From an uncultured Bacteroidota bacterium (GTDB lineage: Bacteria; Bacteroidota; Bacteroidia; B-17B0; Aurantibacillaceae), in NCBI GenBank assembly GCA_903834765.1, contig CAILKE010000053.1, positions 1 through 64,000 of the forward strand: DNA of 64,000 nt. The letters are read 5' to 3'. A program made the translations under genes and the position numbers. The notes beneath the pieces were generated by a model. That model made no database searches, was not told where the DNA came from, and worked only from the letters and a program-made list of their open reading frames with translations. Below are positions 1 to 64,000 of this stretch, piece after piece. Each line of letters begins with the position of its first letter. Positions within the stretch are counted from its first letter, which is position 1.

Positions 1-445
1 AGTAAATTCTAAAATAGTTATCAAAGAAAAAAAATCAGATATCGTAGGTGATATGATTCCTTTACCGGAAGCTGAATTAGTAGTAAGCGCAGGACGAGGA
101 TTAAAAGGCCCAGAAAACTGGGGTATGGTAGAAGAATTAGCTAAAGAATTGAAAGCAACGACAGCTTGTTCTCGTCCGGTTGCAGATATGCACTGGCGTC
201 CACACCACGAGCATGTTGGACAAACAGGTGTTGCGATTCGTCCTAATTTATATATAGCCATAGGTATTTCTGGCGCTATCCAACATTTAGCAGGTGTTAA
301 CGGAAGTAAAACCATTGTTGTTATTAACAGCGACAAAGAAGCTCCTTTCTTTAAATCAGCTGATTATGGAGTGGTAGGTGATGCCTTTACCATTGTTCCT
401 AAATTAATTGAAGCAGTTAAAAAATTCAAAGCGAATCATAATTAA
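1..445 (+). CDS. etfA: Electron transfer flavoprotein subunit alpha, C-terminal part (5' cut by window edge)
   Basis: Only the C-terminal ~147 residues are present; the frame is open from base 2, so the ATG at 53 is internal. The fragment is the FAD-binding domain of Etf[13 protein letters not shown], then a stretch with GQTG and [19 protein letters not shown], and the closing segment around [18 protein letters not shown]. EtfAB accepts electrons from acyl-CoA dehydrogenases and passes them towards the quinone pool, a step of fatty-acid beta-oxidation. The stop lies one base before the next gene's ATG, so the downstream thioesterase genes are probably co-transcribed. etfB and the N-terminus should lie just upstream of the window. 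Very confident of the family. Confidence 0.95.
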
Positions 446-446
446 T

Positions 447-1184
447 ATGGAAAACGTATTTTATGAAGGTAAAGTCATGTGGTCGCAGATAGATGCTAAT
501 ATGCATTTAAGACACTCTGCATACGCTGATTTTGCTGCACAAGCAAGACTTGAGATTCTTGAAAAACTTGGCTTCGATGCAAATTTATTAGAAAAATTAA
601 AAATAGGACCTATCTTATTTAGAGAAGAGTTAATTTATATGCGTGAAGTTCGCCCGAATGATACAGTAAAAGTAACATGCGAAATGACTCACTGTAGAAA
701 AGATGGAAGCCGTTGGTCTTTTAGTCAAGGACTATACAGAGGTGATGATGTTCAAGCAGCACAAATAAATGTTCAAGGGGCTTGGGTAGATATGGAGAAA
801 AGAAAACTAATAGGTTTACCTCCTGAATTAGCTATTAAGTTTCTTGATATTCCAAAAACAAAAGATTTTGTATTAGAAGATGTTCCGGAAAAAAAAGTTG
901 AACCAACTAAAGATAAAAACACAATGACAAATTTAGAACAATCATTCGAAGACGCTAAAAAGCGAGTACTTGAATTAACAGAAAAACCAAGTAACGACGT
1001 AATGTTAGAATTATATGCGTTAAACAAACAAGCAACCATTGGTGATATTAATATTGAAAAACCAGCCATGTTTGATTTTGTTGCAGCTGCTAAATTCAAT
1101 GCATGGAGCTCAAAAAAAGGATTGAGTCAAGAAGACGCTCAACAAAAATACATTGATTACGTAGATGGTTTATTAAAAAAATAA
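447..1184 (+). CDS. Acyl-CoA thioesterase (hotdog) fused to acyl-CoA-binding (ACBP) domain
   Basis: A 245-residue two-domain protein. Residues ~1-125 are a 4HBT-like hotdog thioesterase: WSQIDANMHLRHSAYADFA carries the D-x-N-x-H catalytic-type motif. A Lys/Glu-rich linker (~130-158) leads to residues ~160-245, a full ACBP domain with LYALNKQATIGDIN, KPAMFDFVAAAKFNAW and an ending like YIDYVDGLLKK. The start at 447 was chosen over an in-frame ATG at 408, which would overlap etfA by 38 bases and add a non-homologous leader. Expected role: binding and hydrolysing acyl-CoA in the cytoplasm. An internal ATG at 924 opens exactly at the ACBP domain and could give a free ACBP. The stop overlaps the next start (TAATG). 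Confidence 0.9.
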   Translation: MENVFYEGKVMWSQIDANMHLRHSAYADFAAQARLEILEKLGFDANLLEKLKIGPILFREELIYMREVRPNDTVKVTCEMTHCRKDGSRWSFSQGLYRGDDVQAAQINVQGAWVDMEKRKLIGLPPELAIKFLDIPKTKDFVLEDVPEKKVEPTKDKNTMTNLEQSFEDAKKRVLELTEKPSNDVMLELYALNKQATIGDINIEKPAMFDFVAAAKFNAWSSKKGLSQEDAQQKYIDYVDGLLKK

Positions 1185-1693
1185 TGGACAAACTTAATGC
1201 TTTTATACAAAAAGCAAAACACTCATCATTCTATTTGTGGCTATTAAACACGGTACTCTTAAGAACAGTGCCATTTAATAAACCGCACCATATTAACGTA
1301 ACGCATATAGGAGATAATGAAATTACGATTTGTGCTAAAAATATAAAATCAAATCGCAACCACATCAAAGGAATACACGCATGCTTGCTTGCAACGCTTT
1401 GTGAGTATGCGTCTGGACTTAGTTTACTCATCCATTTTTCGCCAAAAGAATATCGTATTATTTTAAAAACGATTCACATGACGTATCATTATCAAGCTAA
1501 AACAGCGGTGTACGTAACTTTTAAAATAACGAAACAACAAATTGAGGAAGAAATATTAAATCCCTTAAAAACTCAAGACGCTATTTTTAAAGAATTCTCT
1601 GTTGAAGTATACGACGAAGAAAAAAATCACATTTGTACAGGCTTAATCAATTGGCAGATCAAAGCTTGGAAGAATGTAAAAATGAAAGTTTAA
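1184..1693 (+). CDS. DUF4442 hotdog-fold (thioesterase-like) protein
   Basis: 169 residues with a DUF4442/PaaI-like hotdog fold. The diagnostic piece is NRNHIKGIHACLLATLCEYASG, shortened here to HIKGIHACLLATLCEYASG, the central hotdog helix preceded by the N-H-x-x-G-I-H-A loop used by this family for acyl thioester binding. No signal peptide or membrane segment. Its ATG overlaps the stop of the thioesterase-ACBP gene, implying translational coupling. Family members are usually annotated as putative acyl-CoA thioesterases; substrate is not readable from the sequence. Confidence 0.8.
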   Translation: MDKLNAFIQKAKHSSFYLWLLNTVLLRTVPFNKPHHINVTHIGDNEITICAKNIKSNRNHIKGIHACLLATLCEYASGLSLLIHFSPKEYRIILKTIHMTYHYQAKTAVYVTFKITKQQIEEEILNPLKTQDAIFKEFSVEVYDEEKNHICTGLINWQIKAWKNVKMKV

Positions 1694-1697
1694 ATAC

Positions 1698-2171
1698 ATG
1701 AAGATTTCTGAAAACTCTCTTAAATGGTTAATGCGTTTATATCCTCCTATGTTTTTTCAGCGTATTTGGGTAAAAAAAATTGATAAGGATTTCAGAGGTA
1801 TTGATGTGAAAATTAACAGAAGTCTTTTTACAACAAACCTTGGTAGTGCTACATTTGGAGGGACTATTTTTGCAGCAACCGATCCTTTCTATGCCTTACT
1901 AATTGGGCAAATCATGCAACATAGAGGTTTTAAAATAACTGTATGGTTAAAAAGTGCAGAAATACAATACCTCAAACCTGCCAGAAAGGATTTGCATTAT
2001 TCAATCAAAATTGATGATGAAATGATAAAAGAAGTAGAGCATGCTATTACGAGTGAAGGGAAATTTGTAAAGACGTATCCCATAGAAATTTATGATACAA
2101 CAGGAGATTTATGTGTTATCGCTCAAAATGAAGTGTATATTAGAAATCTAAATTTCAATAAAACGATATAA
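1698..2171 (+). CDS. DUF4442 hotdog-fold (thioesterase-like) protein, second paralogue
   Basis: 157 residues, a second and clearly different DUF4442 protein. Residues ~45-75 carry NLGSATFGGTIFAATDPFY, the hotdog helix region with the family's FGG...TDPF signature, followed by a strand-rich segment (SAEIQYLKPARKDLHYS). It starts 4 bases after the preceding gene, so it is the last gene of the etfA-thioesterase operon. A ~147-base gap then separates it from the fadL-like gene. Together with its neighbour it suggests acyl-thioester turnover; the possibility that the two form a heteromer is inference only. Confidence 0.8.
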   Translation: MKISENSLKWLMRLYPPMFFQRIWVKKIDKDFRGIDVKINRSLFTTNLGSATFGGTIFAATDPFYALLIGQIMQHRGFKITVWLKSAEIQYLKPARKDLHYSIKIDDEMIKEVEHAITSEGKFVKTYPIEIYDTTGDLCVIAQNEVYIRNLNFNKTI

Positions 2172-2196
2172 TATAAATATGTATTTTTACTACAAC

Positions 2197-2208
2197 TATG
2201 CGCGCATA
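2197..2208. promoter_or_regulatory. 12-base perfect palindrome upstream of the fadL-like gene
   Basis: TATGCGCGCATA reads the same on both strands and stands out as a GC core in an AT-rich gap. It lies ~110 bases upstream of the fadL-like start. A dimeric repressor (for example a TetR or FadR type) could bind here, but no regulator gene is adjacent and the site has no second copy in view. Tentative. Confidence 0.3.
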
Positions 2209-2318
2209 ATAAACTAAAATTCATATATTTATTGCATTGAAAGATATAATAAAGTAAATCGTTTATTCTTATTATTGATTATTAAAAATTAAAATACCAT
2301 TAACATAAATAACTAACA

Positions 2319-3626
2319 ATGACAAATCTAAAAAAACTAGTAACAACGATTATTCTAGCCGTGCCAACGATGGTATACGCGCAAGGATTTCAAGTAAACC
2401 TTCAAGGACAAGTTCAACAAGGAATGGGAACTGCAGGTACTGCGCTTATTCAAGATGGAGCAGCATTATTTTTTAATCCAGGAGGAGCTGCTTTTGTAAA
2501 AAAGAATAGCATAGATCTAGGGATGACGGCCACTATTGCTAATGGCCAATTTTTAGACAGCAATTCAGGAACTGTAAATAAAACAGCTTCTCCTGTTAGT
2601 ACACCATTTACAGCATATGCTATTTTCGGAAAAGATAGTTGTACTAAGAAAGGTATGACTAATCTAAGAGAAAAATTATCACATATGAAAGGCAAAATAT
2701 TCAAAGATAAATTTCAAGACATAGGAATGAAATTTGGATTAGGCGTTTATACTCCTTTTGGCAGTATTGTTGACTGGGAGAAAGGATGGACTGGTCGTTA
2801 TGCATTAACTCATTTACAATTACAAGCTATCTTTATACAGCCAACAATAAGCATTAAATTAGGTAGTAAATTTGGTATCGGCGGAGGATTTGTATATTCA
2901 ACAGGTAGTGTGAATTTACAAAAAGATATTCCTGTAGTAGATGCAAATGGTAATGTTGGACATGCAGAATTAAGTGGGAAAGCAAGTGGTTTTGGTTATA
3001 ATTTAGGAGTTTATTATAAGCCATATAAATATTTATCATTAGGCTTAGCTTACCGTTCTCAAGTTAATATGAAAGTGAATAGTGGTGATGCTACATTTAC
3101 AGTACCATCTTCACTTTCAACAAATTTTCCTAACGGTAAATTTACGTCATCATTACCATTACCAAGCGTATTAACGTTAGGTGTTGGTTTTACACCGTCT
3201 GAAAAATTATCATTTGCATTAGATGTTAATTATGTTGGCTGGAAAGCTTATGATACTTTATCTTTCGATTATGAAAATAATACGGCGTCTTTAGTTGACA
3301 CTAAATCAGCTCGTTTATATAAAAATACGTTTGCGGTCAGATTTGGTGGTCAGTATAAAATCACACCTGCTTTTGCTGTTCGTTTAGGTATTGGTTATGC
3401 TAATACACCAATTCAAAATGGCTATGTTACTCCTGAAACTCCTGATGCCAATCGTTATATATATACTGCAGGTTTAGGATATACGATTAAAAATAAATTT
3501 ACCATCAATGCATCTGTATTATATGAAACTTTAAAAAGAACAGACACTAACTTAGAAACTAACTTAAGTGGTACATATCAAACAAATGTGATTGCTCCTG
3601 GTCTTTCTTTATCTTATAAATTTTAA
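2319..3626 (+). CDS. OmpP1/FadL-family outer membrane transporter
   Basis: 435 residues. A signal peptide (MTNLKKLVTTIILAVPTMVYAQ) is followed by GFQVNLQGQVQQGMGTAGTA, the typical FadL N-terminal hatch region, and then repeated amphipathic beta strands ending in an aromatic-containing C-terminus (SLSYKF). FadL proteins pass long-chain fatty acids and other hydrophobic molecules across the outer membrane. The next gene, 22 bases on, is an SGNH hydrolase lipoprotein; this pairing is common in Bacteroidota and suggests surface lipid hydrolysis followed by uptake. Location after an EtfA/thioesterase operon fits the same pathway. The exact substrate is unknown. Confidence 0.92.
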   Translation: MTNLKKLVTTIILAVPTMVYAQGFQVNLQGQVQQGMGTAGTALIQDGAALFFNPGGAAFVKKNSIDLGMTATIANGQFLDSNSGTVNKTASPVSTPFTAYAIFGKDSCTKKGMTNLREKLSHMKGKIFKDKFQDIGMKFGLGVYTPFGSIVDWEKGWTGRYALTHLQLQAIFIQPTISIKLGSKFGIGGGFVYSTGSVNLQKDIPVVDANGNVGHAELSGKASGFGYNLGVYYKPYKYLSLGLAYRSQVNMKVNSGDATFTVPSSLSTNFPNGKFTSSLPLPSVLTLGVGFTPSEKLSFALDVNYVGWKAYDTLSFDYENNTASLVDTKSARLYKNTFAVRFGGQYKITPAFAVRLGIGYANTPIQNGYVTPETPDANRYIYTAGLGYTIKNKFTINASVLYETLKRTDTNLETNLSGTYQTNVIAPGLSLSYKF

Positions 3627-3648
3627 TTAAAAAAATTCAACATACACA

Positions 3649-5016
3649 ATGAAAAATATATTAAATAAAATAATTATAGTAACTATTGCATTGAATGCTT
3701 TAGTTAGCTGTAAACCAGACTTAAAAGCACCTGCTTCTGATAAAGGAAGTATTGATGTTACTAACTACGTAGCTATTGGAAATTCAATAACTTCAGGCTT
3801 TGCTGATGGAGCCTTATATTATGAAGGACAACAAGTGTCTTATGCTAATTTATTAGCTGAACAATTTAAAACAATTGGTGGTGGCGATTTTAATACTCCA
3901 TGGACTCCTATTGGAACACAAGGTATTGGGTCATCATTAAACTCAAAGTTGGTTTTAGGATATAAAACAGATTGCCAAGGAGTAAATGGTTTATCGCCAG
4001 TTCCTGCTGCTCCAGGTTATGGAGATATCTCAATTTTCTCAAATAATATTTCTGCTCAAGGTCCTTTTAATAATATGGGCGTACCAGGTGCAAAAGTTAT
4101 TACGGTTGTTTTTCCTGGCTACGGAGATGCTACTAGGCCAGCAGGTTCATTTAATCCTTTCTTTACACGTATGATAACTCCTGCCGAAATGTCTACAGCA
4201 TCTATGCTTTCTAAAGCAGCTTCTCAAAATCATACATTCTTTTCGGTATTTATTGGAAATAATGATGTATTAGGAAATGCTTTAGATGGAGGTATGTCAA
4301 CTTCGCCTATCACTCCATCTGGTGGAGCAATAGGTACTGGCTTTGATGCTAGTTATGATTTGATTATAAATACTATGATTGCTAATGGCGCTAAAGGAGT
4401 TATTGCAAATATTCCTGACATTACCAATATCCCGCATTTTACGACTGTACCTTACAATGGATTAACTTTAAGCGCAACTCAAGCTGCAGGATTAAATGCG
4501 GCTTATGCTGCTACAGGCGCTTCTTTTAAAGAAGGAAGTGGTAATGCATTTATGATTGTAGATGCATCTGCTCCAGGTGGTGTTAGACAAATTAAATCAA
4601 ATGAATATATTTTATTAGGAACGCCACAAGATTCATTAAAATGTGCTGGTTGGGGGTCATCTAAACCTCTAGCTGATCAATATGTATTAAACGAGCGTGA
4701 GGTTTTAAATTTGAAAGAAGCGGCTGCTGCATATAATGCTAAAATCAAAACAGTAGCTGAAGAAAAAGGATTAGCTTTTGTAGATGTAAATGCTTTTATG
4801 GCTAATGCTAAAAAAGGAATAGTTTTCAATGGCATCACTAGTTCTGCAGCTTTTGTTAGTGGTGGGGCTTTTTCTTTAGATGGTATTCATCTTACACCGC
4901 GCGGTAATGCTATGCTTGCTAATGAATTTATAAAAGCTATCAATTTAACCTATGGTTCTACTATTAATTTAGTGGATATAACAAAATACAACGGTGTTGC
5001 ATTTCCTAATCCATAA
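3649..5016 (+). CDS. SGNH/GDSL-family hydrolase lipoprotein
   Basis: 455 residues. N-terminal lipobox LVSC (Cys21) marks it as a lipoprotein. SGNH blocks are visible: block I YVAIGNSITSG with the predicted nucleophile Ser46, block III IGNNDVLGN near residue 203, and block V DGIHLTPRG near residue 411, whose Asp and His complete the triad. Such enzymes hydrolyse ester bonds in lipids or acetylated sugars. It sits directly behind the FadL-like channel and before a good terminator, so the two form a short transcription unit. The real substrate cannot be inferred. Confidence 0.88.
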   Translation: MKNILNKIIIVTIALNALVSCKPDLKAPASDKGSIDVTNYVAIGNSITSGFADGALYYEGQQVSYANLLAEQFKTIGGGDFNTPWTPIGTQGIGSSLNSKLVLGYKTDCQGVNGLSPVPAAPGYGDISIFSNNISAQGPFNNMGVPGAKVITVVFPGYGDATRPAGSFNPFFTRMITPAEMSTASMLSKAASQNHTFFSVFIGNNDVLGNALDGGMSTSPITPSGGAIGTGFDASYDLIINTMIANGAKGVIANIPDITNIPHFTTVPYNGLTLSATQAAGLNAAYAATGASFKEGSGNAFMIVDASAPGGVRQIKSNEYILLGTPQDSLKCAGWGSSKPLADQYVLNEREVLNLKEAAAAYNAKIKTVAEEKGLAFVDVNAFMANAKKGIVFNGITSSAAFVSGGAFSLDGIHLTPRGNAMLANEFIKAINLTYGSTINLVDITKYNGVAFPNP

Positions 5017-5041
5017 CATTAAATATTAATAATTGTAATAG

Positions 5042-5070
5042 GCGAGGCTAATTAGTCTCGCTTTTTTTTT
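5042..5070 (+). terminator. Rho-independent terminator after the SGNH hydrolase
   Basis: GCGAG ... CTCGC stem (5042-5046 with 5057-5061), extended inward through the complementary GCTA/TAGT bases, followed by nine T residues. It ends the fadL-lipase unit. Confidence 0.85.
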
Positions 5071-5192
5071 AGATAAAAATTTCTTTAACTAATTCATAAA
5101 ATATATAAATCAAAATAATTCAACAATTAGTAAATTCGCACAATCATCTAATTGAACTTATTAATTTCATAAATTTAATACACTAGCCTTAA

Positions 5193-7556
5193 ATGAAGCT
5201 CTTATATTTTATAATACTGTCTATTATTACTGTAGCATACAATGCACAAGAGTTAACCCAAACTATTAGAGGTGTTATTGTAGATAAACAAACTCAAAGT
5301 ACATTACCAAGGGCTATTATTACCATGCTCAATACAAGTCCTATTATAGCAACAACTTCTGATGAAAATGGAAAATTCCGTTTAGATCATATTCCTTTAG
5401 GACGAAAGCAATTAAAAATTTCCTTATTATCATACAAAGAAAAATCTCTAACCGTTGTGTTATCAAGCGGAAAGGAAACTGTTTTAAACATTGAACTTGA
5501 AGAAAATGCGATACAAGGTCAAGAGGTTGTAATTACAGCAGAGATTGATAAAACAAAAACAAATAATAAAATGGCAACCGTTAGTTCTCGAGTATTTAGT
5601 ACGGAAGAAGCTAATAGGTATGCGGGTAGCAGAGGTGATCCTGCGCGTATGGCAGCTAATTTTGCAGGTGTGAGTGGCGCTAATGATAGCCGTAACGATA
5701 TTATTATCAGAGGTAATTCTCCCTTAGGTATTTTATGGCGTTTAAATGGTTTGGACATACCTAACCCGAATCACTTTGGAAGTATGGGTTCTTCGGGAGG
5801 ACCCATTAGTATTTTAAATAATAATACGTTAGACAATTCTGATTTTATGACTGGCGCATTTCCTGCGGATTATGGAAATGCAACCGCTGGTGTATTTGAT
5901 TTAAAAATGCGAACAGGAAATAACGAAAAACATGAGTTCTTGGGAATGGTTGGTTTTAATGGCTTTGAGCTTGGAGCAGAAGGTCCATTTAGTAAAAAGA
6001 AAAAAAATAGTTCGTATATGATTAACTATCGATATTCCACATTATCTGTATTTAAAGCAATTGGCTTAGACTATGGGGCAGGTAGTGCCGTTCCACAATA
6101 TCAAGATCTTACATTTAAAATAGATTTGCCAACTAAAAAAGCAGGTAAATTTGTTGTTTGGGGCATAGGCGGATTAAGCTATGCAGAACTATTGCAAAGT
6201 CAACAATCAAAAGATAATAATTTATATGGCTACAGTGGGCGTAATACATACTTTCGATCAAACGTAGGAGCAACAGGCATTTCACATACATATCTTATTA
6301 ATTCAAGTTCATATTTCAAAACGAATATTGGTGCATCAGGTCAATATAATTACATAGCCGCCGACAGAATTGATACGAGCGCACATCCCAATACCATTCG
6401 TCCAGAATACAGAAATACCTCATATACCATTAAGTATTCAGGAAATTTCACATACAATAAAAAATTCAATTCCCGTAATTTCGTCAATGCTGGTGTTTAT
6501 GCAGATGTGTATAATACAAATTATGTAGATAGCATTGATAATTATGGGAGAGGCTTTGTGACACTTCGTAATTATAAAGGCAACAGTCTTTTAACGCGTT
6601 TATTTATTCAATGGAAACATCATTTCACGGAAAAATTTTATATCAATGCAGGTGTTAGTTATCAATACCTAACACTTAATAATTCTCAATCTCCTGAGCC
6701 ACGCTTAGGCTTAAAGTATGAATTAACTAAGAAGCAATCACTAAGCATTGGAGCAGGTCTTCATAGCCAAATTCAACCATTGTATGTTTATTTTGCAACG
6801 GCAAATATTGGAGGCGGTAAGGTTCAGGAAACAAATCGCAATTTAGATTTTACAAAAGCAGTTCACGCTGTATTGGCTTACGATGTAAATTTATTTAATT
6901 CTGTTCGAGTAAAAACAGAAATCTACTATCAATACTTATATCATGTGCCTGTAAAAATAAGAAGCGATTATTTTAGCACTGCTAATTTAGGCGCTGATTT
7001 TAATAGTCCAAATATTGACAGCTTAATAAGCAATGGAACAGGAGAAAACTACGGACTTGAATTAACCCTTGAAAAATTTTACAGCAAGGGCTATTACTTT
7101 TTAGCAACAGGATCTTTTTTTGAAAGTAAATATAAAGGAAGCGATGGAATTACTCGTAACACAGCCTTTAACGGTAATTACGTAATCAATATATTAGGCG
7201 GTAAAGAATTTAAAATTAAAGAAAAACATATTTTAGCCTTAGATGTAAAATTTACATATTCAGGTGGAAAACGTTATGTTCCTATTGATTTAACGGCGTC
7301 AATACTTACTAACTCTGAAGTGCGAAATGGTTCAGTGGCTTATAATCCTCAATACGATCCTTATTTTAGAATTGATATAAAACCTTCCTACAAAATAAAT
7401 ACAAAACATTTTACACATGAAATTAGTGTGGATATACAAAATGTAACTAAGCATAATAACATATTCCAACAACAATACGATTTGAATACTCAAACTATAA
7501 AAACAGATTATCAATTAAAATTCTTTGTCATTCCTCAATATAGGCTGACTTTTTAA
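5193..7556 (+). CDS. TonB-dependent receptor with carboxypeptidase-regulatory-like N-domain
   Basis: 787 residues. A signal peptide (to about NAQ, residue 19) is followed by a CarboxypepD_reg-like Ig domain (GVIVDKQTQSTLPRAIITM ... DENGKFRLDHIPLG), a plug domain with RYAGSRGDPARMAANFAGV and DIIIRGNSP, and a long beta-barrel ending in QYRLTF, a typical barrel-terminal strand. It is a TonB-energised outer membrane importer; the ligand is unknown. It is a clear paralogue of the receptor at 20536-22995, with near-identical plug motifs. No SusD-type partner is adjacent, so it is not a standard SusCD glycan system. Confidence 0.9.
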   Translation: MKLLYFIILSIITVAYNAQELTQTIRGVIVDKQTQSTLPRAIITMLNTSPIIATTSDENGKFRLDHIPLGRKQLKISLLSYKEKSLTVVLSSGKETVLNIELEENAIQGQEVVITAEIDKTKTNNKMATVSSRVFSTEEANRYAGSRGDPARMAANFAGVSGANDSRNDIIIRGNSPLGILWRLNGLDIPNPNHFGSMGSSGGPISILNNNTLDNSDFMTGAFPADYGNATAGVFDLKMRTGNNEKHEFLGMVGFNGFELGAEGPFSKKKKNSSYMINYRYSTLSVFKAIGLDYGAGSAVPQYQDLTFKIDLPTKKAGKFVVWGIGGLSYAELLQSQQSKDNNLYGYSGRNTYFRSNVGATGISHTYLINSSSYFKTNIGASGQYNYIAADRIDTSAHPNTIRPEYRNTSYTIKYSGNFTYNKKFNSRNFVNAGVYADVYNTNYVDSIDNYGRGFVTLRNYKGNSLLTRLFIQWKHHFTEKFYINAGVSYQYLTLNNSQSPEPRLGLKYELTKKQSLSIGAGLHSQIQPLYVYFATANIGGGKVQETNRNLDFTKAVHAVLAYDVNLFNSVRVKTEIYYQYLYHVPVKIRSDYFSTANLGADFNSPNIDSLISNGTGENYGLELTLEKFYSKGYYFLATGSFFESKYKGSDGITRNTAFNGNYVINILGGKEFKIKEKHILALDVKFTYSGGKRYVPIDLTASILTNSEVRNGSVAYNPQYDPYFRIDIKPSYKINTKHFTHEISVDIQNVTKHNNIFQQQYDLNTQTIKTDYQLKFFVIPQYRLTF

Positions 7557-7650
7557 GATTTAGTTTATGTATTATATATTCTTAAATTTATTTTAACCCA
7601 AGTTTTTAGAGTATTTATGAAGTGATATTCCAAATTTTGTACTTTATTCG

Positions 7651-7680
7651 TTGAAGATTTGGTTTTAGTATTTAGATTTG
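7651..7680 (+). promoter_or_regulatory. Bacteroidota-type promoter for the T9SS repeat protein
   Basis: TTG at 7651-7653, a 19-base spacer, and TAGATTTG at 7673-7680 match the Bacteroidota primary-sigma consensus (-33 TTG / -7 TAnnTTTG). Transcription would begin near 7685, leaving a leader of about 30 bases before the ATG at 7715. Confidence 0.65.
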
Positions 7681-7714
7681 ATAATTTCGGCTAAATACTT
7701 AAATCAAAAAAAAC

Positions 7715-9811
7715 ATGAAAAAATATTTACTTAATCTTAGCTTACTTTTTACTTTTAACTTTGTTTTTGCCCAACAAATTAAGCAAAACAATTACACAAC
7801 TCAAGCAACAAATTTTTCTTCGCCAGCTCAAGCTAGTTATAAATCCTATGTTGTAAATCCTGTTCCAACAACTACAACTAGCACTTGTATGTCGATAAAC
7901 CTGCCGACTCCATCTGCATGGACACTTTCAAATTATGGAACTGGAACCCCCATCTTTTCAAGTGGATTTGTTAACGGACCTAACACATACGGAGACAAAG
8001 AAAAGGCTATGTACTTTGATGTATCCGCTAGCGCTAATACAATGATTACCCAAGTATATGTTGGTTTTAATCATGCATATTCTGCAACCCCAACTAAAAC
8101 TTTAGCCATTCGCATTTATGACGGCACGGGTGGTACAGTTGGAGCGGCTTTAGGAACATCAACAATTACCATGGCGACAATTATGTCTGATGTGGCTGCA
8201 AATCGTTATTCAGTTGTGTTTTTTCCAACTCCAATTAATTTACCTGTTTCTAAGAAATTTTTTGCGAGTGTGGATGTTACAGGATTACAATGGCCAACAA
8301 TTGGAACAAAAGATTCATTAAGTATCTTAAGTAATACTAGCCCACAAACTACCCCTACTCCTGTTTGGGAAAGACAAACTGATAATCTTTGGTATAATTA
8401 TGCTGACGCAGTAAATTCATGGTCACTTAACATTTCCTTATTAATACATCCTTTTTTAACACAGGCACCGGTTGTAGCAACTTATACAACTTCAGGAAGT
8501 ACAATATGTTCTGGACAAAACGTAAATTATAATTCTGCAGGTTCAACTGCAGGAACATATCAATGGAGTTTTGGCGCAATAGCTACGCCTACAGCAGCTG
8601 GAGCTACTGCTGCTGCAACCTATTCGGCGGCTGGAACTTATACAACTTTATTAATTGTATCGGATGCATGCGGTTCTTTAGCAGGTGCGCAAAGTACCGT
8701 TACTGTCAAAGTAAAACCTACCGTTACAGCAAGTCCTTCTTCAACAACTATTTGTAATGGAACTAACGTTACATTATCGGGTGGAGGCGCATCTACATAT
8801 ACTTGGACAGGAGGTGTAACAAATGCAGTATCATTTGCACCTTCATCAACTACAAGTTATAGTGTATCTGGAACTGCTGTCAATGGTTGCACAAATATAG
8901 CGGTGGCAACAGTTTCAGTAAATCCTATACCAAGCGTTACCGCAAATGCTTCAACAAATGTTATATGTAATGGATCTAACGTTACTTTAACTGGAGGTGG
9001 CGCTTCAACTTATTCATGGTCATCAAGCGTAACAAACGGAGTAGCATTTTTTCCAACATCAACAAATACCTACACCGTTATTGGTTCTGCAAATAATTGT
9101 ACGAATACTGCTGTAGTATCTGTTTCAGTAAATCCTTTACCAAATGTAACGGCAAATACAACTGCAACAACAATTTGCTCTGGGTCTAACGTAACATTAA
9201 CAGGTGGGGGAGCTACGACATATACCTGGACATCAGGTGTGACGGACGGATTATCATTTTCGCCAATATCATCTAATACATATACCGTTTCGGGAACAAC
9301 AAATAATTGTTCAAGTACTGCTGTTGTATCTGTTTCTGTAAACACATCTCCAAATGTAACTGCCAATGCTACTGCAACACTCATTTGTTTAAGTACGGGA
9401 GTGACGCTAACAGGAGCAGGAGCTACATCATATACTTGGACATCTGGCGTATCGGATGGCGTTGCATTCACTCCAACATCAACTAGCATTTACTCAGTTA
9501 CAGGTTCGGATTTAAATGGATGTTCTGGAACCGCAACAATACAAGTTGATGTATCTCCTTGCACTAGCATACAATCATTAGTTTCATTAAATACTAATAT
9601 CGTTATCTTTCCAAATCCTAACAATGGAGAATTTACAATAAGTTCAAATAAAACAGAAACAGTTACTATTATAAATGATTTAGGACAAATTATTGAAAAC
9701 TTTGAATTAAATCAATCGAATAATTACTCATATAAAGTAACTAATTTACAAAGCGGGATTTATTTTTTAGTTAATCAGTCCCTTAAACAAAAAATAGTTG
9801 TAACTCATTAA
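7715..9811 (+). CDS. Secreted T9SS substrate with PKD-like domain and four Ig-like repeats
   Basis: 698 residues. Signal peptide MKKYLLNLSLLFTFNFVFAQ; a ~220-residue N-terminal region of unknown fold with a possible jelly-roll character; a PKD-like domain near residues 250-335 (TYQWSFGAI ... YSAAGTYTTLLIVSDACG); four tandem ~70-residue Ig-like repeats (about residues 336-616) each with ICxGxNVTLTGGGA and TYTWTSGV; and a C-terminal T9SS type A sorting domain (IVIFPNPNNGEFTIS ... LQSGIYFLV). It is exported by the type IX system and anchored or released at the surface. Likely an adhesin-type or stalk protein; no catalytic residues were recognised. Confidence 0.85.
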   Translation: MKKYLLNLSLLFTFNFVFAQQIKQNNYTTQATNFSSPAQASYKSYVVNPVPTTTTSTCMSINLPTPSAWTLSNYGTGTPIFSSGFVNGPNTYGDKEKAMYFDVSASANTMITQVYVGFNHAYSATPTKTLAIRIYDGTGGTVGAALGTSTITMATIMSDVAANRYSVVFFPTPINLPVSKKFFASVDVTGLQWPTIGTKDSLSILSNTSPQTTPTPVWERQTDNLWYNYADAVNSWSLNISLLIHPFLTQAPVVATYTTSGSTICSGQNVNYNSAGSTAGTYQWSFGAIATPTAAGATAAATYSAAGTYTTLLIVSDACGSLAGAQSTVTVKVKPTVTASPSSTTICNGTNVTLSGGGASTYTWTGGVTNAVSFAPSSTTSYSVSGTAVNGCTNIAVATVSVNPIPSVTANASTNVICNGSNVTLTGGGASTYSWSSSVTNGVAFFPTSTNTYTVIGSANNCTNTAVVSVSVNPLPNVTANTTATTICSGSNVTLTGGGATTYTWTSGVTDGLSFSPISSNTYTVSGTTNNCSSTAVVSVSVNTSPNVTANATATLICLSTGVTLTGAGATSYTWTSGVSDGVAFTPTSTSIYSVTGSDLNGCSGTATIQVDVSPCTSIQSLVSLNTNIVIFPNPNNGEFTISSNKTETVTIINDLGQIIENFELNQSNNYSYKVTNLQSGIYFLVNQSLKQKIVVTH
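8714..9562 (+). repeat. Four in-frame tandem repeats of ~210 bases within the T9SS protein
   Basis: Successive copies begin at equivalent codons near 8720, 8933, 9143 and 9353, giving periods of 213, 210 and 210 bases. Each encodes an Ig-like module with the ICxGSNVTLTGGG core and a conserved Cys near its end. Copies 2-4 are most alike, pointing to recent duplication. Confidence 0.85.
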
Positions 9812-9830
9812 TAGTCCTAGATAATTCATA

Positions 9831-9862
9831 AAAAGCCTTTCGATTATTCGAGGGGCTTTTTT
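9831..9862 (+). terminator. Terminator after the T9SS repeat protein
   Basis: AAAAGCCTTTCGA pairs with TCGAGGGGCTTTT around a TTAT loop (two G-T wobbles) and runs into further T residues; a strong intrinsic terminator 20 bases past the stop codon. The A-rich upstream arm could also allow function from the other side. Confidence 0.88.
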
Positions 9863-9945
9863 ATGAAAAATAGTTGAAATATCAGACAACTTTTGTGAGT
9901 TTAAATTGTTAAGTTTATAGTCTAAAATAATAAAAAAAAACTAAA

Positions 9946-10263
9946 ATGGTACAAATAGCAACAGATAATGATTTTGAAAGCATATTAAAATCAAACAATA
10001 AAGTTATTGTGAAATATTATGCTGATTGGTGTGGCTCATGTAAATTATTTGCGCCTAAATATAAACGTCATTCAAATGATGAAAACAATACTGATATTTT
10101 GTTTTTAGAAATAAATGCTGAAGAGAATGAAAAAGCACGTAAATTAGGTGGTGTAGATAATTTGCCATATTTAGCAACGTTCAAAAATGGCGTGTTATTA
10201 GAAGGTACCGCAACCAGTAAGGAAGATTATTTACAAAAAATGATTGACGATTTAAGAAAGTAA
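9946..10263 (+). CDS. Thioredoxin-family protein
   Basis: 105 residues, a single thioredoxin fold. The active site is WCGSC (Cys29, Cys32) within YYADWCGSCK, rather than the classic WCGPC. The cis-Pro loop reads NLPYLATFKNG. No signal peptide, so a cytoplasmic thiol-disulfide oxidoreductase. It heads a three-gene unit with a DUF6952 protein (4-base gap) and a DUF3467 protein. In related genomes thioredoxin plus DUF6952 often sits near peroxiredoxin genes, suggesting a redox role; no peroxiredoxin is in this window. Confidence 0.9.
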   Translation: MVQIATDNDFESILKSNNKVIVKYYADWCGSCKLFAPKYKRHSNDENNTDILFLEINAEENEKARKLGGVDNLPYLATFKNGVLLEGTATSKEDYLQKMIDDLRK

Positions 10264-10267
10264 CAAT

Positions 10268-10510
10268 ATGCAAATACCAGTAATCAAAAAATTAGTAGAA
10301 ACTTATACTCTTGCTCAATTACAAGATGCTGAAGCTGCTATGATGGACGAACAAAAGCCAACTATTGAGGTAGAAGGTAAAGATGAAGGTGAATGTTTAA
10401 CTCATATATTAGCTTCCATTTACATTAAAGATAAAATGGAAAATCATGGAATCGCTTTTAATCAAGCGTTGAGAGATTTTAGTCAGAGAGTTAGAAACAG
10501 TATTAGTTAA
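10268..10510 (+). CDS. DUF6952-like small protein
   Basis: 80 residues. The opening IPVIKKLVETYTLAQLQDAE and closing ALRDFSQRVRNSI resemble the DUF6952 family that follows thioredoxin genes in Flavobacteriia. Predicted all-helical and cytoplasmic, no cysteines except one in GECLTH. Function unknown; position 4 bases after the thioredoxin implies co-expression. Confidence 0.65.
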   Translation: MQIPVIKKLVETYTLAQLQDAEAAMMDEQKPTIEVEGKDEGECLTHILASIYIKDKMENHGIAFNQALRDFSQRVRNSIS

Positions 10511-10537
10511 TCGTAAAATATTAAAAAATAAATTAAC

Positions 10538-10849
10538 ATGGAAAATCAAAATCCTGAAAACCAACTAAACATAGAGCTATCTGAAGAAATTGCAGAAGGA
10601 ATTTATTCTAACTTAGCGATTATTACACATTCGCCAACTGAATTTGTTGTTGATTTCATTAAAGTGATGCCCGGTGTACCAAAGGCAAAAGTAAAATCAC
10701 GCATCGTATTAACTCCTCAACATGCTAAACGTTTAATGAAGGCATTAGCTGATAACGTGCAGCGCTTCGAACAAATGCACGGTAAAATTAAAGATAGCGA
10801 AATGAATGCATTACCACTTAATTTTGGTGGACCTACAGCACAAGCTTAA
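10538..10849 (+). CDS. DUF3467 protein
   Basis: 103 residues matching DUF3467: IAEGIYSNLAIITHSPTEFVVDF, shown here as EGIYSNLAIITHSPTEF, then KVKSRIVLTPQHAKRLMKALADN. The family is small, widespread and of unknown function, with a beta-sheet followed by a helix. It ends the thioredoxin unit and faces glpD convergently across a 27-base gap. Confidence 0.85.
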   Translation: MENQNPENQLNIELSEEIAEGIYSNLAIITHSPTEFVVDFIKVMPGVPKAKVKSRIVLTPQHAKRLMKALADNVQRFEQMHGKIKDSEMNALPLNFGGPTAQA

Positions 10850-10876
10850 TAAGCGTTTCACTTATTTAAAAACACC

Positions 10877-12532
10877 TTACCTGCTCAATCTCTCTGACTC
10901 CTCAATGCTTTGTTGTAAGTTATCACTAAAAGATTTCATTACCTCGTCATTACACAATAAATATTGTTGCATGTAAGTAGTAATTTCTTTTTGCCAAGTT
11001 TTTACAAGGTCTATGTCAAAGTAAAATGCGCCTGTGCGACGGATAAAAAAATCGGAAGGTGTGAGGCACATTTCATTTTCTATGCTATATAATATTTGTG
11101 CGCGAAGCATCACCGGTATATCACTCGTTTCTGTTTCGGTTAGTTGTTTTACCAATTTAAAAATAAGATCTACATTGGAACCATAGCGATTTACTAGAAT
11201 TTCAGCTTCTTTTACGGTTAACTTCAATGCAACGCCTTCTTTCATTTTTAAAGAAATAAAATCTGAGAAGCTCACATCACTTTTTATTTTTCCACCAGAA
11301 AGTTTAATAAAATTGGTACTACATGCTGCTATTTTTTTTTCCGACGAATCCCCTATTCTTTTAGCAATAATATCAGTAATGCGTTGTGCCATTTTACGGT
11401 AGCCTGTTAACTTACCTCCTGCAATGGTTAGTAAGCCTGAGTCATACATAAACACTTCATCCTTCCGTGAAATTTCGGAAGGTCCTTTTCCAGTTTTATT
11501 AATGAGTGGTCTTAATCCAGCCCAACCTGATTCAACATCGCTGATAGAAATTTGACTGTTAGGAAAAAAACTATTGACACAATTTAAAAGATAAGTTCTG
11601 TCTTCATCAGTAATTGTTGGATGCTTGATGTCATCGTGATAAAATGTATCAGTAGTACCAATGTATGTTTTTCCTTCACGAGGAATAACAAACAACATCC
11701 GCTTATCGGGCGTATCAAAATATACCGATTGATGAATAGGAAGTTTTTTATGATCAACCACTAAATGAACACCTTTAGTAATATGTAATTTATGAGTTGC
11801 TTTGCTATTATCTAAATCATCCAAATCGTCGACCCAAGGCCCTGTGGAATTCACTACATGAGTCGCAGAAATTTCAAAGGTTTCATTTCCAATTTGATCT
11901 TGAATAATAGCACCTGAAATTTTCCCGTTCGTATATTTGAATGACGTCACCTTTGCGTAGTTCAATGCTACGGCACCTTTAGCCACAGCTTCTTTCATCA
12001 CTTCAATAGTTAGACGTGCGTCGTCAGTTCGGTATTCGTAAAATAAAATGCCTCCCAATAAATTTGTTTTGTTCAATAAAGGTTCGTGTTTCAATGTTTC
12101 TTCTATACTTAAAACTTTATGCCATTCTACTTTTTTGACACCTGCTAACCATTCATAAATCCACATCCCAATACGTGCCGAAAACAAGCCTAAAGAACCT
12201 TGTTTGATGATGGGCAATAACATTGGCTCCGGCTTAGTAAGATGGGGCGCATTTCGGTGAACAATCTCTCGTTCTTTACCAACTTCGGCTACAAGTTTTA
12301 ATTCTAATTGTTTTAAGTAACGTAAACCTCCGTGTATTAATTTTGTTGATCTGCTTGATGTACCACCTGCAAAATCTTGCATATCAACTAAAGCTACTTT
12401 TAAACCACGCGCACTGGCGTCTAGCGCAATACCTGCGCCCGTAATGCCACCACCAATTACTAACACATCAAACGATGTGTCGCTTAGTTGCTGGATTATT
12501 TCAAGTCTATGTTTTGAAGAAAAAGAAGTCAC
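10877..12532 (-). CDS. glpD: FAD-dependent glycerol-3-phosphate dehydrogenase
   Basis: 551 residues, the usual GlpD length. The N-terminus has the dinucleotide-binding VLVIGGGITGAGIALDA, and the GlpD signature FAGGTSSRSTKLIHGGLRYL follows. The DAO fold continues to about residue 390 (SGWAGLRPLI, LLTIAGGKLTGYR) with the C-terminal helical DAO_C domain after it. It oxidises glycerol-3-phosphate to dihydroxyacetone phosphate and feeds electrons to quinone at the inner membrane face. The gene just upstream in the operon is a glycerophosphodiester phosphodiesterase that makes its substrate, so the pair forms a glycerolipid breakdown route. Confidence 0.95.
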   Translation of the reverse strand: MTSFSSKHRLEIIQQLSDTSFDVLVIGGGITGAGIALDASARGLKVALVDMQDFAGGTSSRSTKLIHGGLRYLKQLELKLVAEVGKEREIVHRNAPHLTKPEPMLLPIIKQGSLGLFSARIGMWIYEWLAGVKKVEWHKVLSIEETLKHEPLLNKTNLLGGILFYEYRTDDARLTIEVMKEAVAKGAVALNYAKVTSFKYTNGKISGAIIQDQIGNETFEISATHVVNSTGPWVDDLDDLDNSKATHKLHITKGVHLVVDHKKLPIHQSVYFDTPDKRMLFVIPREGKTYIGTTDTFYHDDIKHPTITDEDRTYLLNCVNSFFPNSQISISDVESGWAGLRPLINKTGKGPSEISRKDEVFMYDSGLLTIAGGKLTGYRKMAQRITDIIAKRIGDSSEKKIAACSTNFIKLSGGKIKSDVSFSDFISLKMKEGVALKLTVKEAEILVNRYGSNVDLIFKLVKQLTETETSDIPVMLRAQILYSIENEMCLTPSDFFIRRTGAFYFDIDLVKTWQKEITTYMQQYLLCNDEVMKSFSDNLQQSIEESERLSR

Positions 12533-12585
12533 TATGTATTTTTTATTTAGTTAAAGTCTCAATATTATTTTGTTATTCTCCACAC

Positions 12586-13440
12586 CTATTCTATATTTCC
12601 GTTGATTGATTTAATAAAACTAATTGCTTTATCAGGATAATCTGTAATAAGCGTCTCAACACCCATATTTATCAAGCGCTTCATGTCATCCACTTCATTT
12701 ACCGTCCACGTTATGAGTTTGATATTTTTATGTTTCAAATCGGAAATCAATTGTTCATTTATTAAAATAAATTCAGGCGCATAAATAGTTGGTATAAATC
12801 CCAAACGTTGAAGGTTGATTTCTAAACTGTCTATATTTTCAACAAGGTAGGAAAGCGTCAACTTAGAATCCTTTTGTTTCAGGGTCTGTAGGATCCTAAC
12901 ATCAAAAGATTGCAAAATTGTTCGAGGTAAGATCTTTAGTTTAATTAATTCGTCATATACTAAATTTACAAACGTAACAGGTGATGGTTGAAAGATATCA
13001 TCGTCCTCTAATTCACTTTTTATTTCTATATTATAATGAATTGGTGGCAAATTATTAAGCCGTGTAAATGCATCAACAGCATTAACAACCTCTGATAACA
13101 AAGGTTTGTGTTCAGCAACTTTTTTTTGTTGAGGGAATAATTCATTTCCTCTTTTACCACAATCAAATTGTTTGATTTGCTCATACGTCATATAGTATAA
13201 ATTATGTTCCTTTTCAGAATGACTGTCTACAGCAATTCCATTTGGTGTGGAGCAGAATAGAGCATTCATATAAGGCTCATGCGATACAACTACTTGATTG
13301 TCTTTAGAAATAACGACATCCATTTCCAAAGCGTCAACGCCCAATTTAACAGCTTCTATAAAAGCAGTGATGGTGTTTTCAGGAAAGAGTCCTCTTGCGC
13401 CACGATGACCGTGTATGTATATGTGTTTGGGGTTAGTCAA
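12586..13440 (-). CDS. Glycerophosphodiester phosphodiesterase
   Basis: 284 residues with the GDPD TIM-barrel signature at the N-terminus: HGHRGARGLFPENTITAF (catalytic-type His12), then GVDALEMDVVISKD with the metal-binding Glu/Asp, and VVSHEP with the second catalytic His. The C-terminus holds LITWTVNEVDDMKRLI and GVETLITDYP, standard GDPD ends. It hydrolyses deacylated phospholipids to glycerol-3-phosphate and an alcohol. No signal peptide, so cytoplasmic, like UgpQ. It lies 53 bases upstream of glpD in the same operon. Confidence 0.93.
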   Translation of the reverse strand: MTNPKHIYIHGHRGARGLFPENTITAFIEAVKLGVDALEMDVVISKDNQVVVSHEPYMNALFCSTPNGIAVDSHSEKEHNLYYMTYEQIKQFDCGKRGNELFPQQKKVAEHKPLLSEVVNAVDAFTRLNNLPPIHYNIEIKSELEDDDIFQPSPVTFVNLVYDELIKLKILPRTILQSFDVRILQTLKQKDSKLTLSYLVENIDSLEINLQRLGFIPTIYAPEFILINEQLISDLKHKNIKLITWTVNEVDDMKRLINMGVETLITDYPDKAISFIKSINGNIE

Positions 13441-13473
13441 TGATTAGTATTTACAATACTAAATATAATCATT

Positions 13474-14079
13474 TTATAAATAATCTAATTTTAAGCCTTC
13501 CAGTTTTTTCAATTTCTCTTCGCAGGCTTCACTGTGGGATTTACGTATACTGAAATTAATAGAACAAGAGGTGTCGAATTGTTGTTCATGAATTTTAGTA
13601 TCTAATAGTTTCAATAGTTTCATCACTTCGTTTAAATGCTCAAAAGGAAAATGAACTGTGTACTTGAACAGTATTTGTTTTTCGATGATGACAGAGCCTT
13701 TGATAACTTCTGACGCAGAGGATTTGTATGCTTGTATTAAGCCGCTCACGCCTAATAAAGTCCCACCAAAATAACGCACAACAATAATTAACACATTGGT
13801 TAAATCATTCGATTGAATTTGTCCGAGTATGGGCTTGCCTGCTGTATAGGAAGGCTCACCGTCGTCATTGGCACGTGTATGGGTTTTATCAGCTCCTAAA
13901 ATATAAGCATAGCAATGATGATTAGCAGTAGGATGTTCTTTTTTAATATTAACTAAAATTTCTTTTATCTGTTTTTCGTTTTCTACAGGAAAAGCAAATG
14001 CCAAAAATTTACTCCCTTTATCTTTATAAATAATTTGATGTGGAGCCTGAATGGTTAAATATGTATCAGAAAAAAGCAT
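13474..14079 (-). CDS. YigZ/IMPACT-family protein
   Basis: 201 residues. The N-terminal IMPACT domain shows DKGSKFLAFAFPVENE, HHCYAYILG and the family hallmark NDDGEPSYTAGKPIL, then VRYFGGTLLGVSGLIQAY. The C-terminal ~70 residues form the ferredoxin-like DUF1949 domain. Bacterial YigZ proteins bind nucleic acids or ribosomes in a role not well defined. It sits between a DMT transporter and the GDPD gene with short gaps, so it is expressed with the operon rather than as part of its chemistry. Confidence 0.9.
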   Translation of the reverse strand: MLFSDTYLTIQAPHQIIYKDKGSKFLAFAFPVENEKQIKEILVNIKKEHPTANHHCYAYILGADKTHTRANDDGEPSYTAGKPILGQIQSNDLTNVLIIVVRYFGGTLLGVSGLIQAYKSSASEVIKGSVIIEKQILFKYTVHFPFEHLNEVMKLLKLLDTKIHEQQFDTSCSINFSIRKSHSEACEEKLKKLEGLKLDYL

Positions 14080-14088
14080 AGTTACTAT

Positions 14089-14967
14089 TTACATGAGTTT
14101 CGGTAAAAGTCCCAAAATAATAATGGCAGCAAGACTCAACCCAATGCCAATCCAATTTTTTTGAGATAGTTTTTCTTTATAAACCAAAACAGAAATGATT
14201 GTAGACAATGTTAAAATGCTTAAATTATTGATAGGAAATAAAGAAGAGGCTTCGATGATATTTGAATTTAGTGCCATAATAATAAAATACATGGTGCCAA
14301 AATTAATGACACCTAATATAATTCCTGCCGGTATTGCTCGTGTTTCGAAGGTTTCTTTTTTAATAAGTAATTGATACAATAAAACAATAGCGCCAAAAAC
14401 AAAAGCCGTAGAAAAAATGGTCGATAAAAAGGCATCAAAATCAGTATCGTTTAATAAATTACGTTGGGCGTAATTGATGGATGAATCAATGATTCCACTA
14501 CATATGAAAATAATTAATGGAAAAAGCCACCAAAACTTTTGTGAAGATTTAGAACTGCCTTCTTTGTGTGATACTAAATAAACGGCCGCAATTGCTAAGA
14601 TAATTCCAACAACTTTAAATACAGTTAAATTATCGCCATAATATAAAATGGCTATCGTTATAGGAACAACAACCGACATACGGTTAGCAACTTGCGCCAC
14701 AGATATACCATATTTGCTTGTAGTTTCAGCTATCACAAATAAACTCCCAATAAATACAATACCTAATCCAACAGCAACGCCAAACCAAGACTGTTGAAAA
14801 ACATTTAGCGGTGTTACGTCCGATTTAGTAGTAATAAAGCCCAACGATCCGGCAACTATATAGTTGATAATAATGGTTTGAAAAGAATTTATTTTTTTGA
14901 TAGAAATTACTTTAAACGAAATACCGAATAATGTAGAAACAATAATAGAGGCAATTAAGAAAATCAT
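14089..14967 (-). CDS. EamA/DMT-family transporter
   Basis: 292 residues with about ten hydrophobic segments arranged as two EamA halves. The first half has NRMSVVVPITIAILYYGDNLTVFK, quoted here as RMSVVVPITIAILYYGDN; the second ends with VYKEKLSQKNWIGIGLSLAA, a normal EamA signature. These inner-membrane exporters handle amino acids, nucleobases or vitamins; substrate unknown. Start is 3 bases after the ribD stop, so translation is likely coupled; an export role for a flavin-related compound is possible but unproven. Confidence 0.85.
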   Translation of the reverse strand: MIFLIASIIVSTLFGISFKVISIKKINSFQTIIINYIVAGSLGFITTKSDVTPLNVFQQSWFGVAVGLGIVFIGSLFVIAETTSKYGISVAQVANRMSVVVPITIAILYYGDNLTVFKVVGIILAIAAVYLVSHKEGSSKSSQKFWWLFPLIIFICSGIIDSSINYAQRNLLNDTDFDAFLSTIFSTAFVFGAIVLLYQLLIKKETFETRAIPAGIILGVINFGTMYFIIMALNSNIIEASSLFPINNLSILTLSTIISVLVYKEKLSQKNWIGIGLSLAAIIILGLLPKLM

Positions 14968-14970
14968 AGT

Positions 14971-15987
14971 TTATTTGTTTTTAAAAATATATAATTCATC
15001 TGTACCTACAAATTGTTTACTTGCTTGAGAAAGATCAATGACAGGCGATTTTAAGCCATTGACGAAGTTTTTATGAGGATTAACAAACACTCGTGCTTCG
15101 TCCCACAGGTTTTGCTCCATAAATTGAGAAAGAGTTTTAGTACCTCCTTCAATAATTATACTTGCTATATTCTTCGTAAATAAATAACTCATCATCTCTG
15201 TTAATAGGTGAGTAAAATCAATCTTCAAATAGTGCACATTATTTTTTTGTATTGATTCTTTGTTATTAAATACAAGTGTTTCAGCATCTTCATTAAAAAC
15301 TGCCAAGTGTTTTGGCAATGCTAACTCTTTATCAATCACAACACGCAGGGGATTTTTTCCATTAACCAAACGAGCCGTTAATAAAGGATTATCAAGCAAA
15401 GCCGTATTATAACCAACTAAGATGGCTTGTTCTTGAGTGCGCCATTGATGCACAAGTTGCTTACTTTCTTCTCCTGTAATCCAATTATCTTCTTTATGAA
15501 TAGGCAATGGATAATGACTAATAAAACCATCATTAGTTTGCGCCCATTTTAAGATAATATAAGGACGTTTTTTTTCGTGTAAAGTAAAAAAACGTTTGTT
15601 TAATTCTCTACAAGCATCATTCAATATAGCATATTCTACAGCTATTCCGGCATCTTGTAATTTTTTAATACCTTTTCCAGCCACTAAAGGATTGGTATCT
15701 AAATTCCCCACAAACACTTTTTTAATGTCTTTGCTAATAATTAAATCGGCGCAGGGTGGCGTTTTTCCGTGATGCGAACAGGGTTCTAAATTCACGTATA
15801 AGGTACATTCTTTTAACAGAGTCTCATCAACTCCTTTCAACGCATTAGGTTCTGCGTGCAAGCCACCATATACTTGGTGATAGCCTTCGGAAATGATTTT
15901 ATCATTATAAACAACAACGCATCCAACCATAGGATTCGGAGCAACCTGTCCTAATCCTTGAGCTGCTATTGTTAAGCAGCGTTGCAT
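14971..15987 (-). CDS. ribD: Bifunctional riboflavin biosynthesis deaminase/reductase
   Basis: 338 residues from the first ATG. The N-terminal deaminase domain has the zinc motif HAEPNAL (His44, Glu46) and PCSHHGKTPPC (Cys70, Cys79); residues ~145-338 are the RibD_C reductase domain (RPYIILKWAQTNDGF, TGEESKQLVHQWR, SIIIEGGTKTLSQF). It converts the pyrimidine product of GTP cyclohydrolase II in two steps towards riboflavin. Homologues have about 6-8 residues before the MQRC position; the codons just upstream here read I-N-T-H-E-T-Y and look homologous, but contain no ATG. The true start may be a non-AUG codon (ATC at 16008-16006). Other rib genes are not in the window. Confidence 0.92.
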   Translation of the reverse strand: MQRCLTIAAQGLGQVAPNPMVGCVVVYNDKIISEGYHQVYGGLHAEPNALKGVDETLLKECTLYVNLEPCSHHGKTPPCADLIISKDIKKVFVGNLDTNPLVAGKGIKKLQDAGIAVEYAILNDACRELNKRFFTLHEKKRPYIILKWAQTNDGFISHYPLPIHKEDNWITGEESKQLVHQWRTQEQAILVGYNTALLDNPLLTARLVNGKNPLRVVIDKELALPKHLAVFNEDAETLVFNNKESIQKNNVHYLKIDFTHLLTEMMSYLFTKNIASIIIEGGTKTLSQFMEQNLWDEARVFVNPHKNFVNGLKSPVIDLSQASKQFVGTDELYIFKNK

Positions 15988-16017
15988 ATATGTTTCGTGA
16001 GTATTGATGTATTTTTT

Positions 16018-16863
16018 TTAATTAAAAACTTCTAAATTAGTTCCATCATAACTCGCATATACCATCATTGGGTGCGAATCTTGATGATAGATGTTTCCAT
16101 CTTTATCAATAGCAATAGCACCTGCAAAGCCATCTATGTTTTTTAATTCAGTAAAGGTTTTATCAAAAGCTTGTTTAATTGACATTCCATCCGTTACACG
16201 CGTTACTATTTTTGTTGCAACAGCTGAACTAACAATGTCCTCGCCTACTCCTGTGCAACTAACACCACAATATTCATTTGCGTAATTACCTGCTGCTGTT
16301 GCCGAATCTGAAATTCGACCTACCATTTCAAAACCTTTACCTCCTGTGGAAGTTGCTGCAGCTATATGCCCTTGTGCATCTAAAGCCACACAGCCAACTG
16401 TTCCCATTCCTTTACTTTTTAGTTTTGCTTCATATTCTAATCGGCGTTGTGGTAACTCAGTATTAAATTTTTCAAAGCCATTAGCTCTTGCAAAACTAAT
16501 AGCACCTTCACCTCCCAATACACGGTCATCGTGTGTAAATAATTTTTCGGCCACTTTGATTGGATTTTTTACATCTTCAATATTGATGACACCACTAAAT
16601 TTAGCAGAAACACCATCCATTATAGAAGCACTCATACGAATCTTCCCATCGCTTTGTATTTGTGAGCCAATACCTGCATTAAACAACTCATCATTTTCTA
16701 ATAATTCAACAGCATAAACAATGGTTTGCAAGGCAGTATGCGTTTTTAAATATTCGTATGATTGCTTGGCAATAATTGATAAAGATTGTTGTTTAGCTAG
16801 TTTTGTTTCTTGGGATTGCGATGATTCGCTAAAAAATCCTCCATGTATAATCAGTTTAATCAT
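16018..16863 (-). CDS. Isoaspartyl peptidase / type III L-asparaginase
   Basis: 281 residues, an N-terminal nucleophile hydrolase. The auto-cleavage and catalytic Thr is Thr155 in GMGTVGCVALDAQGHIAAATSTGG, shown here as GMGTVGCVALD; other family marks are IIHGG at the start, NAGIGS near residue 62, and GRISDSATAAGNYAN. It removes beta-aspartyl residues from damaged proteins or hydrolyses asparagine. No signal peptide is visible, so the cytoplasm is likely. It is the first gene of the minus-strand operon; its stop codon is in the same frame as ribD, ten codons ahead of ribD's first ATG. Confidence 0.92.
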   Translation of the reverse strand: MIKLIIHGGFFSESSQSQETKLAKQQSLSIIAKQSYEYLKTHTALQTIVYAVELLENDELFNAGIGSQIQSDGKIRMSASIMDGVSAKFSGVINIEDVKNPIKVAEKLFTHDDRVLGGEGAISFARANGFEKFNTELPQRRLEYEAKLKSKGMGTVGCVALDAQGHIAAATSTGGKGFEMVGRISDSATAAGNYANEYCGVSCTGVGEDIVSSAVATKIVTRVTDGMSIKQAFDKTFTELKNIDGFAGAIAIDKDGNIYHQDSHPMMVYASYDGTNLEVFN

Positions 16864-16942
16864 GTGATAATTTATATTATTTATTGATATACAATAATAA
16901 GCAATGATTTGCTTTTTACAGCCGTTTTTAATGAAAATAGTT

Positions 16943-16950
16943 TAATTTTG
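16943..16950 (+). promoter_or_regulatory. TAnnTTTG element abutting the yicC start
   Basis: TAATTTTG ends four bases before the ATG at 16955. It fits the -7 consensus, which would place transcription at or next to the start codon. No TTG is found at the proper -33 distance, so this is a tentative call. Confidence 0.35.
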
Positions 16951-16954
16951 CATC

Positions 16955-17824
16955 ATGCTAAAATCAATGACTGGCTTTGGAAAAGCGACCAAAGAATTTG
17001 AAAATAAAATGGTGAGTGTAGAAATTCGCTCTCTAAATAGTAAAAATTTAGATTTAAATTTAAGATTATCTTCTACATACAGAGATAAGGAACATGAACT
17101 AAAAAGCGAACTCAATAAATTATTGGAACGCGGAAAGGTTGATTTATCTGTATACATAGAGTCTAAGGTAGCGGAAACTCCTGTGGAAATTAATATACCA
17201 TTGGCTAAATCATACCATGCTAAATTAAAAGAATTGGCGAAAGAATTAAACGAACCTGAAAACAATTTATTTTCTCATGTATTAAAAATGCCTGATGTTC
17301 TTAAATCAGAACGTAAAGAACCAAATGAGGAAGATTGGAAAGATATTTATTCTGTGATCTTAGAAGCCACTAAAGCCTTAATTGCTTTCAGATCAGATGA
17401 AGGAAAATCTATCGAAAAAGATTTTATGGATCGTATCGGTATTATTTCATCATCACTTGAAAATATTAAGAAGCATGATGCTAGCCGTATTCAAAATATT
17501 AAAGATCGTATTCATAAAAATTTAGAAGAAGTTGTTGGCTCTGAAAAAGTTGATAAAAACAGATTTGAGCAAGAGTTAATTTACTACATCGAAAAACTGG
17601 ATATCAACGAAGAAAAAGTTCGTTTACAAACACATTTAGATTATTTCATTAAAACAATGAAAGAACCTGCCGGTGGGCGTAAACTTAACTTTATTGGACA
17701 AGAAATTGGACGTGAAATCAATACCATTGGCTCTAAAGCGAATGATGCCGAAATGCAAAAATTAGTGGTATTAATGAAAGATGAATTAGAAAAAATAAAA
17801 GAACAAACCAATAACGTATTGTAA
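16955..17824 (+). CDS. yicC: YicC-family endoribonuclease-like protein
   Basis: 289 residues, matching YicC along its length: MLKSMTGFGKATKEFENK and EIRSLNSKNLDLNLRL at the N-terminus, a coiled helical middle, and the C-terminal block PAGGRKLNFIGQEIGREINT followed by GSKANDAEMQKLVV. E. coli YicC is a divalent-metal endoribonuclease involved in RNA turnover. No operon partner of known related function; a small membrane-protein gene starts 1 base later. In many bacteria yicC precedes gmk, which is not the case here. Confidence 0.93.
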   Translation: MLKSMTGFGKATKEFENKMVSVEIRSLNSKNLDLNLRLSSTYRDKEHELKSELNKLLERGKVDLSVYIESKVAETPVEINIPLAKSYHAKLKELAKELNEPENNLFSHVLKMPDVLKSERKEPNEEDWKDIYSVILEATKALIAFRSDEGKSIEKDFMDRIGIISSSLENIKKHDASRIQNIKDRIHKNLEEVVGSEKVDKNRFEQELIYYIEKLDINEEKVRLQTHLDYFIKTMKEPAGGRKLNFIGQEIGREINTIGSKANDAEMQKLVVLMKDELEKIKEQTNNVL

Positions 17825-17825
17825 G

Positions 17826-18080
17826 ATGAATTTATTTAAGTTATCCGGCTATCTTTCTGTTGCTCTTGGTATTGCCTGTTGCGCCTGTTTAATCAATCCT
17901 TTTTATTTATTCTTTGCTTTATTATTTGCTATTATAGGTTTTATATTTTCTACCATTAATATTTATTTGAATACCAAATACGAAATCACTAAAAAGGCTT
18001 TTAGTTTAGGTTATATAGGTATGATCTTAAGTTCAGTCCCTGTTATATTTTTATTAGTCTTAATTATTAGAGGAAATTAA
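17826..18080 (+). CDS. Small DUF4190-like membrane protein
   Basis: 84 residues with two hydrophobic stretches: roughly residues 7-45 (probably two closely spaced helices) and 60-81. The arrangement resembles small DUF4190-type membrane proteins but the match is only by general pattern. It begins 1 base after yicC, so is co-transcribed. Role unknown. Confidence 0.6.
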   Translation: MNLFKLSGYLSVALGIACCACLINPFYLFFALLFAIIGFIFSTINIYLNTKYEITKKAFSLGYIGMILSSVPVIFLLVLIIRGN

Positions 18081-18219
18081 TTTTTAATAAAACTTTCTCA
18101 ATACAGAGAATAAGAGAAAAAAGGGTGCACAGAATAAAATATGTTTATTTTAATTATATTATAAAAACTTTGTGAACTCTTGTAACTCTGAAACTCTTTG
18201 TTAAAAACATAAATAAATA

Positions 18220-19074
18220 ATGTCTGCTATCAAAAAATACTTATCTCTCGTTACATTTAGTCATACTATTTTTGCTTTGCCCTTTGCTTGCATAGGATTT
18301 GTATTAGCACTTAAAACGGGACATACCTTCTCTATGAAATTATTTGTATTGGTTATTTTATGTATGGTATTTGCACGCAGTGCCGCCATGGCTTTCAACC
18401 GTTATATCGATCGAAAATTTGATGCGCTTAATCCACGCACTGCTGTTAGAGAAATCCCTGCAGGAATTATAAATCCCAACAATGCCTTGTTTTTTATCAT
18501 CATCAATTGCTTGCTATTTGTTATAATCACTTGGTTTATCAATAGCATTTGTTTTTACTTATCTCCCGTTGCATTATTTGTTGTTTTATTTTACAGCTAC
18601 ACCAAGCGTTTCACGCCGTTATGTCATTTGGTATTGGGTTGCGGATTAGCGTTAGCTCCAATTGGTGCTTATTTAGCGGTAACAGGAGAATTTGCCTGGT
18701 TACCCTTATTATTTTCGTTTACTGTATTTTGTTGGGTAAGTGGCTTTGATATTATTTATGCCTTACAAGATGAAGCCTTCGACCGATCCAATCACTTAAA
18801 ATCAATTCCAGTATTATTCGGAACGAAAGGCGCTTTAAGGGTTTCTGAAGTATTGCATTTTTTTGCCTTCACATTTATTATTAGTGCAGGTATCGTTGGA
18901 CAGTTTAATTGGTTGTATTGGATTGGTGTTGGATTATTCTCCATGTTATTGATCTACCAACATACGCTTGTAAAACCGGCTGATCTATCAAAAGTAAATA
19001 GAGCTTTTTTTACAACAAATGGCATTGCCAGTGTGGTGTTTGCCTTATTTACAATTGTTTCGTTGTTTTTGTAA
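18220..19074 (+). CDS. UbiA-family prenyltransferase
   Basis: 284 residues, about eight to nine membrane helices. The two Asp-rich prenyl-diphosphate sites are present: FNRYIDRKFDALNPRTAVR (Asn60, Asp64, Asp68) and DIIYALQDEAFDR (Asp177, Asp184, Asp188). The R-T-A-x-R-E-I-P-A-G variant and overall length resemble the 4-hydroxybenzoate-type or MqnP-like enzymes of menaquinone synthesis in Bacteroidota, which attach a polyprenyl tail to an aromatic ring in the inner membrane. No other quinone genes are adjacent, so the exact substrate is open. Confidence 0.88.
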   Translation: MSAIKKYLSLVTFSHTIFALPFACIGFVLALKTGHTFSMKLFVLVILCMVFARSAAMAFNRYIDRKFDALNPRTAVREIPAGIINPNNALFFIIINCLLFVIITWFINSICFYLSPVALFVVLFYSYTKRFTPLCHLVLGCGLALAPIGAYLAVTGEFAWLPLLFSFTVFCWVSGFDIIYALQDEAFDRSNHLKSIPVLFGTKGALRVSEVLHFFAFTFIISAGIVGQFNWLYWIGVGLFSMLLIYQHTLVKPADLSKVNRAFFTTNGIASVVFALFTIVSLFL

Positions 19075-19212
19075 TATTAAATGATTTAAATCTACAAAGT
19101 ACAGAAACCCTTTTTAATTTACTAAATGCATATTAGACATTTATCTGCTTTGTTACTTCTTCCATATTTTTAGGAGATGAAATTAAGATTGGGAGACAAT
19201 ATTAAATTACAA

Positions 19213-20379
19213 TTAACTCAACTTCTGATAGGTTTGCCACCAACGATCTGGAATCTCATTGTTGATAGCTAATTCATAATCTTTATAAGAGCATGGCAAT
19301 AAGGTATGTCGCTCAAACTTCAAGCCTTTACTTGGTGGGTAAGGTATTTCCATCCACCAGCGGTTTGTTTTTTTACTTTTGAAAAAATTAATTTCATATT
19401 TTTCATCTTGCAATACTACATGAAATTTTACGTAATCTGGATTAGTTCGAGAAGGGAAATCATGTTTACGAGAATAGAAGCCATCCATGAAACACCAAAT
19501 CATCTGTGCTGCTAAGTTGCTGGTTTTACCTTGTGTATCGTATTCTGGATTGATTTCGTAAATTCCTACGGATGTTAATTTATCATTCATACCTGCGTAA
19601 CGCATCATTTGGCATGCTTCTTCAGAGTAAAATCCATTTGGCTGTGCCATTGAGTGCGCAGGAGCATCGCTATGCTTAATTGCAGAAATATCAAAGCTCA
19701 ACATATCTGCATGTCTGATGATTGGTTCTGCTTCTTCAATAGCATCGCGTACTTGTCCCAAACGATATGTATCAAAATATAATTTATTCATCATACCCAA
19801 AGATGTATGATTCACTAAATATGTTTGATAACCAATATTACTATAATTAAATAAAAAGTTAGGCTGATGTAAAATGATTTTTCCCAAATAAGCAGTATTC
19901 GTGGTTTCTTCATCATGATTGCCTAAATCAAAGGCGGCATCAATAGTTACCACGTTAATGGTTTGTTCTAATTTTTCATAACCTAAAAACTGAGCGTAAG
20001 TTAAATCTTGACTTCCACCAATAATAATCGGCACAATATTTTTTCGAACTAAATAATCTACTGTTGATTTTAGAGCGTAATAAGTATCTTCTACATCATG
20101 CCCTGCTTCTATGTTTCCAAGATCAGCAATGCGTGGCTTGAAACTTCCTGGATATAAAGAATATAAATAATCCCTTACTTTATTTGGCGCAAAAGCGCAA
20201 CCAATGTTTGTATAAGCTCGCCTATCTTCACACACACCAAGAATAGCTATATCTATTTCTTCCAACTCAGGAAAATCAGATTCAGAAGTATAACTTGTAA
20301 TATAATTTTTTAATTGATTTTCGGCAAAGGTATCTGATGAAAGCTCAATAGTCTTAAAAAAATGTTGAATGTCGCTCAT
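19213..20379 (-). CDS. Arginase-fold (formimidoylglutamase-like) protein lacking key metal ligands
   Basis: 388 residues with an arginase/ureohydrolase fold. The three metal motifs of active enzymes can be located but are changed: GGDHS is GGSQD (121-125), DAHxD is DAAFD (147-151), and SxDxDxxDP is SFDISAIKHSDAP (228-240). Two His and one Asp metal ligands are therefore missing. Databases often call such Bacteroidota proteins formimidoylglutamase, but with these losses catalysis by the usual two-manganese mechanism is doubtful. No histidine-use genes are nearby. It could be a non-catalytic family member with a binding or structural task. Confidence 0.8.
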   Translation of the reverse strand: MSDIQHFFKTIELSSDTFAENQLKNYITSYTSESDFPELEEIDIAILGVCEDRRAYTNIGCAFAPNKVRDYLYSLYPGSFKPRIADLGNIEAGHDVEDTYYALKSTVDYLVRKNIVPIIIGGSQDLTYAQFLGYEKLEQTINVVTIDAAFDLGNHDEETTNTAYLGKIILHQPNFLFNYSNIGYQTYLVNHTSLGMMNKLYFDTYRLGQVRDAIEEAEPIIRHADMLSFDISAIKHSDAPAHSMAQPNGFYSEEACQMMRYAGMNDKLTSVGIYEINPEYDTQGKTSNLAAQMIWCFMDGFYSRKHDFPSRTNPDYVKFHVVLQDEKYEINFFKSKKTNRWWMEIPYPPSKGLKFERHTLLPCSYKDYELAINNEIPDRWWQTYQKLS

Positions 20380-20535
20380 AGTGAATTACGCTATTATAAA
20401 ATGTAATAGAATAAATTTATTGATTTAGAGATTACAAGCGTCGTATTAAACTCAAACTTATTAACGAAAGTGCGTTAGTATAATGAGTCCCTTATCTTCA
20501 ATTCTTTACCTATGGCTGATTTCAATTACAAGCAA

Positions 20536-22995
20536 TTAAAAATCTACCTTCACATAAAATAATGGTAAAAATCCTAACTGGTAATTTTTGACTAAAGGAT
20601 CAGCATTGATATTTGCAGGATCCGGAGAATAACTCAATGCTAAAACATTTTTAGTATTCATCACATTTACTAAATCCAATGCAATTTCATAAGCTGCTTT
20701 TTTAGCATTTATTTTATAAGCTATTCTAAAATCTAAACGGTTGTATGGATCAAATTGCAAACTATTAACTTTATTATTATCAGCAACAACATCCATCACC
20801 GCATTACTAGCAGAGACATCCACAGGCGAGTATCGTTTGCCACCACCATAGGTAATTTTAGATGAAGCACTAATCGAATTCTTTTTAGTTTTCCCAACAT
20901 CGTATTCAACACCTAATAATAAATTCATAACGTAGTTACCATTAAAATCTGTATTGAATGTTTTGCCATTACTGGCAGTGTATTTACTGTCAAATAAACT
21001 AGCAGAGTATAAAAAGAAATAATGTTTACTGAATGCTTTTTCTACTGTTAATTCTAAACCATAATTATAACCCGTTCCCTTATTTTCCATTGTATAAATA
21101 GGAAAGAAGCGGTTAAAGCTTGCACCTCTATTTAATAAAGAAACGCTTGAAGGAACCCCATAAACAGGCACATTCCAAAGGTATTGATAATAGGCTTCTA
21201 CTTTGGTTCGGAAGTTTTTTGTTATTTGATAATCGTATCCTAATACAATATGCTGACTTTTGCTTAATCCTAAATTTTTATTATCTGCAATTTTTGTAGG
21301 ATTAGAATATACTTTACCATCTCTTACAATACTATCAGGCGTAGCAAAGTATAAATACGTTGGTTGCATTTGACTATGTAATCCGTAAGCTAAACTAAGC
21401 GATTGATTGACCTTGAATTGATAACGAATGCTAGCTCTTGGTTCAATGGCATAAGTATTATTTAAGGTTAAATATTGAGCAAATACACCTAGATTGGTAC
21501 TCCATTTCTCGTTAAACTTATGTACAAAAACAAAATAGGGTTGCAATAAATAAAAATCAGTTTGAGTATTCACACGTGTTTTGAAAGGCTTGTTATCAAT
21601 GGCTTGCGCAATGGTATCGTAGCGCGAATTAATTTTTATTTGATCATAAAAATTAACATGAATCATATTTGCAAAAAAACCTGATTTAAAACTATTTTTC
21701 GGATTTACTTTATGTCTCACATACCAGGATAAGGTTGTTTTGCCTTCATAAAATTGATACCCTAATATTTTTGGCAACGTATCATTTGGTATGAAATTTT
21801 GATCTCGTAAAACTAAATTATGTGTTACGTCTAAATCCTGCGCTCCGTAAGCCAAAGAAGTTTTCATAAACGTGCGACTATTGAACGAATAACTATGATT
21901 GATAATACCCACTCCCATGACTGACGTGAAGTATTGATCTCTATTTAAATCACCATATAATTCCTTTGGACGAGTTGTTTGCGTACTCAAAATAATTTTG
22001 ATAGTACTAAATCCACCTATAGAACTAATAGAAAACACACCTGCTTTTTTAGTAGGAAAATTTAATCTAAAGGCACCATCTTGATATTTAGGAACAGCGC
22101 TTGTTCCCAATTTAATATTTAAAAAGGACAACATATCTAATGTTGAATACCTGTAATTAACATAGTAACTACTTCCCTTTTCTTTGTTAATTGGGCCTTC
22201 CAGCGAAAGCTCCGTTCCTAATAATCCAAATTGAAACGTGCGTTCATGTTTTTGATTATTCCCATTTCTCATTTTTAAATCAAAAACTCCGCCTAATGCA
22301 TTACCATAATTAGCTGGAAAAGCGCCTGTATAAAATTCTGAATTTGCTAAGTATTTATTATTAATAATAGCAGTTGGTCCACCTGCAGAACCCGCCACCG
22401 CAAAGTGATTCGGATTAGGAATATCTATTTCTTCCAAACGCCATAATAAACCAGAAGGAGAATTTCCTCGAACAACAATATCATTTCTACTATCGTTAGT
22501 TCCCTGAACGCCAGCAAAATTAGAGGCCATACGAGCGGGATCCTGACGTGAACCTGCATAACGTTCTGTTTCTTCAATACTAAACTTTTTCATGTTAATG
22601 GCTTGCATATCAGTAACAATATCTGTTTGATCAGCTGTTACCATAACTTCTTCCGTTTGCACTAACGATTCTTCTAATTCTATATTCAAAAAAACTTCTT
22701 TACCAGAAGTAATTATAATGTCGCTTAATGACATTTGACTATAGCCAATATAACTGGCCATAAATGATCTTCGCCCAACAGGAACTCCTTCTATTTTAAA
22801 ATTACCTTTCTCATCTGTTGTTGTTACTAATTTTTTAGTTGAGTCATTTTTCATGCGGATAATAACTCCCGGTAACCCAATAGAACTGATCTTATCAGTT
22901 ACCTGTCCTCTAACCGTTTGTTTGAATTGATTTTGAGAAACTAAATTAGATGATGTAATAAGTATTAAAAAGCTTAAAATATATTTCAATGTCAT
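20536..22995 (-). CDS. TonB-dependent receptor, paralogue of the one at 5193-7556
   Basis: 819 residues. Signal peptide (to about LVSQ), CarboxypepD_reg-like domain (RGQVTDKISSIGLPGVII ... DEKGNFKIEGVPVG), plug with RYAGSRQDPARMASNFAGV and DIVVRGNSPSGLLWRL, and a barrel ending in PLFYVKVDF. Shares with the first receptor the motifs PNPNHF, TGAFPA-YGNA and GVFDLKMR, so the two arose by duplication. Ligand unknown; no SusD homologue next to it. The gene upstream on the same strand is an uncharacterised helical protein 38 bases away, which may share the promoter. Confidence 0.9.
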   Translation of the reverse strand: MTLKYILSFLILITSSNLVSQNQFKQTVRGQVTDKISSIGLPGVIIRMKNDSTKKLVTTTDEKGNFKIEGVPVGRRSFMASYIGYSQMSLSDIIITSGKEVFLNIELEESLVQTEEVMVTADQTDIVTDMQAINMKKFSIEETERYAGSRQDPARMASNFAGVQGTNDSRNDIVVRGNSPSGLLWRLEEIDIPNPNHFAVAGSAGGPTAIINNKYLANSEFYTGAFPANYGNALGGVFDLKMRNGNNQKHERTFQFGLLGTELSLEGPINKEKGSSYYVNYRYSTLDMLSFLNIKLGTSAVPKYQDGAFRLNFPTKKAGVFSISSIGGFSTIKIILSTQTTRPKELYGDLNRDQYFTSVMGVGIINHSYSFNSRTFMKTSLAYGAQDLDVTHNLVLRDQNFIPNDTLPKILGYQFYEGKTTLSWYVRHKVNPKNSFKSGFFANMIHVNFYDQIKINSRYDTIAQAIDNKPFKTRVNTQTDFYLLQPYFVFVHKFNEKWSTNLGVFAQYLTLNNTYAIEPRASIRYQFKVNQSLSLAYGLHSQMQPTYLYFATPDSIVRDGKVYSNPTKIADNKNLGLSKSQHIVLGYDYQITKNFRTKVEAYYQYLWNVPVYGVPSSVSLLNRGASFNRFFPIYTMENKGTGYNYGLELTVEKAFSKHYFFLYSASLFDSKYTASNGKTFNTDFNGNYVMNLLLGVEYDVGKTKKNSISASSKITYGGGKRYSPVDVSASNAVMDVVADNNKVNSLQFDPYNRLDFRIAYKINAKKAAYEIALDLVNVMNTKNVLALSYSPDPANINADPLVKNYQLGFLPLFYVKVDF

Positions 22996-23033
22996 ATTTA
23001 TAAAAAAGAGTTGGGTTTAAAAATACTATTTAA

Positions 23034-24011
23034 TTATTTTTTTATTAATATCGTATCTAAAATTTTATCTTTTGCGATGAAATTATAGATCATATCAGAG
23101 GCTTGTTTCAAAATCACTTGCATGGCATCTTTTTTAACACCTAATAAAACAATTGCTTTTTCAGTAGAAGATTGTTCGTCTGTTTTTTCTACTTGCTGTA
23201 TGGCATTTGATAGAGCCTCTATTCTTAATCCATTGTCTTTAAGGATTCCTAATTCTTTAATTACCCAACTTAATGCAAAAAAAGAATCACTGTCATATTC
23301 CATAATAGCAGTTTTTTCAGGCTTAATAGGCAATTTATTGTAAGGTGATTTTACAATATCTTTCGTTAAGTAATTAGTCGTATATTTTACTTTTTCAGAA
23401 GTTGGTTTGGCTTGAATCAAACCGTTTAATGCTTGAGCATAAATACTAATCCATCTTAATTTTCGACGCATTTCGTGAACTTCTAATTCAATTTCTGTAA
23501 ATGAATAATTTAATTTTAATGCAACCGATTTAATTTTTTCAATTTCTTTTTCAATCACATATCTCAATTCAGCAACATGCTCTTCATCATAAAACAATGT
23601 GTACTGGCCCAACTTGACGTTGAAATTTAACAGCTTACCACTTAACCATTCTTTATCATTTAATCTAGAATTAATTCTTCCAGAAACAAACTCTGCGTTT
23701 TGGGTAAAGTTTGTAAGAATAGGTTTTGTTATATTTTTATTTGATTTAAATTCTTTTTCAAAAGCAATATAATAATCTAATAACCCAAACTCATCCTCCA
23801 ATTTTTTAAACCGCATATGCCATTTATTTAAGAAGGTTTCATCAAAGGCATTGTCGTGCAAACGAGTCAGAGCTTCTAACATAAATAAGGACGTTCGAGC
23901 ATTATTTTCGTATAACCATAAAGCTGGATTTTTTTGTTTAGCTGCGCTTACAAATAAGGCTTGTAGTTGCGAACTGTAAAATAAAAATGGGTTAAACTGT
24001 TTTTCTGTCAT
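23034..24011 (-). CDS. Uncharacterised helical protein with a CHAD-like motif
   Basis: 325 residues, no signal peptide or membrane segment, strongly helical with many Lys and Glu. I do not recognise the family with confidence. Around residue 180 the segment EVHEMRRKLRWISIYAQAL has the H-x-x-R-x-x-x-R/K-x-x-R spacing of CHAD domains, which bind polyphosphate, but only one such motif is evident and full-length similarity was not confirmed. It is followed by the TonB receptor gene on the same strand and diverges from gltX. Confidence 0.6.
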   Translation of the reverse strand: MTEKQFNPFLFYSSQLQALFVSAAKQKNPALWLYENNARTSLFMLEALTRLHDNAFDETFLNKWHMRFKKLEDEFGLLDYYIAFEKEFKSNKNITKPILTNFTQNAEFVSGRINSRLNDKEWLSGKLLNFNVKLGQYTLFYDEEHVAELRYVIEKEIEKIKSVALKLNYSFTEIELEVHEMRRKLRWISIYAQALNGLIQAKPTSEKVKYTTNYLTKDIVKSPYNKLPIKPEKTAIMEYDSDSFFALSWVIKELGILKDNGLRIEALSNAIQQVEKTDEQSSTEKAIVLLGVKKDAMQVILKQASDMIYNFIAKDKILDTILIKK

Positions 24012-24085
24012 AAATGATAATAATTCAGTATAAAACTACTTTATTTTATTCAAAAAAATATACATTAAAAACAAGCCTTTTTCAT

Positions 24086-24093
24086 TATCTTTA
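24086..24093 (+). promoter_or_regulatory. Near-consensus -7 element directly upstream of gltX
   Basis: TATCTTTA (consensus TAnnTTTG with one mismatch) ends six bases before the gltX ATG at 24100. No convincing -33 TTG at the usual distance. Tentative. Confidence 0.25.
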
Positions 24094-24099
24094 ACCCCT

Positions 24100-25620
24100 A
24101 TGGAAAAAAAAGTTCGTTTACGTTTTGCGCCAAGCCCTACAGGTGGCTTGCATATGGGCGGGGTTCGTACCGCTTTATTTAGTTATTTATTTGCAAAAAA
24201 ACATGGTGGCGATTTCGTGTTGCGTATTGAAGATACCGACCAAACACGTTATGTAAAAGGAGCAGAAGAATATATAATTGCTGCACTTAAATGGTGTGGT
24301 ATTGAGCCAAACGAAGGTGTTGGTTTTGGCGATGGTCCTTATACACCCTATCGCCAAAGTGAACGCAAAGAATTAGGGATTTATAAAAAATACGCCGATC
24401 AATTAATTGCATCTGGACACGCATACATCGCATTTGATACCTCTGAAGAGTTAGATGAAATGCGTAAACGTTTAGAAGCAGCTAAAGTAGTGGCTCCTCA
24501 ATATAACTCTGTTACGCGTCAAAACATGCGCAATTCATTATCGCTAAGTGAAGATGAGGTTTCGAAATTAATAGAGAGCGGTGCTCCTTATGTTGTTCGC
24601 TTAAAAGTACCACGCAATGAGGAAATTCGTTTTCATGATATCATCAGAGGTTGGGTCACAGTAAACTCTACTCAAGTAGATGATAAAGTATTATTAAAAT
24701 CAGATGGCATGCCAACATACCATTTGGCGCATATCGTGGATGACATCGAAATGAAAATTACACACGCCGTGCGTGGAGAAGAGTGGTTGCCTAGTGCTCC
24801 GTCACACATATTAATTTACCGTTATTTAGGTTTAGAAGATCAAATGCCTCAATTAGCTCATTTACCGCTTATCTTAAAACCAGATGGAAATGGGAAATTA
24901 TCTAAACGTGATAAATCAGGTTTACCAATGTTCCCTATTAATTGGCATGATGAACGTACCGGTGAAAGTTATATTGGTTATAGAGAATCAGGATTTACAC
25001 CAGATGCCTTTATAAATATGCTAGCCTTATTAGGTTGGAATCCGGGCGATAACCGCGAAATTATGAGTAAGGAAGAATTGATCAAAGAATTTTCTTTCGA
25101 ACGCGTAAATAAATCGGGCGCTAAATTTGATCCAGAAAAAACAAAATGGTTTAACCAACAATACTTACGTATGCAAACAGACGAGCAATTAGCTAACTCT
25201 GTTATGCCTTTATTAGAAGCTAAAGACATCAAAAAAGATAAAGCATTTGTAACAGAATTTTGCAGATTAATAAAAGAGAAAGCACATTTTGTAACCGAAT
25301 TCTATGACTTAGGTTCTTACTTTTTTATAGAGCCAACAAGCTTTGATGAAAAAGTAATGACTAAAAAATGGAGTGAACATTCTAAAGCAACTTATACTAA
25401 ATTAACTGATAAATTAGGCGCTTTAGATGTTTGGACTATTTCATCTATCCACGATTTATTTACAGCTGTTGAACCTGAATTAGGAAAAATAGATATGCAA
25501 TTAGTACGTGTATTAACAACAGGAGTTGCAGGTGGAGCTCAGTTATTCGATATGTTAGCCTTATTAGGTAAAGAAGAAGTAATTAAGCGATTAAATGCTG
25601 CTTTAGCAAAATTGAATTAA
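24100..25620 (+). CDS. gltX: Glutamyl-tRNA synthetase
   Basis: 506 residues, normal for bacterial GluRS. Class I motifs are clear: the HIGH-type RFAPSPTGGLHMGGVRTALF and, near residue 265, KLSKRD (KMSKS equivalent). The editing-free catalytic core has LRIEDTDQTR and AVRGEEWLPSAPSHI; the C-terminal anticodon-binding helical domain follows to the end. It charges tRNA-Glu with glutamate. A LURP/scramblase-like gene follows after 27 bases, probably co-transcribed; then a terminator. Confidence 0.97.
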   Translation: MEKKVRLRFAPSPTGGLHMGGVRTALFSYLFAKKHGGDFVLRIEDTDQTRYVKGAEEYIIAALKWCGIEPNEGVGFGDGPYTPYRQSERKELGIYKKYADQLIASGHAYIAFDTSEELDEMRKRLEAAKVVAPQYNSVTRQNMRNSLSLSEDEVSKLIESGAPYVVRLKVPRNEEIRFHDIIRGWVTVNSTQVDDKVLLKSDGMPTYHLAHIVDDIEMKITHAVRGEEWLPSAPSHILIYRYLGLEDQMPQLAHLPLILKPDGNGKLSKRDKSGLPMFPINWHDERTGESYIGYRESGFTPDAFINMLALLGWNPGDNREIMSKEELIKEFSFERVNKSGAKFDPEKTKWFNQQYLRMQTDEQLANSVMPLLEAKDIKKDKAFVTEFCRLIKEKAHFVTEFYDLGSYFFIEPTSFDEKVMTKKWSEHSKATYTKLTDKLGALDVWTISSIHDLFTAVEPELGKIDMQLVRVLTTGVAGGAQLFDMLALLGKEEVIKRLNAALAKLN

Positions 25621-25647
25621 TACAAACTTAAAAGAAACATCATCATT

Positions 25648-26235
25648 ATGCATCCATTACTGAAACAAAATTTATTTTTCATCAAAGAACATGTTGGGAT
25701 GTTTAAGGCTGCCAATAATTTTGATATTTATAATCCAGATACACAAGAACTCATCATGAATTGTCGTGAAGAGAAACTGGGTGGCTTTACTAAGTTATTG
25801 CGTTTTACTGATTACAAACGCATGACACCGTTTCATGTGGAAATAAAATCAGTTAGTGGCGAAAAAGTATTGACCGTAAAACGTGGTGTATCTATTTTTT
25901 TATCTAATGTAGAAGTGTTGGATGAAAACGATCATTTAGTTGGTCGGTTTAAACAAAAATTTTTCTCGATAGGTGGAAAATTTGATGTATTGGATGCCAA
26001 TGATAACGTAGTATGTACCCTTAAAGGTAAATGGACTAGTTGGGATTTTAAATTTATGCAAGGCAATGACGAACTTGCTGGCGTATCAAAAAAATGGGCA
26101 GGATTAGGTAAAGAATTATTTACAACAGCTGATAATTATATGTTATCCATTAGTGATAAAGTGCGTAAAGAAGAGCCTACACGTATTTTGATTTTAGCTG
26201 CTGTAATGTGTATTGATATGGTTTTAAAAGAGTAA
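25648..26235 (+). CDS. LURP-one / phospholipid scramblase-like protein
   Basis: 195 residues, beta-rich with the tubby-like scramblase/LURP-one pattern: repeated strands such as FDIYNPDTQELIMNC, VLTVKRGVSIFLSNVEV and GKFDVLDANDNVVCTLKGKW, then a final hydrophobic helix ILILAAVMCIDMVLKE typical of the family. The biochemical role of bacterial members is not established. Sits between gltX and an intrinsic terminator. Confidence 0.8.
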   Translation: MHPLLKQNLFFIKEHVGMFKAANNFDIYNPDTQELIMNCREEKLGGFTKLLRFTDYKRMTPFHVEIKSVSGEKVLTVKRGVSIFLSNVEVLDENDHLVGRFKQKFFSIGGKFDVLDANDNVVCTLKGKWTSWDFKFMQGNDELAGVSKKWAGLGKELFTTADNYMLSISDKVRKEEPTRILILAAVMCIDMVLKE

Positions 26236-26252
26236 TTTTTATACTCCTAATT

Positions 26253-26284
26253 TTTGCCACTTAAAATGTTGGCAAATATTTTTT
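26253..26284 (+). terminator. Terminator after the gltX-scramblase unit
   Basis: TTTGCCA (26253-26259) pairs with TGGCAAA (26270-26276), followed by a T-rich tail. Lies 17 bases after the stop codon. Confidence 0.75.
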
Positions 26285-26320
26285 ATATAAATTATAATTT
26301 ATACTCAAAATATTAAAAAA

Positions 26321-26398
26321 TGAAAAAAATCGAACATACTCATCCTTGGAATAACATTATTGGTTTTATTTATAATCCTGAATTTAAGCTGACTTAAT
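26321..26398 (+). pseudogene. Possible frameshifted remnant of a small membrane peptide
   Basis: From the ATG at 26321 the reading frame gives a 25-residue peptide without character. If one A is removed from the run of seven A residues after the ATG, the frame instead reads MKKSNILILGITLLVLF followed by IILNLS and a stop, which looks like a short signal/anchor peptide. This could be a small gene with a homopolymer frameshift or chance. Low confidence. Confidence 0.25.
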
Positions 26399-26406
26399 TT
26401 TGATTT

Positions 26407-26847
26407 ATGGAATTATACTCTGACACTTACTTTATGAATGAAGCATTCAAAGAAGCTCAAAAAGCCTTTGATGCAGATGAAGTACCTGTTGGTGCCGTTA
26501 TTGTTGCTGAAAATAAAATCATTGCGCGCGGCCATAATTTAACTGAACAATTAAACGATGTCACCGCTCATGCCGAAATGCAAACGATCACATCTGCCAC
26601 TAATTATATTGGCGGAAAATATTTAAATGATTGTACACTTTACGTAACATTGGAACCTTGCCTAATGTGTGCAGGTGCCTTGCATTGGACACATATTACA
26701 AAAATTGTATATGGGGCGAGTGATGATAAAAAAGGATTTTCAAAAATAAATCAACCTGTATTACATCCTAAAACAATAGTTGTTAAAGGTATTTTAGAAG
26801 AACAGTGTTCCCGTATATTAAAAGATTTTTTTCAAAAGAAACGATGA
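26407..26847 (+). CDS. tadA: tRNA-specific adenosine deaminase
   Basis: 146 residues, full-length TadA. Zinc ligands and catalytic Glu are present: AHAEMQ (His55, Glu57) and PCLMCAGAL (Cys85, Cys88). TadA converts adenosine 34 of tRNA-Arg to inosine and is normally essential. The TGA stop overlaps the ATG of the next gene by four-base ATGA coupling. Generic nucleoside deaminases are similar, but length and motif spacing favour TadA. Confidence 0.93.
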   Translation: MELYSDTYFMNEAFKEAQKAFDADEVPVGAVIVAENKIIARGHNLTEQLNDVTAHAEMQTITSATNYIGGKYLNDCTLYVTLEPCLMCAGALHWTHITKIVYGASDDKKGFSKINQPVLHPKTIVVKGILEEQCSRILKDFFQKKR

Positions 26848-27908
26848 AATATAACATTCAGAAATACTTTACTTGTTTTTTGTCCTTTGCATTATGTCTC
26901 TTACTTTTTTCATCTTGCGTAAAAGACACTCCTCCTGAACCAACAACAACTGTTACTAGCATTAACTCTAATAACAAAGTTTATATTATTAATGAGGGTC
27001 AATTTAATCTTGTGCCTGGAAATTCGAACATTTCACTCTATGATGCAACGACAGGAACTGTAATCGAAAATTTTTACAGTCAACAAAATAGCAATGCCAT
27101 ATTAGGAGATGTTTGTCAAAGCATGACAAAGTATAATAACAACTATTATATAGTAGTAAATAATTCTCATAAAATAGAAGTCACATCGGGTTACGATTTA
27201 AAACAAACAGCTACAATTTCTGGATTTAATTCGCCACGCTATATATTACCTATAACATACAGCAAGGCTTATGTAAGCGACTTATACGCAAGCACTATAC
27301 AAATAGTTGATTTAAACACAAACACCATCATTGGATCAATTCCTTCTTATAGTAATACTGAAAAAATGGCTCTGATTTATAATAAAGCATTTGTAACCTG
27401 TAGCAGTAACAATTATTGTTATGTGATTAATACCATTACCGATATGGTTACCGATAGCATCAATGTTGGTAAAGGCGCATCTAGTATCATCGTCGATAAA
27501 AATTCCAAAGTATGGGTGTTGGCAAGTGGCGGCAGCTCAGCAAGTCAGGTTGGTAAATTAGTCCGCATAAATCCTGTTACCTTACAAATAGAATTAAACT
27601 TAGCATTTACATCGGCAGACAGCCCTAAACAATTATGCATCAATAAAACACACGATACGTTGTATTATTTAAATAAAGGCATTTGCCAGTTCCCAATTAT
27701 TAATGGCGCTTTACCTGCTTCCCCATTAGTTAATCAGGACTCTAAAATTTACTATGGTTTAGGCGTTAATCCTATTGATTATAATATCTATGTAAGTGAT
27801 GCTATTGATTACGTTCAAAAATCAATGATAGAGATCTACTCAGTAAATGGAAGTTTCAAAAAAAGCTTTCATGCAGGTTATATTTCAAACGGGTTTGTGT
27901 TTGAGTAA
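26844..27908 (+). CDS. YncE/DUF5074-type beta-propeller lipoprotein
   Basis: 354 residues from the ATG at 26844, chosen because it gives a clean lipoprotein signal ending in LLLFSSC; an earlier in-frame ATG at 26805 lies deep inside tadA. The mature part has the repeating hydrophobic/glycine pattern of a YncE-like beta-propeller (KVYIINEGQFN at the start, then blocks such as AYVSDLYASTIQIVDLNT and KAFVTCSSNNYCYVINT). Related Bacteroidota surface propellers bind ligands next to TonB transporters (BtuG is one), but no transporter is adjacent here. Likely faces outwards in the outer membrane; function unknown. Confidence 0.8.
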   Translation: MKYNIQKYFTCFLSFALCLLLFSSCVKDTPPEPTTTVTSINSNNKVYIINEGQFNLVPGNSNISLYDATTGTVIENFYSQQNSNAILGDVCQSMTKYNNNYYIVVNNSHKIEVTSGYDLKQTATISGFNSPRYILPITYSKAYVSDLYASTIQIVDLNTNTIIGSIPSYSNTEKMALIYNKAFVTCSSNNYCYVINTITDMVTDSINVGKGASSIIVDKNSKVWVLASGGSSASQVGKLVRINPVTLQIELNLAFTSADSPKQLCINKTHDTLYYLNKGICQFPIINGALPASPLVNQDSKIYYGLGVNPIDYNIYVSDAIDYVQKSMIEIYSVNGSFKKSFHAGYISNGFVFE

Positions 27909-28002
27909 AATCAATGAAACATTTAAAATAATTTTAACCTTCCCACTAATTTTTAGTATAGCCTAAATGATAGGCAAATTTATTTTTCAATTTTGACATA
28001 AA

Positions 28003-28040
28003 TAAAAAGAGGCTGTATCGATCAAGATACAGCCTCTTTA
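28003..28040. terminator. Bidirectional terminator between the propeller lipoprotein and DUF5606 genes
   Basis: Stem AAAGAGGCTGTATC / GATACAGCCTCTTT around a short loop, A-rich on the left and T-rich on the right, placed between convergent genes; it can end transcription from both sides. Confidence 0.88.
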
Positions 28041-28057
28041 ATTTATTAAATAACTAA

Positions 28058-28603
28058 TTAAGCTACGCCAGTTTTTCTAACACCAGTTGTTTTCTTAACA
28101 CCTGTACTCGTTTTTGTTTTAGTTGTGTCTTTAGTAGCCGTTTTTTTAACAGTTGCTTTTTTCTCAGTTACAGCTTTTACAATTTTATCAGTAGCATCAT
28201 CTTTTTTATCAGCTTCTTTTACTTTTAAGTTACCAGTAGATTGTAAGCCATTATACCAATTAAATAATTTACGCATATTACTTGTGTAAACACGCTCTTT
28301 ATCATATTCAGGTAAAACTGCTTCAAAATATGCAGCTACAGCTTTATCATCTGATTTTGAATCGATACAAGCACCACCTTTTTCTTTATCAAAGATTGAT
28401 TGCATGATTTCCGAAACTGGCTTATCGTCGCTAGTTGTAAACATGCTAATGTCTTCTAACGAACTAACTTTAGCTGTAGAGCTAATAGATGTACGTTTTT
28501 TATCGTTTAAGTTTTCTACAATAATTCCGTTTTTAGATTGCGCTACAACTTTGTATAAACCTGGTTGTCCGCTAATAGAGATAATTCCTGATAAGTCAAT
28601 CAT
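28058..28603 (-). CDS. DUF5606 protein
   Basis: 181 residues. The first ~120 match DUF5606, a Bacteroidota family with a small beta-barrel-like start (GIISISGQPGLYKVVAQSKNG ..., here GQPGLYKVVAQSKNG) and a helical continuation (YTSNMRKLFNWYNGL). The last ~55 residues are a Lys/Thr-rich low-complexity tail (KKATVKKTATKDTTK and on) likely to be disordered and basic, possibly binding nucleic acid. Function unknown. A -7-like TATTTTTG lies at 28630-28623 on the minus strand, about 20 bases before the start. Confidence 0.85.
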   Translation of the reverse strand: MIDLSGIISISGQPGLYKVVAQSKNGIIVENLNDKKRTSISSTAKVSSLEDISMFTTSDDKPVSEIMQSIFDKEKGGACIDSKSDDKAVAAYFEAVLPEYDKERVYTSNMRKLFNWYNGLQSTGNLKVKEADKKDDATDKIVKAVTEKKATVKKTATKDTTKTKTSTGVKKTTGVRKTGVA

Positions 28604-28761
28604 ATTAATAATTTTTAGATAGCAAAAATAGCATTTTTTTTAGAATTTAACTCATCTGTATTATTTTAATTTTTTCAACCTTTTTACACGTTAAAAGTGC
28701 TATTTATTAACAATCAGGCTCTATGCTATAATTTATAGTAATATTTAGCTACAAATTATAG

Positions 28762-28769
28762 TATTTTTG
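28762..28769 (+). promoter_or_regulatory. TAnnTTTG element just upstream of the Y-family polymerase
   Basis: TATTTTTG ends seven bases before the ATG at 28777, predicting a start of transcription within a few bases of the codon. No clear -33 TTG. No LexA-like box was recognised nearby. Confidence 0.35.
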
Positions 28770-28776
28770 TTTTACT

Positions 28777-30093
28777 ATGGTAACTATTTCTAAATTAACG
28801 CCACATCAAGAGGCTCGGGTATTGTTTGTTGATATGAATAGCTTTTTTGCCAGTTGCGAACAACAGGTCAATTTTTACTTGCGCAATAGGCCAGTAGGTG
28901 TCTGTGTATACCCAGGTAAGTTTGGCTGCATCATTGCGCCAAGTATCGAAGCAAAACGATTTGGTGTAAAAACAGGTATGCGTTTAAACGACGCCATGAT
29001 AATATGCCCCGAATTAGTGCCATTAGAAACAAACCCCGAGCGGTACCGTCAATTTCATGTAAAAATAATGGCTGTTTTGAAAAAATACAGCAACGATGTT
29101 TTTCCTAAAAGTATTGATGAAGCCATTGTTGATCTGACGAATTATTCATTTGTGCATAAAGACGTCTTGCAGGTTGCTAAGACTATTAAACAAGACATTG
29201 CTAATGAGGTGGGCGATTGGCTCAAATGCTCTATTGGCGTGGCACCTAATTATTTTTTAGCAAAATTAGCCTCCGATATTCAAAAGCCAGATGGTTTAAC
29301 CATTATTGATAATCAAAATATAGATGCAGTTTTAGCAAAACTCAAATTAACCGATTTACCTGGTATTGGTAATAATACAATGATTCGCTTAAACAAAGGA
29401 GGCATCACAACACCATTACAAATGCGCTATGCATCGCCCGAAAATTTAAAAGCTATTTTACGAAGTGTTCTTGGTTTTTATTGGCATTGCCGTTTAAATT
29501 TTATTGAGGTAGATGTGAATAACGAACACGATTATAAATCGATGCAAGCTATACGCCACTTATCAAAAGACCAACGAAAAAGTACCGACAGCATAAACAA
29601 TATTTTCTTAACCCTATGCTTAACCCTCGAAAAACGAATGGTTCAGCGAAAGTTCTTTTGTTATCACATTGGCTTTGCAATTAAATATAACAATGGCGAA
29701 CGATGGGATGATTTTATTAAAACACAAATACCTATGCAGGATGGAATAGAAATCTTTAAAGCCCTCACCAATCGAATGAATGATTTCACAACTAAAAACA
29801 AAACGAATTCACTTATTAATTCGGGTATTATGAGCATTTCGGTTTATGTTTCTCAATTTATAAAAAGTAATTTAGTTGCTTATAATTTATTTGAAGACCA
29901 TAGTAAACAAGATAAACTCCGTCAAACAGTGTATGATTTGAAAGAACGCTTTGGGAAAGAAAAAATACAACGAGCTGTTGAATTGAAAGATGAAGGAACA
30001 TACAAAGATGTGATTGGTTTTGGTTCAATAAAAGATCTGGAAGAAGAAGAACATGATATTATAGAAACAGATACCTTTAATTATTACGAATAA
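28777..30093 (+). CDS. Y-family DNA polymerase (DinB/UmuC-like)
   Basis: 438 residues. The palm/finger core is intact: LFVDMNSFFASCEQ with metal-binding Asp19, and SIDEAIVDL with Asp114 and Glu115. KFGCIIAPSIEAKRFGVKTG and SIGVAPNYFLAKLASDIQKPDG, shown in part as SIGVAPNYFLAKLAS, are standard. A helix-hairpin-helix (LPGIGNNTMIRL) and a little-finger domain follow. It should be an active translesion polymerase, longer than DinB and closer to UmuC-type proteins. No umuD-like gene is adjacent; a 46-codon ORF follows at 30099. Confidence 0.9.
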   Translation: MVTISKLTPHQEARVLFVDMNSFFASCEQQVNFYLRNRPVGVCVYPGKFGCIIAPSIEAKRFGVKTGMRLNDAMIICPELVPLETNPERYRQFHVKIMAVLKKYSNDVFPKSIDEAIVDLTNYSFVHKDVLQVAKTIKQDIANEVGDWLKCSIGVAPNYFLAKLASDIQKPDGLTIIDNQNIDAVLAKLKLTDLPGIGNNTMIRLNKGGITTPLQMRYASPENLKAILRSVLGFYWHCRLNFIEVDVNNEHDYKSMQAIRHLSKDQRKSTDSINNIFLTLCLTLEKRMVQRKFFCYHIGFAIKYNNGERWDDFIKTQIPMQDGIEIFKALTNRMNDFTTKNKTNSLINSGIMSISVYVSQFIKSNLVAYNLFEDHSKQDKLRQTVYDLKERFGKEKIQRAVELKDEGTYKDVIGFGSIKDLEEEEHDIIETDTFNYYE

Positions 30094-30098
30094 CACAC

Positions 30099-30239
30099 AT
30101 GTGTTTTGGAAGAACAACTCATATCAAAATCATCAGCGTTGCTCTGTTTCCTAATCATAAAATTATTGAGAAAATATTAGATGATGGTAAAGCTTATATG
30201 AATGGATGCAACAAAAATTTAACCCTTAGATTAAGATAA
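30099..30239 (+). CDS. 46-residue ORF after the Y-family polymerase, possibly a gene remnant
   Basis: ATG begins 5 bases after the polymerase stop. The peptide opens MCFGRTTHIKIISVALFPNH and ends ...NKNLTLRLR. The spacing suggests it was or is the next gene of the unit. The Met-Cys start recalls SRAP (YedK/HMCES) proteins, whose Cys2 is catalytic and which often sit near repair genes, but the rest does not convincingly match and the ORF is far too short. Small unknown protein or truncated remnant. Confidence 0.35.
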   Translation: MCFGRTTHIKIISVALFPNHKIIEKILDDGKAYMNGCNKNLTLRLR

Positions 30240-30677
30240 AAGGTAAATTATTTTAACTCAAACAAAATCCTTAGCACATAATAACGAGATACTATTTAAA
30301 AAACATTAAGATTATGTTATTTATTAACGTAACTGTTTCTTTTAATAGAAGGCTTTTATAGACTAAAAGAGAGATTAATTTAAAACTAAAAACACTTAGA
30401 TTTAAGATCTACTTAACAAAAAAAAGTATACAGCAAAACCTAAATACAATTATTTTTCATTATTTTTTATAAAAGCCTATAAACCATTATTAACAAAGGG
30501 ATTAAAGAGGTTATGAACGAAAAAATGTTAATAGCAGATTGTTAAAAACAAGCCCACTAATGTTAATTTCATTTATAGAAAAATCAATCATTTTTCTACA
30601 GATTTGTAAAACAGATTTTTAAACAAAACTTTTATTCGAAGTTTTCATTTAAGGATCTTAATATTATAAACGAAACC
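30240..30677. other. AT-rich leader region of the nrd genes
   Basis: About 440 bases without a supported gene. It holds an inverted pair GGCTTTTATA (30351-30360) and TATAAAAGCC (30468-30477) and two ACAGATTT copies near 30598-30617. Presumably contains the nrdB promoter and controls, but no recognisable NrdR box or -33/-7 pair was identified. Confidence 0.4.
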
Positions 30678-31649
30678 ATGACAGAACCTATACTAGCAGA
30701 AAACAAAGATCGCTTTGTTATTTTCCCTATCAAACACAACGATATTTGGGAATACTACAAAAAATCGGAAGCCAGCTTTTGGACGGCTGAAGAAATTGAC
30801 TTATCCCAAGACATGACAGATTGGAATAATAAGTTAAATGATAACGAGCGTCATTTTGTAAAACATGTATTGGCGTTTTTTGCAGCTAGTGATGGTATCG
30901 TAAACGAAAATTTAGCGATTAACTTCTTAAACGAAGTACAATATCCTGAAGCTCGTTTCTTTTATGGTTTCCAAGTCATGATGGAAAACATACATTCCGA
31001 AACATACTCTCTACTAATAGATACATACATCAAAGACGTTGCTGAAAAAGATAAGTTATTACATGCGGTAGATACTGTGCCGTGTGTTGGCAAAAAAGCA
31101 GACTGGGCTTTAACATGGATTTCTAACGGAACCTTTGCTGAGCGCTTAATTGCTTTCGCTGCTGTTGAAGGAATCTTCTTTTCTGGCTCGTTTTGCTCAA
31201 TTTTTTGGTTAAAGAAACGTGGCTTAATGCCAGGTTTAAGCTTCAGTAACGAATTAATTTCTCGTGATGAAGGCTTACACTGTGATTTCGCATGTATGCT
31301 ATATGCTGATCACGTTAAAAATAAATTACCGAAAGAACAAGTATTAAAAATTATTGCTGATGCTGTTGTGATAGAAAAAGAATTTGTTTCTGACGCTATC
31401 CCTGTAAAATTAATTGGCATGAATGCAGAATTGATGTGTCAATACATTGAGTTTTGCGCCGACAGGTTATTATTAGCCTTAGGTTGCGAAAAACACTACA
31501 ATGCAACCAATCCATTTGACTTTATGGAAATGATTTCGTTGCAGGGTAAAACTAATTTCTTCGAAAAACGTGTTGCGGAATACCAAAAATCTGGTGTGAT
31601 GAACAATAAAGAAGAAAACAACGTGTTCAATTTAGATGAAGATTTTTAG
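30678..31649 (+). CDS. nrdB: Class I ribonucleotide reductase small subunit
   Basis: 323 residues, ferritin-like R2 protein. Metal ligands are visible in order: W-T-A-E-E-I-D with the first Asp/Glu, [13 protein letters not shown], the ENIHSE helix (Glu and His), and later [12 protein letters not shown] with the second Glu/His set. It generates the radical used by NrdA to make deoxyribonucleotides from ribonucleotides. nrdA follows after a 274-base gap, longer than usual in an operon, so the two may have separate control. Sequence type fits class Ia. Confidence 0.95.
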
Positions 31650-31861
31650 ATAAAAGATTCATCGGTTAAAATTCCCGATTCGTACCTGAATAAAAATCAT
31701 TAAACAAAATGAATATTTTGTACGGGAATCTTAGCCTCTAAAAACACGTAAAGAAATAGTTAAATAATAAATATGCCTTGAAAGGGGCGTAAAATAAAGG
31801 AAAAAAATAATTAACCACTACTTTGTTAATATCAAAATGTAAAGGTTGTAAAAAAAGGAAA

Positions 31862-31873
31862 TTATAGCTATAA
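31862..31873. promoter_or_regulatory. Palindrome TTATAGCTATAA upstream of nrdA
   Basis: A perfect 12-base palindrome 51 bases before the nrdA ATG, within a 274-base gap that also contains a possible 7-bp stem ATTCCCG (31671-31677) / CGGGAAT (31723-31729). Could be a regulator site; unproven. Confidence 0.3.
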
Positions 31874-31923
31874 CTTGTTGTAGCGAAACTGAAAGATACA
31901 TTAACACTAAAACACTAAAGACT

Positions 31924-34335
31924 ATGTTTGTAATTAAAAGAGACGGCACTCAGGAATCTGTGAAATTTGACAAAATCACAGCACGCGTTCAAAAACTAAG
32001 CTACGGGCTTGACGCAGCACATGTAGACCCTATCCAAGTTGCTAAAAAAGTAATTGATGGAGTTTATGATGGTGTTACTACGAGTGACTTAGATAACTTA
32101 GCTGCAGAAACAGCAGCATCGTTAACTACCACGCATCCTGATTATGCTCAATTAGCATCTCGTATCGCCGTAAGTAACTTACATAAAAACACCATCAAAT
32201 CATTCTCAAAAACAATTGAGATATTATATAATTATATTGATCCAAAAACAAATCAACGCGCATCCTTAATTGCAGATGATGTATTTGAAATTGTACAAAA
32301 AAATGCACAGTTGTTGGATTCATCTATTATTTATGATAGAGATTTTGGTTACGATTATTTTGGTTTCAAAACATTAGAGCGTTCTTATTTATTAAAAACG
32401 AATGGCAAAATAACAGAGCGTCCGCAACACATGTTAATGCGTGTTTCGGTTGGTATTCATAAAGAAGATATTGCTGCTGCTATTGAAACATATAACTTAA
32501 TGAGCGAGCGTTGGTTTACACATGCTACTCCAACTTTATTTAATGCAGGTACTCCAAAACCACAAATGAGCTCTTGCTTTTTATTGCAAGCAAAAGACGA
32601 CAGTATTGATGGCATCTACGATACATTAAAACAATGTGCTCGCATTTCTCAGTCAGCTGGGGGCATTGGTTTAGCTATTCATAAAGTGCGCGCTACGGGT
32701 TCTTATATCAAAGGAACGAACGGTACATCGAATGGAATATTACCAATGTTAAAAGTATTCAACGAAACTGCTCGTTACGTTGATCAAGGTGGTGGAAAAC
32801 GTAAAGGTTCTATCGCTGTTTATTTAGAGCCTTGGCATGCTGACATCTATGAGTTTTTAGATATTCGTAAAAATCATGGTAAAGAAGAAATGCGCGCGCG
32901 TGATTTATTTACAGCATTATGGATTCCTGATTTGTTTATGAAGCGTGTGGAAGCAGAAGGAGATTGGTCTTTGTTTTGCCCGAACGAATCACCAAACTTA
33001 TACAATTGCTGGGGTGCTGAATTTGAAGCACTTTACACAAAGTACGAAGCAGAAGGAAAGGCTCGTCGCGTAGTGAAAGCTCGTGAATTATGGGCTGCCA
33101 TTATCGATTCTCAAATCGAAACTGGTAATCCTTATATGTTATTTAAAGATGCTTGTAATGCAAAATCTAATCAACAAAATTTAGGTACAATCCAATCGTC
33201 TAACTTATGTACGGAAATTGTTGAATTTACTAGCCCTGATGAAGTAGCTGTTTGTAATTTAGCATCTATCGCTTTACCTCGTTTTGTTGACGAAAAAACA
33301 GGAACCTTTGATCATCAACGTTTGTTTGAAGTAACTTATACTATTACTAAAAACTTAAATAAAGTAATTGACCGTAACTACTACCCAATTCCTGAAGCAA
33401 GAAATTCAAACATGCGTCACCGCCCTGTTGGCTTAGGTGTGCAAGGTTTAGCTGACGCCTTCATTTTATTACGTTACCCTTTTGAAAGTGAAGAAGCTCG
33501 TAAATTAAACGCGGAAATTTTTGAAACTATTTATTATGCTGCAATGACAGCTAGTAAAGACTTAGCAAAAGTAGATGGCGCTTACGAATCTTATCCAGGT
33601 TCTCCATTATCAAAAGGCATTATGCAATTTGATATGTGGAACGTAACACCAAGCCCACGTTGGGAATGGGATGTATTAAAAGAAGAAGTGAAAAAATTTG
33701 GTGTGCGCAACTCTTTGTTATTAGCGCCAATGCCAACCGCTTCTACATCACAAATATTAGGTAACAACGAATGCTTTGAACCATACACATCTAATATTTA
33801 TAGCCGTCGTGTGTTATCAGGAGAGTTTGCAGTAGTAAACAAACACTTGTTGCGCGACTTAGTAAAATTAGGTATGTGGAACGATGCCTTGAAAAATAAA
33901 ATCATCAGCGCTAACGGTTCTGTACAAAATATTCCTGAGATTCCTCAAAACATCAAAGATATTTATAAAACAGTTTGGGAAATTAAACAACGTACCATCA
34001 TTGATATGGCTGCAGACCGCGGAGCGTTCATCTGTCAATCTCAATCATTAAACTTGTTTATCCAAGACGCTAATTTTGCAAAATTATCTTCAGCACATTT
34101 TTATGCTTGGAAAAAAGGATTAAAAACAGGCATGTACTATTTACGCACAAAAGCTGCTGCTGACGCTATTAAATTTACTGTTGATAAAGCAGCCTTAGCT
34201 ATCCCTGTATTAGGTAACGAAGACGCTTTATTATTTGAACGCGGACAAGAACATGTAATTAGCTTAGAGGAACAACAAGCGCAATTATCTTGCTCGCTAG
34301 ATAACCCAGAGGGTTGCGAAGCTTGCGGTAGCTAA
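31924..34335 (+). CDS. nrdA: Class I ribonucleotide reductase large subunit
   Basis: 803 residues. N-terminal ATP-cone ([22 protein letters not shown], here [16 protein letters not shown]) gives allosteric dATP/ATP control. Active-site and barrel signatures include [55 protein letters not shown] in part, and [22 protein letters not shown]. The C-terminus CEACGS carries the Cys pair that is re-reduced by thioredoxin or glutaredoxin. It works with NrdB. A bidirectional terminator follows after a short repeat-containing gap. Confidence 0.96.
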
Positions 34336-34350
34336 GCTGTGAGTTAGAGC

Positions 34351-34400
34351 TGTCATCCTGAGCGTAGTTTAAAAATGTCATCCTGAGCGAAGTCGAAGGA
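34351..34400 (+). repeat. Two copies of the TGTCATCCTGAGCG intergenic repeat
   Basis: TGTCATCCTGAGCG occurs at 34351-34364 and again at 34376-34389; the second copy continues AAGTCGAAGGA. This element is a familiar interspersed repeat in Bacteroidota genomes, of unknown role. It lies between the nrdA stop and the terminator. Confidence 0.75.
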
Positions 34401-34437
34401 GGCATTTAAAAAGAAAATAAAGTTTAACCCTGAAAAA

Positions 34438-34469
34438 AGTCCTCTCTGAAATTTTAGAGAGGCTTTTTT
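34438..34469. terminator. Bidirectional terminator between nrdA and the XRE gene
   Basis: CCTCTCT (34441-34447) pairs with AGAGAGG (34456-34462), with an A-run on the left and a T-run on the right; it overlaps the end of the convergent XRE gene's 3' side. Confidence 0.85.
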
Positions 34470-34698
34470 ATTGCTCTTTTTCGATTCTTAAAAAAAACTT
34501 TGATAAAGGAATATCGAAATATTTACAAATTACCTCAAGTGTACTGATTGATATATTATTGTTTCCAGTTTCAATTCTTGCAATATGAATATTGGTATCA
34601 TTATAAAAATCTTCTTGAGTAATGTTATAACCTTTCCTCAATTCCTTTAATTGAATAGCAATTGCTTTAAGAAGTTTTTTATTTTTTATTTGACCCAT
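34468..34698 (-). CDS. XRE-family HTH regulator
   Basis: 76 residues, almost entirely one Cro/C1-type helix-turn-helix: LKELRKGYNITQEDFYNDTNI with the recognition helix in HIARIETGNNNISISTLEVI, quoted here as ARIETGNNNISISTLEVI. No sensor domain. A perfect inverted repeat of two TGACAWATWTGTCA units lies 13-53 bases upstream of its start, well placed for autorepression and for control of the divergent gene at 34855. Confidence 0.9.
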   Translation of the reverse strand: MGQIKNKKLLKAIAIQLKELRKGYNITQEDFYNDTNIHIARIETGNNNISISTLEVICKYFDIPLSKFFLRIEKEQ

Positions 34699-34711
34699 AC
34701 TAAGGTCAAAT

Positions 34712-34751
34712 TGACAAATATGTCAGTAAATATTTAATGACATATTTGTCA
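34712..34751. promoter_or_regulatory. Perfect inverted-repeat operator pair between divergent XRE and secreted-protein genes
   Basis: TGACAAATATGTCA (34712-34725) and its exact reverse complement TGACATATTTGTCA (34738-34751) are separated by 12 bases. Each half is itself a near-palindrome with TGACA/TGTCA arms, so two HTH dimers could bind 26 bases apart, on nearly the same face of the helix. The best candidate regulator is the adjacent XRE protein. Confidence 0.75.
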
Positions 34752-34854
34752 TTATTAGAATTAATTAGTACTTTTAAAAATTATAATTCATAGAAAAAAA
34801 TAAAATCACAAAAAAACTTTTAGCGGAGTATAAATAAAATAACTAAAATAAAAT

Positions 34855-35457
34855 ATGAAAAAACAATTAATAGCAACGGTAATAATAACTTTATATACAA
34901 GTTTATCAATTTTTGCACAAGATATAATTACTAAAAGAAACGGTGATGAGATTAAAGCAAAAATAATAGAAGTAGGGACGGACGATGTTAAGTTCAAGAA
35001 ATTTGATAATATTGACGGTCCGCTATTCGTAGTTTCTAAATCAGATATTATTTTCATAAAATATGAAAATGGGTCTAAAGAAATATTTGAAGATATCAAA
35101 ACTAGTATATTAAAAAACAATCAACTCCTACCAATAAATTGGAAGTTGCAAGGGGAAGATGATGCATTAAGATGCTATAGAGGTTATCGAGGTGCTCAGG
35201 TAGGAACTTTTTTTACTTGCCTAATATTAGGACCTTTAGTTGGTCTTATTCCTGCAATCTCAACATCTTCTGTAAAACCTAGTAAACAAAAGTATCTACA
35301 ATATCCTAACAACAATTACTTTAATAATATTGAATATAAAGATGCATACATAAATCGAGCGTATAAAAGAAAAAAACATAAAATTTGGGGGATGTATGGG
35401 CTAGGTAGCGGAATATTTGCTGGTTTAGTATTAGTATCCGTTGGAAAGGTTAAATAA
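34855..35457 (+). CDS. Secreted/membrane protein of unknown function
   Basis: 200 residues. Signal peptide MKKQLIATVIITLYTSLSIFAQ, then a conserved-looking beta segment ITKRNGDEIKAKIIEVGTDD and KKFDNIDGPLFVVSKSDIIF, a pattern seen in many uncharacterised Bacteroidota exported proteins. Two hydrophobic segments follow (about residues 120-140, TFFTCLILGPLVGLIPAIS, and 180-197, GSGIFAGLVLVSVG). It may be anchored in the membrane with the N-domain outside. Divergent from the XRE gene across the double operator. No known function. Confidence 0.7.
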   Translation: MKKQLIATVIITLYTSLSIFAQDIITKRNGDEIKAKIIEVGTDDVKFKKFDNIDGPLFVVSKSDIIFIKYENGSKEIFEDIKTSILKNNQLLPINWKLQGEDDALRCYRGYRGAQVGTFFTCLILGPLVGLIPAISTSSVKPSKQKYLQYPNNNYFNNIEYKDAYINRAYKRKKHKIWGMYGLGSGIFAGLVLVSVGKVK

Positions 35458-35728
35458 TAATAAGTTTGTTAAAAAAAATACCAAATACTTTCCAGCTAGG
35501 AAGTGAACACCCGCTCCGACGCATTTGTAATCATAAGTGTTCGGAACCTTAATAATTAGTTCTTAATAATACCCCCGTTGTTGCGGACGCGTCGTCCGTG
35601 ACCCAATACTTCCCCCGCTAGGCAGTATTTGCGCCAACATGAGCTACGCTTCATTTACAAAGCTACTGCTATAAAATCTTATAGCAAGCATTTATTCCCA
35701 AGCAGCAAATAATTATTTGAACACCCGA

Positions 35729-35760
35729 ACACCTGTCAGGTTTTAAAACCTGACAGGTGT
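35729..35760. repeat. REP element: 32-base perfect palindrome upstream of RAYT
   Basis: ACACCTGTCAGGTTTT followed immediately by its exact reverse complement. Its arm reappears at 35902-35914 and at 36513-36545 around the RAYT gene. This is the CCTGACAGGT-type REP family. Confidence 0.9.
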
Positions 35761-35901
35761 ATACTCCAACACATGAACTCCGTTTCATTTATAACACTTC
35801 AGCTATAAACACCTGAAGTCTCTAATTATGGATTCAAATTCAAAATGCTACAGTTTATAGCAATCAGTTACTATAAAATTGCTTTATTTTGTTACTTCAA
35901 G

Positions 35902-35914
35902 AAACCTGACAGGT
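35902..35914 (+). repeat. REP half-element directly before the RAYT start
   Basis: AAACCTGACAGGT, a half-copy of the REP palindrome, ends 13 bases before the RAYT ATG; possible binding site of the transposase near its own start. Confidence 0.75.
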
Positions 35915-35927
35915 CTAAAAAAACAAC

Positions 35928-36503
35928 ATGGAAAAAATTGAACATTTACAATATGGAAAATATTATCATATTTATAACCGTGGAATAAATAGCCAACCTA
36001 TTTTTTTTGAACCTTGTAACTACGATTATTTTTTAAAACTATATCAAAATCATATAGACCCAATAGCTGAAACCTATGCTTGGTGCTTGATGAAAAATCA
36101 TTTTCATTTTTTGATTAAAATAAAAGATGAAAATGAAGTCATTAATATTAAAGCTCCGCATCACTATTTTTCTAATTTATTTAATGCTTATACTAAAGCA
36201 ATTAATAAGAAATATAATAGGCATAGTAGTTTATTTCAGCGTTCATTTAAACGTAAACTTATCGATGACGAACGTTATTTCAAAAATTTAATTATGTATA
36301 TTCATAAAAACCCTGTAAATCATGGAATTTGTGAAAACATTATGGATTACCCTTGGAGTTCCTATTTAACTTGTATTTCTGACAAACTAACTAAATTAAA
36401 AAGAGAAGAGGTTATCAATTTATTTGATGACCTAGTTAATTTTAAAAACGTTCATCAATTAAATATAAACTGTTTAGAGATTGAAAATTATTTTGAACTA
36501 TGA
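35928..36503 (+). CDS. REP-associated tyrosine transposase (RAYT, IS200-like Y1 superfamily)
   Basis: 191 residues. HUH motif as NHFHFLIK with the two metal-binding His, preceded by YAWCLMKNH; N-terminal YYHIYNRGINSQPIF is typical of RAYTs. SSLFQRSFKRKLIDDERYF and MYIHKNPVNHGIC contain the expected region with the catalytic Tyr (probably in YIHKNPV or ERYF). RAYTs nick single-stranded REP hairpins and are thought to spread or domesticate them. Flanked on both sides by perfectly matching REP palindromes, giving a REPtron. Intact reading frame; may be active. Confidence 0.93.
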   Translation: MEKIEHLQYGKYYHIYNRGINSQPIFFEPCNYDYFLKLYQNHIDPIAETYAWCLMKNHFHFLIKIKDENEVINIKAPHHYFSNLFNAYTKAINKKYNRHSSLFQRSFKRKLIDDERYFKNLIMYIHKNPVNHGICENIMDYPWSSYLTCISDKLTKLKREEVINLFDDLVNFKNVHQLNINCLEIENYFEL

Positions 36504-36512
36504 ATTCCTAGA

Positions 36513-36545
36513 ACACCTGTCAGGTTTTTATAACCTGACAGGTGT
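36513..36545. repeat. REP element downstream of RAYT
   Basis: ACACCTGTCAGGTT / AACCTGACAGGTGT, a 14-bp perfect stem with a TTTAT loop, matching the upstream REP copy. Begins 10 bases after the RAYT stop. Confidence 0.9.
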
Positions 36546-36568
36546 AACTTGAACATCATCATAAGGTA

Positions 36569-36889
36569 ATGCTGGATAAAGATTTAGCCGAGTTATATGG
36601 AGTTGCAACAAGTAATTTAAACAAGCCTGTAAATCGAAATTTGAAACGTTTTCCAAACGATTTTATGATTCAATTAGATGAACTATAGTTCAAAAACTTG
36701 ATGTTCCAAAATGGAATATAAAGTTGGGGAGGAACCAGAAAATTACCTTTGGTGTTTACGGAACAAGGTGTTGCGATGAAAAAGAAGTTAGATAATCAAG
36801 ATAAGAACATGGAAATTGTTTTTAGATACTTCGATGAATTAATAGAGAAAAAAGAAAATACAAAGCCTCGAACAAAAATTGGATATTAA
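36569..36889 (+). pseudogene. ORF6N-domain gene, decayed
   Basis: Reading from 36569 in one frame gives [20 protein letters not shown] in part, then [32 protein letters not shown] and a helical tail, all hallmarks of ORF6N (phage-derived DNA-binding) proteins. The frame is interrupted by TAG at 36686 and TAA at 36719 without any frameshift, and the usual ~15-25 residues before KVMLD are missing. The break lies next to the downstream REP element, suggesting the RAYT/REP insertion removed the start. Not expected to give a working protein. Confidence 0.8.
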
Positions 36890-37010
36890 TTTCCTAAAAA
36901 TAAGTAGAAGCCTTTCGATTTACCGTTGCTCATTTGATAGCAAATAAAGATAGAACTCTTATTTATTTAAAAAGGGTGCTAGCACTCTGCCAAAATGTTT
37001 TTCATTGATA

Positions 37011-37018
37011 TAAATTTG
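37011..37018 (+). promoter_or_regulatory. -7-like element upstream of the second T9SS substrate
   Basis: TAAATTTG fits TAnnTTTG, 20 bases before the proposed TTG start. The -33 element is not clear. Confidence 0.35.
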
Positions 37019-37038
37019 GTGTATAAATTTATTTAATA

Positions 37039-38337
37039 TTGAAAAAAACTATTCCTATTTTATTTTTATTTTTTATGTGTAAAGCAACTTATTCTCAAGT
37101 TTTAGCTTGGAATAGCGCAACCAGAACAGGCGTTGCACCAAATTACACATATACTGGAACAGGAATTAAAGCTGTAGTAACAACCAATGCTGTAACTTTA
37201 GGTGATGGTACACCAAGAGTAGATGGTGTTTCAGGATTCTCTGCTTGTTATTTAACTCCTGGATTGGATTTATATGCTGGATTTTTTAATTCTTATATAG
37301 CAGGTACAAATTCACATATTACTACAACATTTTCATTCGCTACAGGTTTTGGATGCACTGATGTTACATTTATAATTAAGGATATCAATTCTGGAGAATC
37401 ATTTACCGATTTTTGCGATGTTTTAGAATTAAGTGCTACATATAATAATTCAGGAACGGCTTTGCCAGTTGCTAATATTACAACTACTTTAGCATCAAAT
37501 GTTAATAGAACAACTTCCGGAACAACTGTAAAGCTAGTTGGGCATAATTCATCAACAGAAACAACAGGAGCCTATACTTCAGGAACTGCGTGCGGAAGTA
37601 CAACAGTAAAAATTACTCCACCAGCAGGGATGCCTTTGAATACATTTACAATAAAATACAGGCCTGCGTATGGAACAAGCACAGCGAATGCATATTATAC
37701 TAGTGGCACTCATCCGGCTGCGCAATATGTTTCTTATGGAAACTTAACATTTGTTGCTACTTCAGGTTGTGCGCAATTACTCCCAATTGAATTAATTTCT
37801 TTTCAAGCAATTCGAAAAAGCAATACTATAAATTTAAAATGGGAAACTGCCTCGGAAATAAATAATAATTATTTTTCCATAGAGCGATCATTTGATGGAC
37901 TTAATTTTGAAACGATTGACAAAGTAATTGGAGTGGGTAATAGTTTAACACTTAATAAATATGAGTATAATGATGGAAAACCAAGCAGGGAATTGTCTTA
38001 TTATAGATTAAAGCAAACAGATTTTAATGGAGAATTTAAATATTCAAATATTTTAAGTATAGAAAGTGATAACTCAAAAGCATTTATTTGTCACATATTC
38101 CCTAATCCAACTTCTACAACTATTAATTTTGAATTCTATACTCCAATAGAAGGAGAAATAAATTATGAGATAACAGATTGTATAGGAAGATTAGTAATCT
38201 CTAAAACACAATTGATGGAAATAGGATATTCAAAAATAAGTACTCCTATAGGTGAATTACCAAAAGGCATCTACTTTTTAAAAGTGCATTTTGATAAAAC
38301 GAATTTAAATACGGTTAATAAAATAGTTAAGAATTAA
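37039..38337 (+). CDS. Secreted T9SS type A substrate of unknown function
   Basis: 432 residues with a TTG start, chosen because the sequence from there is a clean signal peptide (KKTIPILFLFFMCKATYSQ) and no in-frame ATG precedes it. Residues ~20-235 form a Thr/Ser/Gly-rich beta domain of unknown family; residues ~245-335 resemble a fibronectin-like stretch common in T9SS cargo (LLPIELISFQAIRKSNTINL, LKWETASEINNNYFSIERS); the end is a T9SS type A sorting domain (CHIFPNPTSTTINFEF ... LPKGIYFLKV). Exported by the type IX system to the surface or medium. Confidence 0.85.
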   Translation: MKKTIPILFLFFMCKATYSQVLAWNSATRTGVAPNYTYTGTGIKAVVTTNAVTLGDGTPRVDGVSGFSACYLTPGLDLYAGFFNSYIAGTNSHITTTFSFATGFGCTDVTFIIKDINSGESFTDFCDVLELSATYNNSGTALPVANITTTLASNVNRTTSGTTVKLVGHNSSTETTGAYTSGTACGSTTVKITPPAGMPLNTFTIKYRPAYGTSTANAYYTSGTHPAAQYVSYGNLTFVATSGCAQLLPIELISFQAIRKSNTINLKWETASEINNNYFSIERSFDGLNFETIDKVIGVGNSLTLNKYEYNDGKPSRELSYYRLKQTDFNGEFKYSNILSIESDNSKAFICHIFPNPTSTTINFEFYTPIEGEINYEITDCIGRLVISKTQLMEIGYSKISTPIGELPKGIYFLKVHFDKTNLNTVNKIVKN

Positions 38338-38401
38338 TTTTATTAATTCAGGTTCACTTACACTAAAACATAAACTATAATAGCATTCGAAATAAAACTA
38401 A

Positions 38402-38432
38402 AAACCCTCAATTATCTAGTAATTGAGGGTTT
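38402..38432. terminator. Bidirectional terminator between the T9SS gene and the ribosomal operon
   Basis: AAACCCTCAATTA pairs with TAATTGAGGGTTT around TCTAG. It ends the ribosomal supercluster (minus strand) and the T9SS gene (plus strand). Confidence 0.85.
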
Positions 38433-38454
38433 AAAATTTTATAGATTTTATTAA

Positions 38455-38931
38455 TTATTCTGCTCCTTCTTCTTTAGCTTCAGTGGTATTAGCATCAGTA
38501 GTTTTTTTAGCGCGACCACGACGAGTAGTTTTAGCTTTTTCAACAGGTGCAGTTTTACCGTTAGAATAAATATCGTTGAAGTCAACTAATTCAATTAATG
38601 CCATTTCAGCAGCATCACCTTGTCTGTTGCCAGTTTTGATGATACGAGTGTAACCACCATTTCTTTCAGCAACTTTAGAAGATACTTCTTTAAATAATAA
38701 AGCAACTATTTCTTTGCTTTTTAAATAAGAAAATACTGTTCTGCGGCTGTGAGTTGAATCATCTTTACTTTTAGTAATGATTGGCTCAACATAAGTTCTT
38801 AAAGCTTTAGCTTTAGCTAAGGTTGTGAAAATACGTTTGTGTTCAATTAAAGAACAAGCCATATTACTCATTAATGCCTTACGGTGTGACGCTGTTCTAC
38901 CTAAGTTATTTATTTTATCTCCGTGTCTCAT
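38455..38931 (-). CDS. rplQ: 50S ribosomal protein L17
   Basis: 158 residues. [20 protein letters not shown] and [21 protein letters not shown] identify L17. The core ends near residue 125; the final ~35 residues are a Lys/Thr/Glu-rich tail ([13 protein letters not shown] then acidic), an extension common in Bacteroidota L17. Last gene of the supercluster, separated from rpoA by a 78-base gap with a strong hairpin. Confidence 0.96.
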
Positions 38932-38941
38932 GATATTTTTT

Positions 38942-38985
38942 GATTTAAGATTTAAGCCTTAAGATTTAAGTTTAAATCTTAAATC
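38942..38985. repeat. Hairpin in the rpoA-rplQ gap
   Basis: GATTTAAGATTTA (38942-38954) pairs perfectly with TAAATCTTAAATC (38973-38985), with two to three further inner pairs; a second, nested inverted repeat AAGATTTAA/TTAAATCTT sits at 38961-38980. No T-tract follows on the minus strand, so it is not a standard terminator. May be an interspersed repeat or an RNA processing/attenuation structure. Confidence 0.7.
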
Positions 38986-39009
38986 TTTATCTTTCGTCTA
39001 GTATTTTTA

Positions 39010-40002
39010 TTAATCTTTATCTAATTTATATTTTACTACATTCATTCCAAATTGTAAGCCTTTAGTAGTAACTAGGTCTTCTAGCTCAGTTAAAGATTTC
39101 TTACCAAAATTACGGAACTTTAATAGATCATTTTTATTGAAGGAAACTAGTTCACCTAAAGTCTCAACATCAGCTGCTTTTAAGCAGTTTAATGCGCGAA
39201 CAGATAAATCCATGTCAACTAATTTAGTTTTCAATAATTGACGCATATGTAATGAAGTTTCATCAAATTCTTCCTCAGATTTTTTCTCTTCCGAATCTAA
39301 TGTAATTTTCTCATCAGAGAATAACATAAAATGGTAGATCAAAATTTTGGCAGCTTCTTTCAAAGCTTCTTTTGGATGAATAGATCCGTCAGAAACGATA
39401 TCAATAATTAATTTTTCGTAATCTGTTTTTTGTTCAACACGGTAGTTTTCAATCGTGTATTTTACGTTTTTAATTGGCGTATAGATTGAATCTATGAAGA
39501 TTGTACCTTGAGGTGCAGAATTCGTTTTATTTTCTTCTGCAGGAACATATCCACGACCTTTATCAACAGTTAATTCAATTTTTAATTTTACAGTAGATTC
39601 GCTATTAAAAATAACTAAATCCGGATTTAAGATTTGAAATCCATTAGCAAATTTACCGATATCACCAGCAGTGAACTTTTCGCTTCCAGAGTAGTGAATA
39701 ACGATTTTTTCTACATCGTGATTATCTAATTGTTTTTTGAAACGAACTTGTTTTAAATTTAAGATAATTTCAGTAACATCTTCTACAACACCTTTAATTG
39801 TTGAGAATTCGTGGTCAACTCCTTCAATTTTCACGCTAGTAATAGCATGTCCTTCTAAAGAAGATAACATAATACGACGTAAAGAGTTACCTATAGTGAT
39901 ACCGAATCCTGGTTCTAAAGGACGAAATTCAAATTGTCCTTCAGTCTCGGTAGAGTTAATCATAACAACCTTGTCTGGTTTTACGAAATTTAATATTGCC
40001 AT
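39010..40002 (-). CDS. rpoA: RNA polymerase alpha subunit
   Basis: 330 residues. The N-terminal assembly domain has [20 protein letters not shown] and [20 protein letters not shown] in part; the C-terminal domain has [24 protein letters not shown]-type residues (here [18 protein letters not shown]) and [12 protein letters not shown]. It dimerises to nucleate RNA polymerase and contacts promoter DNA and activators through the C-terminal domain. Position between rpsD and rplQ is the standard alpha-operon order. Confidence 0.98.
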
Positions 40003-40043
40003 TTTACTTATTTATATAGGTTAAAAAAACTATTTACTAATTA

Positions 40044-40649
40044 CTATTTAGAGTACAGTTCGACGATTAACTGTTCTTTAATGTTTTCAGGTATTTGAGA
40101 ACGCTCAGGAACAGAGATAAAATTACCGCTAAATGTCGATTTATCAAAATCTAACCAAGAATACTTATTTACAGAACCACTTAATGATTCAGTAATCGCT
40201 TCTAATGATTGAGATTTCTCACGCACACTAACAACATCTCCTGGCTTTAATGTATAAGAAGGAATGTTTACAGTACTTCCATTTACATTGATATGAGCGT
40301 GAGATACTAATTGACGAGCAGCTCTGCGAGAAGGAGCAATTCCTAAACGATAAACTACGTTATCTAAACGACATTCGATTAATTGTAATAACACTTCACC
40401 AGTAATACCATGAGCACGAGCCGCTTTATCAAATGTTCTAGCGAATTGTTTTTCTAAAATACCATAAGTATATTTAGCTTTTTGCTTCTCCATTAATTGG
40501 ATAGCATACTCTGATTTTTTACCTTTTTTCTTAGTATTACCGTGTTGCCCAGGAGGGTAGTTCTTTTTTTCTAAAGCTTTATCCGGGCCAAAAATTGGCT
40601 CTCTGAATTTTCTTGCAATCTTAGATTTAGGACCTGTATATCTTGCCAT
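40044..40649 (-). CDS. rpsD: 30S ribosomal protein S4
   Basis: 201 residues. [20 protein letters not shown] at the start and the S4 RNA-binding domain [21 protein letters not shown] with the following [11 protein letters not shown] are diagnostic. No N-terminal Cys cluster, so the zinc-free form. S4 initiates 16S rRNA 5' domain assembly and in many bacteria represses the alpha operon; no pseudoknot was evaluated here. Confidence 0.97.
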
Positions 40650-40700
40650 TTCTATTGTTTAATTTCTGTTATTATTATATTTATCTTATCAGGCTATTGC

Positions 40701-41111
40701 TTAGCAACGACGACGTTTTGGTGGACGACAACCATTGTGTGGCATAGGTGTTATATCTACTATTTCAGTAACTTCAATTCCTGAAGTAGCAATTGTTCTG
40801 ATTGCTGATTCTCTTCCAGCTCCTGGTCCTTTAACATACACTTTTACTTTACGTAAACCTAAGTCTGATGCTACTTTAGAGCAATCTGCTGCTGCTAATT
40901 GTGCAGCATAAGGAGTGTTTTTCTTAGAGCCACGGAAACCCATTTTACCAGCGCTAGCCCAAGAAATTACTTGTCCGCTTGTGTTAGTTAAAGAGATTAT
41001 TAAGTTATTGAATGTAGCGTTAATGTGAGCCTCTCCAACTGCCTCTACCTTTACTACTCTTTTCTTAGCGTTAGCTTTTGCTGCTGCTACTGATGATTGT
41101 TGTTTAGCCAT
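40701..41111 (-). CDS. rpsK: 30S ribosomal protein S11
   Basis: 136 residues. [20 protein letters not shown], shown in part, [21 protein letters not shown] and the end [10 protein letters not shown] are S11 hallmarks; it forms part of the 30S platform. The N-terminal ~18 residues are Ala/Lys-rich and variable, as in relatives. Confidence 0.97.
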
Positions 41112-41136
41112 TTTAATTAAATGCTTATTTTATTTA

Positions 41137-41514
41137 TTACTTAGTAACTTTTTTCTTGTTTGCAACTGTTTTACGTTTTCCTTTACGGATACGTGCGTTG
41201 GTTTTAGTACGTTGACCACGAACTGGCAACCCATTACGGTGACGGATACCACGGTAAGAACCAATATCAGTTAAACGTTTGATATTTAAAGCAACTTCTG
41301 AACGAAGTCCACCTTCCACTTTAAAAGTGTCGTTAATGATTTTACGAATAGCGTTTTGTTCATCGTCATTCCATTCATTTACTTTCTTATTAAAGTCAAT
41401 GCCAGCTTCTGTTAAAATACGTTGAGCTCTGCTACGTCCAATACCAAAAATGTAGGTTAACCCTATTTCTCCTCTTTTATTTTTTGGTAAATCTATACCT
41501 GCAATACGTGCCAT
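41137..41514 (-). CDS. rpsM: 30S ribosomal protein S13
   Basis: 125 residues. [31 protein letters not shown] and the basic end [20 protein letters not shown] identify S13, located in the 30S head near the subunit bridge and tRNAs. 22-base gap to rpsK. Confidence 0.97.
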
Positions 41515-41555
41515 TATTTATATACTTGGTTTTAAAAGTTTGCGAAAATACGCAT

Positions 41556-41672
41556 TTATTTTTGTCTTTGTTTAAATTTCGGATTTTTTTTGTTGATTAT
41601 ATACAACTTTCCTTTACGACGTACGATTTTACAATCTACGCTTCTTTTTTTGATGGATGCTCTAACTTTCAT
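41556..41672 (-). CDS. rpmJ: 50S ribosomal protein L36
   Basis: 38 residues, too short for most ORF lists: begins [20 protein letters not shown] and ends [12 protein letters not shown]. Only one Cys remains, so it is the zinc-free type. Lies between infA and rpsM, the normal place. Frame and stop checked base by base. Confidence 0.95.
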
Positions 41673-41736
41673 TTTTATTTGATTATTTCCGTTTATGTAT
41701 TCCTATTAATTTTATTCTTTGCTCTATTCTCTTATA

Positions 41737-41955
41737 TTACTTGTAACGGTATGTAATTCGTCCTTTTGATAAATCATATGGACTCATTTCTAATTTAACC
41801 TTATCCCCAGTCAATATTTTAATATAATGCATTCTCATTTTTCCTGAGATATGAGCTATAACAACATGTCCGTTCTCTAACTCTACCCTGAACATCGCAT
41901 TACTAAGCGATTCAAGAATAGTTCCATCTAGTTCAATATTTGCTTGTTTCGCCAT
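41737..41955 (-). CDS. infA: Translation initiation factor IF-1
   Basis: 72 residues, one S1-like OB fold: [40 protein letters not shown], shown in part, and [22 protein letters not shown]-1 occupies the A site during initiation. Directly follows secY (3-base gap); the map gene often found between them is absent. Confidence 0.97.
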
Positions 41956-41958
41956 TTA

Positions 41959-43293
41959 TTACGCTTGTTGCATCTCCATTGCGTTAGTACTGCGTCCTTT
42001 TATTCTACCCGTTTGCATTAAGCCATCATAATGACGATTTAATAAGAAGGTTTCTATTTGCTGTAAAGTATCTAAAACAACACCTACCAAAATCAATAAA
42101 GACGTTCCTCCAAAGAAATCAGCAAAAGCACTGTTAATTCCTAATTTAATGGCAATAGAAGGCAAAATAGCCACAAACGCTAAGAAAATAGAACCTGGTA
42201 AAGTAATACGAGACATTACTTGATCAATAAAACTTGCAGTGTCTTTCCCTGGTTTAACACCCGGTACAAAACCACCATTACGTTTCATATCATCAGCTAA
42301 TTGATTCGGATTAATCATGATAGCTGTGTAAAAATAGGTAAAAGCTATAATTAACGTAGCAAAAATAAAGTTATACCAAAAACCATATCTATCAGAGAAC
42401 ACACCGCCAGTGCCTCCTGAGAAGCTAGATACTGCTGAAGGAATGAACATAATTGCTTGAGCAAAGATGATTGGCATTACACCAGCTGCATTTACTTTTA
42501 ATGGTAAGTATTGACGAACACCACCGATTTGCTTGTTACCAACAATTTTCTTGGCATACTGCACTGGTATTCGCCTTGTTCCTTGCACTAATAAAATACA
42601 ACTTACAATTACTAACATCAAGAATACAATCTCTAATAAGAACATGATTAAACCTCCACCAGCACTTTGTAAACGGGAACCGAATTCGGAAGTGATAGCA
42701 AAAGGTAATCGAGAGATAATACCAATCATAATTAATAAGGAGATGCCATTTCCAATGCCTTTATCTGTAATTCTTTCACCTAACCACATGATAAACATAG
42801 TGCCTGCTACTAAAATAATCGTAGATTGAATACCAAACCAAGTTGGGTCAATTCCTACAACACCAGGCTTAGTATAAACTTGCGCAGCTAAATAACCAGG
42901 AGCCTGAACAGCAGTAACAGCTACAGTTAAGAAACGAGTGTATTGGTTAATTTTCTTACGACCACTTTCTCCTTCTTTCTGTAATTTTTGAAAGTAAGGA
43001 ACAGCCATACCCAATAATTGGATAATGATAGAAGCTGTAATGTATGGCATAATACCTAAACCAAAAATTGAAGCTCTCGAGAAAGCACCACCCGCAAATG
43101 CATTAATTAAAGCAATGATACCGCCATCATTAGCACTTTCATTAGCTCGTGTTAATACTTCTGTATTAATACCTGGCAATACTACATAAGAACCCAAACG
43201 ATAGATAAGAATAAGCCCAAGAGTTGTTAAAATTCTTTGCTTTAATTCTTCTATCTTCCAAATGTTTTGGAGGGTCTCTATAAAACGCTTCAT
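41959..43293 (-). CDS. secY: Protein translocase subunit SecY
   Basis: 444 residues with ten membrane helices, the core pore of the Sec translocon in the inner membrane. RLGSYVVLPGINTEVL near the start, GIMPYITASIIIQLLGMAVP, the plug/loop residues in the middle and PAQ-type RIPVQYAKKIVGN are standard. Its presence between rplO and infA is the usual spc order. Confidence 0.97.
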   Translation of the reverse strand: MKRFIETLQNIWKIEELKQRILTTLGLILIYRLGSYVVLPGINTEVLTRANESANDGGIIALINAFAGGAFSRASIFGLGIMPYITASIIIQLLGMAVPYFQKLQKEGESGRKKINQYTRFLTVAVTAVQAPGYLAAQVYTKPGVVGIDPTWFGIQSTIILVAGTMFIMWLGERITDKGIGNGISLLIMIGIISRLPFAITSEFGSRLQSAGGGLIMFLLEIVFLMLVIVSCILLVQGTRRIPVQYAKKIVGNKQIGGVRQYLPLKVNAAGVMPIIFAQAIMFIPSAVSSFSGGTGGVFSDRYGFWYNFIFATLIIAFTYFYTAIMINPNQLADDMKRNGGFVPGVKPGKDTASFIDQVMSRITLPGSIFLAFVAILPSIAIKLGINSAFADFFGGTSLLILVGVVLDTLQQIETFLLNRHYDGLMQTGRIKGRSTNAMEMQQA

Positions 43294-43300
43294 ATATATC

Positions 43301-43747
43301 TTAGATTTCTGTTGCTACTCCGCCTTTTGATTCAATTGCTGCTTTAGCAGTTGCTGTAAATGCATGAACTAATATGTTAACTTTGGATTTTAATTCTCCT
43401 CTACCTAAAATTTTAATCAAATCATTTTTAGAAGCTACACCATTAGCGATTAATACTTCTTTTGTGATTTCAGTAATATTTTTAGTATCAACGATTTTTT
43501 GTATAATATCTAAATTTACTCCTTTGTGATCAATGCGGTTAATGTTTTTGAAACCAAATTTAGGAACACGACGTTGTAGTGGCATTTGACCACCTTCAAA
43601 ACCACGTTTCTTTTTGTTACCAGAACGAGATTGAGCACCTTTGTGTCCTTGCGTAGCTGTACCACCTCCACCAGAACCTTGTCCGCGACCTCTTCTAAAA
43701 TTGTTTTTTACTGAACCTTCTGCAGGTGATAGTGAATTTAATTTCAT
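43301..43747 (-). CDS. rplO: 50S ribosomal protein L15
   Basis: 148 residues. The Gly/Arg/Lys-rich N-terminus (RRGRGQGSGGGGTATQGHKG) that threads into 23S rRNA, and GFEGGQMPLQRRVPKFGFKN, identify L15. It ends 7 bases before secY. Confidence 0.97.
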   Translation of the reverse strand: MKLNSLSPAEGSVKNNFRRGRGQGSGGGGTATQGHKGAQSRSGNKKKRGFEGGQMPLQRRVPKFGFKNINRIDHKGVNLDIIQKIVDTKNITEITKEVLIANGVASKNDLIKILGRGELKSKVNILVHAFTATAKAAIESKGGVATEI

Positions 43748-43766
43748 CTTAAAATACTTTTATTAA

Positions 43767-43946
43767 TTAAATTTTTTCAATTGTCAATAAATGAGCTACG
43801 GCATTAATCATACCTTGTACTTGAGGCGTAGCTTCTTTTACAATACTATGATTTAATTTTTTTAAGCCTAAAGCTTGAACTGTTGCACGTTGTCTTTGGT
43901 TTCTTTTAATAAAACTTTTAGTCAACGTTATTTTTACTTGTGCCAT
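43767..43946 (-). CDS. rpmD: 50S ribosomal protein L30
   Basis: 59 residues, read directly from the minus strand: opens [20 protein letters not shown], then [16 protein letters not shown] and a final helix/strand ending LLTIEKI. L30 length and motif ([12 protein letters not shown]) are typical. Gap of 19 bases to rplO and 12 to rpsE. Confidence 0.95.
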
Positions 43947-43958
43947 ATCTTTTTAATA

Positions 43959-44477
43959 TTATCCGTTAAAAACTTTGTCTAATGTAATTCCTCTTTGTCT
44001 TGAAATTGCTAATGGATCACGCATTTTAGCTAAAGCATCGATTGTTGCTTTTACTACGTTATGAGGATTTGAAGAACCTTTAGATTTCGCTAAAACGTCA
44101 GTAATACCAACGCTTTCTAATACTGCACGCATGGCACCACCCGCAATAACTCCAGTACCATGAGCAGCTGGTTTTAAAAACACGCGAGAACCACCAAATT
44201 TACCATTTTCAGAATGAGGCACAGTTCCTTTTAATACAGCTACTTTCACTAAGTTTTTCTTAGCATCATCAATACCTTTAGTAATTGCATCTGTAACTTC
44301 ATTTGCTTTTCCTAAACCGTATCCTACAACACCTTTTTCATCACCAACTACAACGATAGCAGCGAAACTAAAGTGACGACCACCTTTTGTAACTTTGGTT
44401 ACACGTTGAATCGCTACTAATTTATCCTTTAGTTCGATGTCTGTAGACTTTACTTTTTTTACAACTTCTTTTGACAT
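43959..44477 (-). CDS. rpsE: 30S ribosomal protein S5
   Basis: 172 residues. The double-stranded RNA-binding part shows [20 protein letters not shown] and [17 protein letters not shown]; the C-terminal half has [21 protein letters not shown]5 lies at the mRNA entry/decoding side and affects accuracy. No change at the usual spectinomycin loop was examined in detail. Confidence 0.97.
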
Positions 44478-44502
44478 GTTATGTATGTTCTTTTTATACT
44501 AA

Positions 44503-44859
44503 TTAAAATTTTAAACCTGCTTCACGAGCGCCTTCTGCTAGCGATTTGATACGACCATGATATAAATACCCGTTTCTATCAAATACTACTGAACTGATTC
44601 CAGAACCTGTAGCTTTAGTTGCAATTAATTTCCCTACTGCTGTAGCTTGCTCTAATTTAGTAGCTTTTACGCCTTTGATGGCTTTATCATCAGAACCTGC
44701 AGCTAAAATTGTTTTACCTGTTTTATCGTCGATTAATTGAGCAAATATACCTGAGTTACTTCTAAACACACTTAAACGTGGTGTTGTAGCAGTTCCGCTT
44801 ATAGTTTTACGGATTTTAAATTTAATGCGTTCTCTTCTTTGTTTTTTATTGAGTGCCAT
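44503..44859 (-). CDS. rplR: 50S ribosomal protein L18
   Basis: 118 residues. [38 protein letters not shown] and the closing [19 protein letters not shown] match L18, which binds 5S rRNA with L5. Confidence 0.97.
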
Positions 44860-44901
44860 CTTTCCAGTTTTTTGAAGATGATTAATACTAATTGAATTAT
44901 G

Positions 44902-45456
44902 TTATTTTTTGCTTGCAGATTTACCAGCTTTACGACGTAAAATTTCGCCAACAAATTTGATACCTTTTCCTTTATATGGCTCAGGTTTACGTAAACTACG
45001 TATTTTTGCTGCAACCATTCCGATTAATTGTTTATCGGAACTTTCTAAAGTTATTTTAGGGTTTTGACCTTTTTCAGAAGCTGTCGTTACTTTAATTTCG
45101 TTAGGTAATTCAAACAAAACGTTATGAGAGTACCCTAATGATAATTCTAATATTTGACCTTTGTTAGAAGCACGATAACCTACACCTACTAACTCTTGTT
45201 CTGTTTTATAACCTTCTGAAACACCTTTAACCATGTTTGCTATTAATGAACGGTATAAGCCGTGCAATGCTCTGTGGCGTTTTTGATCAGTGGGACGAGT
45301 AACCTCTAATATTCCATTTTCCATTTTAATTTGGATATCGGGATCTATTGTTTGTGTTAATGTTCCTAATTTTCCTTTTACTGTTACTTCAGTTCCTTTT
45401 ACGTTTATTTCAACGCCTGCTGGAACTGTGATTGGTAATTTTCCTATACGTGACAT
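44902..45456 (-). CDS. rplF: 50S ribosomal protein L6
   Basis: 184 residues. SRIGKLPITVPAGVEINVKG at the start, LVGVGYRASNKGQILELSLG in the middle, and PEPYKGKGIKFVGEILRRKAGKSASKK in part at the end are L6 hallmarks; it sits near the GTPase centre. Unusually for this lineage a perfect Shine-Dalgarno (AAGGAGG) precedes the ATG by eight bases. Confidence 0.97.
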   Translation of the reverse strand: MSRIGKLPITVPAGVEINVKGTEVTVKGKLGTLTQTIDPDIQIKMENGILEVTRPTDQKRHRALHGLYRSLIANMVKGVSEGYKTEQELVGVGYRASNKGQILELSLGYSHNVLFELPNEIKVTTASEKGQNPKITLESSDKQLIGMVAAKIRSLRKPEPYKGKGIKFVGEILRRKAGKSASKK

Positions 45457-45464
45457 GTTTTTTT

Positions 45465-45471
45465 CCTCCTT
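45465..45471 (-). promoter_or_regulatory. Canonical Shine-Dalgarno before rplF
   Basis: On the minus strand AGAAGGAGG followed by eight bases (AAAAAAAC) then ATG. This is the only full-strength Shine-Dalgarno I found before a gene in the window. In Bacteroidota the anti-Shine-Dalgarno is normally masked in the ribosome and such sites are rare. Confidence 0.85.
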
Positions 45472-45476
45472 CTAAA

Positions 45477-45875
45477 TTATGAAATGTAACATAAAACTTC
45501 GCCACCGACATTTAACTTCTTAGCTTCTTTATCTGTCATAACACCTTTTGATGTAGAGATAATAGCAACTCCAAGGCCATTTAATACTCTTGGCATAGTA
45601 TCAGCACCTGTATACTTACGTAAACCTGGCTTAGATATTCTATCTAACGTGCGGATTGCTGAAAGCTTATTTGTAGAATTGTATTTCAAGGCTATCTTAA
45701 TAGTTCCTTGTTTTTTTTCGTTTTCCTCAAATTTGTAATTAAGGATGTAACCTTTTTCAAAAAGAATTTTTGTAATCTCTTTCTTTAGGTTCGAAGCAGG
45801 AATCTCAACGATTCTGTGGTTTGCGCTAATCGCATTTCTTAGGCGAGTTAGGTAATCTGATACTGTATCTGTCAT
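45477..45875 (-). CDS. rpsH: 30S ribosomal protein S8
   Basis: 132 residues. TDTVSDYLTRLRNAISANHR and the end GVMTDKEAKKLNVGGEVLCY identify S8, a primary 16S-binding protein and, in E. coli, the translational repressor of the spc operon. The 71-base gap to rpsN includes a small hairpin at 45894-45914. Confidence 0.97.
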   Translation of the reverse strand: MTDTVSDYLTRLRNAISANHRIVEIPASNLKKEITKILFEKGYILNYKFEENEKKQGTIKIALKYNSTNKLSAIRTLDRISKPGLRKYTGADTMPRVLNGLGVAIISTSKGVMTDKEAKKLNVGGEVLCYIS

Positions 45876-45893
45876 TTTATTTGTTTTTATATG

Positions 45894-45914
45894 TTATCCC
45901 GACCATCAGGATAA
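45894..45914. repeat. Small hairpin in the rpsN-rpsH gap
   Basis: TTATCC (45894-45899) pairs with GGATAA (45909-45914) around a nine-base loop, within the widest gap of the spc section. Could be an RNA structure or a trace of a common intergenic repeat. Confidence 0.4.
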
Positions 45915-45946
45915 TTATACATTAATACTCTTATTTTAAGCTTGTG

Positions 45947-46216
45947 TTAGAAGCTTGATTTGGTAACACCTGGTATTAAACCAAATAAAACCATTTCGCG
46001 GAAAGTAACACGGCTAATACCGAAATCTCTCATGTATCCGCGGGGGCGTCCTGTTAATTTACAACGGTTACGCATTCTCACTTTGCAAGAGTTTTTAGGT
46101 AATTTTTGTAACCCAACTGAGTCTCCAGCTTTTTTTAACTCTGCACGTTTAGCTGCATATTGATCTACTAATTTTTTTCTTTTAGTATCTCTTGCTATCA
46201 TTGATTCTTTTGCCAT
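45947..46216 (-). CDS. rpsN: 30S ribosomal protein S14
   Basis: 89 residues, the long zinc-free S14 form: [20 protein letters not shown] at the start, [20 protein letters not shown] and [17 protein letters not shown] at the end. No C-x-x-C pairs. Confidence 0.97.
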
Positions 46217-46244
46217 CTTATTTTTTTTTCAGGATGTAAATATA

Positions 46245-46802
46245 TTATTTCTTTTTGAAAGGAATACCAAATTCAGTTAATAAAGCGTGAGCTTCTTTAT
46301 CAGTAGGTGCGGAAGTTACGAAAGTAATGTCCATACCTTGAATTTTGCTCACTTTATCGATGTCGATTTCAGGGAAAATAATTTGCTCAGTAATTCCTAA
46401 TGTATAGTTACCACGACCATCAAATCCTTTTTCATTAACACCTTTAAAATCACGAATACGAGGTAAAGATGCAGCGATTAAGCGATCTAAAAACTCATAC
46501 ATTTTATCGCCACGTAATGTTACACGAACACCAATAGCAACTCCTTTACGTAATTTAAAGTTAGAAATATCTTTTGTAGAATATGTTGGAACAGCTTTTT
46601 GACCAGTGAATGTAGTCATTTCTTTAACAGCTGAATCAATCATCTTCTTGTCAGAAACTGCATCACCAATACCTTGGTTAACACAAATTTTTTCTAATTT
46701 AGGAACTTGCATTACAGAACTGTATTGAAATTGTTTCTTTAAATTAGAAACGATATCAGCTTTGTATTTATCTTTTAAACGAGGGGAATATGTTGTTGCC
46801 AT
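46245..46802 (-). CDS. rplE: 50S ribosomal protein L5
   Basis: 185 residues. [37 protein letters not shown] and [20 protein letters not shown] are L5 signatures; it binds 5S rRNA. Its start overlaps the rplX stop by one base. Confidence 0.97.
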
Positions 46803-47119
46803 TATTTAATTACTGCTTTAGTTTTTTTTGATATACGCTCAATTTTATTAGTTTTCTCGTTTACCTGACGACCAATTCTAACAGTTTTTCCACCTTCAAC
46901 AAACATTACGTTTGAAATATGGATTGAACCTTCTTGTTTAACAATACCACCATCAGCGTTTTTAGCACTTGGCTTCGTGTGTTTACTAATCATGTTAACA
47001 CCTTCGATGATAGCTCTCATTTTCTTTGTATCAATAGATACAATTTTACCTTCTTGGCCTCTGGATTCGCCAGATATTACTTTTACAGTATCGCCTTTTT
47101 TTAATTTTAATTTTGACAT
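46802..47119 (-). CDS. rplX: 50S ribosomal protein L24
   Basis: 105 residues with the KOW motif [20 protein letters not shown] and the L24 middle [20 protein letters not shown]. An early 23S-assembly protein. Confidence 0.97.
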
Positions 47120-47138
47120 TTCTTTTCGCTATTATATA

Positions 47139-47507
47139 TTAAAGCACTTCTGGTGCTAATGAAATGATTTTCATGTATTGTTTTTCACGTAATTCACGAG
47201 CTACTGGCCCAAAAATACGAGTTCCCCGTATTTCATCACCCTGATTCAACAATACACAAGCATTATCATCAAAGCGAATATAAGAACCATCTGCACGACG
47301 TATTTCTTTTTTCACTCGCACAACAACAGCCTTATGAACTGTTCCCTTTTTTACGTTACCTGACGGTAAAGCATGTTTGATAGTAACTACTATTTTATCT
47401 CCTATAGATGCGTAACGCTTTCTTGTTCCGCCTAAAACACGGATAACTAAAACTTCTTTTGCTCCACTGTTATCAGCTACTGATAATCTTGATTCGTTTT
47501 GTACCAT
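47139..47507 (-). CDS. rplN: 50S ribosomal protein L14
   Basis: 122 residues. [20 protein letters not shown] and [19 protein letters not shown] are diagnostic of L14, which contacts the 30S subunit at an intersubunit bridge. Confidence 0.97.
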
Positions 47508-47530
47508 TTCTTATTAACTTTTTTAAAGTA

Positions 47531-47791
47531 TTATTTCACTTTTTCTAACACTTCAACTAAGCGCCAGTTTTTTGTTTTGCTCAAAGGACGAGTTTCAGAT
47601 ATCTTTACAGTATCGCCAATGCTACATTCGTTTTTTTCATCATGCGCTACAAACGTAGATGTTTTGTTAACGAATTTACCATATTTTGGATGTTTTACTT
47701 TACGCATTACTGCTACAACAATAGATTTCTCCATTTTATTGCTTTTAACAACTCCAACCTTTTCTTTTCTTAAATTTCTTTCTAATTCCAT
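47531..47791 (-). CDS. rpsQ: 30S ribosomal protein S17
   Basis: 86 residues: [20 protein letters not shown] and [20 protein letters not shown] are S17 motifs (OB fold binding 16S rRNA 5' domain). Confidence 0.97.
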
Positions 47792-47803
47792 TATTTCTAT
47801 TAT

Positions 47804-48007
47804 TTAGTCACGCCCTGGTGTGATGTTTCTTTTTGTTATTTCTGTAGCTAAACGTGCAACTGACTTGCGAGTATCACGAATTTTAATTGGATTTTCAATT
47901 GGAGCAACAGTATGATTTAATTTTAACTTAGTTAAAACTGATTTCTCTTCTTTTATTTTATTTTGCAATTCTGCTGTTGACAAAGCAACGATATCTTTAT
48001 TTTTCAT
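47804..48007 (-). CDS. rpmC: 50S ribosomal protein L29
   Basis: 67 residues, two helices: LSTAELQNKIKEEKSVLTKL and the later IKIRDTRKSVARLATEITKR. L29 sits at the polypeptide tunnel exit beside L23. Confidence 0.96.
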   Translation of the reverse strand: MKNKDIVALSTAELQNKIKEEKSVLTKLKLNHTVAPIENPIKIRDTRKSVARLATEITKRNITPGRD

Positions 48008-48021
48008 TTTTATTAGTCTGA

Positions 48022-48456
48022 TTATTTAGCTACAACTTCTTCAACGAAATCTCTACGGATTACAAATTTAGTAACAATTGGTAATTTTTGTGCTGCTAAG
48101 CGTAATGCTTCTTTTGCAACATCTAAAGGAACACCTTCAGCTTCAAAAATCATTCTTCCTTTTTTTACTGGAGCAACCCAATATTCAGGGGCACCTTTAC
48201 CTTTACCCATACGCACCTCTGCTGGTTTCTTAGTAATAGGTTTGTCAGGAAAAATACGTATCCAAACTTGTCCTTCACGCTTCATGAAACGTGTAATAGC
48301 AATACGAGCTGCTTCTATTTGACGAGAGGTAACCCAACACTCATCTAATGCTTTAATTCCAAAAGATCCAAAGGCTAATTGATCACCGCGTTTAGCGATA
48401 CCTCTGATTTTCATTTTGTGGGTCTTTCTGAACTTCGTTCTTTTCGGTTGTAACAT
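48022..48456 (-). CDS. rplP: 50S ribosomal protein L16
   Basis: 144 residues. [40 protein letters not shown] and [20 protein letters not shown] identify L16, close to the A-site tRNA. Confidence 0.97.
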
Positions 48457-48486
48457 GATATATTATCTTTTACTAATTCTTAATTA

Positions 48487-49230
48487 TTATTTATCGTTTC
48501 TTTTGTTATCTCTCTTTGGTCCGCGTCCAGCAAATTTAGGAGCTGGTGCATTAGATGTAGATTTTTTTTCCTTGTCTAAACCAAAATTTGGAGATAAATC
48601 ACGTTTTCCATAGATTTCGCCTTTGCAAATCCAAACCTTAACACCAATACGTCCGTATGTAGTATGAGCTTCACCGATTGCGTAATCGATATCTGCACGT
48701 AAAGTTTGTAATGGAGTACGTCCTTCTTTGTATCCTTCAGAGCGAGCCATCTCAGCACCACCTAAACGACCTGAAACTAATATTTTAATTCCTTCAGCAC
48801 CCATACGCATAGTTGATGCGATAGACATTTTTGCTGCACGACGGAAAGAAATACGTCCTTCAATTTGACGAGCTATACTATCTGCAACCAAACGAGCATC
48901 TAATTCAGGACGTTTAATTTCGAAGATATTAATTTGAATCTCTTTCTTAGTGATTTTCTTTAATTCTTCTTTTAATTTGTCAACTTCTTTACCGCCTTTT
49001 CCAATGATAATCCCTGGACGAGCTGTATTGATAGTTACAGTGATTAATTTTAATGTTCTTTCAATTACTATTTTAGAGATACTGCCTTTTGGTAAACGAG
49101 CTTTTAAATAGTCACGAATTGTAACATCTTCGACTAATTTATCCGCATAATCTCTACCACCAAACCAGTTAGAATCCCAACCTTTGATAATTCCTAAACG
49201 TAAACCTATTGGATTTGCTTTTTGTCCCAT
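48487..49230 (-). CDS. rpsC: 30S ribosomal protein S3
   Basis: 247 residues. [20 protein letters not shown], the KH-domain loop [20 protein letters not shown] and [20 protein letters not shown] match S3. The C-terminus has a ~30-residue basic extension. S3 lines the mRNA entry channel and has helicase-like action with S4 and S5. Confidence 0.97.
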
Positions 49231-49239
49231 TTCCTTATA

Positions 49240-49695
49240 TTAATTTTTTTTATCTTCTGATTTACTAATTGCAGCTGCTTTTCTTTCAGCTTTTTTAGTA
49301 CTTGCAACTGCAGTACCAACTTCTAACGTAACATGGTTTGAACGTTTTCTAATTCTATATCCACGACCCTGAGGCGCAGTACGTAAACGTTTTGCCATTA
49401 AAGCGCTATCAACCATTACAGAAGTAACAAATAATGTATTTTCTTCTGGACGAGTTCCTGTTTTAGCTTCGTAATTTGCTATTGCAGATTTTAATAATTT
49501 CTCTAAACGAGTTGAAGCCTCGCGAGTGTTAAACTTTAAAACATTTAATGCTTTATACGCTTCCATACCTCTTACTAAATCCGCCACTTGACGCATTTTA
49601 CGAGGCGATGTTGGGCAGCTATTTAATTTAGCAAAATAAGTACTCTTATTTGCTTCTTTACGTGCCTCTGCTACTAATCTTTTTCTTTTACCCAT
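49240..49695 (-). CDS. rplV: 50S ribosomal protein L22
   Basis: 151 residues. [20 protein letters not shown] and the tunnel-loop region [20 protein letters not shown] are L22 features. The C-terminal ~30 residues ([16 protein letters not shown]-type) are a lineage extension. L22 lines the exit tunnel. Confidence 0.97.
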
Positions 49696-49718
49696 GACTA
49701 AATTTCTTTATCAGCTGA

Positions 49719-49988
49719 TTATTTCTTGTTATTACCTGAATGACCTTTGAATTGACGTGTTGCAGCAAATTCACCTAATTTATGACCTACCATGTTTTCT
49801 GTAACATAAACAGGAATAAATTTGTTTCCGTTATGCACTGCAAAGGTGTGTCCAACCATTTCAGGATAAATAACAGAACGACGAGCCCAAGTTTTTAGTA
49901 CTGTCTTTTTGTTACTCTCATTCATTTGAGTAACTTTTTTCTCTAAGTTGTGGTCAATAAAAGGACCTTTTTTTAATGATCTTGCCAT
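49719..49988 (-). CDS. rpsS: 30S ribosomal protein S19
   Basis: 89 residues: [38 protein letters not shown] and [19 protein letters not shown] are S19 hallmarks (30S head). Confidence 0.97.
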
Positions 49989-50058
49989 TTTTTATTTTTT
50001 AGTTTTGAAACCCTTCTCTACTCTATTAAGTATTAAAAAAGCCATTAAACATTAATTA

Positions 50059-50883
50059 TTACTTACTTCTTTTTTTAATGATATGTTGATTAGAAGATTT
50101 AGCCTTGTAACGAGTTTTGAATCCTTTAGCAGGAATACCGTTACGAGAACGAGGATGTCCACCTGATGCACGACCTTCACCTCCACCCATTGGATGATCC
50201 ACTGGATTCATAACTACTGGACGAGTACGAGAACGGCGACCTAACCAACGAGAACGACCCGCTTTACCTGAAATCTCTAAACTATGATCAGGATTAGATG
50301 TAGCTCCTATAGTCGCTTTACATGTAACTAATATCATACGAACTTCACTTGAAGGCATACGAATAATAGCATATTTACCATCACGAGCTGTTAATTGAGC
50401 ATAAGTACCAGCGCTACGAGCCATAGCTCCACCCTGACCAGGACGTAATTCTATGTTATGAATTACTGTACCTAATGGAATATCAGATAAGAACATGCAA
50501 TTTCCAACTTCTGGAGTTGCAGTAGCACCTGACATTACTTTTTTACCAACTTCTAAGCCTGCAGGAGCAAGGATATAACGTTTTTCTCCATCTTTATAAT
50601 GAATCAAAGCGATACGAGAAGTACGATTAGGATCATATTCTATAGAGAATACAGTTCCTTCGATACCATCTTTATTTCTTTTGAAATCAATAATACGGTA
50701 TTGTTTTTTATGACCACCACCAATATTACGGATTGTCATTTTACCTGTATTATCACGTCCACCGCTATTTTTAACTGAAGTTAATAAGCTTTTTTCTGGA
50801 ACGTTTGTAGTGATATCTGAATTATCACTTGCTATTTTAAAACGTTGACTTGGAGTTAACGGTCTGAATTTCTTTAATGCCAT
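50059..50883 (-). CDS. rplB: 50S ribosomal protein L2
   Basis: 274 residues. Conserved features: [40 protein letters not shown], and the peptidyl-transferase-near loop [18 protein letters not shown]. Core protein of the large subunit. Followed (in transcription) by a 70-base gap to rpsS. Confidence 0.97.
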
Positions 50884-50903
50884 TGCTGTTATCTTTTATC
50901 AAA

Positions 50904-51194
50904 TTAAATACTAGCGTAAAAATCAATTGCTTCGCCAGATTTTAAAGTGACAAAAGCTTTCTTTGAACGGTTTACGCGGCCTACTGCGATACCACGAGTG
51001 GTATTACGTGTTTTTACTTTACCAACATATTGTTGCGTATTTACCGCAGCAACTTTTACACCGTACATTTTCTCAACAGCTTGTCTTATTTGTACTTTAT
51101 TGGCAGTTTTATCTACTACAAAACCATAGCGATTTAACGTCTCAGCCAAAGTCGTCATCTTTTCGGTTATTATAGGTTTAATTAATATTTCCAT
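50904..51194 (-). CDS. rplW: 50S ribosomal protein L23
   Basis: 96 residues: LIKPIITEKMTTLAETLNRY, NKVQIRQAVEKMYGVKVAAV and VGRVNRSKKAFVTLKSGEAI match L23, the docking site for trigger factor and SRP at the tunnel exit. Confidence 0.97.
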   Translation of the reverse strand: MEILIKPIITEKMTTLAETLNRYGFVVDKTANKVQIRQAVEKMYGVKVAAVNTQQYVGKVKTRNTTRGIAVGRVNRSKKAFVTLKSGEAIDFYASI

Positions 51195-51207
51195 TACTAT
51201 TTTTTTA

Positions 51208-51837
51208 TTATCTATTTAAAATATCTTCTAATACTTTTACTGAACTTTCAGATAAAATTAATGTTTCTGCATTAACGATATCGTAAGTGTTTAAATCTGA
51301 AGCCATTACAACTTTCGCTCCCTGTAAATTTCGGGACGACAAATATACATTATTATTTGAATCACCCAACACTAAAAGTGTTTTTTTGTCAGATAAATTC
51401 AAGTTTTTCATTAAATCAACGTAATTTTTTGTTTTTGGTGCTTCGAAGTTGAAATCTTCTAAAACAGTAATTGCATTTTCTTTAGCTTTGTATGTTAATG
51501 CAGAAGCACGAGCTAATACTTTTACTTTTTTGTTTAATTTAAAAGAGTAATCACGAGGACGAGGACCGAATGCACGACCACCACCAACAAATACAGGAGA
51601 TTTCATAGAACCTGCACGAGCTCCACCTGTACCTTTTTGACGCTTTAATTTTTTAGTTGTACGAGAAATTTCCGCACGTTCTTTTGCTTTGTGAGTTCCC
51701 TGACGTTGAGCAGCTAAATAGTGCTTTACATCCAGGTATATACTGTGATCACTTGGCTCTACACCAAAAATCACTTCTGCTAAATCTACTTTTTTAGCAG
51801 TTTTCTTTCCGCTTATGTTTAATACTTCTACTTGCAT
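51208..51837 (-). CDS. rplD: 50S ribosomal protein L4
   Basis: 209 residues. [40 protein letters not shown] and [20 protein letters not shown] identify L4 with its tunnel-reaching loop. In E. coli L4 represses the S10 operon. Confidence 0.97.
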
Positions 51838-51839
51838 GA

Positions 51840-52457
51840 TTATTTCTCGATTATAACGTAAGACCCTTTAGCACCTGGAATAGATCCTTTTATTAATAAA
51901 AGATTCTTTTCTGCCATTATTTTAACTACTGTTAAGTTTTGGATTTTCTTTCTGTCTCCACCCATTCTTCCAGCCATACGCATACCCTTAAATACACGAG
52001 ATGGGTCAGAGGATGCACCTAAAGATCCAGGAGCTCTTGAACGATCATGTTGACCATGAGTTGAACCACCAACACCACCAAATCCGTGACGTTTTACAAC
52101 ACCTTGAAAACCTTTACCTTTTGAAGTGCCAATTACATCAACAAAATCGCCTTCAGCGAAAACATCTAATGTTACCACATCTCCTAAATTCTTTGCTTCT
52201 TCAAAAGAACGGAATTCAACAATTTTACGTTTTGGGGTTGTTTTTGCTAATTCAAAATGACCTTTCATAGCTGATGAAGTATGCTTTTCTTTTTTATCTT
52301 CAAATGCTAATTGTAAAGCTGTGTAACCGTCTTTTTCATTGGTTTTTACTTGCGTAACAACACAAGGACCTGCTTCTATAACTGTGCATGGCACATACTT
52401 GCCATTGGCATCGAAGAAACTAGTCATTCCTATTTTTTTACCAATAATTCCAGACAT
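51840..52457 (-). CDS. rplC: 50S ribosomal protein L3
   Basis: 205 residues. [39 protein letters not shown] and [20 protein letters not shown] are L3 features. It starts the L3-L4-L23-L2 series; two bases separate it from rplD. Confidence 0.97.
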
Positions 52458-52535
52458 TTTACTTTTTTGTTATTTATTTTTACTAATTAATTTTACTTTT
52501 TTAATCTTTCAATCCTATCCTAAAAAGGCTGAGGG

Positions 52536-52841
52536 TTAAACTTTAATTTCTACTTCTACTCCACTTGGCAACTCTAATTTCATTAAAGCATCTACCGTTT
52601 TAGATGAAGAACTATAAATGTCTAATAAACGTTTATAATCACAAACTTGAAATTGCTCACGAGCTTTTTTGTTTACATGCGGTGAACGTAATACAGTAAA
52701 GATACGTTTGTTAGTTGGTAATGGAATTGGGCCATTAACAATAGCTCCAGTCATTTTAACTGTTTTAACAATTTTTTCAGCCGATTTATCAACTAAGTTG
52801 TAATCGTATGACTTTAATTTAATTCTAATTCTTTGGCTCAT
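52536..52841 (-). CDS. rpsJ: 30S ribosomal protein S10
   Basis: 101 residues: [40 protein letters not shown] and [18 protein letters not shown] are standard S10. Directly follows fusA here because tuf is not present between them. Confidence 0.97.
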
Positions 52842-52872
52842 ATAAAGAACGGGTTAGTTATTGATTAATATA

Positions 52873-54990
52873 TTATGCTTTTTCTGTTTTTCCTTTTGAT
52901 TTCGCAATTACATCAGCGGCAACGTTTGCTGGAGCATCTGCATAATGAGAAAATTCCATTGTTGAAGTTGCACGACCAGAAGTTAACGTACGTAATTGTG
53001 TTACATAACCAAACATTTCAGACAAAGGAACTTTTGCTTTAATAACTTGAGAGTTATTTTTAGAGTCCATTCCTTCAATTTGTCCACGACGACGGTTTAA
53101 ATCACCTACAACATCACCCATGTTTTGCTCTGGAGTTAATACTTCAACTTTCATGATAGGCTCCATTAACACTGGTTTACATTTTCCTAATGCTTCGCGG
53201 TATGCTGAACGAGCACAGATTTCAAAAGAAAGAGAATCTGAATCGACTGCATGGAACGAGCCATCAATTAAGCGTACTTTTAAATTATCTAAAGGATAAC
53301 CTGCTAATACACCATTTAACATTGATGCTTTGAATCCTTTTTCAACCGAAGGAATAAATTCACGAGGAATTGAACCACCAGTAATCTCATTAACAAATTG
53401 TAAATCAGATTTAGCTTTCTCTCTATCGAAATCAGCATCAACAGGACCTAATACAACTTTAATATCAGCAAATTTACCACGACCACCAGTTTGTTTTTTG
53501 TATACTTCACGGTGCTCATAACTTGCAGAAATTGACTCTTTATAAGATACTTGAGGCTCACCTTGATTTACTTCAACCTTAAACTCACGTTTTAAACGGT
53601 CGATAATAATTTCTAAGTGTAACTCACCCATACCCGATATAATAGTTTGTCCAGAATCCTCATCAGTATGAACGCGGAATGTTGGATCTTCTTCAGCTAA
53701 TTTATTTAAGCCTACACCTAATCTATCTAAATCACCTTGTGTTTTAGGTTCAATTGCTAAGCCAATAACCGGCTCAGGAAAATTCATTGCTTCTAATACA
53801 ATTGGATGTTTTTCATCACATAATGTATCACCTGTACGAATATCTTTAAATCCAACTGCTGCTCCAATATCTCCAGCTTCTAAAAACTCAACTGGATTTT
53901 GTTTGTTTGCATGCATTTGGAAAATACGAGAGATACGTTCTTTATTACCTGAACGAGTGTTCAATACATAAGAACCTGCATCTAAACGACCAGAATATGC
54001 ACGGAAGAAACACAAACGACCTACGAATGGATCAGTTGCAATTTTAAATGCTAATGCTGTAAATGGATCTTTAACATCTGGTCTACGAGTTACCTCTTCT
54101 CCAGTATCAGGATTTGTACCTTTAGTTTCTGGTTTATCCATCGGAGACGGCATTAATTCCATAACTAAATCCAACATCGTTTGAACACCTTTATTTTTGA
54201 AAGATGAACCACAAACCATAGGAACAATTTTATTTGCAACACAAGCTTTACGCAATGCATCTAGAACTTCTCTTTCAGTGATAGTTTCAGGAGCGTCAAA
54301 AAACTTCTCCATAATTTTATCATCAAATTCAGAAACAGCTTCTAACATTTTCTCTCTCCACTCAGTTGCTTCTTCTAATAAATCTGCAGGAATAGGAACT
54401 TCTTGGAAAGTCATTCCTTTATCATGCTCATTCCATACAATACCACGGAAGTTAATCAAATCAACAACGCCAATAAAGTTTTCCTCAGCTCCTATTGGAA
54501 TTTGAAGAGGAACAGCATTACCACCTAATATTTCACGAGTTTGTTTAACTACTTTTAAAAAGTCAGCACCTTGACGATCCATTTTATTAACGAATCCTAA
54601 ACGAGTAACATTATAATTATCAGCTAAACGCCAATTAGTTTCAGATTGAGGCTCAACACCATCAACTGCTGAGAATAAGAATACTAAACCATCTAATACA
54701 CGCAATGAACGGTTAACTTCAACCGTAAAATCAACGTGACCTGGAGTATCAATAATATTAATTTTATAATTATTATCACGATATTTCCAAAAACAAGTTG
54801 TAGCAGCAGAAGTAATAGTAATACCACGCTCTTGTTCTTGAGCCATCCAATCCATTGTTGCAGCACCTTCATGCACTTCTCCAATTTTATGGTTTACTCC
54901 TGTATAATAAAGGATACGCTCAGTGGTGGTGGTTTTACCAGCATCAATATGCGCAGCGATACCTATATTTCTTGTATATCTTAAGTCCAT
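52873..54990 (-). CDS. fusA: Elongation factor G
   Basis: 705 residues, five domains. GTP-binding motifs: [19 protein letters not shown] (G1), [20 protein letters not shown] (G3), NKMDR (G4). Domain IV has the loop around [20 protein letters not shown], and the end is normal. EF-G drives translocation and ribosome recycling. Lies between rpsG and rpsJ. Confidence 0.98.
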
Positions 54991-54996
54991 TTCTAA

Positions 54997-55464
54997 TTAG
55001 AATCTAAAGTGTGAAAATGCTTTGTTGGCTTCTGCCATTTTATGAATATCTTCTTTCTTCTTGAAAGCTGCTCCTTCTTCTTTCGAAGCCGAAACGATTT
55101 CGCCAGCTAATTTTTGAGCCATTGATTTTTCGTTGCGTTTACGAGCATAAATAATCATCCATTTGATAGCTAAAGCTAACTTTCTTTCTGGGCGAACCTC
55201 AGAAGGAATCTGAAAAGTAGCTCCACCTACACGGCGAGAACGAACTTCTACTTGAGGTGTAACGTTTGCTAATCCTTTTTTGAAAACTTCTAATCCATCT
55301 TCGTTAGTACGTTTTGCAACGATATCTAAACATTCGTGAAATATTGTAGAAGCGGTATTTTTCTTACCGTCATACATTAAACTGTTTAAAAAACGAGTTA
55401 CCAATATATCATTATATATTGGATCTGGTAATAAAATTCTTTTTTTGGCGGTCGACTTTCTCAT
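54997..55464 (-). CDS. rpsG: 30S ribosomal protein S7
   Basis: 155 residues: [38 protein letters not shown] and the end [15 protein letters not shown] are S7. Primary 16S 3'-domain binder, known autoregulator of the str operon in E. coli. Confidence 0.97.
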
Positions 55465-55491
55465 TGTATGAAATCTATACTTTTCTTAATA

Positions 55492-55905
55492 TTATTTTTT
55501 CTTAGCTCCTTTTGCTAGTGCAGCAACTGCTCCTGCTTTAGGGCGTTTAGTTCCGTATTTAGAACGTTGTTGTTTTCTACCTTCAACACCTGCGGTATCT
55601 AAAGATCCACGAACAATATGGTAACGAACACCTGGTAAATCCTTAACACGACCACCACGTACTAATACGATACTGTGTTCTTGCAAGTTATGACCTTCTC
55701 CAGGAATGTAAGCAATAATTTCTTGCTTATTCGTTAAACGTACCTTCGCTACTTTACGCATAGCTGAGTTAGGTTTTTTAGGGGTTGTTGTGTACACACG
55801 AGTACAAACACCACGGCGTTGTGGACAAGAGTCCAAAGCGGCCGATTTACTTTTGTTAGGAGCTTTAAAGCGTCCTTTTCTTACTAATTGTGATATTGTA
55901 GGCAT
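55492..55905 (-). CDS. rpsL: 30S ribosomal protein S12
   Basis: 137 residues. [20 protein letters not shown], the loop [20 protein letters not shown] and [20 protein letters not shown] are intact; both Lys residues linked to streptomycin resistance are the wild-type Lys. First gene of the supercluster. The start is preceded by GAGG seven bases upstream, a partial Shine-Dalgarno, and by a strong promoter near 55970-56000. Confidence 0.97.
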
Positions 55906-55969
55906 TTTATATCCTCTGTATTACTTGATTTTACTACTAAATTTAACTTTCCCTTCTTTTTAGGGACGG

Positions 55970-56000
55970 CAAAGATAGAATTATTTTTTTCATCAACAAA
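55970..56000 (-). promoter_or_regulatory. Promoter of the str-S10-spc-alpha supercluster
   Basis: On the minus strand TTTG (56000-55997), a 19-base spacer, then TATCTTTG (55977-55970): an excellent match to the Bacteroidota consensus. Transcription would start near 55964, leaving a leader of about 60 bases before rpsL. The rest of the 355-base gap to 56260 holds nothing else I can name. Confidence 0.75.
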
Positions 56001-56260
56001 AAAAAATGTTGATAAATATTAAAGTTTTTGCATTTTTTTTAGTAGTTACTGATTTTACTGGCACTTCGGGGCGCTGATAGCTTACAAGTTAAGAATTTGC
56101 AAGACTTTTACAATAATTCATAAAACGGCATTTTAGTTAAAATTCGAAAATGACATCTATTTTTGAATTTTAACCTAAAAAAATCTAAAATAAAGTAATG
56201 GACATTGAGATGTTTTTTTAATGTAATTTTATCTCTGATTTTAAAGGCTATAAAAAAAAT

Positions 56261-56965
56261 ATGAAATTCATTAGATATATTTTAAGTATTACACTATTAT
56301 TTTGCTTTACTAATTATTATTCACAAAAGTTTAATGCTGGCTTTTCTGCAGGATTAACAGTAAGCGACATTGACGGAGCTGATACACGTGATGCTGATAA
56401 CGACTTTCATAAAGTAGGATTTACTGCTGGCGCACTTGTAAATACTCAGCTTACAAAAAAATCAATATTACAATTAGAAATCAATTACATACAAAAAGGA
56501 AGTCTACAACCTCCGGATTCCTTGAATAACGGGTATTTTAAGATTGCACTCGGCTATGTAGAAATTCCAATTTTAATAAAACGTCAAATTTATTTTACTT
56601 GGAAACAAAAACGCATCAATAAATTAGATATAGAGTTTGGTTTATCTTATGGAAGAATGGTGTATAATGAGGTTGTTGGAGGCACTAATTACAACTTAGC
56701 ATCTGCAAGTCAATATTATAATTACAACGATGTAAGTGCTCTTTTGGGCTTGGATTATAACTTCACAAAAAATATTTATTTTTGTTTTAGATACAGTAAT
56801 TCGCTCATACCTACTATAAAAAAAAATAATGCTAATTACGGTACACAAAGTATTAATACCATTAACAAAGGTAATAGCATGGTGTTTCAATTTAGTTTCA
56901 AGTTTGTTTTAAATGGTAAAAAACAAGAAACTGCACCAGTTAGTGTTACTCCTCTTAGTCAATAA
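56261..56965 (+). CDS. PorT-like outer membrane beta-barrel protein
   Basis: 234 residues. Signal peptide to about YYSQ (residue 21), then KFNAGFSAGLTVSDIDGADT, and alternating beta strands typical of the small outer membrane beta-barrel (PorT/OmpA-like) family: LQLEINYIQKGSLQ, KIALGYVEIPILIKRQIYF and a terminal FQFSFKFVL strand. An 18-residue tail (GKKQETAPVSVTPLSQ) follows the barrel. Role unknown. Confidence 0.8.
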   Translation: MKFIRYILSITLLFCFTNYYSQKFNAGFSAGLTVSDIDGADTRDADNDFHKVGFTAGALVNTQLTKKSILQLEINYIQKGSLQPPDSLNNGYFKIALGYVEIPILIKRQIYFTWKQKRINKLDIEFGLSYGRMVYNEVVGGTNYNLASASQYYNYNDVSALLGLDYNFTKNIYFCFRYSNSLIPTIKKNNANYGTQSINTINKGNSMVFQFSFKFVLNGKKQETAPVSVTPLSQ

Positions 56966-57082
56966 TATAAACACTAAAATAATACTAAATTTGGTGAAGG
57001 TTTAACCTGAGTTGTTTTACATAACATGAAATTATAAGTTATTTTTTACTTATAGCCTTGTCATTTTGTCACTTTTTCTCTC

Positions 57083-57098
57083 TTGGTACAACCTTTGA
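57083..57098 (+). promoter_or_regulatory. Sigma-54-type (-24/-12) promoter of htpG
   Basis: TTGGTACAACCTTTGA: GG at 57085-57086 and GA at 57097-57098 with exactly ten bases between, the fixed spacing of RpoN promoters (consensus TGGCAC-N5-TTGC). Transcription would begin near 57110, 44 bases before the htpG ATG. Two TTGTCA copies lie just upstream (57058-57071). Confidence 0.6.
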
Positions 57099-57153
57099 CT
57101 AAGAAGTGCGGAAAAAATTTATATTATTAAACAAACCTAAATATTTTAAAAAC

Positions 57154-59052
57154 ATGAGCACCGGAAAAATTAATGTACAAACCGAAAACATTTTCCCAAT
57201 TATTAAAAAGTTTCTTTATTCTGATAACGAAATTTTTTTACGTGAATTAGTAAGTAATGCAACTGATGCTACTCAAAAATTAAAAGCGTTAACATCCATG
57301 GGCGAAGCCAAAGGAGAGTTAGGTGATTTGAAAATTGAAGTGAAAGTTGATAAAGCTGCGAAAACCATTACCATTAAAGATAAAGGTATTGGTATGACTG
57401 CTGAGGAAATCGAAAAATACATTACTCAAATTGCTTTTAGTGGAGCGGAAGAATTCGTTACGAAATACAAAGATAAGGTTGATAAAAACGTTGTTATTGG
57501 TCATTTTGGTTTAGGGTTTTACTCTGCCTTTATGGTGGCAGCTCGTGTTGAGATATTCTCATTGTCATACAAAGAAGGTTCTAAGGCCGTTCGTTGGGAA
57601 TGTGATGGAAGTCCTGAATATACAATTGAAGAAAACACAACTAAAACAGATCGTGGAACTGAAATCGTATTACACATTGCTGAAGATAGTTTAGAGTTTT
57701 TAGAAAACTCTAAAATCGAAGGTCTATTAAAAAAATACTGTAAATTTTTACCTGTTGAAATTGTTTTCGGAACTAAGTCTGAATGGGTACCATCAGGTGA
57801 AAAAGACGAAAAAGGTAATGACAAAGAAAATGAAATTCAAGTTGAAAACATTATCAATAACCCAATACCAGCTTGGATCAAAAAACCAATTGATTTAAAA
57901 GACGAAGATTACAAGGCATTTTACCGTGAGTTGTATCCAATGCAATTTGAAGAGCCTTTATTTCATATCCATTTAAATGTAGATTATCCTTTTAACTTAA
58001 CGGGTATTTTATATTTTCCAAAATTATCTAACAAGTTTGAAGCGCCGAAAGACCGTATACAATTATACAGTAATCAAGTGTTTGTAACTGATAATGTAGA
58101 AAATATTGTACCTGATTTTTTAACCATGTTACGCGGTGTGATTGATAGTCCGGATATTCCGTTAAACGTGAGTCGTAGCTATTTGCAAGCTGACAGTAAC
58201 GTCAAAAAAATATCAGCGCACATTACTAAAAAAGTAGCAGATAAATTAGAGGAAATCTTTAAAAAAGACCGTCCTGATTTTGAAGCGAAATGGGATGATA
58301 TCAAAATATTTGTTCAATATGGTATGATCAGCGATGACAAGTTTTATGACAAAGCCTCAAAATTTGCTTTAGTGAAAAATACGGACGCAAAAGCCTTTAC
58401 ATTAGAGGAATACGAAGCGCATGTAAAAGCTAATCAAACTGATAAAGACAATAAAGTAGTTTATTTATATGCTACTAATATGGATGAGCAACATACCTAT
58501 ATTGATGCGGCTAAGTCTCGTGGATACGATGTATTATTAATGGATTCGCCGTTAGATGCACATTTAATTAATCATTTGGAAAGCAAATTAAACAACACAC
58601 AATTTGTACGTGTTGATGCTGATACCGTTGAAAAATTAATTAAGAAAGAAGATGCTCAACCAAGTAAATTATCGGAAGAAGAGCAAACAGCTTTAAAACC
58701 AATTGTAGAAGGTGTTGTTGCCAAAGAAAAATACACCGTAACATTTGAAAGTTTAAGCGAAACAGATTCTCCTATGTTAATCACACGCCCTGAGTTTATG
58801 CGTCGTATGAAAGATATGCAAGCCATGGGAGGCGGAGGCGGTATGAACTTTTATGGTGCTATGCCTGATATGTATAATTTAGTAGTGAACGCAAACCATC
58901 CGTTAATTGGAAAAATATTAGCAGAAAAAGATTCTACTGTACAATCTCAATTAGCCAAACAAGCAGCTGATTTAGCCTTATTATCACAAGGTTTATTGAA
59001 AGGCGAGGAGTTAACTAAGTTTATAAAACGCAGCGTTGAAATGATAAATTAA
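57154..59052 (+). CDS. htpG: Chaperone protein HtpG (Hsp90)
   Basis: 632 residues from the ATG at 57154. A GTG at 57106 in the same frame would add 16 residues but lies upstream of the predicted transcription start, and homologues begin near MSTGKINVQTENIFP. GHKL ATPase motifs: ELVSNATDATQKLK, IKDKGIGMTAEE, VIGHFGLGFYSAFMV. The middle domain has RGVIDSPDIPLNVSRSYLQ; the C-terminus dimerises. It folds client proteins under stress with ATP. The sigma-54-like promoter suggests stress or nitrogen-type signalling rather than a heat-shock sigma. Confidence 0.97.
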   Translation: MSTGKINVQTENIFPIIKKFLYSDNEIFLRELVSNATDATQKLKALTSMGEAKGELGDLKIEVKVDKAAKTITIKDKGIGMTAEEIEKYITQIAFSGAEEFVTKYKDKVDKNVVIGHFGLGFYSAFMVAARVEIFSLSYKEGSKAVRWECDGSPEYTIEENTTKTDRGTEIVLHIAEDSLEFLENSKIEGLLKKYCKFLPVEIVFGTKSEWVPSGEKDEKGNDKENEIQVENIINNPIPAWIKKPIDLKDEDYKAFYRELYPMQFEEPLFHIHLNVDYPFNLTGILYFPKLSNKFEAPKDRIQLYSNQVFVTDNVENIVPDFLTMLRGVIDSPDIPLNVSRSYLQADSNVKKISAHITKKVADKLEEIFKKDRPDFEAKWDDIKIFVQYGMISDDKFYDKASKFALVKNTDAKAFTLEEYEAHVKANQTDKDNKVVYLYATNMDEQHTYIDAAKSRGYDVLLMDSPLDAHLINHLESKLNNTQFVRVDADTVEKLIKKEDAQPSKLSEEEQTALKPIVEGVVAKEKYTVTFESLSETDSPMLITRPEFMRRMKDMQAMGGGGGMNFYGAMPDMYNLVVNANHPLIGKILAEKDSTVQSQLAKQAADLALLSQGLLKGEELTKFIKRSVEMIN

Positions 59053-59080
59053 AATCTAAATTCATTATTTTTATAATTAT

Positions 59081-59110
59081 AAGGAGAGATATAAGATCTC
59101 TCCTTTTTTT
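59081..59110 (+). terminator. Terminator after htpG
   Basis: AAGGAGAGAT pairs with ATCTCTCCTT around ATAAG, followed by T residues. Overlaps the 3' end of the convergent DUF1294 gene by two bases. Confidence 0.85.
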
Positions 59111-59387
59111 ATTTTCTAAAAACGAAGTATACAACTACTACATTTAAAACAATAAGTATCGGAATACCAAATTTAAATAAAGGCTTGGCGGCTTTATGAT
59201 ATATAGGAGCTTTCATCCCTGCGAAGATGCCTATTGAACCTAAGAGTAAAGCCAATAGAAATAATTTGTTTTCGGAAATACGTTGTCGTTTCTTAATAGC
59301 ATGGTATTTATCATACCACATAGCTAAATAAGCAATCACGTTAATGATTATCAAATAATAAATGAAAAAACGTTGTTGTGGTAACAT
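59109..59387 (-). CDS. DUF1294 membrane protein
   Basis: 92 residues, two to three hydrophobic helices. MWYDKYHAIKKRQRISENKL and the HK motif in APIYHKAAKPLFKFGIPI match DUF1294, a small inner-membrane family of unknown role. Follows the VF530 gene by 19 bases on the same strand. Confidence 0.88.
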   Translation of the reverse strand: MLPQQRFFIYYLIIINVIAYLAMWYDKYHAIKKRQRISENKLFLLALLLGSIGIFAGMKAPIYHKAAKPLFKFGIPILIVLNVVVVYFVFRK

Positions 59388-59406
59388 TATAAAAATGCAA
59401 AACAGA

Positions 59407-59628
59407 TTAATGCGATTCTACAAATTGTAAATACAAGTCTTCTACCTTTTTGCGCGCCCAAGGTGTTTTTCGTAAAAACGTTAAACTCGATTTGATACTC
59501 GGATTTTCTTTGAAACAATTGATATCAATATGATAGGCCAAGCCGTCCCAACGATAATGAACAAGCAATTCTTCTAAAATAGCTTGCAATGTTTTGCCGT
59601 GTAAAGGATTGTTTTTTTGTTCTATCAT
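59407..59628 (-). CDS. VF530 (DUF2132) family protein
   Basis: 73 residues: [39 protein letters not shown] and [13 protein letters not shown] are the VF530 signature. A small helical protein proposed to bind DNA. Its ATG overlaps the murQ stop by four bases, so it is translationally coupled to murQ. Confidence 0.92.
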
Positions 59629-60437
59629 TTGTTTTTCAAACTATCAGTGGCTTTGCGAACACTGCCATATTTTAATAATAAAGCTTTCACCTCTTCGTAA
59701 TTTTCTAAACCAGTATTTTTCATAATCATGCGCGTACCTCTATCAACTAGCTTATCATTACTTAATTGCATGTCTATCATTTTATTTCCTTTGACGCGGC
59801 CTAGCTTTATCATCAATGATGTGCTCAGCATGTTCAATACTAATTTTTGAGCAGTGCCTGATTTCATGCGCGTAGAACCTGTCACAAACTCAGGACCAAC
59901 AACGACCTCAACAGGAAATTTAGACACTGCTGCAACGCCCGAATGATTGTTACAAACAATACAACCTGTTGTAATATTACTTTTATTACAGGCCTCTAAA
60001 GCACCTATCACATATGGCGTAGAGCCAGAGGCGGCAATACCAACAACCACATCATTAGCATTGATATGATATTCTTGTAAGTCTTTCCAACCTTGCGTAA
60101 TATCATCTTCTGCAAATTCAACGGCTTTACGGATGGCAGTATCTCCACCTGCTATTAAGCCTACTACTATCCCCTGCTCTATTCCGTATGTTGGTGGGCA
60201 TTCGCTAGCATCAACTATTCCTAATCGACCGCTTGTGCCTGCTCCTAAATAAAATAAACGTCCACCTTGTTGCATTTTTTCGACAACACGCGCAACTAAT
60301 TTTTCAATTTGAGGAATAGCTTTTTCAACAGCGAGTGGAACTGTTTTATCTTCGGTATTCATGTTCTGTAATAGCTCAGAAACACTCATGTTTTCGAGGT
60401 TATTATAATATGAATCTGCTTCAGTTGTTTTACTCAT
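59625..60437 (-). CDS. murQ: N-acetylmuramic acid 6-phosphate etherase
   Basis: 270 residues, one SIS domain. [53 protein letters not shown] and [19 protein letters not shown] are MurQ hallmarks. It cleaves the lactyl ether of MurNAc-6-phosphate to give GlcNAc-6-phosphate during peptidoglycan recycling. No anmK or murP is adjacent. Confidence 0.95.
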
Positions 60438-60569
60438 TTCATTTAGTTGTTTGAGTTTGGTTATTGGTTGTTTGACTATTTATATTTGATTCACTCGTTA
60501 AAACAATTAATCTGTTGCTCATTAAAATTGATTTTTCAAACAACTTAAAACAAACAACAAATAACTTCA

Positions 60570-61721
60570 TTAAGCAAATTGTTTCACGTCTTTATCTGTG
60601 ATTTCTTTCCCACATAAAATAATCAATCGTTCAATCACGTTTCTAAATTCACGGATATTTCCTGTCCAATCTTTCTTTTGTAATTCTTTGATACCGTCTT
60701 TAGATATTGTCTTTAGAGGCATTCCGTTATCATCGCAAATCAATTTCAAAAAATGTTCTGCTAACAACGGAATATCTTCTTTACGATCATTCAATGATGG
60801 CACAGTGATAGGAATCACGCTCAAACGATGGAACAAATCTTCACGAAATTCTCCGTTAGCAATTTGTTTTTTCAAATCTTTATTAGTGGCTGCTAAAATT
60901 CGCACATCCACTTTTATTTCTTTATCACCACCTACACGCGTAATTTTATTTTCTTGTAATGCCCGCAAAACCTTTGCCTGAGCTGAAAGAGACATGTCTC
61001 CAATTTCATCTAAAAAAATAGTACCGCCTTCCGCTAATTCAAATTTACCTTTACGTGTTGCGATAGCACTTGTAAATGCGCCTTTTTCGTGCCCAAACAA
61101 TTCGCTTTCTATTAATTCACTAGGAATAGCCGCACAATTAACTTCTATTAATGGCGCCTGCGAGCGATGACTTTTATTATGAATTTCGCGCGCTACCAAT
61201 TCTTTGCCGCTGCCGTTACCGCCGGTAATAAGGACACGCGCGTCAGTAGGCGCCACTTTATCAATCATCTCTCTTATAGCATCTAAAGCTTTTGATTGGC
61301 CAATCATTTCGTAACCTTTATTAATTTTCTTTTTCAGAATTTTTGTTTCGGTTACTAAGGATGTTTTATCTAATGCATTTCTAATGGCTATTAACAAACG
61401 ATTCAAATCAATTGGTTTTGCCAAATAATCGAATGCGCCTTTTTTTACTGCATCTACAGCTGTTTCTATATTACCATGTCCACTCATCATGATCAATGAA
61501 GCGTCCGTTCCATGAGCAATTAATTTATGAAGCAATTCAGTACCATCTAATTTTGGCATTTTAATATCACTTAAAATTACATCATAGCCTCCTTTTAAAG
61601 CCATATCTAAGCCTTGTTGACCATCTTCTGCTTCATCAATAGTGTATTTTTCAAACTCCAAAATTTCGCGGATACTTCGGCGAATAGCCTTTTCATCATC
61701 TATGATTAATATTTTTGGCAT
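60570..61721 (-). CDS. NtrC-type sigma-54-dependent response regulator without HTH domain
   Basis: 383 residues. Receiver domain with phosphorylatable Asp52 (DVILSDIKMP) and acidic pair DD8-9; AAA+ domain with Walker A GGNGSGKE (about 167-174), a sigma-54-contact loop written GAFTSA (214-219) in place of GAFTGA, and Walker B GGTIFLDEIGDM. The protein ends 25-30 residues past the AAA+ lid (ITDKDVKQFA) with no Fis-type DNA-binding helix pair. Bacteroidota homologues share this layout. It should activate RpoN promoters in response to a sensor kinase; no kinase gene is adjacent. arfB lies 3 bases upstream. Confidence 0.93.
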   Translation of the reverse strand: MPKILIIDDEKAIRRSIREILEFEKYTIDEAEDGQQGLDMALKGGYDVILSDIKMPKLDGTELLHKLIAHGTDASLIMMSGHGNIETAVDAVKKGAFDYLAKPIDLNRLLIAIRNALDKTSLVTETKILKKKINKGYEMIGQSKALDAIREMIDKVAPTDARVLITGGNGSGKELVAREIHNKSHRSQAPLIEVNCAAIPSELIESELFGHEKGAFTSAIATRKGKFELAEGGTIFLDEIGDMSLSAQAKVLRALQENKITRVGGDKEIKVDVRILAATNKDLKKQIANGEFREDLFHRLSVIPITVPSLNDRKEDIPLLAEHFLKLICDDNGMPLKTISKDGIKELQKKDWTGNIREFRNVIERLIILCGKEITDKDVKQFA

Positions 61722-61724
61722 GTT

Positions 61725-62141
61725 CTAAATTATCTTTTTTCTTAATTGTTTAATTTCTCCCTTAATCTTTTTACTATTCAATCGCTTTGCCTTAGTGGCT
61801 TTGCTTATTTTTGTTGGCTTACGAGGTTTTGTAATTTTAAAACCAGAAAGCAACAATTTATAAAATTTCAACTTAAGAAGTTCTTTATTTTTTAATTGTG
61901 TTCTATCTGTTTGCTCTTGTAAATGTATGATGCTATCCTTCTCTAGCTTCGATGCTAAATTCATTAAAAGTATTTCTTTTTCAGCATCAGTTAATTTTTC
62001 TGATTCAGAAATATTAAACCATAGTTCAACTTTTGTTTCAACTTTATTCACGTTTTGTCCACCAGCACCGCCGGAGCGAGCTGTTTTAAACTTACATTCT
62101 TTAATAAGTTCGCGTTCAATTATATCTTCAATCGTTTTCAT
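61725..62141 (-). CDS. arfB: Alternative ribosome-rescue factor / peptidyl-tRNA hydrolase ArfB
   Basis: 138 residues. The catalytic GGQ lies at residues 27-29 in ARSGGAGGQNVNKVETKVEL. The basic C-terminal tail (KPRKPTKISKATKAKRLNSK and on) enters the empty mRNA channel. It frees ribosomes stalled without a stop codon. Shares a transcript with the regulator gene (3-base gap). Confidence 0.93.
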   Translation of the reverse strand: MKTIEDIIERELIKECKFKTARSGGAGGQNVNKVETKVELWFNISESEKLTDAEKEILLMNLASKLEKDSIIHLQEQTDRTQLKNKELLKLKFYKLLLSGFKITKPRKPTKISKATKAKRLNSKKIKGEIKQLRKKII

Positions 62142-62151
62142 TAGTTAAGCC

Positions 62152-62300
62152 CGCAGATAAAGCAGATTTTCGCAGATTTATATTTTTATTATAACATTAC
62201 TATTATTTTGCATTGTCTTGTATCTTATATCTCTTTTGTCTTTCATCTTGCATCCCGTTGTCCCTTTTGTCTCCTAAGTCCTTTCTATCGCTTCAATCCC
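62152..62300. repeat. GCAGAT repeats and purine-rich spacer
   Basis: Three GCAGAT copies about ten bases apart (62153-62177), a known type of Bacteroidota intergenic repeat, followed to 62300 by a stretch that is pyrimidine-rich on the plus strand with repeated TCTTTTGTC-like words. No gene. Located between rlmB and arfB. Confidence 0.6.
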
Positions 62301-63041
62301 TTAAAGCCTCTGTCTCACAGCTTCAAATAAAATAATGCCCGCTGCAACTGATACATTTAATGATGCTATGTTTCCAACCATAGGAATTTTCACTTGCATA
62401 TCACTACGTTTCAAATATTCATTAGAAATTCCATTTTCTTCTGAGCCCATAATAATAGCTGTAGGCTTTGTTAAATCAGCATTAAAGTAGTAGCTCTCTG
62501 TTTTTTCGTGACAGGATACGATTTGTAAACCATATTCTTTCAAATAATCAATTGTACTTTTTAAATTATCTACTCTACACACCTTCATTCGGTTTAATGC
62601 GCCAGCACTGGTTTTAACAGCATCTGCATTAATTTGTGCTGCACCTCTGCTTGGAATGATAATGAAATCAACACCCGAACAATCAGCACTACGAGCAATA
62701 GCACCGAAATTTCGAACATCAGTTACTCTATCTAAAATCAACACCAAAGGCGTTTTACCTTTTTCAAAAACAGTTGCTAATAAATCCTCGACTTCATAAT
62801 AGGTTACTTGTGCAATAAATGCCAAAACACCCTGATGGTTTTTGGACGTGATGCGATTTATTTTTTCGGGTGGTACTATTTGAATTGGAATGTCAAGATC
62901 CTTAATTGCCTTGCGTAATTCGGAATACAATTGATTAGATAATCCTTTTTGTATTATGATTTTATCAATTTCTTTCCCTGCATTTACTGCTTCAATCACG
63001 GCACGTGTGCCAAATATTAAATTATCTGTGTTATCGTTCAT
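62301..63041 (-). CDS. rlmB: 23S rRNA 2'-O-methyltransferase (RlmB-type, SPOUT)
   Basis: 246 residues. N-terminal L30e-like substrate-binding domain (NLIFGTRAVIEAVNAGKEID), then the SPOUT domain with LILDRVTDVRNFGAIARSAD, IIMGSEENGIS and IPMVGNIASLNVSVAAGIIL, the three SpoU motifs. Methylates G2251-type guanosine in the peptidyl-transferase P loop. Stop/start 5 bases from the small gene upstream. Confidence 0.93.
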   Translation of the reverse strand: MNDNTDNLIFGTRAVIEAVNAGKEIDKIIIQKGLSNQLYSELRKAIKDLDIPIQIVPPEKINRITSKNHQGVLAFIAQVTYYEVEDLLATVFEKGKTPLVLILDRVTDVRNFGAIARSADCSGVDFIIIPSRGAAQINADAVKTSAGALNRMKVCRVDNLKSTIDYLKEYGLQIVSCHEKTESYYFNADLTKPTAIIMGSEENGISNEYLKRSDMQVKIPMVGNIASLNVSVAAGIILFEAVRQRL

Positions 63042-63046
63042 TTTTA

Positions 63047-63289
63047 TTAATTACTATTTTTTCTAATTGGAAGTTGATTCACTTCACATTCTACAATATA
63101 AATTCCTGTACTTAATTTATTTTCAGTATAGGCTGTTTGTGAGCTACCATGTATATTTTCAAAAGTATCGCTCATGTATTTTATCATTCCCTGAGAACTC
63201 AATACACCATATAAACCAACTTCATTATCCGATAAGTGATTTAATAAAGATACATACTCTGATTTGAAAAACTTTTTCAATGTGCTCAT
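63047..63289 (-). CDS. Small unknown protein upstream of rlmB
   Basis: 80 residues from ATG at 63289 (a TTG at 63295 would add two). Begins MSTLKKFFKSEYVSLLNHLS; a TAnnTTTG (TACATTTG, minus strand 63300-63293) ends three bases before the ATG. No signal peptide or membrane segment; no family recognised. Probably shares a transcript with rlmB. Confidence 0.6.
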   Translation of the reverse strand: MSTLKKFFKSEYVSLLNHLSDNEVGLYGVLSSQGMIKYMSDTFENIHGSSQTAYTENKLSTGIYIVECEVNQLPIRKNSN

Positions 63290-63292
63290 ACA

Positions 63293-63300
63293 CAAATGTA
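63293..63300 (-). promoter_or_regulatory. TAnnTTTG element abutting the small gene's start
   Basis: Minus-strand TACATTTG just upstream of the ATG at 63289; one of several -7-like elements next to start codons here. No -33 TTG at the expected distance. Confidence 0.35.
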
Positions 63301-63460
63301 GAATTTTTAGCCATTTTTAAAGGGTTTTAAGATGATTTTTATTAAGAAATTGTTAATGAAATTTATACAAATTTTTTACATCCCCTTAAACTACCGTTCA
63401 TATAAATTGTTAGACAACAAAAGATAAACGGTTTATCTTTAAACTTTAAATATATTTAAA

Positions 63461-64000
63461 TGAAAACAACCTTATTATTTTTACTTACTATAATTGCATT
63501 CACTTCTCATGCTCAAATGCCAGGTGGCATGGGAGGCATGAATATGAAAGGCATGAAAGACCCTAAAATGGGTAGAGTATTTGGCAAAGTGCTTGATTCT
63601 AAAACTAACCTGCCTATAGAGTTTGCGTCTATTCAAGTATTATGGTTCAATAAAGATAGTTTGTTGGGTGGAACGCTAGTGAAATCTAATGGTGACTTCT
63701 CAGTAGACGGTTTACCTTCTTTTGGACAAGTACGCGTAAAGGTTAAATTTATTGGGTATAAAGACTATTTACAAAAAGTATATATCGTTCCACCTGATAA
63801 AGTTGACCAAGATTTGGGGGATATTAAATTGAGTGTAGATGAAGCTCAATTAAGTGAAGTGGAAGTTTCTGCCGAAAAAAGTACTGTTACCTTATCTATT
63901 GATAGAAGAACCTATAACGTTGATAAAGATTTATCAGTAAAAGGCGGAACTGCAGTTGACGTGATGAAAAACGTTCCGGGCGTAACAGTTGATGCAGACG
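63461..64000 (+). CDS. Outer-membrane beta-barrel/TonB-type receptor, N-terminal part (3' cut)
   Basis: 180 codons before the window ends. Signal peptide MKTTLLFLLTIIAFTSHAQ, then a Met/Gly-rich stretch (MPGGMGGMNMKGMKDPKMG), a CarboxypepD_reg-like domain (VFGKVLDSKTNLPIEFASIQ), and the start of a plug (RRTYNVDKDLSVKGGTAVD, then VMKNVPGVTVDAD). The plug wording fits the outer membrane beta-barrel (OMP_b-brl_3) type of TonB-related receptor. Function unknown. Confidence 0.85.

Follow-up and report, generated by a model that had tools for sequence, protein, structure and literature searches.

The question raised by this locus is whether a small transposase gene and the palindromes on either side of it move together as one element, are neighbours by chance, or are a resident enzyme and its cognate repeats. 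The DNA analysed (the window) is 64,000 nt long. The sequence-only reading had described an intact RAYT gene between near-identical palindromes, with a half-site 13 bases before the start codon, and both descriptions were confirmed in the features listed below. The locus is very probably a REPtron, in which a Y1/HUH transposase (RAYT, TnpA_REP type) that is resident, single-copy and inherited vertically is paired with REP palindromes cognate to it.

35729–35760, no strand assigned: upstream REP, a perfect 32-bp palindrome (ACACCTGTCAGGTTTT/AAAACCTGACAGGTGT), from inverted repeat and fold
35885–35892, plus strand: possible Bacteroidota −7 promoter element, a near match to TAnnTTTG just 5′ of the half-REP
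35902–35914, plus strand: half-REP AAACCTGACAGGT, with 13 nt left before the ATG, from alignment with the full REPs of G013, G006 and G009
35928–36503, plus strand: RAYT (TnpA_REP-type Y1 HUH transposase), 191 aa, HUH motif N57-H58-F59-H60, catalytic Tyr124
36513–36545, no strand assigned: downstream REP (ACACCTGTCAGGTT-TTTAT-AACCTGACAGGTGT), starting 9 nt past the stop codon, from inverted repeat and fold

Inverted-repeat search of the window resolved the upstream REP into two perfect 16-nt arms and the downstream REP into two perfect 14-nt arms with a loop of 5 nt. Folded as single-stranded DNA, these gave −15.8 and −16.0 kcal/mol, respectively (both z about −8). The 10-mer core ACCTGACAGG was present five times in the 64-kb window, with every copy at the RAYT locus, against 0.01 copies expected from dinucleotide shuffles. 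Each REP is an inverted pair whose halves (ACCTG-A-CAGGT) are palindromes in their own right, a feature overlooked in the sequence-only reading. The upstream REP is flanked by a 39-nt direct repeat (79% identical; 35637–35675 and 35771–35809), and a decayed, stop-interrupted ORF6N-domain gene lies directly 3′ of the downstream REP (36569–36910; Pfam ORF6N, E = 1e-13, 37 aa).

The ORF product matched Pfam Y1_Tnp, with no other domain found in the 191 aa, and scored 70.8 bits with NCBIfam REP_Tyr_transpos, below the cut-off of 80. The top PDB match of its AlphaFold model (pLDDT 90) was 4er8, the E. coli TnpA_REP bound to a REP hairpin (E = 9e-9, TM(target) 0.72), followed by IS200/IS605 transposases. 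H58, H60 and Y124 were invariant in 34 aligned sequences; the catalytic tyrosine, whose lack had been named beforehand as fatal to the proposal, is present as Tyr124. Values of dN/dS between related RAYT pairs were 0.05–0.24, indicating that the gene has been kept as a working protein under purifying selection.

Pattern searches of the source genome (G000) gave about four REPs: two at the locus, one on contig C43 (one mismatch), and pieces ending contigs C29 and C77. The palindromes are thus not limited to the RAYT locus. The gene and its palindromes had been put forward as a complete candidate for an active RAYT–REP pair; the pair stood, on the fold, the tyrosine and the flanking and dispersed REPs, but the word active was not supported. 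The number of REPs here is very low, and RAYT activity in this genome may be low or past. With up to two mismatches allowed, 10–19 REP copies were found in many Flavobacterium genomes, and none with the reversed pattern used as a control. Among 50 sampled REPs, 46 lay outside ORFs, and 3 of the 4 calls within ORFs came from rows in which the palindrome had been mislocated by the script (L102, L104, L140). No conserved tetranucleotide was found outside the stem in the 50 copies, and the REPs of the window likewise have no GT[AG]G foot.

The sampled copies were mostly intergenic and often no more than 30 nt from the end of an ORF, a placement that would suit ordinary host bidirectional terminators or regulatory hairpins to which the RAYT gene is adjacent by chance. 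The C43 copy, with its A-tract, hairpin and T-tract, resembles a terminator and points the same way, as do the 11 REP-like hairpins of mixed types kept in the sister genome G002, where no RAYT was detectable; these either survived loss of the RAYT gene or accompany a RAYT that was missed. Against such host hairpins, the presence of REPs was tied to RAYT-bearing genomes: of 87 genomes of the family, 8 had a close RAYT, and a perfect hairpin was present in 7 of these and in 5 of the remaining 79 (p = 1e-6).

RAYT relatives were drawn from Flavobacterium, other Bacteroidota and MAGs titled Chlorobiota. Most had hairpins of about 33 bp on either side of the RAYT gene, sharing one plan with different letters (ACCTGWCAGGT, ACCCGAAAGGT, GCTTCCAGCC, CCCTTTCAGAG and others), and a half-REP of the locus's own type lay within 120 nt of the RAYT gene on the upstream side in 36 of 42 loci and on the downstream side in 38 of 44. 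The 10 REP types required nine changes on the RAYT tree, which is the minimum and was matched by 0 of 200 shuffles; since the types were read from these same loci, this co-variation shows clade-wise association and not specificity, and near-copies inflate the counts. Where two RAYTs occurred in one genome, each had its own REP type (L028/L049 in F. soyangense and L032/L066 in another genome). Stem changes were compensated in 22 of 27 two-mismatch REP copies. REPs were also found in frame inside the RAYT gene of four relatives (L037, L038, L073 and L085); the peptides at these places, such as NLTGFENLSGF, lie at the linker that joins the HuH motif to helix C.

A REP type that tracks the RAYT clade and is not shared by two RAYTs of one genome, hairpins on either side of most RAYT genes and REPs in frame within some of them make a chance neighbourhood with host terminators very improbable, and the link with RAYT could stand even if some copies served as terminators. 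The pairing of RAYT with REP is well supported by the fold, the catalytic residues, the flanking REPs in relatives, the agreement of REP type with the RAYT tree and the dispersed extragenic copies. What such a pair would do can be drawn from the TnpA_REP enzymes already studied, from which binding, nicking, strand transfer and REP movement are inferred. In the most likely mechanism, a RAYT dimer would bind the REP once it has folded as single-stranded DNA, as could happen on the lagging-strand template; Tyr124 would cut beside the REP and the ends would be joined elsewhere, so that REPs would be copied or moved into intergenic sites and the RAYT gene would stay put.

Movement of 35729–36545 as a whole, in the manner of an IS200/IS605-like insertion sequence with the palindromes as its ends, would be in keeping with the matching hairpins that bracket the gene, the HUH/Y1 enzyme and the patchy distribution of RAYT (5 of 20 genomes of the genus). 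The position of the gene argues otherwise. RAYT is single copy in the source genome and lies 3′ of nrdA, in the same orientation, in G000, G013, G006 and G015, four species of the genus, with an internal stop in the G015 copy. Two more genomes carry decayed remains at this nrdA-downstream place: a REP and the opening RAYT codons (ATGGAAAAATTTGAG) in G009, and a C-terminal RAYT stub of 18 residues adjoining a REP in G008. A locus shared by four species, with such stubs, implies long residence with repeated loss and not the behaviour of an insertion sequence. No identical RAYT+REP units were found elsewhere in one genome or in sister strains, solitary REPs do occur elsewhere, and RAYT is not near IS200 in the tree. 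The bracketed gene as a mobile unit was therefore rejected on its fixed nrdA locus and single copy; we regard whole-unit mobility as extremely unlikely, and a resident RAYT with dispersed REPs is the preferred reading.

At this nrdA-downstream locus the REP is ACCTGTCAGGT in G000 and ACCCGAAAGGT in G006 and G013. Scattered copies of ACCTGTCAGGT, some of them decayed, are still carried by G006 and G013, and these leftovers beside a ACCCGAAAGGT locus suggest that the REP type may have switched at a locus that did not move. An insertion of the REP after nrdA in G006 was compared with the sisters, and the spacer was too divergent for its borders to be set.

The half-site was accounted for by the same relatives. 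The leader of the window aligns with those of G013, G006 and G009, in which a full REP stands at the place of the half-site, about 17 nt before the ATG; in the window this alignment leaves the right half of the REP only, the left half being absent. The promoter-like TTTACTTTG/TTATTTTG adjoins the REP or half-site, with flanks conserved in the sisters. The simplest reading of this alignment is that an ancestral full REP lost its left half and that the half-site is the right half that survived. The half-site had been taken to suggest autoregulation or a nicking site at the gene's own start, which the sister alignment did not sustain, favouring a remnant of a full REP over a purpose-built operator or nick site. 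Autorepression by RAYT through the half-site as a dedicated operator would be compatible with a REPtron, and it gains from the position of the half-site between the promoter-like TTATTTTG and the ATG and from the REP kept close before the ATG in relatives. We nevertheless consider it unlikely, given the full hairpin at that place in G013, G006 and G009, the missing left half in the window, and the folding of the half-site as a single strand, which was no better than chance (z −0.4).

For comparison with known systems, subclass labels were given to reference proteins by the motifs tabulated in PMC6006769 and not by the models of its authors. The E. coli TnpA_REP/RAYT (subclass 2.2; 4er8) is alike in its HUH/Y1 fold, its single copy and its flanking REP hairpins dispersed in the genome, and matching GCATCCGGCAG...CTGATGCG hairpins were found by script on both sides of rayT, as a control for the searches of the reference flanks. 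It differs in sequence (16% identity in the structural alignment) and lies elsewhere in the tree. In its REPs the stem is bulged and GTAG stands at the foot, whereas those of the window have a near-perfect stem and no GT[AG]G. IS200/IS605 transposons share the Y1 HUH enzyme and terminal hairpins, but the gene of the window is single copy at one locus and its hairpins are dispersed.

Subclass 2.6 (Bertels group 5; Bacteroidetes; PMC6006769) also consists of Bacteroidota RAYTs with atypical palindromes that have no GTAG foot. Its proteins carry NH[LIV]H, WQ and YIH[QN]NP with a median HuH–Y distance of 82, whereas the window clade carries NHFH, FQ, YIHKNP and PWSSY with a distance of 67, and the 2.6-like proteins L208, L217, L209 and L216 formed a separate clade in the tree. 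Assignment to subclass 2.6 was rejected on motifs and tree position. In-frame REP insertions between HuH and Y, which have been described as a feature of subclass 2.4 (Bertels group 4) alone, prompted a comparison with that subclass, which differs in its GT[AG]G-footed REPs and in a protein with WQ and YIxNNP; this assignment was likewise rejected, the GT[AG]G foot being absent and FQ standing in place of WQ.

The nearest references in the tree were those of subclass 2.1, the TIRYTs of TIRtrons (PMC6006769, PMC3733652), which share NH[YF]H, FQ and a downstream SS motif; the window clade branches off separately next to the 2.1-like references and is not nested among them. Subclass 2.1 is reported to have no REPs and a C-terminal HTH domain, and is equated with TIR-flanked TIRYTs (PMC6006769; PMC3733652), some TIRs being self-complementary and repeated, in likeness to REPs (PMC6006769, PMC3733652). 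Unlike these, the RAYT of the window is flanked by full hairpins, and no HTH domain was found in it. GGGG[TA]CAG repeats (GGGGWSAS-type TIRs) were present at both ends of the 2.1-like L221, L224 and L227, and flank searches of these three found no hairpins; REP-like hairpins were present at L203, L207 and L210, three small Bacteroidota neighbours in the tree.

RAYT–REP pairs outside Proteobacteria, a point stressed in the sequence-only reading, are already published (PMC6006769), and a literature search on the REP sequence and on REPs of Bacteroidetes yielded no closer work than PMC6006769 and PMC3733652. Motifs and tree set the window clade apart from subclass 2.6, the Bacteroidetes subclass with published REPs, and place it with subclass 2.1, which is reported to be devoid of them; it suggests that REP association reaches relatives of the latter. 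A tentative proposal, which we hold to be possible but somewhat less than even, is that the clade is a Bacteroidota RAYT subclass sister to the TIR-associated 2.1, that its REP consists of two inverted copies of a palindromic TIR-like half-site, and that REP and RAYT specificity switched together at an unmoved locus (ACCTGTCAGGT here versus ACCCGAAAGGT in G006 and G013). If this is true, TIRs and REPs would be stages of a single system, and pairs for working out the rules of recognition would be at hand. The clade bears on how REPs are spread by RAYTs and on how each RAYT selects its REP. It offers orthologous RAYTs about 70% identical, at one locus and with different REPs, together with two-RAYT genomes with different REPs and loss stubs beside surviving REPs. 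Recognition swaps can thus be tried directly in culturable Flavobacterium, as can dependence on RAYT.

A clean empty site was sought for the C43 REP; the sisters have no REP there, but the alignment was untidy and the borders were blurred. In the orthologous regions of G006, G013 and G009 (L292, L293 and L294), the place without a REP is occupied by a small gene-like stretch of several hundred nt. It is bounded by inverted repeats (CCGCAGATTTC... and ...GCGAAATCTGCGGG), and may be a further small gene with a repeat of its own.
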